A model generated the notes under the pieces. That model made no database searches, was not told the DNA's origin, and worked only from the letters and a program-made list of their open reading frames with translations. Source: a candidate division SR1 bacterium (lineage in GTDB: Bacteria; Patescibacteriota; Gracilibacteria; Absconditabacterales; Absconditicoccaceae). Taken from it: DNA of 50,784 nucleotides. A program made the position numbers and the translations under genes. Below are positions 1 through 50,784 of the stretch, piece by piece (positions within the stretch are counted from its first letter, which is position 1; every line of letters starts with the position of its first letter). The stretch lies in assembly GCA_007115995.1 (NCBI GenBank), contig SKJI01000009.1, positions 1-50,784 of the forward strand, read 5' to 3'.

Positions 1-145
1 AAACATTCAATTATTTTTCTTGTTTTTTTGGTTCCCAACTTGGAACTCATTCTATAGGGGTTTTTTCTAGTCATAGTCTATGTTTATAGATTATTCATAG
101 CTATTCAACTAGTCTAGACCCCAATTAATTTTATTTTTCATTCTT

Positions 146-1627
146 ATGATGAATAGCTTACAAAATCGACAATTAAAAATTCAAGAGAAGAGGAAACAAA
201 CTCCGTGGAAGGAGTTTGTGATGGAGATAGCGAGTTGGAGTCCTATAAGTTATTCTAAGAGCTGGTGAATTATATCGAGATTCCCTAAAACAGATAGGAT
301 TAAATCAATAGTTAAATTTTCTGATCCATCTATAATGGATAATATGAAGCACGATGATCAAGTAAACTGTGATTTTTTTAATCAAGTATCGCAACTTTTC
401 CATGATACTCCATCTCCTAATATGAGAAATAAGAATGCTGAGAATTCAGATTATTCAGATGTAGTTGTCTATTCTAAAAATGCATATTTATCTAATACGG
501 TTATTAATTGATGTGAAAATGTTATATATTCTATATCAATTAAGGATAATTCAACAAATATAATTGATAGTATGATGGTGTGGAATAATTGTAGTAACAT
601 ATTCACATCAAAAAATGTTATTAATTCATATAATGTATTTTACTCAAAAAATATCCATAACTCATCGGATATTTGGTTTTCTACAAATTTAATCTGATGT
701 CATAACTGTATTTGATGTGACTCATTAGAAAATAAAACATATCATATTAATAATAATGCGTATACTAAAGATCAGTTTGATGAAGAATTAAAAAAACTAT
801 CTAAAAACCAATTTATTCAAAACTATACGGATGTGTTAAAGAAAAAAACTACAAATCTATTATGTGAGCAAACAAATGGTATATCTAATATAGAATGTGA
901 AAATCTAGATAATTGATATTATTGTTATAATGTAAAAAATGGGAAAAATTTATTTCTTCATGGTTCAGCACTTGGTTCTGAATATGCATATGATTGTTAT
1001 ACTTGATGATCACCGCAAGTTAAGAATTTTTATGCTGTAAATGCATCATGAAATGGTGAATACTACTATTGTTGTGTTGGAAATGATTGAGGTAGTAATA
1101 TGTTTTATAGTATTAATTGCGATAACTGTTCATTCTGCCTCGGCTGCATCTGACTCAAAAACAAATCGTACTGCATTCTCAACAAGCAATACACCAAAGA
1201 AGAACGATACGAGAAAGTTGATGAGATATTCTCACAGATGGAACAAGACGGAACGCTTGGAGAGTTCTTCCCAGCAACGATGAACCCGTTCTACTTCAAC
1301 GACACAGCGGCATACTTAATCGATCCAACATTTACCAAAGAAGAAGTAACAGCAAAATGATACCTCCGACGTGACGAGCCGATAAAGGTCGATATTCCAG
1401 AGGGGATGGACGTTGTCCAAACAACAGAATTAGATCAGTACGAATGATACGACAACGAATGAAACCGAACGATCAATGCAGACATCCTCAAAAAAGTCAT
1501 TCAAGACGAGCAGGGCAATGTCTACCGTATTATCCCAATGGAATACAAATTCCTCGTCAAGCACTGACTGCCACTTCCAAGAAAACACCGATTAGAAAGG
1601 ATGAAAGAGAATTTTAGGATCCAGTAA
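146..1627 (+). CDS. Cys-rich zinc-ribbon-like protein of CPR type
   Basis: 493-residue ORF with TGA read as Gly. The N-terminal two thirds are rich in Asn, Ser and Cys and look repetitive (short S/N-x-hydrophobic steps), suggesting a solenoid. At about residues 325-345 lies a closely spaced Cys cluster (CDNCSFCLGC...YC) followed by a YTKEEY segment; the C-terminus ends in a basic LPLPRKHRLERMKENF stretch. This Cys-cluster/tail combination recurs in CPR genomes in proteins of unknown function (from memory of the family), and zinc binding is inferred from cysteine spacing only. ATG 146 is the only ATG after an in-frame TAG at 110. No neighbour on the same strand explains its role. Function unknown. 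Confidence 0.75.
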
Positions 1628-1662
1628 TATGCTCTAACAATAGAATACTTTCTAGTAAAATC

Positions 1663-1725
1663 ATAAGGGAGGTCTGAAAAAGGGATAAAATTTGATGAAA
1701 TAAATTTTTCCCCCATGAAGACCAT
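1663..1725 (-). repeat. Hairpin repeat element, copy A
   Basis: Between two convergent gene ends. On the minus strand it reads GGTCT, then an A-rich/T-rich inverted repeat (GGGAAAAATTT paired with AAATTTTATCCC), then CAGACCTC; the outer GGTCT/AGACC also pair. The same order of blocks occurs at 28095-28153 and, more weakly, at 23791-23843. Here it may serve as a terminator for the genes on either side. Confidence 0.5.
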
Positions 1726-1781
1726 TGTTAAGGAAACATTGACAGTGTAACTGTGTTTGTCTTTTTTCATATTTCCTTCCT

Positions 1782-2123
1782 TTACTCAAACATTCTTTGG
1801 AGGTCTTCATCTTTTATCATCGATGGAGATCGGAGCGGATCAAACGTGATTTCAATACTGTTTGTTCGTGCTGGGTAGACCTCCAAGAGAGCATTCTGCA
1901 CCATCTGTTCGATTACATCTCCCATTGGACATTGTGGTGTGGTAAACGTCATAAGAATGGAAATGTGTGTACTAGGTTCATCGATACGAATCTCATAGAC
2001 TAATCCTAACGTATAAATATCGATCATTGGAAATTCTGGGTCATAGACAGTCATGAGTTGTTCTATCAAAATCTCTTCCATACTCATGAGTTCGTTATTA
2101 TCTGTGTTGTTTGATCAAGTCAT
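1782..2123 (-). CDS. MIP18/DUF59 family protein (SufT/PaaD-like)
   Basis: 113 residues. It matches the small MIP18/DUF59 fold: a DPEFP..DIYTLGLVYEI segment (family form DPEIPxxIxDLGLIY) and an MTFTTPQCP segment carrying the conserved Cys (family MTxTxxxCP). Relatives assist maturation of iron-sulfur proteins; that role is inferred here. ATG 2123 gives the longest form and needs one TGA-Gly; ATG 2087 is a possible shorter start that avoids the 26-bp overlap with the upstream membrane gene. It is the last gene of an apparent minus-strand operon that begins with pnp. Confidence 0.8.
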
Positions 2124-2475
2124 TTGTTAGAAAATAGAGTAAGAGGACAAAAATACCGACAAAGAGTAGTCATAATCTATTTGATCGTTGGTTGATTACC
2201 ATAAATGTGAGGTTGGTGATTGTAAATATTCATAGAATCAGAGACATTTTGTAGCTTGCAGATGATTTTATATGATCTTCATAAGGAGAAAAAATAGACC
2301 ATAACACACGAAAAAAGAAAAACGATGCTCACCATATGACTAAAAATACTCACAAAAAACCAAATCATAATCACCAAGAAGAGTGTTGGAAGATATTCAC
2401 ATAATTATAAAGAATATAAAGAATTCATACTCATAAAATAACTTTGAGGAATGCACCAACGCTATATGTTTGCAT
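2098..2475 (-). CDS. Small integral membrane protein
   Basis: 125 residues, with about four hydrophobic segments separated by short charged loops; several helix glycines are TGA codons. No family recognised. It starts 54 nt after the previous membrane gene stops and overlaps the start of the MIP18 gene, so it is probably co-transcribed with both. Start is the first ATG; upstream codons in this frame are open back to the TAA of the preceding gene, so a non-ATG start is possible. Confidence 0.6.
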
Positions 2476-2529
2476 AATTGGACGACTAGAATCTAAAAAT
2501 TTGAGAGTATGTTTTTTGGGTTTGTTGTT

Positions 2530-3315
2530 TTACATATCGATATCAACTTCTACCTGTACCTCTTCTGATTCTGCTTCATCAACAAGTACTTCAGAGAGTG
2601 ATGGGATGTAAAAAAAATTTGCTCAATTACTGTATAACTTATAATATATTTTTTCTCGTAATCAATGCCAAAACGGTAATGAAGCATAAATAATAACTGG
2701 TGGCAGGGCAAGCATGATATGTGCGCTACTTCATACTGTCACATCTATCATTTTATAGACTATACCAAATATCACGATAGCAATAATTAATCCAATTGCT
2801 GCTCATAAAATATGTACAGCTGCATAGTTTGGATTACTGCTGATTTCAATTAATGAAAAGGTTAAAAAAACCGTAAACATGATATGTAATGCCAAAACAA
2901 AAAACAATTCATTAATACCTCATGCAAATAATAAGTAGAGTCACATAAAAAATACAAAAGCAATAATGTTAGCAAAGAAAATCAAACTAAACATTTTACT
3001 CATATCATAGTATTTTTCTGGATAGAGCATGTTATAAGTAAATGCCATAGTAATTGATCATAAAAATGTTCAGAGGAAAGCTATGATAACAAGTATCAGT
3101 GGAAGAAGAGGATTAACTTGCGTTGTTCATAATAATGATGTTGCTATTGCTTCGTTCACGATTCATCATACGAGAATGAGCATTATAAAGACAATAAACG
3201 AGATGAGAATGCCAATAATCAAGCCAAGAAGTCATTTCATAAAAATTTTCCATCGACTTGGGTTAAACGGTCAGATATCAAACGTGTCATTGAATTGAGA
3301 TGATGCCATGAACAT
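2530..3315 (-). CDS. Polytopic membrane protein
   Basis: 261 residues with roughly six to seven hydrophobic segments and a polar N-terminus of about 25 residues. The cytoplasmic-looking C-terminal tail is acidic (VLVDEAESEEVQVEVDIDM). The layout resembles YIP1/DUF-type small permeases, but I see no diagnostic motif and do not assign a family. ATG 3315 follows an in-frame TAA at 3334; ATG 3309 is an alternative. It begins 18 nt after the stop of the lipoprotein gene in the same operon. Confidence 0.65.
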
Positions 3316-3333
3316 TAGTAAAAAATAAAAGAT

Positions 3334-3900
3334 TTATCACTCACTACATTCTAAGGATTTTACAATAGTTTTGAATAGGTTTTCTTGTCTTTGTTGATCA
3401 GTAGCAAATGATATGATATATCCAGATTCTTCGGTCACAAATTGAAACTGATGAATATAATATTCAGGTGACTGACCAAAAAACGTATCTTCTACAACAA
3501 ATGAGTGTAAAATTCATTGCAATGTTCAATCAGATTGATTATCACAAGAAAGTGTTATGATTTCTTTTTTTCAAGGTACAAATCATACAAGTTCTCTCAG
3601 CATTCTTTGAGTATTTGCCGTTGCAAAATCATCAAAAGACAATCATGGACGAATAATAGAACGACTTATTACTATATTTTGATCAAATCATGTTGGTTCG
3701 TTGATTCTATATGCACTGATCACTTTATTGATTATTTGTTTATTTTCTACAAGTCAAACTGGTACTGACTCAAATCATTCTGGAATACCAATCGTAAATG
3801 TATCAAAACGTATTGGTTCCAAAGTAACTCTTCTTCCTCAACATCAAGTAACTATAAGTGTACTTATGAGTAGAAGTATTATGATTCAGAGTTTTTTCAT
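3334..3900 (-). CDS. Predicted lipoprotein
   Basis: 188 residues starting MKKLGIIILLL. A short basic n-region, a hydrophobic core and a lipobox (LIVTGC, Cys at about residue 21) mark it as an exported lipoprotein anchored after signal peptidase II cleavage. The mature part is a soluble alpha/beta-looking domain of about 165 residues of no recognised family. The last sense codon is TGA directly before TAA, so a standard-code reading would end one codon early. Lies between pnp and a membrane protein in the same operon. Confidence 0.7.
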
Positions 3901-3995
3901 GTGTGTTATGAAAGGAATACAAAGTACATATTGTCGCATGCATCAAAACGTATTGCTTTATTGTTCTCAATAAGATTCATTATTGAAAAAAGATG

Positions 3996-6125
3996 TTATT
4001 TTGTTTCTACAACATTTTTTAATTGAATTTTCCCTTGATCATCTATATTGAGTATCTCCACAGTTAATGTCTGTCAGACTTTATAAAGTGCGGCAACATC
4101 TTCAATAAATCATGCTCAGAGTTGTTTGACGTGACAGAGTCATGTTTTTTTGTTTCACAAATCTACAAAAACTCAATATTTTTCAACTCTTGTAATTGTT
4201 CATTGTAGTTGCTCTCAAGGAGTAGGTGACCAGATTGTACTCATGATAAGTTTATATGCTTGTTTGGCATCTTCTTGATTTTTTGCTGTTATGACTCATT
4301 TTCACGTATCTTCTAAGTCTATTTTTACATCAGTCTGTCTGATAATTTCTTGGATTGTTGATCATCAACTTCCTATAACGACTCTTACTTCTTCTGGTTT
4401 TACAGTAAATTGAAGTAGAGCAGGGGCGTCAGGATGAAGAGTATCTCTGTGTGTATCGATGGTTTGTAGCATAAAGGCAAGAATAGCACTTCTTCAAGCT
4501 TGTGATCTATCAAGCATTTCTTCTAATTTTTCGACACTTACTCAGGTCAGCTTGGTATCCATTTGGATAGCACTCATTCATTCATCTGTTCATGCAAGCT
4601 TAAAGTCCATATCTCACGTAAAATCTTCTGTTCCCATAATATCAGTTAGTATAACTTGTTTGTCTCAGTCACTCATCAATCACATCGCAATACCACTAAT
4701 TGGTTTTTTGATTGGTACTCATCATGCCAAAAATGCAAGAGTAGTACCGCATACTGATGCCATAGAAGTTGATCATCACGATCATAATACTTCAGAGACA
4801 ACTCTCATAGTATATGGAAATTCTTCTTCATTTGGTAGCACTGCATCAAAGGCTTTTTCTGCTAATCTTCCATGTCACACTTCACGTCTATTTGTTCATC
4901 TTATCATTTGTGCTTCATTATTTGAAAAGGGAGGCATTTTATAATGGTGCATCCATCTTGTTGCTTCTTGATCATGTTCCATACCGTCTTTTAGCTCTGC
5001 ATCTCATGGTGATCAGAGTGTCAATAATGAAAGTACTTGCGTATCTCACCTCCAGAAAAGCCCGCTACCATGTGCTGCTTTTGTAGTATCAATTTCACAA
5101 TATATTTGTCTGATTTGATCAAGTGATCTTCCATCAACTCTTATGCCTTCATGAATAGTTTTCTTTCTTATAGATTCTTTGACAAGAGAAAACAATCAAT
5201 CACGAATATGTCATGCTTGTCGTCATAGAGAATCATCTGCGAGTTTTTCTGCAAGTGCTTCATGGAGGAGTTTTTCAAATCATGTGTATGTTGTTTCTCG
5301 TTGATTTTTTTCTTGTTCTCCATGAAGTTGCATGAGCATTTCAGGGGTAATAATCTCTCTCATCGCATCGATAAACTCTTCTGAAGGAAGATTTGTTGTG
5401 ATTTCTTTTGGCTGTATACTACATTGTTCCAAAAATTTCTTTTGATGTACAATAATTTCTTCAAGTGCTTCTTGTCACAGACGCATTCATTCTTTAATGA
5501 TTGCTATAGGTGTTTCATTTCATCATGCTTCTACCATATTTATTTTTCATGATGGTCACGCAAGATGTAAATCCATCGATGCGTTGATACTATCTGATTC
5601 TGTCATGTGTACCAAAAATTCTCCATCCTTATATCACACTCTTACTCATCAGATTGGTCATGCAAATGGAATTCAAGCAAGTGATGTTGCAAGTGATGCT
5701 CCGATAATAGAAAGCTCACCTGGCGAGTGCTCTTGATCAAGACTGAGAGGTGATATGGTTATTATGACATCATTGACCATTCATTTAGGAAACATTGGTC
5801 TCATCGGTCTATCAGTTAATCTTGCATAGAGAATTGCTTCATCAGATGGTCTTCACTCTCTTTTTCTATAACGTCATCATCATATTTTACCAGCAGCATA
5901 ATAACTTTCTCTATAGTCTATACTCAATGGAAACCGTCCTTTATTCGTATCTGGTTTCTTTTCCATAACTGCTGTTACGAGAAGTGTCGTTCATTCCATA
6001 GTGATTTCAACTGCTCAATCGCAATGTGGCGCAAGTTTTCAGGTTTTAAATGAGAGTTTTTTACCTTGCCATGTACATTCATATACTGTTTCATGAAAGG
6101 TTTTTTGTGTAATTGGTTGTACCAT
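3996..6125 (-). CDS. pnp: Polyribonucleotide nucleotidyltransferase
   Basis: 709 residues, the usual PNPase length. Phosphorolytic 3'-5' exoribonuclease of cytoplasmic mRNA turnover. Seen: N-terminal RNase PH core with GKLAPHCDGAV (family GRLARQADGAV) and [12 protein letters not shown]; an all-alpha linker; second RNase PH core with [12 protein letters not shown] and the [17 protein letters not shown] active-site block; a KH domain with IGSGGSTI; and a C-terminal S1 domain (RVEKYG.FVDL). Many conserved glycines are TGA. Start ATG 6125 places the first strand correctly. First gene of a minus-strand cluster running to the MIP18 gene; rpsO, the usual upstream partner, is not here. Confidence 0.96.
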
Positions 6126-6412
6126 AATAATGTATAAGTCATAAATATATTGATAGTAACTATTTGTTTGCATAAAGCAATCAAAAGCCAAGAAGAGATA
6201 ACTCTCTTCCATTGTTTATGAGTATAAAGATTTTCTATCCAGTTATAGAGTAAAATCTGCTTAAATTTTTGCATTTTTATTATGGAGTCAGTATACTTGT
6301 TGTAAGGAATCTATGAGACAATATTCTATGAGTCTTACAGAGCAGAGTACTTTCATACGATAAAAAATATTCTCGTGTAATATACTCTTATTTACTTGTT
6401 TATTGCTTTTAC
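6126..6412. other. Intergenic, divergent promoter region
   Basis: 287 nt between divergent pnp and the PKD-protein gene. AT-rich; several TATAAT-like hexamers (for example in TGTAATATACTC near 6390) could serve either gene. Open frames here overlap pnp on the same strand and show no family similarity, so I do not call a gene. Confidence 0.4.
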
Positions 6413-8884
6413 ATGACAGAGCACAAAAAGAATCCTGCATCGACATCAGATGAGAACAATCCATCAGTACAGTCACAAGGTAATGATGTGTCTAAAAAAG
6501 AAAAAACAGATGCAAAGCATTCAGTTGAAATACCAGCTGATGAACACAATAACGATCCATTTGCAAGGCTCAAAAGAAAAAAAGTTACTGTCCCTAAACC
6601 ACTTACCTCTAATCCTTCTCCTGGGACAGTTTCATGACAAGTGAAACAATGAAAAAAAATATCACCGAAAGTTTTTTTAATAGGATGTGTAGCATTTTTA
6701 TTGGTGTTTTTAGTGCTTGTATTTTTTGGATTATTTTTTATTGCACAATCAAATGAATTTCTGCAAGGTATTGGATTAGAGGTTGATGATGTAAAAAATA
6801 TTCTGCTTATTTTTGCAGCAATGTTTTTTTGAATCATTTTTTTCACATGATTCTATATTCTCGTACTTAATGTCTATAGAGTAGTTACTGTAAAAACGCA
6901 AAAGAAAACAAAATTTATTCTATGAATTGTAATATGATTTTTTGTTATACTTTTTACTATTGTAACGTGAACATTGAGTATAAATCAAATTAATCAGCTT
7001 GGATGAGAAAGAGTTATTAGAACAAATTTATTACTTGTTCCATTGCTTCAAACGAGAGATTGAGAAGTAAATATTTGAGATAGTGCGTTGACCAATCCAT
7101 ATCCTCTGATAGCACCATTGAGAATGAGATATCAGCTCAATAGACAGTTTTTTGATAGATATATAGCTCCTCAGATTGGTAACGCAAATATAATCTGATT
7201 TTCAATGCAGTGTGGGAATGGACAAACATTGACTGCACCAGCAACAATTTATGCCCAATGACAAGGTGGATTCTTTGATGGACATTGTTTATATATGACA
7301 AAATGAAATTACGATTTAACTATGCAAGTTGAATTTCAAAGAAGAACAAGTAACACAACAGAAACAAGGAGTTTTGATGTAACAACGATGAATGTATGAT
7401 CTGAAATTCAGCTTATTCCAGAATGATGAGATTGGGAACTGAATGATACAAAAGATGAGTTTATTGTGTGAGTTGCGCCAATGTTGGTGAACATAAGAGC
7501 ACCGTTACTTTTTAGTGATTTATGATTAAGAAATAACAGTATTGAATGGGATCTCAATGATGATAATCAGGTAGATATTACTAACAATGCTAATTTTTTA
7601 TATCCTTTTAGTGCTCCAAAATTACATACTATAAATTACAGACTACCAGAGCATCCATACTATTCTGATGTTTGGTTTAGTTTTGATATGAGAGTTATAG
7701 AATCTTGACTACCACAGTGTACTTTACTGACCGAAAGTATAGATTGAGAAAGGAGATATAGATTTACACCAAGGTTTTCACAGATAGCTGATGTCGCTCA
7801 GTTTAGTTATACTATTTATGATAGAAATCAAGATACTTTTGTGGAAAGGAATAGAAGAGAATCAAGAGATGAATTTATATATACCTTTCCTTGATGAGGT
7901 CTTTATGAAGTACAGGTGTCATACTTTACGAGATCGTGAGAGAGATGAAGTTGTGCACCAGAATTGATGCAAATTTGACATTTGTGAAATCGTGTTTCAT
8001 TCAATACGAGATTTAGGCAAGATACTTCCACAGCATTTGTTGCAGCATCTGATACAACACCAGTAAGTATAGATATGGTCAATAATGAGATGATAGTTTC
8101 AGTAATACCTGCTATTATTGAATTAGAAATTACTGATATACAGCCAGATCCCAACTCTCAAGTCTCAGTATTTTTTGACGGTAGACAGGTCTTCCCTGAA
8201 AGAGAAAGATTTTATGAGTTTTCGACGACAACACTCTGAAGGAAAGAGTTGAAGTTTTTGATTACTTCATCGACTGGAAGAGAAGAAGAACAAATTTTTG
8301 ATGTAAATGTTACAAGAGCATCAGTAAGAGCACAGATGATTGTTACTCCTCAAGTAGGTGAGGATCCATTAGAGGTGAGTCTTGATGCATCTATTTCTCC
8401 ACTGTATGATGAGGAGGATGAGATTGTATATTTTACGTGGGATTTTGGTGATGGTACAACAAGAGCAAATCTTAGTGCTTGAAAAGTAACACATACTTAT
8501 ACATATAATGAAGAAAGAGAATCATGAGAGTATTTCCCAAGAGTAACAGTACAAACAAGAAAATGATATACAGATACATATCGTTTAGAAACACCAATTC
8601 TTGTCACTAGAAGACAAAGAACAGTAGATATTACTGTTGATTCACATCCTACAAGACAGGTAAGAAACTGAGATATTGTAACATTTAGTGTAGAAACTGA
8701 TGGACTTATTGAAAGCATAAACTGGGATTTTGGTCCAATGTGAACAGTGTGATGTCAATGAAGACAATGTGCTACAACACCAGTACGCTATACTCAATCA
8801 TGAGATTTTGAAGTCAGAGTAGAAGTAATCTATGCAAATGATGTACCAGTAACATCAAGAACTAGAATTAGAGTGTTTGATTAA
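6413..8884 (+). CDS. Membrane-anchored PKD-domain protein
   Basis: 823 residues. An N-terminal hydrophilic, charged region of about 75 residues (possibly cytoplasmic) is followed by three hydrophobic segments (about 85-110, 125-150 and 165-190), then a long beta-rich presumably extracellular part. Two PKD-like units are visible from the WDFGDGTT motif near residue 677 and a WDFG motif near 772; an earlier EWDLNDDNQVD segment may be a third, diverged unit. PKD domains usually mediate extracellular protein or glycan contacts. Over 40 internal TGA codons are read as Gly. Monocistronic: pnp diverges upstream and a terminator-like hairpin follows. Confidence 0.8.
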
Positions 8885-8906
8885 GAATATTTTATGCACT
8901 TTCTAT

Positions 8907-8932
8907 AATCATAATTCTTTTTATGATTTTTT
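8907..8932 (+). terminator. Rho-independent-like terminator
   Basis: Perfect 8-bp stem AATCATAA / TTATGATT with a 6-nt loop (TTCTTT), followed by a T run, 23 nt after the PKD-protein stop. The stem is AT-only, typical for such a genome but weak. Confidence 0.5.
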
Positions 8933-9033
8933 GGCTATTGTGAATAATATTATGATAAATGTAAGAAAAAACTCCTTACTCAGAAACTTCGACTTATTAT
9001 TGAACTTTCTTTCTAACTCACTATCATATTAGT

Positions 9034-9975
9034 ATGATTTGAAATAAAAAAGCATTTGATGCAATTAAAACTATCTTTGCAAGATTGTCAGAGACGCAAA
9101 AAACAACAATACCATTTTTATTGTTAAGCGGTCCAGAAAATATTTGAAAGACAAGTGCAGTGATGCAGTATATGCAAGACTATCTCGGAGAGTACTATCA
9201 GCAAGATAGTCTATTACTTTTTGATTGTAGTAGACGGTTATGAAAAAAACATACACTCAAAATTTCTGTGCCTGCAAAAGAGCAGCTTATAGTTTCAGAT
9301 GATTGAGTAAGTTATCAAAATTTATGATCGAGAGAAATTATAGACTGGTTGAGTCGTTCTGGTATGTCTTGAAAAAAGGTCTTGTTTTTGGAAAATATTG
9401 AAAGAATGTCAATTTGAGCTGCAAATGCATTATTAAAATCACTAGAAGAGTTGATGCTGTGAAAAATAATAATTGCGACAACTCGTAATAGTACGTTTCT
9501 ACTTGATACAATTATTTCAAGGGCAATGATTATTCGTTTTCATCCAGTACCATATCGTGATATGCTTGATCGAGCAGTAGAGAGTCGGTGATGATCTTAT
9601 GAACACTCATTTATTCGTTTTGCAGTAGCATCATCCGCCTGATCTCCTTGAAAGGTTGTTCGTATGTTACAAGGTGAGTATGATCATACAGCATTAAAAA
9701 CTATGAGTGAGCTATATGATCAACTAGTAGCATTCTATACAGATGGCTGATCAGTGAGTGAGCAGTTTCAACGTTTCCAAAAACGAACTAGTGAGTATTG
9801 ATCTGTTCAATCGTTGATTGATGCACTCTTATATAGTATTGATCCAACTGTTTATAGTGTTGCTTCTAATCAGTTACTCTATTGAAAAAAACTAGCGCAA
9901 ACAACCGTATCAAACGATACAATTATGTTTTATCTTTCGTTGAATAAAGTCTGAGCACATGATACCATCACATAA
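9034..9975 (+). CDS. holB: DNA polymerase III delta'-like clamp-loader ATPase
   Basis: 313 residues. Walker A SGPENIGKTS at about residues 33-42, a VLFLENIERM Walker B-like segment, ALLKSLEE (the family's NALLKxLEEPP region, lacking PP) and IIIATTRN with TIISR (family arginine-finger SRC block without the Cys). These place it with delta'/HolB proteins that help load the sliding clamp. The Walker A Gly before Lys is TGA. The NALLK block is preserved but PP is absent, so a related AAA+ role cannot be excluded. First gene of a compact operon; its stop overlaps the start of the next gene by 17 nt. Confidence 0.75.
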
Positions 9976-10375
9976 AAGGCTTACCTGAAAAGATATCGCA
10001 TATATGCTTCGTCGTGGAAAAAAATTCTATTGAAAGGTACGAGGGCTTGTTGTTCTTGATCAGTATAATCATCGTTCTTGGCATCAAGCTTCATTTCAGA
10101 TACCACTCAAGGCTGATAAAAGAGCAACAATGAGAAATATGCTCAAAAGATCTGCTCAAGGAGCATTTTGGTGACAGATCGAGATACACAATAGACCTTA
10201 CAAGAAACGATTCTTTTTTCTTCATAAACAATCTTTGGATACTGTAAAACAGTTGCTTGCAAGCTCATCAAAAAAAACTATACTGATGACACGAAAAAAT
10301 ATCTGTCAGAAAGACTTTATCTCTTTGATTCAACAATGATGAACAAACTCATCAAAACATTTTATGAGAAGATAA
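9959..10375 (+). CDS. rnpA: RNase P protein component-like
   Basis: 138 residues, basic. N-terminal KRLTGKDIAYMLRRGKKF resembles the RnpA opening, and KADKRATMRNMLKRS resembles the conserved K..A..RN..KR RNA-binding motif of RNase P protein. The small length and charge fit. The rest is divergent, so the call rests on those two blocks. It lies between holB and a permease rather than beside rpmH; the RNA subunit gene rnpB is at about 33747. ATG 9959 overlaps the holB stop; the gene overlaps the following permease by 40 nt. Confidence 0.55.
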
Positions 10376-11616
10376 TATCTGTTAAGAGTAAACTTACTCA
10401 TTGAGTCAATAATCTTTTTCATACGTTACAAGCGCCTTATAAAGCATCAGCAGAGGCTATAGAACAACTTGAAAAAAAACTCCTCAAAACAGAGCAAGTA
10501 TCTACCCTACTAACAAAAGAATCATATCGAAAGTTTCGAATCACATGATTATTGGTAGTATTTATAGGTTTCGTCTTGTTTAAGTGACTCACACTCATCT
10601 ATCTAATTATTACAGCTTTTATCCTCTCAATGGCGTTGGAGAGTATTATTAACTTTTTTGAAAGAATGCCAAATATTAGCAGATGATTTGCTATCTGATT
10701 ATCATATTTTCTTTTAATTATCTTTCTTTTGGCAACAGTTGTTATCGTTTTCCCATTTATCTTTACTCAACTCATTGAGTTAATTTCAGCAGTTTTATCA
10801 AGAGTTTCAGAGCGAAGAAATATGATACAGAATCAATGATTAGATACATTAATTATGAATTGGAGAATTCCTACACAGGTCAAGGAACGGATTTTGTCAT
10901 GACTTTACACCGAATGAGAGTCAGTATGAGATATGATACAGTCTGCAATTGTATCAAATGTAGATAGATTAGTCTCTTTATGAACTACATCAATAAAAGA
11001 TGCAGGGAATTTGGTAGTAACCGTGATTACTTCATTTTTTGGTGTAACTATGCAGTTGTTTTTTGTTGTTATTTTATCTATTTTCTTTTCATTAGAAAAG
11101 AAAAAAGTGATTCATTTTATTGCAGAAGTTTCTGGTCATGTAGAGCGTACAGAATTGATTTTAATGAAATTATACAGAAAATTAGGTTTTTGGCTCAAAT
11201 GACAAGTGATTTTATCAACATGTATATGATTTTTGGTGCTTGTAGGTTTACATATTCTTCCAATATTTGGTATAGACATACCTCATAAGTTTACGCTGGC
11301 AATTATAGCATGACTTGTTGAATTTTTACCATATCTTGGACCATTTTTATGAATGTTACCAGCAATGTTGATAGCACTCTCATTGTATGGTTTCAAATGA
11401 TTAATAGCTGTTATTATTCTATATACAATCATTCAACAGTTTGAAAATAATGTGTTAGTACCTATGGTTATGTCTCAAACATTATGAATGAGTCCATTAC
11501 TGATTTTTATGTGCTTATTTTTATGAGCAGCATTCTTTGGTTTTTTGGGTATTCTTTTAGCAGTTCCAATTGTAGTTATTATTTCTATTTTATATGATAC
11601 CTATAGAAAAATTTAA
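10336..11616 (+). CDS. AI-2E family (PerM/YdiK-like) transporter
   Basis: 426 residues. After a 65-residue polar N-terminus there are about eight hydrophobic segments. The C-terminal block has the AI-2E family pattern: an EFLPYLGPFLGMLPA segment, then QQFENNVLVPMVMSQTLGMSPL, then the final LGILLAVPIVVII helix pair. Relatives move small molecules or ions across the inner membrane; the substrate here is unknown. Start ATG-ATG at 10336 lies inside rnpA; no other ATG occurs in this frame before the first membrane segment. Next gene begins one base after the stop. Confidence 0.85.
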
Positions 11617-12222
11617 ATGGTATATTCCAAAGTAATTCTTTGAATAATTGCTGTATGATCGATATTTTTTACAACTATTGCGTTTTCTTATTTTGAAAAC
11701 AGATTTTTCTGTGATGTAAGTAGTGATATTATAACAGTTTCACTCCATGAATGAGAGACCTTATGTTTTACGTATATTGAAAAGATTACTGAGAGAGTGA
11801 CTGAGCTGCACGAAGATATTCGTATTGCACAGCAGTTTATTGATCGTGATTTAGACGTGGAATATTGGTCAAGTGTTTGGAGATGACTTATTGAACGCAG
11901 AAATCAATTTTTGAATTCTAGGAGATTGTTACTTGATGCAATGGAAGATTATGAAAAAGAATTATTTTTGCGTGTGAAATGATTGATTTCTTTTTATCTC
12001 AAACCAGAGCATGATGAGATAACGAAAAAAATAGCTCAAGCAGATTTTTTGCTTGCTCATTTAAGGTTAGTATGAGATAGAGAGATGTATCCTACAATAC
12101 TACAACGTCGTGAAGAGCTGTATCGTGAATGGTTACTCTTGGAGGCGATCAAAACATCTTATTCGTTTGAGACGCTGTTATTTCCATTAAAAACATATTT
12201 ACATGATCATCCATCACTGTAA
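11617..12222 (+). CDS. Membrane-anchored coiled-coil-like protein
   Basis: 201 residues: one N-terminal hydrophobic segment (about 5-25) followed by a largely helical, charged region rich in Glu, Arg and Leu. No family recognised. Starts directly at the permease stop, and its TAA shares bases with the next ATG, so it is translationally linked in the operon. Probably a single-pass membrane protein; function unknown. Confidence 0.6.
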
Positions 12223-13031
12223 TGAAAATTTGTATTATATGAGGATGATATGATTATCTCCCAATTATACCAGTATTGAATCAGTATAAACATACATATA
12301 TGTTTGTCCATGATACTGCATTATGGCCATTAACTGAAAAAAGTGAACAGTACATAACTGAACGTCTCACACAAATTATGAATCATATGCTTAAAAAGTA
12401 TGCAATAGATTCGTTTCTGTTACCACCATTTTTGGAATATTGTGCTCCTCGTAGTCAGAAAAATATATGTTCATATTATCAAGATTTTTTTCATCAAGCA
12501 TTGAGAAAGGCACGTATTGGGAAAGTATGAGTGATGACAACACATCCAAATAAGATGGTCATACAATCGTTTATAGAAACATTGCTTCAAGACTATACGC
12601 TTACTCCACAACAACAACGTACAAAAAAATTTCATACCCCATGCAATCTGTGGATAAAAGAGTGTCGCTTTATTCCTGTCTTTGTTCCATTGATGGCGAA
12701 GTCTGACTGGATGGTACGTAAAAAAATAAAAAACTATCTTAGCTTTTTTAAAGATGCAGATGTAGATCTGTTAGTGCCTTATAGTTGGGAGATACTGTAC
12801 TATGAAAAAGTGATTACTCATATGCTTTCATCTCGTATGTGTTTTGCAGGATTAGAACTCTTTCGTTGAGTGTTAGAGAGTAGACTCAAAGAAAATCAAG
12901 ATAATCATTATCATACCACAGTACTTTGATTTGATAGACCAAGATGGTTATCAGAAAAAAAACGACAATTACCACTGAGCAAATGATGAGCATGTGAAAT
13001 TACCTTTCTTAAAGACCAATTTTTTCAATAA
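12222..13031 (+). CDS. Glutamate racemase-like protein lacking catalytic Cys
   Basis: 269 residues, the length of MurI. Its order of blocks follows glutamate racemase: N-terminal strand, then YMFVHDTALWPLTEKS (family YxGDTARxPYGxKS) near residue 30, then a helix and strand where the family has ACNTAS, a FVPL segment, and KNYLSFFKDADVDLLVPYS where the family has the GCTHYP motif. Both catalytic Cys motifs are replaced (PPFLEYCA and PYSWEIL), so racemase activity looks lost or altered. Inference rests on motif order seen by eye. Overlaps the upstream gene by one base and ends 23 nt into the convergent AlaX-like gene. Confidence 0.55.
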
Positions 13032-13944
13032 CATTTTTGTCTTTCCCTTGTATGAGTATATCTGATCAACCTCATTGTATTCAATGGTTTTTACAGTATT
13101 CTTTGGCATTTTTTGTCGCTCACGTATACAAAGCAAATCATCATTGTGCAGAGTGTATAAGAATATTTTTATCTGCTCGTTGCTGTTTGATGATAGTCAG
13201 GAGCTGCTTTTGTGGAACCAAGGAAAAAGGCTCTATGTCACTACTAATACTATAAGTAATAAGTGCATGGTCAATAGGTAGTATTTTTTCTAGTTGAGTA
13301 CTTATGAGTGTGTGATACAAATGTTCTAGAGTTTTTTGCTGTTCTTGTTGTTCTTTGAGTATTTTTTCAATTTTTTCTGGAGTTTGTGCAGGTTGGCATC
13401 AGAGGAGAGAAGCAATATGCAAAATACGTTCTTCTAAGTGTTGATATTGTTGCACAATACCAGGTCCAGTATATCAGCTAATTCTTCTTATTCATGAGGC
13501 AACTGCAGACTGCGTTTCTATAATAAATCATCACACCTGTGCAGTATTGTTTACATGGGTTCATCAGCATAATTCTATTGAACGTATTGGTGTAGATCAG
13601 TCGCTCTGGTGAATACTTACTACACGGACTTTTTCACCATACTTATCTTCAAAGAATGCTTTTGCTCAAAGATCTTTTGCTTCTTGTAGACTCATTTCTT
13701 TGACTGTCACTGGATATGCTCATTTGATCCAATGATTTACCATTGTTTGAATATGTACAAGTTGTTCGTTTGATAGAGCTTCTTTTGCTGCAAAATCAAA
13801 TCTAAGATAGTCACTGTCTACAAGTGATCCAGCTTGTTTGGTTTGTCAAAGTATCTGTTCTAGAGCATAGTGCAAAAGATGTGTCGCAGTATGTGCACGC
13901 ATTTTAGCTATTCTTTGTGAACTATGTATACGTAATAGAGCCAT
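13009..13944 (-). CDS. Free-standing AlaRS editing and C-Ala (DHHA1) protein
   Basis: 311 residues. It corresponds to the editing plus C-terminal parts of alanyl-tRNA synthetase without the aminoacylation domain: HTATH at residues 18-22 and CGGTHV near 127 are the four zinc ligands, followed by ASGIRRI, a coiled-coil stretch, and a glycine-rich C-Ala/DHHA1-like end with GGG (TGA-encoded in part). Such AlaX-type proteins hydrolyse mischarged Ser- or Gly-tRNA(Ala). ATG 13944 is fixed by an in-frame TAA nine codon-bases upstream. It may complement an AlaRS encoded elsewhere, or be one half of a split enzyme; the window cannot tell. Confidence 0.85.
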
Positions 13945-14095
13945 TGTACAAGTTTATAAGATAGAGAAGAAGTGAAGGATAGAGATTAATGGAGAGAGGA
14001 TGTAGTACAGAAAAAAATCTTGTTATTGCTTGTGTATCTACGATAGTAAATGATATTACTCTATTGATTACGTCGTAGATGTGCATAGATATGTT

Positions 14096-14464
14096 TTATT
14101 CGATATTATTGTTTCCTCATTCGGTCTCTTCTCATTCGATCTCTTCAGCAAGACTTTCATCAGTTTCTTCTGCACTATGCTCATTGTCTTCTTGTTCGTT
14201 GTTTGCCAACGCGATATCGTCATCTGAATCAGCTATGATGATTGATCATTCTTCGTCTCATACTGTTACAGTAATACCTTCTGATTCAAAGAAGTTTTCA
14301 ACATTATTAAAATCACCAAAATCATCAAAATCAAAAAATTGTACTTGATTATTATTATTGATATAAATAAATGCAATTCATACCACTGAAAAGACCATCA
14401 TTGCTACTATAACTCGTACAGCGATGATAAGTCATAATCTTTTCTTTTTTCTTTTTTTACTCAT
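14096..14464 (-). CDS. Acidic single-pass membrane protein
   Basis: 122 residues: a very basic start (MSKKRKKKR), a hydrophobic segment at about 11-35, and then a strongly acidic Asp/Glu/Asn-rich tail. This gives a Lys-inside, acid-outside topology. No family recognised. Begins 3 nt after the TPR gene's stop, so probably translated from the same transcript. Three TGA codons occur in the last 20 codons. Confidence 0.6.
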
Positions 14465-14467
14465 TAG

Positions 14468-15520
14468 TTATAATTGTAAACGTTTTAAAGCGAGTTTGGC
14501 GTGCTCATTGAGTGGTTCAAGCTCAAGCACTTTCATATAATATTTGCTAGCATGTGTTGGTTCTGCTTGTTCTTCATGAAGTGTTCAAAGAGTGATAAGA
14601 TAGTTTATATTTGTTGGTCTTAGTTTACTGAGTAGTTCCATAACGCGTATTGCTTCTTTGAGTTCATTATGTTCGTAGTGTATTTCTACTAAACTTATCA
14701 AATATTTAGGATTATCAGGTTTGATTGCAATTGCTTTTTCTATCATCAATCTTCATGCATCAACATTTCCTTGCTGACGATAAATTTGTCATACTTGCCA
14801 GAGTGATTTGTGATGATTCGGATGTAGTGCGATAACTCTTTTGAGTAGTGAGAGAGCTTTGATATCATTTCATTGTTGAAAATAATAATTACTCAACATA
14901 TCCAAAAATTCATCATGATCAGGGTACATCGCCAATCATTCTACTAGTTTTTTTTCAAAAAAATCTAATTTACCTCTTTCTTTGTAGGTGAGTGCAGCAT
15001 ATTTCATCTGTTCCAAGATTTTGTGGTCTTTATCTTTGCGAATGTTTTCTTCAGGAGTATTGGTGTGTTGTTGCTTTTGAGAACTTTCTTCTTTTGTGTT
15101 GTTCTTTTTCTTGTCGTTTATTGGCGTTGTATTTTTAGTTTCTTGTTTTTGTTTTTCTTGTATACTGTGTTTCTGTTCTTTTTCACTATCTTCTGTGTTT
15201 TCACTAACTGTATTCTTGCGGTCTGTTACTGGTTGTGGTGATGTGTCTTTACTGACTTTTGTGCTTTCTTTCTTGCTCTGTGCATCTGTTTCTTGATCTA
15301 TTTGTTCAGCAGGTTGCTCGTCATTATGATGGTCCTGTTTTCGTGGTGTAGCATCTTCAAGACTAACATCTTCTTGAGGTATTGTCTTGGTGAGTGTAGA
15401 CCAAATACTTTTTAAGAATGCGCGTATTGGAGCATAGTATAATTTGATACCATAATAGACTGGTACTGCAATAAGTATAAGAGTCAGTATGAGCCATAAC
15501 CAAATTTCAAACGCTATCAT
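14468..15520 (-). CDS. Membrane-anchored TPR protein
   Basis: 350 residues. One N-terminal membrane segment (about 6-25), then a 120-residue low-complexity linker rich in Lys, Gln, Glu and Thr, then about five tetratricopeptide repeats from residue 170 to the end; helix B signatures such as A.SLLKRVIALHPN and AIKPDNPKYL are clear. TPRs are scaffolds, here probably facing the cytoplasm or cell-envelope side. Read with the standard code it would be cut at residue 194 by TGA. Lies 40 nt after the PSP1-like gene. Confidence 0.8.
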
Positions 15521-15560
15521 CAGATACTAGAAAGATAAAGTGCAAAGAAGAATAAAATTC

Positions 15561-16418
15561 TTATGCAGTTTTTGTTGGTGCTTGTAGTGTACAGTTCTTC
15601 TTGTATTCATCAAGTGATAGTATAATTCGTTCACCATTGAATCATTCATTATTTTCACCTTGTCATCTCAATTTAATTTCTTGTGTAAGAAGATTATATC
15701 ACATACATTTAGTTTTGTTTCATTCAAAATAGACGAATGATCATTTTGATGGATATTTTTTCATTTCTTCTTCATAAAATTCTTTTTCAAATGCGAACGT
15801 ATGATTGTATTTTCATGATCGATCTTTGAGTCTTTCTGGATCTCTTCCATCGAGTTGTTGCACTTGTAACGATTCGTGTTCTACCATTGGTAATGGATGA
15901 CGGAAAATCGTGTACATCAATGGTAATCATGAGGTATCAAACCAGTTACGACGATCTGGATGGAGCTTGACTCTATCTCTCGATGAAACTTGATAGATAA
16001 AGAATTTTTTCTGAATTTTTTCTCTAAATGATCTTACAAAATCAGAGAAGTTATATCTTTCTTCTGCATAAAAATAAAAATATATATGATCTCATCTCAG
16101 AGTCGATCTTGCACAGATAGTTTTTGCATCTGGGAAACTTGCTTTGAAATCTTTTGAAAACACTATAAAGTGTTCATTGGCCATTTGTTGATTTTTCTTG
16201 AACTGTTCCATATCACTACTAGATAGTCGTTTTATAAACCTACTTTTTTTGTTGTTTGGTAGTGTATATCATAAATATTCTGCAAGATGTTCTTTTCATT
16301 CTTCATCTTTGTAGAGGAGCATATCTCATGCCTGAACTGTTTCAGACAGTATATCATCCTTTATTTCTATGTTTACAGGTTTATGGATCAACCAGTCTAT
16401 TGCGCTAAGAGTTTTCAT
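15561..16418 (-). CDS. PSP1/YaaT-like protein
   Basis: 285 residues. The central part matches the PSP1 C-terminal domain pattern: an IYFYFYAEERYNFSDFV segment, followed by a basic helix (REKIQKKFFIYQVSSRDRVKL) corresponding to the family's F.TRIEMRQIGVRDEAK block. The family's Cys-rich stretch that usually follows is not visible; HPLPMVEHESLQ occupies that place. Bacterial PSP1 proteins (YaaT) act in sporulation phosphorelay or RNA-degradation complexes in Firmicutes; here only the fold is inferred. ATG 16418 has no competing upstream ATG. First gene of the minus-strand cluster. Confidence 0.6.
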
Positions 16419-16550
16419 ACTGTTAGTATAATGGATTGCAACGAAAAAGCAAATGGAGTAAAGTAGGATTTGAAAAAAATCTTTTAAAATTTGCATGTGA
16501 AATTGTTTTTGGGTATAATCAAGGTGGTTTTTTATTGTTTATGGAATACT

Positions 16551-16891
16551 ATGACACCATTATCAAAATATTATCTCGATGAGATTAATCATGAAGCATA
16601 GATTAATGAACCTGAGGTGAGAAGGAAAATTAAACATATGGATTAGTTGTTATTTTTTGCAGGTGAATGCAGTAGAATATGAGATATCGAAACAGTATAT
16701 ACATGGTGTGAGAAAGCGTTAGAGTGTTTTAATGAATTTAAAAAATCTTATTTTTTTATATACGTCCCTACGGGACCATTCAGAAAGTTTGGTTAGCTTG
16801 TGCATAATTGGTATATAGGAAGTAAAAGATCCTAAGTATACTGATTATGCACACAACCTGCTAGTTATTTACAGATTATGCTCAGATCTAT
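16551..16891 (+). pseudogene. Decayed 5' region of the TPR-repeat gene
   Basis: The frame from ATG 16551 (MTPLSKYYLDEINHEA) is interrupted by TAG and another TAG, yet keeps protein-like text between them, including a TPR-like VYTWCEKALECF stretch and FIYVPTGPFRKFG before a third TAG. A further frame change follows, and a rough extra copy of the downstream repeat (GATCCTAAGTATACTGATTA) sits at about 16830. The pieces read best as the ruined N-terminal part of the large protein that follows, or of a neighbouring paralogue. No intact gene lies in 16419-16891. Confidence 0.5.
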
Positions 16892-17185
16892 ATGAAGATG
16901 TTGGAGTTGGGGATGGTGGATAAAAAGAATATCGAAGAGCATGCATTACTGAGTTTTGAGAAGGCGAAGGATCCAGATTATGCTCAGATCTATATGAAGA
17001 TGTTGGAATTGAGGGTGTTGGATAAAAAGAATATCGAAGAACATGCATCACTGAGTTTTGAGAAGGCGAACGATAATTCATATTATGCTCAGATCTATAT
17101 GAAGATGTTGGAGTTGGGGATGGTGGGTAAAAAGAATATCGAAGAGCATGCATCACTAAGTTTTGAGAATGCGAAGGATAATTTA
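16874..17185 (+). repeat. Three near-identical tandem repeats (102-105 bp)
   Basis: Units start at 16874, 16976 and 17081 and are nearly identical at DNA level; a fourth, diverged unit begins at 17186. Each encodes 34-35 residues of the form (D/Y)YAQIYMKMLEL...KKNIEEHA.LSFEKAKD, a two-helix TPR-like hairpin. High identity of the DNA, including silent positions, points to recent duplication or gene conversion. Confidence 0.85.
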
Positions 17186-19600
17186 TATTATGCTCGGATC
17201 TATATGAACATGTTGGAGTTGAGGTATGTAAACAGTAAAGATCTTCCACCAGAACAAGTTAACAAACAAATATTCCAACATTACAAAAATATTATCATTC
17301 AATATCCATGACTCAAAAATATCGTCATAAACCATCTCCACAATCCCGAGATACTCAATACGATCACGATACTCACTCAATCGCGAAATGCTTATCAGAT
17401 TCTTACTCATCCATGATGCAAAAAACTCCTAGAACAAAGACTATTCTACAAAAATATCACTCAAAATGATACAACAACATATCACAGAACACTGCTAGAC
17501 ATCTATAGCAAACTCCTCAAAACAATAAACGATGACGATCTTACTCAGGATCTAAAAAAATATGATCAATTTCTATCAAAATATGGACAGTATGAAGATA
17601 TGGAGTATTTCTTTGTAGATTCTCGTAGAGGGAAGATACGTTCGATTCATGATGCACTCGAGCAATATGACAGACTTGACAGTATCATTACATCACGAAC
17701 GAACAAATGATACACGACAGTAGCGATTTTTTTCAAAAATATCCTAGCTCAAGTAGGGCAGTCAGAAGTTGGCTATGAAGAGTTTAATAGTTTTTTGACC
17801 AGGTATGACGACAATATTCTGAGTACATGCAAAGATATCATAGATGGTCAAGAAATCACAGATCCTGAGTTTATACAGCTCTATAATCATTGTATGACCT
17901 TGCATCAACACAAGCAGCTCTATAACCAATATGGCAATCTTCGTCTTTTGACAAAACTACAAGATATAGTAGATAATCGTCAAGCGCTACAGACATTATC
18001 ACCACTACAACATAGTAGTAATCTAAGAGATCAGCAAGTCTATGATTACTTTCGTCAGGGCATTTTTAATCCTAGATCAAATAGTATGCTGTTTATAGAT
18101 CTGTATCAACATCCTAATAAGATATGGTCTATGAAAGATGGTCATGCAACAACTGATATTCATACTCAGTTACTACCTTCCCACTATACTGAACATGAAC
18201 ATATCGATTTATCGAGTGATGACCTGGTACATGCTCTCATTGATGGTAGTATCGATCAACTCAATTATTTCAAAGCATACCAACAACACTATATCATAGA
18301 CACAGACAATACTTTACTATGAACTATAGAAGATTTTATCAAGCAAAGCGATAAAAATTCTATCAGTAATCTTATCGTCAATTACAACCATACTGCAACA
18401 CAAAAGTGAGCAGCATCAATCTCTTATAAAAAATTCCACGCACAATGATTGGTAAGTCTAAGTCATGATCAAAAAAAGTACTTCATCAAACAAATCTTAA
18501 AAAAAACGTATCCTGAGAAAAAACTCACAGTACTTACTGCAATAATCTCTGCTATGAATGATCCATCGAGCTGGTTCAACGGTATAAACTGTGATAAGTT
18601 TGCAGATGGAAATGGAAAGAAAGTAGTCCAAATGATGAACCCACTCTCCAATGAGTTTACTATCAGCAAAGGACAAAAAATGCTCGTCAATAGTCGAATC
18701 ACACTCAATCAACAAACAAACCAATTATTTGAGAGTAATAAAAAAACTATTGAGTCATGAAATACTCTAGCAATTTCAGGCTTACCAGATCAATACACTA
18801 TCACTATAGATAATGTAGAAGCAATATGAAATCATGGTCTAGATGCAAAACTAGTACAACACATATATCAAAAATTCTTTGCTGACTATATAGCAAAACA
18901 CCCTAGATGACCCAAAGATATTGCTATCAACTCAAAACACATCCAGTGTGGTGCAAATCACAATAAAATAGACATCACACAATGATCGCAAGCAAATACA
19001 ACAGTAGCTGCTATTCCCAATAGCTATACAGATAATTATGGTGTGAATACAGGTACCATAGACTTACCTAAAATTAATCCTGAACAATTACATGAGAAAA
19101 TCGCCAAAGTATCATGATTACATCAGCTCTGACCAGAAGATATACGACCCGTTGCTCAGCTAGAAAAAAAAGTATATGGTTCTATCGGTGCTTCTGCAGG
19201 ATACCCTTCTATGAGATCTGAGATCATAGCATCACTGATCAACACTATCACTAAACAGAGAAGTAATCTCAGTTTTGTATCCTATGATCAATCCATGCTG
19301 AAGTGATATCTCCTTGCCTATGAACACAAAGATCATGTCTATATCTCAGATCGAGTAGCTCCAGATAACAGCAAGACAGCACTACAACTATGATATGCAT
19401 TACTTAGCGGATTAGAAGGTGTAGATAACTCTAAACCAATCATCTGTAAAGCAAGATCGAGTACCTCACTCCCTATTATCAATAAACTTATAGAAAAAAA
19501 GTGACGATCATATACAGAATCATCACAAAGTATTGGTAAAGAAACCTTTCCGATTCTTACGATTTATCGTGATCCTGAATTATCCCCTCCACTTCAGTAG
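16892..19600 (+). CDS. Large protein with TPR-like repeats and GNAT-like C-terminus
   Basis: 902 residues from ATG 16892 to TAG, with about 25 in-frame TGA. The in-frame TAG at 16862 sits inside what looks like an earlier repeat, so the natural N-terminus may be lost. Order: 3-4 TPR-like repeats (1-110), a long helical region, then a C-terminal third with GYLLAYEHKDHVYISDRVAP, an ALQLGYALLSGLEG helix and an ICKARSSTSLPIINKL segment, which together resemble the beta4-alpha3-beta5 core of GNAT acetyltransferases. That comparison is by eye only. No signal peptide or membrane segment. Precedes the yraN-like gene by 116 nt on the same strand. Function unknown. Confidence 0.6.
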
Positions 19601-19716
19601 ACGGAAAATCGTCAGGTGGCTTGTTATTGCAAACCCCATACAATCATTGACACATTCTATAAAATTTTGTACGGTCGTTGGTTGTTTTTTGGTGTAGGGA
19701 TCGGTAGAGTTTTGCT

Positions 19717-20058
19717 ATGAGTATCTCCAAGAAAACACTCTGATATCGTGGTGAGAGCGTTGCGATAGACTATTATCTGCGTCAATGATACGAACTGTCA
19801 GTGAGAAACTATACGATTCGTGGATGAGAGATAGATTGTGTGGTAGAAAATGACTTGTATCGTAGATTTATTGAAGTGAAAGTAGTAGAGTATGTAAAAG
19901 ATTTACAGAACTATATCACGCCCAAGAAGGTACGTACATTGATTGCAGCAATACGCGCATATGCAACCAAATTCCCAACAACCAAATTACAAACAATCGA
20001 TGTTGTTTTTGTGAAACAAAATACTATACTTCATCTATTTGAAGATATAACCTTATAA
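19717..20058 (+). CDS. YraN/UPF0102 family nuclease-like protein
   Basis: 113 residues, the family length. Contains the UPF0102 pattern GYRGE..A..YL...GYEL..RNY..RGGEID followed by FIEVK, i.e. the PD-(D/E)XK-type E-ID-EVK acidic core. The family is linked to DNA processing but its role is unsettled. One glycine of GGEID is TGA. ATG 19717 aligns the GE-A-YL opening to the start of the protein. Stop is 3 nt before the S41 protease gene. Confidence 0.85.
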
Positions 20059-20061
20059 ATA

Positions 20062-21345
20062 ATGTGATTGAAAAACTTTTTCTTTGGTCTTGTATTGTGA
20101 GTATTGGGTATATATATCTATTTTTTTAGAGTAGGGAGCTTACCATTTGTGCAGTTGTATTCTTGGGATGCTCTAGTTATGCAACAACATATTCTCAATG
20201 AATCAGCTAATGAAAACAATACAGCAAGTATGTTTGAAGAGTATCAAGATATTTTTCAAAAATTTCATAGTTTATATGAATTATTATCGGTAGCATACTA
20301 TGATCAAACGCGTTTAGATCCATTTGCAATGTTGGAAAATGCACTCAAAGGATTCGTAAATGCACTAGATGATCCGTATACGGTATATTTAACGACAGAA
20401 GAAAATAAGATTTTTGATGAAGGTATGCAATGAAGTCAAAACTTTGAAGGAATCGGAGCGGTAGTTACTAAAAGAGATGAATGAATTATGGTTGAAACAG
20501 TCCTCAAATGATCTCCAGCATTTCACGCATGAATTATGCCGTTGGATATCATTATAAAAATTGATGAGGTGATGACGGATAATCTAACATTATCCGAGTG
20601 AGTTTCACTGATACGTGGAGAAAAAGGAACTAGTGTGATCCTCACAATAATGAGAATGCAAGATTGATGAGCATCGCTCCTAGAAATTGAAGTAATGAGA
20701 GATACTATTGATGTGCCATCAGTTGAGTGAGAATTACTGACGGTTGATGGAAAAAATATTTTTCATCTTACAGTTTCAATATTTGGTGATGATACAATGA
20801 GAGTGTTTCAAAGAGTACTCAGAGAGATTGATCCTGCACAAGTAGATAGTGTCATTCTTGACTTAAGATGAAATTGATGATGATATTTGCCTATAGCAGT
20901 AGATTTTGCAAGTTATTTTTTACCAAGAAACGAGGTGATTACTACAGCAAAATATTCCATTTTTGATGATGAAATATTTAGATCAAGAGGTCATAGATGA
21001 TTTCAATGAAAAGAGATTGTTATCTTAGTTGATGGTATGAGTGCATCTGCATCTGAAATTATTGCTGCATCATTGAGAGAACGTGGGAATGGGACGATTA
21101 TATGAACAAGAACATTTGGGAAATGATCAATTCAGTCTTTACAAGAAAAGCATGATTGATCATCGTTGAAATTTACTATCTGAAATCGATATACACCAAG
21201 TTGAAAAAATATCAACGAAGCAGGAGTGGAGCCATCAATTACTGTTGAGCTTGATAGAGAGTTGTGGAGAGAGCAGTGAGAAGATACACAACTGAACGCT
21301 GCAATAGATTATTTATTGTGAAATCCTTTAGAAACTGATGAATAA
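20062..21345 (+). CDS. S41 family C-terminal processing protease
   Basis: 427 residues. N-terminal signal anchor (about 2-22), a helical pre-domain, a PDZ domain (FEGIGAVV...SPA..AGI.P.DII.KID; about 135-220), and the S41 catalytic domain with the DLR-GN(GGG) block, Ser in VDGMSASASEI near residue 328 and Lys in TFGKGSIQ near 353. These proteases clip proteins at C-terminal sites outside the cytoplasmic membrane. Most motif glycines are TGA. The methyltransferase start overlaps its stop by 8 nt, so the two are probably translated together. Confidence 0.93.
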
Positions 21346-22405
21346 ATATTTTGCAGTATTGTGACGTTTGAAAGAATTAGCGATGTTTGAATGGTCGGTA
21401 TGGTGATTTGCTCCGCAACAAGTGTGAAACGATTGCGTGGTGATAGATGTTGCAGATGAGCAGGTTGATCGTTTGCACGACTTTTTTCAGCATCTTGGAT
21501 GATCGGTTAAACGATGACGTGTTGTGACAGCAGAGGAGTTATGAGAGATATTGAAGCATGGTACGTTGTTGGGTGTTACTGATACAGCACTCTGAGCGTT
21601 TTGTAAAAAAAACTACGGCGTCAAAAGATTCAAGAAACTTGCCATCCATCATACAGACAAAGAAATCAAGGAATGATGAATAGAACTTATTGCACTGTGA
21701 TATGAGTTGTATGGTCATGTAGAGCATTATCAGCATATCCCATTGTATGAAGCAATTGATTTTGAGAAACCTGTGCGTGGTATGCAGATTGGCATGATGC
21801 CCGCAAAACTTACGCATCAACTCATCAGTATTGCATGTGCGCATCTATCATTGCATTGATCACCCGTGACAATCTATGATCCGTTTTGCGGGTTTGGGAC
21901 GACCTGATTCGTAGCAAATGCACTTGGGTACAACACAATCTGTTCTGATATCAATCCAACGCCTACCAAGCAAAATCTCCCACGACGAAACAACCAGTTG
22001 TTTGCAACTGATGCGTTGTTTACGGTGTTTAAACATGATGTGATGCAACCGTTTGTTGCTCCGTTTTTGCAGCATGTATCGTGTATTGTTACAGAGTGAC
22101 GACTCGGACCAATCATGGCCAAAAAATCCGTTCAAAATCTCACCAGACAGCAACTCCAAGAAAAAATTACCGATATTCAAACGATGTATACAACATTTCT
22201 GAGTAATATCGCTGCACATCCTCATTGTAGTACAGTTCCAATCGTCATTACCTATCCACAATGGACGTTTTTTGAAGCTGATATGTCACTGTGATTTATT
22301 GAGCATGCAGAAACACTCTGATATACCGTCCAACAACCATCGCAACTCTATATGAGAAACGACCAACAAGTAGCAAGAAGAGTGTTTGTGTTGCAGAGAG
22401 GGTAG
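21338..22405 (+). CDS. SAM-dependent RNA methyltransferase, UPF0020/Trm11-like
   Basis: 355 residues. N-terminal half resembles the THUMP-side region of Trm11/TrmG10-type enzymes; then GMQIGMMPAKLTHQLI, the SAM-binding IYDPFCGFGTT motif at about residue 190, a DIN acidic loop and a TEGRLGP motif where the family has its target-base loop. It most likely methylates guanosine in a structured RNA; substrate unknown, and DNA as target cannot be excluded. Overlaps the protease gene by 8 nt and stops 9 nt before the convergent broken gene. Confidence 0.75.
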
Positions 22406-22413
22406 ATGGGAGT

Positions 22414-22786
22414 TTAATCGTTGATTACTTCATGAAGTTCTGATTCAACTGATCTGAGTAGTTCTTTTTTTAGCTTCGAGTTCTGCCTTGAGTTTCTTTT
22501 GTTGTTCTATACCGTTCTGCTCTTTTACTTGCTCTTTTTCGTTGATACTCTTAGTGAGTATAGTTTCTGCTGATGAGAAAAAATTATTAGTTTCTTTGTT
22601 CATTTCCTCTGGAGAGAGTGCGATAGTAATCTCTTCATTAGTTTCTTGATCACGTATTTTTATTTCTAACTGAGCTGTTGTTTTTTTGATATGAGGGTGT
22701 TTTGTTATACTGAGTGTTTGTTTACTCGTACTAAATCGCTCATAATCTCCTAGTCTACTATTGATAAGATGGTATTGAGTTCAGTC
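22414..22786 (-). pseudogene. Detached 3' part of the 22787-23542 gene
   Basis: Directly after the TAA at 22787-22789 the same frame continues as good protein (DGTQYHLINSRLGDYERFS..., then a coiled coil EQQKKLKAELEAKK). The frame then breaks in a run of seven A (plus-strand T run at about 22465-22471); with six A it would finish ELLRSVESELHEVIND and a TAA at 22414. No start codon fits this piece. Together with the upstream ORF it reads as one ~375-residue gene broken by a nonsense change and a 1-nt homopolymer shift. Confidence 0.6.
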
Positions 22787-23542
22787 TTATAGACGATCAA
22801 CATATGGACGTTTCCGCATACCTACTTTTTGTGTTCCATCACTTGAGAGCCGTGAAACTTCTTCTCATATAAACTCATTGTTGATGAGCTCATCAATCTT
22901 CTCAATACTTGCTTGCTGTTCTGGTGTGAGTTCGATATAACCGTTTTCTAGGTTGCTGGTGAGTTCTTTTTTGTCTTTATATTGATCAAGTTTCATGCTT
23001 AGATAATTTCACATATGCCATCAAATAGTAAGACCTGTGATAATCTGTATATATTGTAAATATTTTCGGGAATTTTCTTTAATAGGTTTCACTATATTTT
23101 TACTAGTCCTGGCTATAAACTCTTTCAATCCACTGAATCATTTCAATACGGTTTTCGTCTTTTCGCTAAAGGTTCATTTGAGATTATTGAGTTTTTGTTG
23201 TATTGGTGATTTTTCTTGGAATAATACTTTCTTAATGTTATCTATAAGTGTTTGTCTATTTAACTGTTTACCTTCTTCTTTGTTTGTTTCGTATGAAATA
23301 AGCAACGTTCATAAGAGCATGTTTGGAAGGTCCTCCTCTCAACCAATAAGTTTCTCTCGTTCTTGAGTAGATATTTCTCAGTTTTCATCTCATAGATTTT
23401 CGATAGTTTTCAACAATCTATTAATATCATTGAGAGCTTCATCATCATTTTTTCCACGTTCAGAGTATTCTTGAAGTATCTCTTTATATATCTTTTGCTT
23501 GTCAGAAATATCTAATGGCATAAGAGGTATATCTGATTTCAT
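22787..23542 (-). CDS. Truncated hypothetical membrane protein
   Basis: 251 residues to TAA. Charged helical N-terminus, and one membrane-like segment (YIQIITGLTIGWHMGNYL) near residue 175; the end (RKRPYVDRL) runs on smoothly into the next open stretch beyond the TAA, so this is probably the 5' part of a broken gene. No family recognised. The ORF uses several TGA as Gly. It could still make a shortened protein. Confidence 0.5.
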
Positions 23543-23883
23543 ACTTTTTAGGTGTAATTGATAAACGTACTTATTTCTTTATGATAAGATAATTATTATA
23601 TATAATATCAATACTATTTTTAGTAGTATGAACTATATATAATAAATTCCAAAGAGTCGATTTAAAACAAAAATTATGAAGTAATATATCGAGACTTGTT
23701 TGAAGTAGCAATAGGGTATATTTCTTGTTCTTTATTGAAATGCTATTTATCATATATATTATTACTTTCTATTGATAATTTTAACAGTAAACTTTATGGG
23801 AATACAATTTCATTTTATGCAATATTCTCACTATTCAGACCTATGTAGCAACTACGTCAATACACTTTTACTCTTATGGAATA
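23543..23883. other. AT-rich intergenic region
   Basis: 341 nt between divergent broken genes. Very AT-rich with TATAAT-like hexamers around 23600-23640. A 60-codon minus-strand frame (23571-23753) has no recognisable feature and typical random AT-rich composition; I do not call it. The only structure is the weak element copy at 23791-23843. Confidence 0.4.
23791..23843 (+). repeat. Hairpin repeat element, weak copy C
   Basis: Shares CATTTTAT in the centre, GGGAA at the left and TTCAGACCT at the right with copy B (28095-28153), in the same order and with near-equal spacing, but the A/T stem is degenerate. Forty nt upstream of the split aminotransferase gene. Confidence 0.3.
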
Positions 23884-24474
23884 ATGCAGTTTAGCAAACA
23901 TATGAACGACTATCCATCTACTTATACAGCATTTAACGATTGATGATTATTGGAACGCTATAGAAATCATCAAGCTAGTCCTCTCTATTTTTGAACAGCG
24001 TGAATGTGAAGGATACATCCAACAATTTATCCTCAGCTACGTAATTGAGAAACAGCTGAAATCAATCTGGAGCATATAAGAAACATTGCTTGATCAGTTG
24101 TGTGATATGATCGTACTGATTCTATCTTGCTTGCAAGAAATACTACAGAATGACTAAAAATGATGTATCGATTATGTGGAGTCCAATGATGAGATATTAT
24201 GATTTCTGATCAAGAAAACTGGGCGACCAAACAAATCTGTGTATACGATTGAGATTACTGAAATACCAAAAAATTAGATATTGCAACAATGTATCCGGAT
24301 GATTGTATTGCAGAGGATTTTGATTGATGAGATATCACGTTTACAAAAAATATACAACACCATACGATAGTACAAATTCCATTCTGAGTATCATCAACAA
24401 CGATACTCGATAGGATAACGCAAGACACAAAGCTTATTGTGATCAGTCGAGTATCGAGACGAACGTGACAGTAA
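23884..24474 (+). pseudogene. Class V aminotransferase/cysteine desulfurase-like, 5' half
   Basis: 196 codons ending at an in-frame TAA (24472-24474). The segment ends in TKLIVISRVSRRTGQ, the family's T.L..ISH.SN.TG strand that precedes the PLP-binding part; downstream text continues in the same frame without any shift. The family splits small sulfur or amine substrates using pyridoxal phosphate. Several TGA are Gly. Alone it lacks the catalytic lysine and would be inactive. Confidence 0.65.
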
Positions 24475-25191
24475 CGAGATATAGACACACTTGTGCCTCA
24501 AATAAAAGCACAGTATCCAGAAATATATATCCTTATAGATTGAGCACAAGCAGTCTGATGAAATGTTCCTATCGTTAACTTTTCTCAACTTGCTGAATTA
24601 TGAGTTGATTGATTAGTATATTCATCTTCCAAGTGGATGAATACGGCATCGTTGTGAATCGCTTATATTTGAGAAAGACTCAAGAAAAATCTTAAAATAT
24701 TGACAGATATTGATCCAAATCAGCAAGTTGTTATGTCATGAATGCTACCTGAACCATTTTGAGAACATAGTAATATCTGAGTTGCTTTGCATCCTGCAAG
24801 ATTACATGACTTCCAACAAGCAATTGCTCTTCATACAAATCAGTGATACCTTACAGACAATGATTTTTCTGCCAAACATACATATTTTCAACATCTTAAG
24901 CAAACGTTTCTTTGATATTTAGATAGATATAAGAATATTGAAATTTTGACGGAATCAAATTTATATGTACCATGAATAGTATCACGGAGAATCAAAACAA
25001 AAAATCAGCACTGATCTAATAAGCAGCTCTATAAAGCATTACTAGATGTTTGAATATATCCTGGGACATACATAGATGAACTTGACGCTATCAGATCATC
25101 ACGAAGTATCGAAAACACAGAAGAAGAAATTGATGCTTTTTTTCAGCATTTTTCAAATGTTTATGATCAGTTATTGCTCAATGAACTATAA
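24475..25191 (+). pseudogene. Class V aminotransfer-ase/cysteine desulfurase-like, 3' half
   Basis: Same frame as the 5' half, TAA at 25189. Begins RDIDTLVPQIK, then ILIDGAQAVGGNVPI with the PLP-contacting Asp and Gln of SufS-type enzymes, and SSSKWMN with the Schiff-base Lys; C-terminal small domain follows. The first ATG (24637) is beyond the catalytic lysine, so reinitiation could not restore the enzyme. A single C-to-T change of CAA or CGA would create the separating TAA. Read-through or reading error in assembly are the alternatives. Confidence 0.65.
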
Positions 25192-25211
25192 AAAAACCTA
25201 CCATCTACTAC

Positions 25212-26378
25212 CTACAACCCCTCTTCAACTTTCTCATAACCAAGCTGACCACATGCTCATTTGACATCTCTTCAGAGGGTGTCTCTAACGGTGACAGTGA
25301 CTCAGTACTGTTCGACGATTTTCTTGAATGCCATAATAACATCAAACTCACTGGTGGTGAGTTCAGGCATGGCAGGATTTTCGTTGTATGGTATCAGATT
25401 GACATGTGCGTTTCTTTTTTGTAAGAGTTGACCGAGTTCATGAGCGATTTCAGGAGTATCGGTTTTGTTCTGAATCATGATGTATTCATAAAAGAGTCTA
25501 TTTCAGGTCTTTTTGACATAATAGTCGATAGTTTCCATGAGTTCGTCGAGTGGTCGTTTTTTTGCGATCATGGGGATAAGTTCGAGACGGAGTGGTTGGT
25601 TTGGAGCATGCAGACTCAAGGCAAGTCTCACATCTATCTTGTCATCTACGAGTTGCCTGATTGCGTTTGCTACTCATGAGGTTGAGATAGTAATATGTCT
25701 TTTTGATAATCATAATGCTTGTTGGTCAAGCATATAGGTAATAGATTTTTTCATATGTTCATAGTTGAACATCGGTTCTCCCATACCCATAAAGACGACA
25801 TTTCTGACTTTTCGTCGCGTTCCATCGTCCTTTTTTCCAAATTTTTGTTTGATATAATTATTTGCGTATTGTATCTGCATCAGCATCTCAGACCAGTCGA
25901 GATTTTTCTTAAATCATAATTTTCACGTTACACAAAAGATACATCATACTGCACATCATACTTGCGATGAGATACAAATCGTGATACGATTGAGTGTGTG
26001 TGTTTCTGAGCTAATATCTGGTTTGGTCCATGATCTAAGGATTTTACGTTGTCTGGTCTTAAATGATTTTTTTTCATGCCAGTGGTACATCAATACTGTC
26101 TCAATCATAGTTTCATCAGGCATTGAAAATAAGAACTTTGTCGATTCAGGTCACTCAACGATATTTTCTACCTTGAGGGTGTTGATATGAAATGATGCAT
26201 TGAGTTGGGCTCTGAGCTCTTTTGAGAGGGTTGTAATCTCATTGATATCTATATGATGATCACCAAAAACACCATGCATGATCTGTTTGATTCTAAATGC
26301 TGGTATGTTGTGTTCGCTACAGTACGCAGCAAGATGTTCTTTGTCAAAGAGTGGATGAGTGGTTGTTTTTCACGACAT
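25212..26378 (-). CDS. rlmN: 23S rRNA (adenine-2503-C2)-methyltransferase
   Basis: 388 residues. Radical-SAM CxxxCxxC motif (CAVGCIFC, near residue 137), VVFMGMGEPMFNYE, ITISTSGV, LALSLHAPNQPLR, LIPYNENP and the C-terminal RDTLGRDVKGACGQLG with the second catalytic Cys: the full RlmN signature. It methylates A2503 of 23S rRNA (and A37 of some tRNAs). Starts 32 nt after dnaA stops, so likely co-transcribed with it. Three motif glycines are TGA. Confidence 0.95.
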
Positions 26379-26410
26379 ATGATGAGAGTAAGAGAGTAAT
26401 TGGTAGTACC

Positions 26411-27877
26411 TTAAAGATCAAATGTTTTGATGAGGAGAGTATAGTATTTTTGTAGATGTTTATCTTCATTGAGTTGTGTAGTTGCAGTTTCTATCGCATA
26501 GATTACTGTTGCATGATTTTTTCATCAAAAGTATGCTCAAATTTTTTGTAAGCTCCATTGAAAATGTGTCTTTGCAATATACATTGCAAGTTGACGAGCA
26601 CGAGAGACATCTTGTGTTCTTTTGGTGCCTATCATATCACTGACGAGTAGTCCATAGTGATTTGCAATATGGGTTACCACACCATCAAATCACTCGGCAA
26701 CGTGTTGTGCTTGCGTCTGATGGTGGCTTGTACGTTGTTGTTTATATCCCAGCGTACTCAGTGCATCGATAATATCATTCTGACTAATTGGCTTATTGAG
26801 TAGGGTTGATCTTGTTGCAATAATATTAAGTGCTCATTCTAACTCTCTAATATTTGATTGGACGGTTTGTGCAATGAGTTCAATATGTTCTGGATCAAGC
26901 TGCACTCATTTTTCTGCAATTTTTGCTTGGAGGATTGCAATTCTGGTTTCTAAATCAGGTTGTTTGATATCAGCAACAACTCCAAGTGCAAAACGAGTTT
27001 GCAGTCTTGCTTCTAAGGTGGTGAGTTCTTTTGGCGCACGATCAGACGTGAGAATAATTTGTCTTTTGGATGTATAAAACTCATTGAAAATATTATGAAA
27101 AATCTCTTGGGTTCTTTCTTTTCACGCCAAGAATTGTATATCATCGAGCATTAGAACGTCAACATCTTGTAATTTTTGTTGCAGTTGTGCTAATGTTCAT
27201 TTTTTGACTCATTCAATAATTTTATCAATCAGTGTGCTTGTGGGAAGATAGAGGACTACTTTATTTTTATCGTGTTCGATGATATAATTACCGATTGCTT
27301 GCATAAGATGAGTTTTCCCAAGTCACACATTCCCATAAATAAAGAACGGGTTATAGACTTCTCATGGTTTTTGAGCAATCGCATGTCACGCAGAGTAGGC
27401 AAGTTCATTGTACGATCAGACTATAAATCTGGCAAACGTATATTGCGGATCGAAGAGTATACCAAAATGATCACTGAGTTCTTTACTGATTGTTGGCTCT
27501 TCAAGTGAAAAGGTAGGTGTCTCATTGCCTTGAGGAAGAAGATGTTTGATTGTTGTTTGGAGCTGGTGCTCTCAAGATTGTAATTCAGTATAAATCACAA
27601 AATTAGGACTATAGTGGTTGTCGTAGCTGTCTTGCATAGCTTTCTGCAATGATTTTTTGAAAAATTTTTCTACCTGTGACGCAACAAAGTCATTTGGTAT
27701 CCCAATGTGAATTTTCTGTTTCGTTTCGTCAATTCACAAGACACAACATTTTCCAAGAAATGAGACGATTTTTTTGGCGTCTTCTTGTTTTGCTAACTCG
27801 ATAATAATATCTTCCCATACCTGCTTGAGATGGGCGATTGTTTTGTCGTCGTAAGTATTGATGATGTCAAATAGCAT
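26411..27877 (-). CDS. dnaA: Chromosomal replication initiator DnaA
   Basis: 488 residues. Domain I (1-95), a short linker, AAA+ domain with Walker A GNVGLGKTH at residues 182-190 (the fourth residue, Gly185, is TGA), Walker B VLMLDDIQFL, sensor I LTSDRAPKEL, and box VII RLQTRFALG. C-terminal domain IV contains DMIGTKRTQDVSRARQLAMYIAK, the DNA-binding signature (family GxKRxxxVxxARxIAMYL), then a DnaA-box-contacting GGKNHATVIYA end. Initiates replication at oriC. The region upstream holds no clear TTATNCACA boxes. Confidence 0.97.
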
Positions 27878-28174
27878 ACTTACTATAATAACAAAATCGA
27901 TGAGTTTTGAAAGAGAGAAATGAATTTGTTGGTTTACTCATTCTACAAGATAGACTAGTAATTTGTTATAATTTCTATACAAACAATGAAATTTTTCGCA
28001 ACCTCTGGAAAAGTCATTCTACACGATGTGTTTTACATAATTACGAATCGCTGTATTTACTCGATTATATATAAAAATGAGGCTTCTTGAGAAAGATCCT
28101 CATACGGGAAAAATTTCATTTTATAAAATTTTTTCCCTTTTCAGACCTCTCTTTTTACTTTTAAGTTTTCTCCT
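27878..28174. other. Intergenic region upstream of dnaA
   Basis: 297 nt between divergent dnaA and the His-rich membrane gene. Contains a TATAAT hexamer at about 27970 and the hairpin element copy B. A 46-codon plus-strand frame from 27986 ends inside the hairpin and shows no family feature. I looked for DnaA boxes (TTATNCACA) by eye and found none, so I do not call oriC here. Confidence 0.4.
28095..28153 (+). repeat. Hairpin repeat element, copy B
   Basis: GATCCTCATACGGGAAAAAT, a near-perfect A/T inverted repeat (GGGAAAAATTT with AAATTTTTTCCC), then TTTCAGACCTCTC. Block order and spacing match copy A (1663-1725, opposite strand). Sits 22 nt upstream of the ATG of the His-rich membrane gene, so in this copy it would be in the 5' leader or act as an upstream terminator. 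Confidence 0.5.
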
Positions 28175-28639
28175 ATGAAACAATCTCTCAAAAATTTCGG
28201 ATTACATCTATTAGTCTTTATTCTGATTGAAATTATTTTTGTCTTGTTGGTATTTAGAGAATTTCCAGAGACCAACTTTATTACGTTGATTGGAATATTA
28301 CACACAACATATTGGATTGTCTTATTGTTCGCATGACGGTTAAGAGAGAAAGTTACAACTATTTGGCAAAAGTGATTATGTACGTTTGTGCCGTTGGTGT
28401 ATCATCTCTTTATTCACATTTATGCAGCTCGAGCAGCTATAGATATGCACCATCATGACCATCATGACCATGATATGATCTGGATGATAGTATGAGTTGT
28501 TGTCTTATGAGTGCTAATTTTTATGTGAGAGTATGTCTTGCATCGTAAGTTACATTGTGATACACATCATGCAGATGCTCATAAACATTGTCATGACGAA
28601 GATTGTATCAAAACACATCAAACACAACAACAGCAGTAG
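28175..28639 (+). CDS. Histidine-rich four-helix membrane protein
   Basis: 154 residues with about four hydrophobic segments. A loop near residue 90 carries MHHHDHHDHDM, and the C-terminal tail holds a second His/Cys-rich run (HCDTHHADAHKHCHDEDC) ending in poly-Gln. Such clusters commonly bind Zn, Ni or Cu, so metal transport or buffering is a guess. No transporter family motif is seen. Divergent from dnaA and preceded by hairpin element B. Confidence 0.7.
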
Positions 28640-28809
28640 TGTGAGCAAAACTTTGCTCGTTGTCATCAATACAATCTACTTGAGATAGTTTATTAGGTTT
28701 ATAAATATTACTTTTGAACATTGATTTTTAGTGTAATTTTGAGAAAATCTTTTCCAAAATAACACGTGACATAATAAAAAGTTCATAGAGAATGTAAGGA
28801 GATTTTTAC

Positions 28810-29670
28810 TTATGCAGTTTTCATATGCACAACACGTTGTGGGAATGGGATTTCAATATTATGCTCATCCAAGGTGAGTTTAACTTTTTCAGTAAGATTA
28901 AATTTTGTCAGAATAAAGACTGGCCCATCACAGAAACATCTTACGAGTAATTCTACAGCACTATCACCTAAATCACTAACAAATACTCAGCTTCAAGGAT
29001 CCATACGGACATCAGGATGTTGTTCTATCATTTCTGTGAGCACTTTTTTTGCAGTTGCTATATCAGCACTATAACTAATACCAACAGTTATATCAATTCT
29101 AGCAATTGGATTGCTAGAGAAATTTTTGATAGTGTTATTGATTATTGATCCGTTGGGAATAATTGTTGTTCTACTTTCTGGTGTTAAGAGAGTAGTATTA
29201 AATATACTAATAGCTTGTACTGTTCACATAATTCCTTGCGTTTCAATAAATTGTCACACCTTAAATGGTCTAAACAATAAAATCATGACTCATCAAGCAA
29301 AATTGGATAGTGATCATTGGAGTGCTAATCAGATAGCCAATCATGTTGCTCATACTACTGCAATAAACGATGTTGTTTCTACTCATACAGTTGATAACAC
29401 CGAAAGCACTAAGAGAATTTTGAGTCCAAAATGAACAAGATTACCAAGAAAGGTTTTGAGTCACTTATCAACATGAGATGCTTCAAGGAGCTTATCAACC
29501 ATGTTTCATAAAAACTTAATAATTTTGATTCAGATGATCCATACAAGCACTGCAAGGATTACTCTTGGTCAAAATTCTATAATTTTTTCTATAAGTAATG
29601 TAGTAAATATTGTAACATGATCAATCAGTAGTGTTGGATCTTGTAAAATTTCTTGTGTTCCAGTTTCCAT
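28810..29670 (-). CDS. mscS: Small-conductance mechanosensitive channel (MscS family)
   Basis: 286 residues, the MscS length. Three N-terminal membrane helices; TM3 region [33 protein letters not shown] is the pore-helix signature, followed by the beta domain (TPESRTTIIPNGSI..N.I.N) and the C-terminal alpha/beta cage. Opens under membrane tension to release solutes. The TM3 glycines are mostly TGA. Last gene of the secG-prfA operon, 24 nt after prfA. Confidence 0.93.
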
Positions 29671-29694
29671 GTAGGTATTATTGAAAGAAATAAA

Positions 29695-30762
29695 TTATTG
29701 TGCATTGTCTAAGAGTTTCATTTGATTTTCCACAATAACTGCGTCGAGGATTGCTTCAATATTCCCGTCAAGAATTCATGGGATATTGGGCCGTGATTGT
29801 TTGATGCGATGATCAGTAACACGATCTTGTGGAAAATTATAGGTACGAATTTTTTCTGATCTGTCTCATGTTCAAATTTGATCAAAACGTTTTTCTTTTT
29901 GTTCTTGTATTCTTTTATCAAGCTCAAGTTGATAGAGACGAACTTTGAGCATTTTTCGTGCATTTTCTTTGTTTTGTAGTTGTGATTTAGAGTCAGTTCC
30001 CATTACTATTAATCAACTTGGTTTGTGATGGAGACGTACTCCAGTTTGATTTTTGTTTGCATGTTGTCATCATGCAGATGATGCTGCAAAAGTATCCATT
30101 TCTACATCATTAGGATCGATAGTAATTTCTACATCATCGACTTCTGGCATTGCTGCAACTGTTACAGTAGAGGTATGAATTCTTCCTTGCGATTCAGTAT
30201 CTGGAATACGTTGTACTCTATGTACGCCACTTTCAAATTTTAGTTTCGAGTAGACTTTTTGTCCAGCAATTTTTATCATTGCAAATTTTAGTCATCAGAT
30301 TCATGTTGTTTGATGTTCCATAATTTCTGCTTTTCGTCACTGATTTTCAGCAAATCTTAAGTACATACGCATGAGCTCTGATGCAAACAGTCATGACTCA
30401 TCTCATCATGCTGCAGGTCTAATTTCCAAGAAAATATTTTTATTGTCATTTGGATCTTTGGGTAAGAGTGCAATTTTTATTCTTTGTTCAAATCATGCAA
30501 GATTTTCTTCTGCCTCTGCAAGTTGCATTTTTGCTAAATCTAGAATATCAGTATCTGATTCTTGTTCTAAGAGTAATTTTGCTTCATTGAGTTGATCAGT
30601 TCGTTTTTTTACAAGAAGATATAAATCATATGCTTCTTTGAGTGAAGCTAGTTCTTGATTTATCTTTTTGGATTGTTGCATATCTATAACAATATCTGGA
30701 TCATATTGTTTTTCTTGTAACGATTCATATCTTTCTGCTAATGCTTGGAGTGTATCAATCAT
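29695..30762 (-). CDS. prfA: Peptide chain release factor 1
   Basis: 355 residues, RF1 length. Reads UAA and UAG. The tripeptide anticodon block appears as [17 protein letters not shown]-x-T type (RF1), not SPF (RF2). The catalytic GGQ motif at residues 231-233 is encoded TGA-TGA-CAA, i.e. both glycines depend on the reassigned codon. ATG 30762 is preferred to the TTG at 30771. Its specificity fits a genome that keeps UAA/UAG as stops and does not need RF2. Fourth gene of the secG operon. Confidence 0.96.
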
Positions 30763-30775
30763 AGGTACCAAAAAA

Positions 30776-31432
30776 TTAAAAAATAATTATTGCCCAAAAT
30801 GCATGCATAATTCAATAGAGTACTTGGGAAACAGTAGTAATAATGCTTATTATACCTCAACGTGCAGGAGTTGGAAGTAAGAGGAGTCATAAAAATACTA
30901 GTCCTATTATTTTTGTGTTTTTTTCTAACCAGAATCAAGCTGATGGGAAGAGATACTTTATAATTCTATATCAGTCAAGAGGTGGTACTGGTATCATATT
31001 GAAGACGGCAAGTGCAATATTGAGTTGTGCAAAAATAACCCAAAATCTAATAATCATATCAGGCTCAAAGAGACCTGTGACTCATGTAAAACGTATATAA
31101 AAGAGAACAAATGCAGTAGCTATAAAGGCTAGAATTATATTGGTTGCTGGTCAAGCTAAAGCGACAAGGAGTTCGTCTCTCAGGGTGTTTTTATAGTAAT
31201 GAGGGTTAACTTGTACTGGTCTTCATCGACCAAACTGGATGATGAAAATCATCAAAAATCAAAGAGGATCAATATGCACTAATGGATTTGGAGTGAGTCT
31301 TCATTGTATTCTTGGTGTTGGATCTCAGAGTTTGTCACTTGCTCGTGCATGTGCATATTCGTGGAGTGAAATTGAGATAACAAATGTTATCGCCAAGAAG
31401 ACTATAAGAAGAGGATCTAATCAAAATAGCAT
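30776..31432 (-). CDS. Site-2 protease-like M50 metalloprotease
   Basis: 218 residues, about five membrane helices. Zinc-binding HEYAHA (HExxH) near residue 30, and NMIPVPPLDGYR (family NxxPxPPLDG) near 150, the third ligand Asp. Compact form without PDZ, as in SpoIVFB/Rv-type peptidase M50. It cuts membrane proteins within the bilayer. Stop is 13 nt before prfA and start is 2 nt after the peptide-binding gene, showing tight operon packing. A TTG upstream could extend it by six residues. Confidence 0.88.
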
Positions 31433-31434
31433 AC

Positions 31435-33414
31435 TTAAAAAGCTTGTCAAATAAAAGCAAAAAAGTTATCAAGACGGAATACAGTATCTCGGTTTATCGA
31501 GACATGGTTAAAAATATTGATCTGATCAATAAAATCTTTTCTCCATCACAAGACATATACTCTTTCTGGATAGGTAAAGTCCAAAGCTTCTCTAATAGAA
31601 ACTGTTCCAAGTTCTTTTCATACTATAACAAGAGGCACATCTTGCATATAGATATTATTAATATCATTTTTGATTGATTCTTTTTGTGATTCATTTGCGA
31701 GAAAGAATCTATTGATGAGTTCAGTGAGTTGCTCGTTGGTGTACCTTGATGGGTTGATTGATGGACTGGTACTAATAAATAAGTTTGAAATATCTTTTCT
31801 CAGACCAATGTTGATTGATCTGAGCACTACATCATAGTCTCAAGAGAGTATTTTTCACTCAAAAGCATTGATATCATCAAATCATTCTAGAGAAAAATAT
31901 TGTGCTACTTCGTTGTCAGTAAGAAATCACTGTATTCTATCTATAAGCGATTTGCTGGCATGATTGGTATAATAGATGATTTCAATCGGATTAGGTGCTG
32001 ATATTGGTGTTGTCACTATACGTGTAGTGGTAGGTTGTTGAAGGTAATAAACTGTAAAACTAAAAGTTTCAATATGGTTTTCTCATACATATCATCTTAT
32101 GGTATATGTATTGCGTCATTGTTGAATATTTCTAAAGAGAGGGCTTAGGTTATAAAATGCAGATTGCGCGACCTGATTGTACGAAGACGGGAAGTATTCT
32201 ACTCACTGATTTGCAGTCACTGAAATCTGATCAAATGGTTGTGTAAAGACAAATTGTAATGATTTTCTTTCATCAATTTCTTCGTTAATAATAAAGCTCT
32301 GCTCGTCATATTCTTGAGATCTTCGAATAAGTTGATCAGGAAGTTCAGCAATTTTAACAGGGACAGTCTCTTCCTGAGGTTCTTCTTGAGGTATCTCAAA
32401 GTATTCTTTTATTCGATCTACATTGGTGTCTGCTGTTATTGCATCAAACAAATAATCATCACGAGCAAAAATTGTATTATCATCAAACTTGTTACTTAGT
32501 CATCTGATCAGTCCAGCAAGGTTACGTCTTGTGGATGCATCTAACCTTGATTCGTTGGTATTAAAAAAGAATGTGATATATCTATTGAGAATAACATTAT
32601 TTGGAGTATATCAGTCAAATATTTCATCAGATAAAATAAGATCAATAATTGTAGGGTTACTCGTGATATATGCATCAGCTTCTTCTTGTGTATCAAACGT
32701 TCTTACTTGATAATATCTGAGGAGTGTGTTGGTACATGCTCAGAGGTCAAAGACAGTATGTTGTCTGTTTGTGACTCATTGTTGGAGCTTTGCACAGGTA
32801 GAGTTTATTGGATTAGTAAGAAACTCTTTGATATATGTCTCATATGAAATATTGGCTACACGATGTGCAGGAACTATAAAGTGAGTAAAGAAGATTGTGT
32901 TATCAATACTAGGAGAGGGGAATGTAACAGATAATGTTCTTGTTTCTGTATCTGCACTAATTTGGATATTTCTAAATCATTCCAAAAATGGTAAATTTCG
33001 ATAATTATCTCTGAGAATCGTCTTATAGGTAAAATATACATCATTGAGTGTTATTTCGTTTCCATCTGATCGATACTGTCATGGTAAAACAGAGACAGTA
33101 AACACTTGATAGTTTTCTGTAGAAACAGTACAAAGCTCTTCACGATATACTATATCTGTTCATTCTATCATAGGATACAGGCATCCATAAAAAAGCAAGC
33201 TTTGATAAAACTTATCATTATCATCAGACGATGAATATGGTAGGTAGTTAGCTGACGCAATGGTTGCTTCGATAAATGTTCATCATTTTCATGGACTTTC
33301 CGTTGAAGAAAATGATATATACAAGTATCCAACATGGATACTGATGAGAAACCATACGATAGCCAAAAAGACATACCAAGTTTTTGGAGTCATACGTTCA
33401 AAAATATGTTTCAT
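31435..33414 (-). CDS. Peptide/oligopeptide ABC-type solute-binding protein (SBP_bac_5)
   Basis: 659 residues, a single N-terminal membrane segment (about 13-33) instead of a lipobox. The body follows the family-5 substrate-binding order: FIEATIAS, LLFYGCLYPMIE, an EITLNDVYFTYKTIL segment (family hDGkpltaeDVvfsl), NAF/NLAGLI, and a C-terminal SPSINPSRYTNEQL...YMQDVPLVIV block. No ABC transporter subunits are encoded here, so it may serve a transporter elsewhere. Two nt separate it from the M50 protease gene. Confidence 0.78.
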
Positions 33415-33427
33415 TAGCATGATATAA

Positions 33428-33652
33428 TTATGAAAGATATGGTATAAGCACTGATGCTACAAGGAAGATGATTGCAGTTACTAGTGCAACTACTTTCAGT
33501 GTTTTTTCTACTGATTTTTTACTTCAGTATTCTCATCATCATGAAAATCCTGCAACTCATGCTCATAATCATCACTTTGGGCTCATAAGCAATACAGATC
33601 CAACAAACAATATTCAACTAATAATAAGTATAATGATCGCAATTGTTCTCAT
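33428..33652 (-). CDS. secG: Protein-export membrane subunit SecG
   Basis: 74 residues: TM1, a glycine-rich loop (SPKGGLGAGVAGFSGGG) with the SecG consensus Q/SPKGGLGA, and TM2. Part of the SecYEG channel. Six of the loop glycines are TGA, which would chop the gene into fragments under the standard code. First gene of the operon ending with mscS; 13 nt before the peptide-binding gene. Confidence 0.92.
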
Positions 33653-33711
33653 ATCAACAAGGAATAAATAAAACGGTATGTTACTATACATATTTAATAT
33701 ATACTTTCAAC

Positions 33712-33741
33712 TTGAATTCAATGTGTATATAAACATATTTA
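33712..33741 (+). promoter_or_regulatory. Candidate promoter of rnpB
   Basis: TTGAAT (-35) followed by an 18-nt spacer and TATTTA (-10) ending 5 nt before the inferred 5' end of the RNase P RNA. Single-site reading by eye; low certainty. Confidence 0.35.
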
Positions 33742-33746
33742 TACAG

Positions 33747-34089
33747 TCTTATCAGTGATGTTACTTTTATGGAAACATAAGAGAGGAAAGTCCCAACACA
33801 TACACCACACTAAACAATAACGTTGTTTGGATCTCCACGATTTGGTGGGCAAAGGAACGTGCCACAGAGACGAAAACTACTTGCTCTGCAAGGAAAGGTG
33901 CAACGCGAAGCATGAAGGAGTACTTTCTTCTAACTTCTCCTGACTTATAGAGATCTATAAGCAGTGGTAAACCCTAGTGATGTGCAAGCTTACTCAGCAA
34001 TGAGGTAGTGCTTCATACGCGGTATATCTGCGTGAAGAGAAATGACATCCTGACAGTAGTCATGACAGAATTGGGCTTATTCGATAAGA
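33747..34089 (+). ncRNA. rnpB: RNase P RNA
   Basis: About 343 nt. Conserved P4 5' strand GAGGAAAGTCC near 33781, internal CACAGAGACGAAAACTAC, GGTGCAACGCGAAG, GGTAAACCC and the 3' ACAGAATTGGGCTTAT block are all bacterial RNase P RNA landmarks in the right order. TCTTATC (33747-33753) pairs with GATAAGA (34083-34089) as helix P1, giving the ends. Works with the rnpA-like protein encoded at 9959 to trim tRNA 5' ends. Confidence 0.9.
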
Positions 34090-34127
34090 TGTTTTTCAAA
34101 GAACTGCTAGAGGGTCAATAGTATCCA

Positions 34128-34158
34128 TTTTCAGCAAACTCGTAACAGTTGCTGAAAA
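34128..34158. terminator. Perfect inverted repeat after rnpB
   Basis: TTTTCAGCAA ... TTGCTGAAAA, a 10-bp perfect stem with an 11-nt loop, between the 3' end of rnpB and the 3' end of the convergent DUF368 gene. No clear T run on either strand, so a terminator role is likely from position but not certain. Confidence 0.5.
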
Positions 34159-34233
34159 AATTGTGCTTACCGTATTGTGTATTTTTCTTAATCTCTCTAT
34201 AGAGTAATTATGGTAAGTTTTTTCTTAAGAAGA

Positions 34234-35142
34234 CTATTTTGTAACTTTTCAGACAATCATAAGTGGATAAATAACGAGCATTCATGCAAGAAATGCAAAA
34301 GCAGATCAAAGTATGTATTTTTCTATAGCTATCCATTCAGGGAAGATACTTGGTAGTGCTCAGAGCATACATCATATGAGTACAAGAATGGTTTCTTTGT
34401 GATAGCGGGTAAGGAGCATTTTGAGAATATTACTCATTATACTCAATCATAACAGAATTCATAGAACCATAATAAATAAGTTGGGTATGGTCTGAAAGAA
34501 GACAGCTATGTTTCCACTAGTTAATCAACTTGAAAACATGCTTACTTGTTCAATAACAGGATGATAGATACCTGCGATGAGCAGAATATATGATCAAGAA
34601 ATTCATGGAAGTATCATAGCGATGCTTCAGAGTATTCATCCTATAAAGAATCATATTGGACTTGTTGGTAGTGTTCAAATTGGCCCAAGAGTGATAAGTA
34701 TTCATAAAAAAACACCAAGAAGGCATCGTCAGAGCGTATATTGTCGATATATTTTTTTTTGTGTAGTAATTTCTTGACGAAAGAGAAAGTATGCACTCAT
34801 CACGATTAATCAGACAAAAAATAATGCAATAAGAGTAGGATAGATTTCTATCAGTCGTTTAATGATACGTGATCAGGTAAGAATACTAAAAAATATTCAT
34901 CAGAAAACGGCAACTAAAAAATTTCAATCTATTGCTTTTCGTGCAAAACGTATTGTTGCAAGTGATAGTCACTGTTTGAAGAAAATAACAAAGAGTGTAG
35001 GTGCTTGAGTAATGCTGGTAATTAGTCTTTCGTAAATTCATGCAAGAAATGCAATCGTTCATCATGAGACTCCTGGTACTAAATCAGCAATTCACATTGC
35101 TATTCAAACAAGAAAGGAATGTATTGAATATGTATTTTTCAT
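34234..35142 (-). CDS. DUF368 family membrane protein
   Basis: 302 residues, about eight membrane helices. Two family blocks are plain: DLVPGVSGGTIAFLAGIY near the start and ILPGISGSYILLIAGIY in the middle, the inverted-repeat PGxSG motifs of DUF368. Members were recently implicated in recycling undecaprenyl phosphate across the membrane (knowledge of family, not shown here). Both PGxSG blocks use TGA for Gly. Convergent with rnpB and divergent from the sortase gene. Confidence 0.9.
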
Positions 35143-35243
35143 GGTGTCAACTATACTCGCGAGTAAAAAGTGTATTTTTTTGTTTTTTATCCTTGTTGTT
35201 GGTAGTATAGAGATAAGAGTATTTTATAGATCTATGAGTACAT

Positions 35244-36071
35244 ATGTCTGGACTAGCAGTTTTTAAGGACCAATCTAAACTTATAAAGATACTGACCGAA
35301 TGATTAGATTTATTATTGGTTGTTTTATCAGTTGTAATCGTGTGAATTGTTGCTCTCTATTACAACGTTTTTTTGATTGAATTGCAAGACATTCTTTGAT
35401 TTTCTCCTCAATGAGTTTCTGTAGTGAGATCTTATGAAGCAACAACCACTACAAAAAAACATCAGTATATAGAACATTGATTACAAAATGTAGAAGAAGT
35501 ATTTTCACTATTAGATCCGGTTCAGTGAACACGTTGATGAGTATCATTATATGAGTATTCTATGGATAATTTTCTGATAAATAATCTTGGGTCGTATGAT
35601 TTACCATTTGATACGACGCCACCATGACGTTTTTTGGTTATTCCATCAATTTGAGTGCAAGCACCAATCATTGATGTGCCGTTTGCATCTGAAGAAAAAA
35701 TAATACATGGTGATTTTGTTGATGAGTTACGTCAATGAGTGGTAAAATATCCCAATACAACACTCCCAGGGAGAGTAGGAAATACATTGCTCTTTGGTCA
35801 TTCTAGTGTAGATATGCTTCAAGCAAGAAATGAACCGTATGGGCATATTTTTTACAGATTACCAAGAATGCAAGCTGGAGAGATTATACAAGTGGTTTGG
35901 GACGGTGAGATTTTTGAATATGAGGTTGTTGAGAGAACGATCTTGTGGCCAAATGATGTACCTGATGCTGTTAACCAAAAAGTTGATAAAGATGTACTTA
36001 TTTTAATGGCATGTTATCCATTGATGTCAGATGCACAAAGAATTTTGATAACAGCATTACCTCGCCAATAG
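35244..36071 (+). CDS. Sortase
   Basis: 275 residues. N-terminal membrane anchor (about 27-48), a spacer, then the sortase barrel: IPSIGVQAPI, LFGHSS with catalytic His near residue 185, LMACYP with Cys near 257 (family TLxTC, here LxxC) and Arg in AQRILI near 268. Sortases join surface proteins to each other or to the wall by a Cys transpeptidation. I find no LPxTG-like signal in the window, so the substrate motif is unknown. First gene of the plus-strand surface locus; 21 nt before the wall-hydrolase-like gene. Confidence 0.85.
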
Positions 36072-36092
36072 TCTTTTATTTACTTCATTACA

Positions 36093-38003
36093 ATGAGAAG
36101 ATTTCGTCAAATTCTTACCTGTTGTGTATGAGTTATCATAGGTTTTTCTGTTACATGATTTACTGGTTTTGTTGATTGAATAGAAGAAATATCTGATAGT
36201 ATTCCAGTTTCAATGGAAGCATTTAAAACGATGCTTTTAGAAGAAGCATATACAAACCCTGATTTTATAGCTTTGGTTGATACAGCTCAAGCAAGGATAG
36301 ATCTTCAAGACTTATCACAATCATTTATACAACTAGAAGAACAATATCAAAGAGTTGCTGAACAGCAAGCAGTTATAGAAGAGCAGTATGGTAATGTGCA
36401 AGAATCTATCGAAAGAATTTTACATGAGTCAAGTAGAGTGAAACAGCAAGTTCATGAAACATTAACACAGATAGCACTCTTGCGTAGAAAAGTTGAACTA
36501 CTGAGAGAGTGAATTCATGATATTCATAATGATTACCAAAAAACAAGAGAAGATCTCAAAGCATATACGAGGTTTTTATATTATTTATTTAATAATTATT
36601 ATTGACGGTGATCAAATAATAATGATATTTCATTATTTATAAAATCTGATAATATTGCAAAAAGTCTCGTCATGCAAGATTCAGTTATGATAATGACTGC
36701 GCATATCCAAACATTGATGGATACGATGAAAGAAAAACAGCAACAATATGCACAGGCTATTTTTGAGTTGCATAGAACGCAGATGGTGTACAGAGAAGCT
36801 TGAAAACTATTAGAGAAAGACTTAGAATCTTTACAACAACAGAAATCTTCATTGTATGATTTATTGGCATATCTGCAAACAACAAGAAATCTTGCTTGAA
36901 GCCAAGTATCATTAGTCAGGTGAACACAAGCAACAATGGCTCATCAGATCAATCAACTGAGGCAGATGACAACAACGTGATGAAAAGCTCTACCTTGAAC
37001 GCTTGCTGCAGATTTATTACAACTACCAGATATTGAAGATTGAGATAAGTATTTGACTTGGCCTATTATATGAATACCTCATATTACACAATATTTTCTT
37101 GATCAGTACGTGCTGGATACTACGTGAGAAGAGTTTCTATGAGTGCGTTTTGAACTACCACAAGGTAGTCATGTTTTTGCTCCAGCACCTTGAATTGTTT
37201 ATAGAGTTATATGGGAGGATGATATGTCACAAGCATGGATTATAATACTACATAAGTACTGATACGCAACGTTTTATACTCCAATGAATGAAATTTTTGT
37301 AGAGGAATGAGCATTGGTTGCAAGAGGAACAGTTATAGGAATGAGTTGATGACAACCTTGAACAGTATGAGCATGAATTGACGCAGCTTATCCATATCTT
37401 GATTTTTCAGTAGCAAAAAATGGTCAGTTTATAGATCCGTTGAGATTATTTGATATCAGTATATATCAGAGTCAGGAAGATCTCCCAGAAGCGTACCATC
37501 ATCAATATATAAAAAACATGCTTGATAGAAAAGTTATTGTTGAGAGATTGTGAGTTATGCATTGAAATACACTGTTGGAAAGGGCATATGCGTTTTTAAG
37601 AACATATGCTGTTTGAGCATTTGCAGATCATAATTTATGGCAGGATGCAGCATATGATTCTGGTATTGATCCACATTTTGGAATTTGTATCTGATTTGCC
37701 GAGACAAGTTTTAGAAATTTTAAGTCAAAAAATAATATCTGAAATGTATGAAATAATGATAGAGGAGATGTGGTAGAATTCTCATCACCACTTGCTGGAG
37801 CAAAAGCGATATTTGCAGTCTTTAATAATAGGTTTCTTGGTACATATAATACTCTCAATGAACTCTCGAGATTTTGAAATGAACACTGATATATTTACGC
37901 TTCTTCACCGTTCAATCGACAAAAAAATATCATGGAATGTTTGAGTGCAATATATGGATATCGTATTCCTGAAGATTTCCCATTTAGAAGAACAATTAGA
38001 TAA
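36093..38003 (+). CDS. Secreted coiled-coil, M23-like and glucosaminidase-like protein
   Basis: 636 residues. Signal peptide (about 7-28), a long EnvC-like coiled coil (70-310), an M23 lysostaphin-type domain (about 345-455) and a C-terminal lysozyme-fold/glucosaminidase-like domain (about 510-620; GICIGFAETSFRNF, NNIGNVGNNDRGDV). The M23 zinc ligands are absent: the usual HxGxD is GVRFEL and the terminal HLHF is YLDFSV, so this part is probably non-catalytic, like EnvC-type activators. The second domain keeps the Glu in FAETS. Likely remodels or docks on the cell wall. Precedes the four pilin-like genes by 118 nt. Confidence 0.8.
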
Positions 38004-38121
38004 ACATTGATTTTTTAAATCTTTTATGCTATTCTATAAAAAACTCAGTAAAAATTTGACAAAAAAACACAGAAGCTATATACTTATTATTGTATCTTTA
38101 TATTCTCATTATACTACACAC

Positions 38122-38553
38122 ATGAAAAAATTATTTACATTATTGCTTTGAGCTGTTGTTGTAATGCTATGATTTACAACAGTACATGGGCAATTCCAAA
38201 CACAAAATCCATATGAAGTATCTACTGATTCTGGATGAGTACAAAATGTTAATGTTATTGGTCAAGGTCAATGACAACAAGATGCTTTTGTTAATGTTGT
38301 AAGATGAGGTATCAACTGGACGCTTGGTATTCTTGCATTTATTGCATTGTGTATCTTATTGTATGGATGATTCTTGATGGTAACAGCGGCATGAGATGAA
38401 GAAAAATATGGAAAATGATTTACTATTTTGAGACAAGCTGCAATCTGACTTATTTTGATTGGAATTGCATGGTTTGTTGTTTCTATCATCTTCTGGTTAG
38501 TCAATCTTGTTTGAAGAGCAACTGAATGACAAAGTGCTAATACATGAGCATAA
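38122..38553 (+). CDS. VirB2/TrbC-like pilin paralogue 1
   Basis: 143 residues. Signal peptide with probable cleavage after VHG, a short polar segment with VNVVRGGINW, then two membrane helices separated by MVTAAGDEEKYGKGF. This is the small two-helix VirB2/TrbC pilin layout often seen in CPR. The C-terminal tail (EGQSANTGA) is the most divergent of the four copies and lacks AGPAGT. Nine TGA-Gly. Largest gap (151 nt) follows before copy 2. Confidence 0.8.
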
Positions 38554-38704
38554 AGTATAGTAGTTTTTGTATATGCTTCTTGTCATTACACGCTTTGAGT
38601 ATGGGAAGGTATTCTTTCTAATATACTACCACTGCCTATTTGATGACAAGAAGCCGCTCTATCTACGTTATACTTTTTTATTCTTTTGCAGTTATTGTGA
38701 CGCA

Positions 38705-39154
38705 ATGAAACTATTTCTCAGATTATTGATAATTTGTAGTACGCTTTTTGTATGATTGCAGAGTTTTATGCTACCTCTTTCTGTTGAAGCGTCATTGATT
38801 GATAATGCAACAAGTCCATTTAGTGATAGCTGAGATGTTTGAGCAGCTGACAATGTTTCTCTTATTGGTACGGATAGCCAAAAAGAAGATAGTTTGGTAA
38901 ATGTTGTAAGGTGATTAGTCAATTGGATGTTGTGAATTATGTGACTTGTAGCATTACTTGCATTGGTGTACTGATGATTTTTGATGGTTACAGCAGCATG
39001 AGATAGTGAAAAGTACTGAAAATGATTTACGATTCTCCAACATGCAGCTGTATGATTAATTCTTATTGGTACTGCATGGTTTATCGCAAGTATTATATTC
39101 CGACTCATCAATCAAGCGTGAGATCATGCATGACCAGCATGAACATGATGATAA
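38705..39154 (+). CDS. VirB2/TrbC-like pilin paralogue 2
   Basis: 149 residues. Signal peptide (cleavage probably after VEA), VNVVRGLVNWMLGI, then YGGFLMVTAAGDSEKYGKGFTILQ between the two membrane helices. C-terminus reads AGDHAGPAGTGG, where four of the glycines are TGA, the last two immediately before TAA. Strongly similar to copy 3, indicating recent tandem duplication. Confidence 0.82.
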
Positions 39155-39276
39155 TAGATGTTTGATAAAGTTGGTGTTACCAGTTTATTGTTTGTTACAT
39201 CTGATTCTACAGCATAAAAATCTGTCTACTCCTTGATACAGTACATTTCTTTCATTTTATTTCTCATGAAGTTTTT

Positions 39277-39738
39277 ATGAACAATATATTCAAAAGAATC
39301 TTTAGAAATTGTACGGGACTTCGTATGTTTACTCTAACAGGTTTTATACTGACGTTATTGATATGACCGTTTGCTACATATGCTCAATTAAGTCCAAATA
39401 CACCATTTATTGACGCGCAAGATTCTTGAGCAGCTGAAAATATTAATCTCATCTGAACTGACTCTGGTCAGGAAGATGCATTGGTGAATGTAGTGAGGTG
39501 ATATGTAAACTGGATTTTATGAATCTTGTGATTAATTGCATTAGTTATGGTAATGTACTGATGATTTTTGATGGTTACAGCAGCATGAGATAGTGAGAAA
39601 TACTGAAAATGATTTACGATTTTACAGCAATGAGCTGTATGATTAATTCTTATTGGTACTGCATGGTTTATAATTTCAATAGTGTTTTGGTTAGTGAATC
39701 TCACATGAACACAAGCATGACCTGCATGAACATGATAG
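39277..39738 (+). CDS. VirB2/TrbC-like pilin paralogue 3
   Basis: 153 residues. Signal peptide cleaved probably after TYA; DALVNVVRGYVNWILGI; YGGFLMVTAAGDSEKYGKGF loop; second helix GLILIGTAWFIISIVFW; tail TQAGPAGTG ending TGA-TAG. ATG 39277 is chosen because the earlier ATG at 39267 is in another frame. Closest relative in the window is copy 2. Confidence 0.82.
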
Positions 39739-39779
39739 TTATCTAACTGGTATATGTTTCTTTTATTCTAGTGTGTAGT

Positions 39780-40310
39780 ATGAAGAAAAATTTTTGAACA
39801 AAATGATTCTATAATCTATGAGGTAGTATACCGTTTGCTAAAAATTGTATACACATCTTTCTCCAATGAGGATATAGTAAAATAATGAGATGGTATTTCT
39901 CTATGAGTATGATCAGTGTTGTTGCTTTATGTTTTTTTCCTTTTATTGCTGTAGCAGGGAGTTCATCATTTGGTGATGCAAGATCAGTTGATGCAAATGC
40001 ACAAATAGCAATTTGATGAGCATCTTGAGAGATTGAGAGAGATAACGCACTCTTAGATAGTATCACATGAGCTGTCAATCGAGTCTTATGAATTAGTGGT
40101 CTCATAACTGTGATTGTATTGATATATGGTGGAGTGCAAATGGTTACATCTTGATGAAGCGATGAACAATATAATAAATGATTTGCAATTATCAAAGCAG
40201 CAGCAATCTGATTACTGATTATTTGATTTGCATGGTTTGTAGTAAGTATGTGATTCTGGCTTGCTCAGCAGGTATGAGAAAATGCATGACCAGCATGAAC
40301 TGAAGGGTAA
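39780..40310 (+). CDS. VirB2/TrbC-like pilin paralogue 4
   Basis: 176 residues with an N-terminal extension of about 35 residues before the signal peptide-like segment (cleavage after AVA); ATG 39886 (at MRWYFSM) is a likely alternative start giving a normal leader. Two helices with YGGVQMVTSGGSDEQYNKGF between them; tail GENAGPAGTEG. Most diverged core of the four but keeps the AGPAGT tail, which argues that the tail has a job of its own. Confidence 0.78.
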
Positions 40311-40356
40311 TTATATGTAATATTTCTAAATATTTATTTTCATCTAATTATGAGTA

Positions 40357-41796
40357 ATGGGTCTAGAACATATTCACCATCAAGAGTATAAACATACTCT
40401 TACTAGTACGAGCAATCACACTGATCAGTATACTCCTAAACATATTTCATGACTACAACAATCTACTCAAGAAGAAATTGAATGACCGATCTGTGAACTT
40501 GCAAAACTCTGAATAAATGCTGTTGAAACAAATGAAACTATTGAGCATGAAATATCTGCAATATTTGAAAAGATTACTTGATATGATTTGTTCTACAAAA
40601 ATATCGATATTATCTCAGCATATGAAAAAAAACAGATTGAAGAATCTGTATGAATACAGGAAATATCAAGCGAACTTATAGAATATCTTTTATGAGAATA
40701 TTATCTTTGAAATATCCTCACTAAACCTCATATTCATGATAGATTTTCTGTACTAAAGGCATGTTTTGAATACAAAAGAAAAGATAATATAGCATCTATA
40801 GAATTTGATGTTCATAGATATATAATTTTACACAATCAAGATAAATTACATAGATCTATACCGTTTCCAGATGATCAAAAGAAGCTGTTAAAACCAAAAA
40901 ATATTCCATGAAATAAACTCATAACAAAACCAGATTTTCGTGCATCTGCCAATTTTTGACAGCATGAATATAAAAAAAATGTTCCCAAATACGATAATTT
41001 TGATGAAAAATATATACTAGAAGAAGTTTTTGGGTGAAATATACCAGATGAAAAAGAAGTATGTCTCTCTAAAATTTTAGCATATATGAGTGATCTAAAA
41101 TATGACTGAATGAGTTTTTTTTATTTTAACAATTTTTCATTTTTATACTTTGATATGCAAACAGACTCTTTAGTCCCAGTGAAGTATGAAAATATTTATT
41201 TTGATGAGCAGTTAGAAACTGTTTTTTTTGAATATATTGATGCTATTGAGTGAATTTGATCTGATAAAAAAAGAGAATGAAATGAGAGTGTGGTATCATA
41301 TTTGTATAAAATACAAACGAAACGAAAAAATGTACTAGCTGATCTACCTAATATGATGTGAAGTGAAGAACATCGTCAACTGCTTAAACTATCAGAATGA
41401 TTTTCAGCACGTATGGAACAATACTTATGATCATATTATAATGAGCGTGATTTACCATTTGATTGATGAGATGTCTTTGAATTTATAGATTGATGAGTAT
41501 GAGTTTGTAGAAATTATTCTGTTGTATTCAATAACATATATGAAACAGCAAGAGCGTTATCTAGAAAATGAAATATGAAATTATATAATGATTCAAAATC
41601 TTGTACTGTCTTAGAAGATGGGCATGTGAGTAATGTAATTTTTGAACGTAAAGATTGAAAACTTCAAAAAAGCTATATAGATATTACAAGTTATATATTG
41701 TTTGGGAATCTACATAGGATATGAGTTGATGCTGCATATTCAATACTTCTGGCATGAAATGACTCAAACACTGAAAAAACTAACAAAAATATATAG
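40357..41796 (+). CDS. Transglutaminase-like cysteine protein
   Basis: 479 residues, no signal peptide or membrane segment seen. Long N-terminal helical region, then a C-terminal domain with GVCRNYS (Cys near residue 383), GHVSNVIF (His near 422) and SYIDITS (Asp near 441): the Cys-His-Asp order and local context of the transglutaminase/papain-like core. Members cleave or crosslink proteins. It follows the pilin-like genes by 46 nt on the same strand. Which proteins it acts on is unknown. Confidence 0.65.
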
Positions 41797-41846
41797 TCTA
41801 AGTAGTAAGTAACTGTGACAAAGTTCTGCTATATTTTTTCATTACA

Positions 41847-41867
41847 TCTAGCAGGTTGCTTGCTAGA
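41847..41867. terminator. Bidirectional hairpin between convergent genes
   Basis: Perfect 7-bp stem TCTAGCA / TGCTAGA with a 7-nt loop, between the stop of the transglutaminase-like gene and the stop of the DsbA-like gene. On the minus strand it is followed by a short T run (TGTAATGAAAAAAT reads T-poor), so function is inferred from position. Confidence 0.4.
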
Positions 41868-41924
41868 AGGATTTTCTTATATAGCTGTGCTTGAGATGGT
41901 AATAATAAGTTTTTTTATCATTTT

Positions 41925-42710
41925 TTACTTTCTCATGAGAGATAACGATTCTTCCAATTCGTCCAAATTATATAATCATGGAATGAGATACCACTGTTCA
42001 GTGTTCTTGTTATAAAAAATAAGTGATGGAAGATGAGTTAGTGGAAATAACTCTATGAGCTTTGCTTGGAACGTACTCTGATCAGATGTGATATTTTTGG
42101 GGTTGAGTAAACATCACAAAAATCACGGTATTGCCAATCACTCAGTTGCCTGTGCTATCGTCAGTAATGAACTATTTGTATGGTTAAACAAAATATCTAT
42201 GAGTTGGTAACGAATTCAACTTGCATAGGTTGCATTGAGACAATTATATGCATGGTGAGCATTATGAGTATTTTGTCAAGTTTGTGCAAATCATACAAAT
42301 GAGATCTGGAGGTTTTTTCAAAAAAAATCTATAAGTTCGTTGATAAGATTACCTGCAAAAAGCTGCATACAGTAGTAACTTGAAAAATCACAAATAATTA
42401 CAAGTTCAAATTGTGCTCTTTCATTACTGATGATTACCTTTCATTGAGTTATTTGTTTGATCGTATGAATTGAACTCGTTCCTGTGAGTATATCAGGGTG
42501 TAAGCTGGATGTGTATTTGCTCTGATTGTTTCCTCATGCTTCAGTTGAGTTTTTATCACGTTGTGTGATATGTACAAGATTGCGTTGTATATAGTTCATA
42601 AGTGTTGCTGTATTTTCTTGCTGTATTGTTTCTTTTTGTAATCATTTCCAAAATCAAAAAATTATAACTCAGAAAAAGAGTAGTGATATAAGAACTCTTA
42701 GTTTATACAT
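41925..42710 (-). CDS. DsbA/thioredoxin-fold protein with SYYC active site
   Basis: 261 residues. N-terminal membrane anchor or signal (about 5-25). VIICDFSSYYCMQLF corresponds to the thioredoxin_4/DsbA FsDfxCPYC motif, but the first Cys is Ser (SYYC); HLPSLIFYN is the cis-Pro strand. One-Cys variants cannot form the usual disulfide and may act as isomerase-like or redox-silent binding proteins. Conserved CLN and GCLLN cysteines remain. Starts 70 nt after the PBP gene's stop on the same strand. Confidence 0.65.
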
Positions 42711-42780
42711 TCACTGCAACAAAAAATTAAAATTGTTGCTATAAAATACATTTTATAAATATAAAGTCAATAGTAAGTTA

Positions 42781-45174
42781 TTACATATCTATACTATCGT
42801 ATGATATAAGGAAATCTGTCAGCTGAGAAAAAATACGTCAAGCAGTATCGGCTCACCATGGTGATCATCTTGGACGTGAGACTTGAACAGAAATAACATA
42901 GCGAGGATCATCTCAACTTACTATTCATACTATTGATCAGATAGTCCATCATGCTCATGATTGATATTGTCATCTATAAGCAATTTCTGAAGTTCATGTT
43001 TTTCATCATAATCTGATAGAATCTTTTTGAAATCTTTGTAGCTGACCAAACTCAAATGTTCATCTTAATGCTTCTTTGATAAGTTCACTTGTTTCAGGTT
43101 TAAAGACTTGCCTTCTTTCTTTTTTAGGGAGTGGTAAGTACTGCTGACTGTTTGGATCAAACATTGCATCAACAATGGTTGGTTGGATATAGACTCATCA
43201 GTTTACCAATGCTCAATATGCAGATGCCATATGTAGGGGAGTTGCGAGAAATCACTGTCCAAAGGTATTATTAAAATATCTTGCAACTGATACATTATTG
43301 AACGTTGGTAAGGTTCATGCCTGCGCATTTGCAAGTTCTATGGTTGTATCTTGTCAGAATCATAATTTATCCATATAATTATAAAAGATATATTTGGTCA
43401 TTTGTTGGGCAATTCTTACCATCCCTACATTGCATGAAAACCAAAGTGCATGAGTAAATGTATGTGTTCATAAACATTTCTCATCAATATTTGCAATGGT
43501 AAAGGGACCAATTTCTACTGATCATTTAGGATCATCATAATAATCATACATATTGATGCTATCACTATCAACTCAAATAGCGAGTGTGAGTGTTTTTACA
43601 ATACTTCCAGGTTCATATGGGAAACTAATATTTCTATTGACGAATACTTGTGGTCATTGAATACTATCGTAGATATATTTTGTTCATGGAGTTGATTCTC
43701 TTTCTGCCATAGGCAATGAGACAAGTGTACTTCAAGATAAACCAAATAAAGGAATATCTACATATGAGTAGTTATGAATTACTCATCTTTCTGCGTGGAG
43801 TATTGGTCTTATTTTAAATGAATCTTGATAGTCATTTGGATTAAAGTTTGGAAAATTTGCCATTGCTTTTACTTTTCATGAATGCGGATCTAAGACTGTC
43901 ACTGCTACACTATCTGAACCTAACGACCAGTTATGATATGCAATCATAGATTCTAATTCTTTTTGAATAACAGGATCAATCGTCAAGTAGATATTTACTC
44001 AATCTTGTGGTTCTTTGATATCAAAGTTATTTGCTCAAATCTGTCATATCCACGGAGTTGCAAGTCATATAATGGCTCCATCTTCTCCACGTAACTCTTT
44101 GTCAAAATATTGTTCAACTCAGAAAAATGCATTATTATTTACATCCATATATCATAGGATGTGAGACATAAAAAACCCATGTGGATAGTATCTTTTTTCA
44201 GACTTTTCTAGTCCAAATCAGTGCATCAGTGGAATACGTTCAGATCAAAATCTCTCTGCGTTTGTTTCATTTTTAGCATCAAGTATACGTTTTGTTAGTT
44301 TTGCGTTAAGACCATCTAAGAGTTTAATATATCTTATTTCTTGCGGTCTCATTGCTCATCTAATTCTTGCATTATCAATATCTATATCATAGCTTCTCAA
44401 TAATCTTCAGAGTTCAGCTGCTTTTGCATCTCAGTTTGTGATATTGAGTGGAAGCGTATACAGATACTGATTGCTAATAAGATCAGTATAGCTGTTATAG
44501 GGTTCTTGTCTGAGAATAGTCTTTAGATCATCATTGGTTATTTCTATGAGATAGTTTCTTGCTCTCATTCATCATTGAATAAGTTGATCATATCTGTTTG
44601 CGATACGTTGTTGTATAAGTTCAGTGGTCATCTCATCTAAAATAGACTGTACTGATTCTTGATACTCTTCTTCATTGATAAAAAGTAAGGTGTCTCACGT
44701 AAAAACATAATAAAGATCTTCTTGAGGCAGAAGTTCTTCTCAGAGAAACTCTTGGAGATGTTGGATACATTCTAGCTTTGTCGGACTATCTAAACCATGA
44801 TCTACACAAAAATGATCATAAGTGATCGGAGTGAGTATATCAATAGCTCTTTGTTTTTGTTGATCAGATACGATATATTTAGGATCGACAAATAATCAAA
44901 AAAGTTCGACATTTTCAGTCATTTGAATTTTTGTTCATCATTTATCAGTCACAAAAATTTGTCATCTTCTTGCTTCGAGTCTAGTGGATGTAAGGTGTTG
45001 ACCAGCAAGGAGCTCTTGATAGTATGATCAATTTACAATTTGTAATCAAAATAGTCTCAAAATAACAATAAGAAAAAACAGACCAAAGAGTCAAAGCATT
45101 TTTTGCTCGCGTGTGAGTCATTTATAGAAACGAATAGCCTTTTTTTGTAGATGCATAGATTTTCGATGAGACAT
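42781..45174 (-). CDS. Class B penicillin-binding protein (transpeptidase)
   Basis: 797 residues. Short basic N-terminus, one membrane anchor (about 30-48), a pedestal/dimerisation domain with GAMRPQEIY and an RYYPHGFFMSHILGYMD block (family R.YP.g..aahvlGyv), and the transpeptidase domain: EPGSIVKT (catalytic Ser near 523), SCN (SxN box) and KTGTSE (KTG box near 729, its Gly TGA-encoded). Crosslinks peptidoglycan outside the membrane during elongation or division; which of the two is not decidable here. A PBP2/FtsI-type enzyme. Confidence 0.93.
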
Positions 45175-45307
45175 AAAATTATGTCCTGTATTTATATGTA
45201 TATTATTTCATACATCAAGTATAAACAAGCGGTACTTTTTTTATTTTCCTATTTTTTTTTCAACGATAATACATATACACAAGGTATTTATTTGGTAAAG
45301 AATTCGT

Positions 45308-46519
45308 ATGACATTTGTTCCTGATAGAGCATTATTGAGAAAGTATGCTGATATTTTTGTGCATTTTGCATTGAATGATGGTAAGTCTATTGAACCATGA
45401 TCGGTGGTGTATGTGATGTTACCAGAGTGTGCAAAGCCGTTTTATTTGCCATTGCAGGCATCTATTTTGGAGGCGTGAGCATTTCCGATATTTAATTATA
45501 TTGCTGACGGTGTTGCAAGACATTTTTTGGACTCGTTGCCAAACAACCTTGTGGAGTTCTATCCCAAAGAGTACATGCTTGCAAGAACTGAGGCGATAGA
45601 TTATTCGATTGCAATTATTGCAGAAGCAGATAAACACGAAATGGATTGAGTCGATACCAAAAAGATGTTCCAACGTCAAAGAGCATGAAAGTTTTATAGA
45701 GACGCATTGTCCAAGAAAGAAGACGAAGGAAAGTTTACATGGACGTTGTGATTGTATGGGACGCAAGCGATGGCTGATGAAGTTGGAATGAGTCTAGAGG
45801 AGTACTGGAATCAGATTATTCAGGCGTGTTATTTGGACACACCAGATACAGTTGCAGAATGGAAGAACATAGACACAGCACTCATATCAATAAAAGAGCA
45901 TCTCAATAGTCTTGATATTCAATCAATTCATATGGTATGAGACGATTGTGATCTGACGATACAGCTTGGTTCTGATAGAAAATGGCTATGAGGGTCTGGA
46001 AGAAATATTCCATCGTTTGAGTTGTTTATTTCACCAGATTGGAGAGGAACACAAGGATGGATTCGTTTCAATCAGCCATTATATAGATATGGGACATTGA
46101 TAGAGTGAATTGAACTTGCATTTGAGAACTGACTCGTGACAAAAGCATCTGCAAAAACAAACGAGTCTGTCTTGCTTGATATGATCGCACAAGACAATGC
46201 CAACAAAGTAGGTGAGTATAGCTTGACTGATAGCCGTTTGAGTCGTATTACGAAATTTATGGGTGAGACATTGTATGATGAAAATGTTTGATGACCATAC
46301 TGAAATTCTCATATTGCCTTATGAAAAGCATACAAAGACTCGTATCCATGAGATCTATCAACTGTTACTGAAGCGCAGTGGGATGCAATGGGTTATAATG
46401 ATAGTGTGATTCATACAGATATGATTTCAACAACCAATAGAACTGTTACTGCAACAACAATATCTGGTGAAGAAGTAGTTATTTATAAAGATGGACATTT
46501 TACTTTTTGGAACCCATAA
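45308..46519 (+). CDS. M29 family aminopeptidase
   Basis: 403 residues. Family features: LLRKYADIFVHF start, DW.RGTQGWI.FNQPLY (family F..P....deG.v..t.pl), GIELAFENG, GE.SL.D.RLSRITKFMGETLYDENVGG with Glu ligands, and an HIALGKAY segment followed by NDS.IH.D (family NdSavHtD). Members are cytoplasmic metallo-aminopeptidases (AmpS/PepS). First gene of a closely packed plus-strand block; 1 nt before the nuclease gene. Confidence 0.88.
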
Positions 46520-46520
46520 G

Positions 46521-47711
46521 ATGGCTGTATACTCCTTTTCACAAATTTCTCTGTATAAAACGTGCCCGCGTAAGTATCGTTATAAGTATATCGATAAGAT
46601 TGATGAACCTGCAACCGCATGATCACCAGATTTGTTTTTGTGAACAGTAGTACATAGTGTCTTGGAAACACTCTATAAGCGTCTCAATGAGATGCAGCAA
46701 CCAACGCTTGATGATATGCTTACTCAACTTGATGAGTTGCGAGCAGAGCGAGATGAGAATGATATAGTTCTCAGAGAGTGACAAACCAAGGAGTCCTATT
46801 ATCGTAGAGCAACTGTTTATATTACTGAATATCGAAACACTTACACACCATTTAGTGATGTACGTACGATGGCTACTGAGCTTATGATGACGTTTAGTTT
46901 AGATGACGCTGAACAGTTTAAGTTTAGAGGAGTGATTGACCGTCTTGATAAGGAATGAAAGAGTCTCATTATAAATGATTATAAAACATGAAAATCTTTA
47001 CCACCTGAACAAAAAGATACGTATCAAGAGCAGTTAACATTGTATGCTTTGTGAATTAAACAAAAATATGGTAAGTATGCAGAAAAAATATACTGAAAAC
47101 TACACTATTTACACTTTAATACACTTGATGAGTGGGAGATTACTGAGCAAAAATTACATGATGTTGTCGAAAAATACTCAGCAGTAATACAAGAAATTGA
47201 AGCAAAGCGTTTTTATCATGCAATGTGAACAGACGATCAGTTTCCTGCTGTCGAAAATCCATCGTGTCAGTACTGTGCGTATCAGTCTATCTGTCCGTTA
47301 TGGACACATGCATCGATGGATGATGAGATTCTTTTGGGAGAAAAAACTGTACGTTCCTTGGTAGATGAGTATGCTGAGATTACAAAACAAGCAAATGAGC
47401 TTGATAAACAGAAAAAAATGCTCAAAGAGCAGCTTCTAGTATATGCTGAAACCCATAACATACAAAAACTTATTGGTAATGAATATATCGCAACTGTTGC
47501 TGCGCAAACACATTATTCTATTGTTGATCATGATAGCCTGCTCAATGCGTTGAAACAGCTAGGTAAAGAGACAGAATTACTGCGTGTTGATAGATTTGCA
47601 CTTGCTCGCGTTATCAAAGATGGCTCTGTTATGCTTTGAGATCTTGCATGAGTAAGTCCACAAGAATCACTATCATTGAGAACAAAAAAGAATAAAGACG
47701 CAAGCATGTAG
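46521..47711 (+). CDS. PD-(D/E)XK nuclease with Fe-S cluster (AddB/Cas4-like)
   Basis: 396 residues. One Cys in YKTCPRKYRYKY (residue 15), and three in CQYCAYQSIC (about 248-257), give the four-Cys Fe-S pattern of AddB, RecB-C and Cas4 nucleases. Between them lie GTVVHSVLE (His), GVIDRLD (Asp near 140) and NDYKTGK (D-x-K), the PD-(D/E)XK core. After the cluster is a C-terminal helical region of about 130 residues. It degrades or trims DNA ends. No cas or add genes are beside it, so a repair role is more likely than CRISPR adaptation. Confidence 0.85.
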
Positions 47712-47737
47712 TTTTTTATTGCTAACAAGTTGTTTGT

Positions 47738-49312
47738 ATGAGATTGAAAGATACTATACTATCAGAGAAAAAGCATTCTTTTTACTCGACTCTGAAGTGT
47801 CTTTTTTCTCGTTGATGATGAAATATGCTCTTATTTCTTATAGTTATTGTTTGCATACTGTTATTATTTGCTCATCCTTTGTGATTTTATTGATGAGAAC
47901 AGATACCGTTGTGATATGATCCATGATTGTATAAGTTATTCTTTCAAGCTTTTGATACTCTTGTACAAACACAACCATTTTCTTGGTGAGGATTGCCATG
48001 ATGGATGCAGAGTATGTATGAGCCTTTTTTGTGAATAGTGTATGCACTATGAGTATCTGTTTGATGAACATTTTTGTGAGATTTATGACCTACATGGATG
48101 GTCCTTTTTGGAATTATACGGATGATTTTTTTTGTTGTTTTATGAGTATGAGTGTATACGCGTTCTCTGATAAAAGAATCGTTATGGATTTGGATTGGTG
48201 CAGTAGCGATGAGCTCATTTGTATTATATCAGTTATATCGATGGTGATATTTTAAACAACTCCTTGCGTCAGCATTGTTATTATGTGGTTTTGGTATGAT
48301 GTTGAGAAAAACAACGTTACCATATCTAGTCGCTGCCTTATTGTGTTTACTTGCTGCGAGTGTAACACATAGACCTGCGATTATTTTGGTAATAGTCGGA
48401 CTTGTTTTATGGTTTTTACTGAACCATGAGCAGGAGTATCGTCGTGCATTATTGCTCTGAGGGATGCTATTGGGAGGATGAATCGTAGGATGGTATTGAA
48501 GCTTACTGGAGTTTCAGTTTCGACCGATGATTGATGAGATTATGCAGTATATAACTTTGCGTCATACACCAGATTATTATTGAGGAACAGGCACTTTCCT
48601 TACGATTCGTGACTATATGCTGACTAATGTGATTATTGCTTTATGATGAGTGCTCTGAACGGCATGGATGCTGTGAGGTGTGTCAGGTCGTGAGCATCGT
48701 TTTCATGCAGGCATGTTTGTTGTTTTGTGTATATGGATCTGATTAGAATGATTTTTCTTTCAAAGAATGATAGGGTATATCGAATTGTTTTTGATACCTT
48801 GATTTGTCTACTTACTTACAAAGGTGTATCATAAGAGATCAGTATTACTTTATCGAATTGTTGTAGTAGTACTTTTATGACAGTTTGGATTGAATGCATA
48901 CTGGCAGCAAAGGGTAAGACATCCATTGATCGAACAAACAGAATTTACCTTTATCAGCACGATCAATGATCGTATTCAGTATCCAGCGATCATTGTTGTT
49001 CCATGAATTTATTATTCACCTTGGATAGCATGATGGACGCATGCATCAGTGATTGCTCCCTGATTGTTTGATCTTAATCAACGATGAGATGCAACACAAT
49101 GACGAGCAAAATATCGACGGTCTGCAACTGGTGATGAAAAATGTCTTGCTTTGTATGAGTATTATTATAAGAATAGAGAGAACTACGTAATGTATGTTCG
49201 AGTCTGATCAAAACAAGAAACTACACCAATGGATGGATTTTGTTTTGAAGAGCTTGTGCGTTATGCCTGATGATATTTTATTTTTTACCGTGTAGTGTTT
49301 GATGTGGAGTAG
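47738..49312 (+). CDS. GT-C-like polytopic membrane protein
   Basis: 524 residues, about 11-12 membrane helices, with loop sequences typical of lipid-linked sugar transferases but no clear catalytic motif such as DxD or an aspartate pair that I can assign. An extracytoplasmic C-terminal segment of about 120 residues contains HASVIAPGLFDLN and a Cys-bearing DGFCFEEL tail. Overlaps the next gene by 11 nt; followed by a GT2 gene. A glycosyltransferase of GT-C type is the best guess. Confidence 0.55.
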
Positions 49313-49676
49313 TTCGTATCGTGATCATATCATAACAGTATTGCTCTTTGTTTGTGCTGTTGTACTCTTACTACTTGATGCTCATCAGGGAGTATTATTT
49401 CGAGTACGTATGGTTATCTGATTTGTAGTGTTGTTATGTCTACCAGGATGGTGGATAGCAAAACGATTGCTTGATGATGAACGTCATGATCAGTTGGAAA
49501 TTGCTTGATTGAGTATTGCATTATCACTCTGACTAGTTCCACTTGTGACATATTATCTATTACTTTTAGGGTTTGTGATGAGTCCTTTGCTTGTAGTTGG
49601 TACGGCATGATGTATTACTCTTGTAGGTATGATAGGATTCTTTTATAAATCTCACAAACGTTCAAGAGTATCGTAA
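49302..49676 (+). CDS. Small four-helix membrane protein
   Basis: 124 residues, four membrane helices in pairs (about 10-27, 36-52, 73-92, 96-115), with a short charged C-terminal KSHKRSRVS. Loosely like DUF1616-type small proteins; no firm family. Its start overlaps the upstream gene and it stops 32 nt before the GT2 gene, suggesting a role in the same pathway. Confidence 0.55.
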
Positions 49677-49708
49677 TGGGGTTTTGTTTATTTTTTTAGT
49701 ATTGATTT

Positions 49709-50653
49709 ATGAAAGTTATTATTCAAATTCCATGTAAAAATGAACAAGATATGCTCCCAGTTGTTCTTTCTGAGTTACCAACAACACTTCCGTGAGTAGA
49801 TATTGTTGAGTATCAAGTTATTGATGATTGAAGTACAGACCAAACGTATAAGATTGCAAAGTCATTATGAGTACATCATGTTGTACAGTTTAGAAAGAAT
49901 AGAGGATTGGGAAATGCGTTTAAGGCATGAGTAACGAATGCACTCTTACAGGGTGCAGATATTGTTGTTAATACTGATGCTGATAATCAGTACCCATGAG
50001 AGTATATTGAACAGCTTGTCGCACCTATTCTTGCTGGGAAGGCTGATATCGTCATCGGAGATAGAAATCCTACAAAATCACCGCATTTTCATCGACTCAA
50101 AAAGAAACTCCAGTGATTATGAAACTGGGTTGTGGGATCGCTTGCGTGAGTGGCAATGCCAGACGCTGTAAGTGGCTTTAGAGCATATAGTAAGGAGAGT
50201 CTTTTGGTGCTTAATGTGACATCACAGTTTAGTTATGTGATTGATACTATTATTCAAGCACACAAAAAATGACTCCAAGTCGACCGAATTTCAATACACA
50301 CAAACCCACCTACTCGTCCGTCTAGACTGTTTGATAACATTTTTCAACATATTCAAAAATCTACGGCAAATATCGTAAGAGTCTATACGATGTACGAACC
50401 GTTTAGAATATTTTTTCTTGCGAGTGTACCGTTTTTTCTTGTCTGATGATTCTTTATTTTTAGGTTCTTTTGGTTATTTTTTACAATATGATCAGATTGA
50501 AATATCCAATCGTTGATTTTAGCAGCGATGCTCGTGATGGTCTGATTTAATCTCTTTTCTCTTGGTGTAGTTGGTGATGTTATTGCAAAAAATAGAGCAC
50601 TCATCGAAGAAAGTATGACGATGATCAAGAAGTTGTCTGATAGGAGAGGGTAG
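49709..50653 (+). CDS. GT2 family glycosyltransferase (dolichol-phosphate-mannose synthase-like)
   Basis: 314 residues. GT2 GT-A domain: VIIQIPCKNEQ start, IDDGSTDQT (nucleotide-binding DD/DGS), TDADNQYPGEYIEQLV with the DAD acidic motif, and GDRNPT and VSGFRAYS lid segments; then two C-terminal membrane helices (about 235-255, 270-295). Matches polyprenyl-phosphate sugar transferases (DPMS/GtrB) that load a lipid carrier with hexose. With the upstream GT-C-like protein it could form a donor/transfer pair. Last gene of the window. Confidence 0.88.
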
Positions 50654-50784
50654 GGGGATTATGTTGTTAAACCTCAGTAGAAATGTCAGTAGTTATAACT
50701 CAAGTTAAATTGACATAAATATACAGATTTAAGGATGGAGCACAACTAATAAGGAAGTATTTTATAATTTAGGTTTGTTTCTCA
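50654..50784. other. Right-edge non-coding stretch
   Basis: 131 nt after the GT2 stop. Short interrupted frames only; no promoter, repeat or start codon that I can support before the window ends. Confidence 0.35.

What the first reader, a model, noticed from the sequence alone, without database searches (positions are those of the whole stretch)
16551..19600. TPR-repeat/GNAT-like giant with a ruined 5' end and near-identical repeats
Three almost identical 102-105 bp repeats, a fourth diverged and an upstream rough copy indicate active expansion or contraction. Stops and frame changes just upstream suggest that the N-terminal part has been lost. The C-terminal third looks GNAT-like. Repeat-driven variation plus a possible acetyltransferase end would fit a variable effector or interaction protein.
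Basis: partly seen in the sequence, partly recalled or inferred. Interest (0 to 1): 0.6.

Follow-up and report, generated by a model that had tools for sequence, protein, structure and literature searches.

The report
Truncated repeat-acetyltransferase gene beside transposon debris

Summary
Under this genome's code (TGA=Gly) one 902-aa frame runs 16892-19600 and begins with three near-identical 102-105 bp repeats plus a partial fourth. The C-terminus models as a GNAT fold. Full relatives exist but have no Pfam or NCBIfam name. They occur sporadically, mostly in candidate-phyla (CPR) genomes: 7/49 genomes of the same family, 10/353 of the class, and 28 loci in 84,980 species genomes.

The 'ruined N-terminus' is misread. 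Positions 16758-16877 are the terminus of a dispersed element with six further copies, all at contig ends. The frame just upstream (16647-16757) resembles the C-terminus of an IS1595-type transposase, not the N-terminus of any relative. The element ends where the repeats begin, so the protein was probably truncated there.

The open frame has probably been kept since. It is nevertheless the longest branch of its clade, and the only one of the aligned copies covering that loop without a glycine in the putative CoA-binding loop. I favour a truncated, CoA-binding-impaired relic of a solenoid-plus-GNAT protein modifier. The near-identical repeats are a family trait, re-amplified separately in each lineage. 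A variable effector is not supported: no secretion signal, partner gene or strain variation was found.

The parts
16892..19600 (+). ORF of 902 aa under genetic code 25 (15 TGA=Gly, ends TAG): truncated repeat array, helical region, domain A, GNAT-like domain
   Evidence: six homologues at 28-34% identity in the same GTDB family
16872..17224 (+). Tandem array: three units of 102/105 nt (34-35 aa) and a partial fourth; predicted two-helix repeats, block pLDDT about 82-92
   Evidence: equivalent of the 117-nt (39-aa) units of relatives L031-L034
16758..16877 (+). Terminal ~120 bp of a dispersed mobile element, 90-92% identical to copies at contig ends C12, C22, C32; long hairpin (z -4.4); ends ...CACACAACCTGCTAGTTATTTACA directly against the array
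16647..16757 (+). Probable decayed C-terminal fragment of an IS1595/ISXO2-type transposase (FAGECSRIGDIETVYTWCEKALECFNEFKKSY), followed and preceded by TAG
   Evidence: score 54 against shuffles 26.9 +/- 4.7 for the G002 transposase, 38 against 24.0 +/- 4.4 for the own-genome copy; the Pfam profile itself does not match the fragment
17579..18520 (+). Conserved all-helical region of the body
   Evidence: AlphaFold model; alignment A1
18527..19018 (+). Domain A: alpha/beta domain with family motif (here NGINCD...GKKVV...NP...DNVEA); strand-helix order resembles a second, degenerate GNAT (inference)
   Evidence: profile comparison with the C-terminal domain not significant
19091..19597 (+). C-terminal GNAT-fold domain; the loop glycine kept by the aligned relatives covering it is missing here (around 19373-19390, SKTALQL)

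Best explanation
The gene is an old, N-terminally truncated and fast-evolving copy of an unnamed CPR protein family. Intact members are cytoplasmic-looking proteins of about 900-1800 aa. A long all-helical or tandem-repeat N-terminal part, probably a docking rod, leads to a conserved domain A and a C-terminal GNAT-fold domain. By anatomy I infer that intact members use the rod to hold a partner or substrate and the GNAT domain to transfer an acyl group to it. In this copy a mobile-element terminus, with a probable IS1595-type transposase relic behind it, abuts the repeat array, so any N-terminal cap and further repeats are gone and translation can start only inside the array. The CoA-binding loop has lost its glycine, so I infer weak or no catalysis, with at most a binding role left. 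The near-identical repeats come from lineage-specific duplication or homogenisation, a family habit. SHOWN: reading frame and code, repeats, homologues, mobile-element copies, loss of the glycine. MODELLED: the GNAT fold. INFERRED: docking role, acyl transfer, truncation by the element, loss of catalysis.
For: Homologues L002-L007 over residues 230-876. Members in other CPR lineages, 28 loci in 84,980 genomes. GNAT fold with Naa10, Ard1 and diaminobutyrate acetyltransferase as best PDB matches, E 3e-4 to 1e-3, target TM 0.57-0.67. Relatives carry tandem arrays of up to 13 units of period 117 and an N-terminal cap. The element ends exactly at the array; its six other copies lie at contig ends with different flanks. 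The upstream frame matches the IS1595 transposase C-terminus and not the family's N-termini. The only loop without Gly among aligned members covering that loop. Longest branch of its clade: 64% of family-invariant columns kept against 77-100% for the others. A neutral simulation at 9% divergence, the distance of its element copy, expects about 8 new stops in this frame; none is seen.
Against: GNAT is seen by fold and not by Pfam or NCBIfam for this copy; a sub-threshold Acetyltransf_1 match exists only in relatives. Acetyltransferase activity is not shown for any member. The 9% divergence of the element copy may predate insertion, which would weaken the argument for selection. The repeat array may be collapsed in the assembly. 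L004 and L007 lack near-identical repeats, so a long array is not obligatory in the clade.
Confidence: 0.62

Rival explanations
1. Plain pseudogene: the whole locus is decaying and the 902-codon frame is simply not yet broken.
For: Longest branch of the clade, loss of conserved residues in all three regions, lost loop glycine, truncated start with no recognisable ribosome site.
Against: 902 codons with no TAA or TAG and no frameshift, beside an element copy 9% diverged from its relatives; about 8 new stops expected at that divergence. 79 of 123 otherwise invariant columns kept.
Confidence: 0.2
2. Functional short form: the truncated protein has a changed role, for example as a non-catalytic binding partner, with a start inside the array.
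For: Frame kept open although cut; domain A residues retained at the same rate as the rest (34 of 53); repeat units still coherent after duplication.
Against: No expression data. Between repeat copies nonsynonymous codon changes outnumber synonymous ones (4:2, 4:1, 7:3), which is not what strong constraint on the repeats would give.
Confidence: 0.13
3. Variable effector or interaction protein: phase- or length-variable repeats tune binding to a host or prey partner.
For: Near-identical repeats here and in relatives; array ends coincide with contig ends in four relative contigs, as expected for arrays too repetitive to assemble.
Against: No secretion signal seen, no conserved secretion neighbours, no effector or defence family match, no within-species data; repeat-length variation alone is not evidence of an effector.
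Confidence: 0.05

Closest known systems
GNAT-fold acetyltransferases of the NAT type (Naa10/Ard1), which in NatA work with the helical-repeat subunit Naa15
   Same: GNAT fold, best Foldseek matches; in intact relatives a helical-repeat part accompanies the GNAT domain
   Different: One chain instead of two subunits; 11-18% identity only; the window copy lacks the loop glycine; repeats are not TPR by Pfam; no evidence of N-terminal acetylation
Unnamed CPR family defined here (L014-L018, L031-L042, L103-L130)
   Same: Collinear helical body, domain A and GNAT-like end; HMM E-values of about 1e-56 to 1e-84 for the good matches outside its own GTDB family
   Different: Members outside the window's GTDB family have GNDTACCMPFGSGKNN where the code-25 clade has NGFNCD..HGKKVV; most have a different helical N-terminus; the window copy is truncated and lacks the loop Gly
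IS1595/ISXO2-type transposase (PF12762), upstream debris only
   Same: 32-residue ungapped match to its C-terminal region; clear C-terminal IS1595 fragment at the C12 contig start and a weaker match at C50 in the same genome
   Different: Fragment only, below Pfam detection; the abutting element end differs from the end of the genome's own IS1595 copies

Membership tests
Unnamed CPR solenoid/domain A/GNAT family | Full-length collinear similarity of the body to other members | tested here: met
   E 3e-54 to 6e-84 to six relatives over residues ~230-876
Unnamed CPR solenoid/domain A/GNAT family | Complete helical or repeat N-terminal part | tested here: not met
   Array begins directly at the mobile-element end; no cap upstream. 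Member by descent, but truncated
GNAT acetyltransferases | GNAT fold | tested here: met
   AlphaFold topology and Foldseek; model confidence moderate (mean pLDDT 74, from 7 sequences)
GNAT acetyltransferases | Glycine-containing acetyl-CoA pyrophosphate loop (motif A) | tested here: not met
   SKTALQL here; aligned relatives covering the loop have a Gly there
GNAT acetyltransferases | Acetyl-CoA-dependent activity | not testable with these tools
   Needs purified protein
TPR proteins | Pfam TPR match in the repeat units | tested here: not met
   No TPR match for P0001 or for relatives' arrays; fold search of the array not significant. Two-helix repeats of 34-39 aa, so it may work like a TPR rod
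IS1595 transposase (upstream fragment) | Match to PF12762 | tested here: inconclusive
   No Pfam match of the 49-aa fragment, but pairwise score 5.8 sd above shuffles to a bona fide member

The most novel reading that the evidence does not exclude
The window points to an undescribed family, sporadic across CPR phyla, of giant one-chain modifiers: an expandable helical rod, a conserved domain A with an invariant motif (GNDTACCMPFGSGKNN or NGFNCD..HGKKVV) that may be a second, degenerate GNAT or a separate catalytic unit, and a C-terminal GNAT. It spreads or is lost often enough to be present in only a few percent of genomes.
Probability: 0.4. Interest if true: 0.5.

Novelty: new variant of a known kind. 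Interest (0 to 1): 0.34.

Why it matters
The individual gene is probably a worn copy. The family behind it is conserved in sequence across CPR phyla, carries a near-invariant motif, has no Pfam or NCBIfam model and was not found in four literature searches. CPR bacteria have small genomes, so a 1000-1800 aa protein kept sporadically deserves an assay. The case also shows that stops and frame changes upstream of a repeat gene can be foreign debris and not the protein's own lost N-terminus.

Tried and rejected
1) TAG reassignment to rescue the upstream frame: rejected, TAG ends 9 of 36 window ORFs. 2) 16551-16757 as the decayed N-terminal cap of this protein: rejected, scores not above shuffles against the N-termini or full chains of L033, L008, L035, L036, L037 and L038. 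3) Upstream rough repeat copy: no HMM signal. 4) Paralogues in the own genome: none. 5) Element as IS200/605 with TnpB: PF07282 gives only a sub-threshold hit elsewhere. 6) Element end equal to the genome's own IS1595 end: rejected, those copies end ...CTAGACCC. 7) Phage origin of the family: no viral-contig relative for the code-25 alignment and no phage-record match for L037; the viral-contig and genome-contig searches with A2 could not be run, and pattern searches with glycine miss TGA-coded Gly. 8) Two GNAT domains by profile comparison: not significant. 9) Defence or phage family: no significant match. 10) Literature: four searches found no description.

Full report
WHAT IS THERE. The window is contig C11 of a 1.0-Mb, 50-contig genome. 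Table 11 shatters its genes, while table 25 (TGA=Gly) gives long frames throughout, the code of Absconditabacteria/Gracilibacteria. Under it a 902-codon frame runs 16892-19600 with 15 TGA glycines. It opens with a tandem array, 16875-17221: three units of 102-105 nt, 93-95% identical to the reference copy, and a partial fourth. Its 'upstream rough copy' is not: a repeat HMM scores true units at 48-51 bits and finds nothing in any upstream frame.

THE 5' END. The stops are real, since TAG is used as a stop by 9 of 36 window ORFs. The sequence, however, is something else. A DNA search of the own genome showed that about 16759-16880 is a dispersed element, 90-92% identical at C32, C12 and C22. 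Flanks diverge immediately after ...CACACAACCTGCTAGTTATTTACA. A 16-nt core of that end occurs seven times in the genome: six copies near contig ends, and the window copy as the only internal one. The groups C12/C22/C32 and C7/C13/C37 may be the two ends of one element in three copies (inference). The window copy folds into a long hairpin, z -4.4, and is the diverged one: about 91% against 99% among the others. It ends exactly where the array begins.

Immediately upstream, 16647-16757, the frame FAGECSRIGDIETVYTWCEKALECFNEFKKSY matches the C-terminal part of an IS1595/ISXO2-type transposase present three times in a complete relative genome. That transposase matches PF12762 at 5e-27. The match scores 54 against 26.9 +/- 4.7 for shuffles. 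The own-genome IS1595 copy gives 38 against 24.0 +/- 4.4, while the protein's relatives do not score above shuffles. The fragment itself is below Pfam detection, so 'IS1595 relic' is probable and not certain. The origin of MTPLSKYYLDEINHEA remains unknown.

RELATIVES. There is no paralogue in the own genome. A search of the 49 genomes of the order, all of the same GTDB family, found six homologues at 28-34% identity. Profile searches found 10 of 353 genomes of the class and 6 of 380 genomes of the phylum, the window's own genome counted in each. A scan of 84,980 species genomes with the conserved motif of the code-11 members gave 28 loci, nearly all CPR MAGs: Magasanik-, Uhr-, Nomura-, Wolfe-, Kerfeld-, Moranii-, Peregrini-, Dojka-, Berkel- and Collierbacteria and others. 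It also gave one contig-end hit in a Bdellovibrionales MAG and one weak Omnitrophota hit. The pattern scan misses TGA-coded glycine, so it under-counts code-25 genomes. Neighbouring genes differ from genome to genome. The window protein groups with the six code-25 relatives at full support, on a long branch whose exact place within that group is unsure.

ANATOMY. The AlphaFold model of the body (mean pLDDT 74, pTM 0.71, seven sequences) shows a helical part, then domain A, then a GNAT-topology domain. The best PDB matches are Naa10, Ard1 and other GNAT enzymes. The array models as two-helix repeats with block pLDDT about 82-92, but no PDB match is significant and Pfam sees no TPR. Relatives carry units of about 39 aa: up to 13 copies of period 117 in L033, two intervals there being identical over 120 nt, and arrays running into contig ends in L031, L032, L034 and L043. 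Units resemble each other more within a lineage than between lineages, so the arrays are re-amplified or homogenised separately. Repeats of other periods occur in L109 and L116. Domain A carries the most conserved motif. Its strand and helix order resembles a second GNAT, but profile comparison does not confirm this.

STATE OF THIS COPY. It keeps 79 of 123 columns invariant in the other six code-25 members; the other members keep 77-100% in the same test. The loop glycine at the putative CoA-binding turn, kept by the aligned relatives covering that loop, is lost (SKTALQL). The frame nevertheless has no internal TAA or TAG. At 9% neutral divergence, the distance of the abutting element copy from its relatives, about 8 new stops would be expected. 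That holds only if the element diverged after insertion. Glycine is written TGA in 15 of 42 cases here against about two thirds in the other window genes listed (Fisher p 3e-5; the background counts were summed by hand), a hint of foreign origin or unusual history. Translation must start inside the array; the first ATG has no ribosome-binding motif, but few genes of this window have one.

MECHANISM. For intact members the anatomy suggests a helical rod that holds a partner and a GNAT domain that acylates it, comparable in principle to the Naa15-Naa10 pair but in one chain. This is inference. For the window copy, truncation plus loss of the loop glycine suggests a non-catalytic or failing protein. 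An effector role has no evidence.

VERDICT. The unnamed CPR family is the more interesting outcome; this member is a worn copy of it.

Noticed in passing
window 16758-16877; G000 C7, C12, C13, C22, C32, C37 contig ends: A multicopy mobile element (termini TGTARAT..CAGGTTGTGTGCATAA read inwards) breaks this assembly at six or more places; its body and transposase were not found.
   Followed up: partly
L087 (C12 start) and L088 (C50 start): C-terminal fragments of an IS1595-family transposase (a clear match at C12, a weak one at C50) with terminus ...CTAGACCC lie at contig starts, so a second IS family is probably also collapsed in this assembly.
   Followed up: partly
window 16892-19600: TGA is used for only 15 of 42 glycines, against about two thirds in the other long ORFs of the window (p 3e-5), suggesting foreign origin or unusual history.
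   Followed up: partly
window 14468-15520 (-): A neighbouring membrane-anchored protein with a charged linker and clear TPR repeats by Pfam; unrelated to the repeats studied here.
   Followed up: no
window 15561-16496 (-): Protein with a PSP1 C-terminal region and a weak NlpC/P60 match, an unusual pairing.
   Followed up: no
L126: A family member on a contig end assigned to a Bdellovibrionales MAG; either binning contamination or transfer into a predatory bacterium.
   Followed up: no
L033 5738-6292: By eye, a REP-type (Y1) transposase-like gene directly beside the longest repeat array of the family.
   Followed up: no
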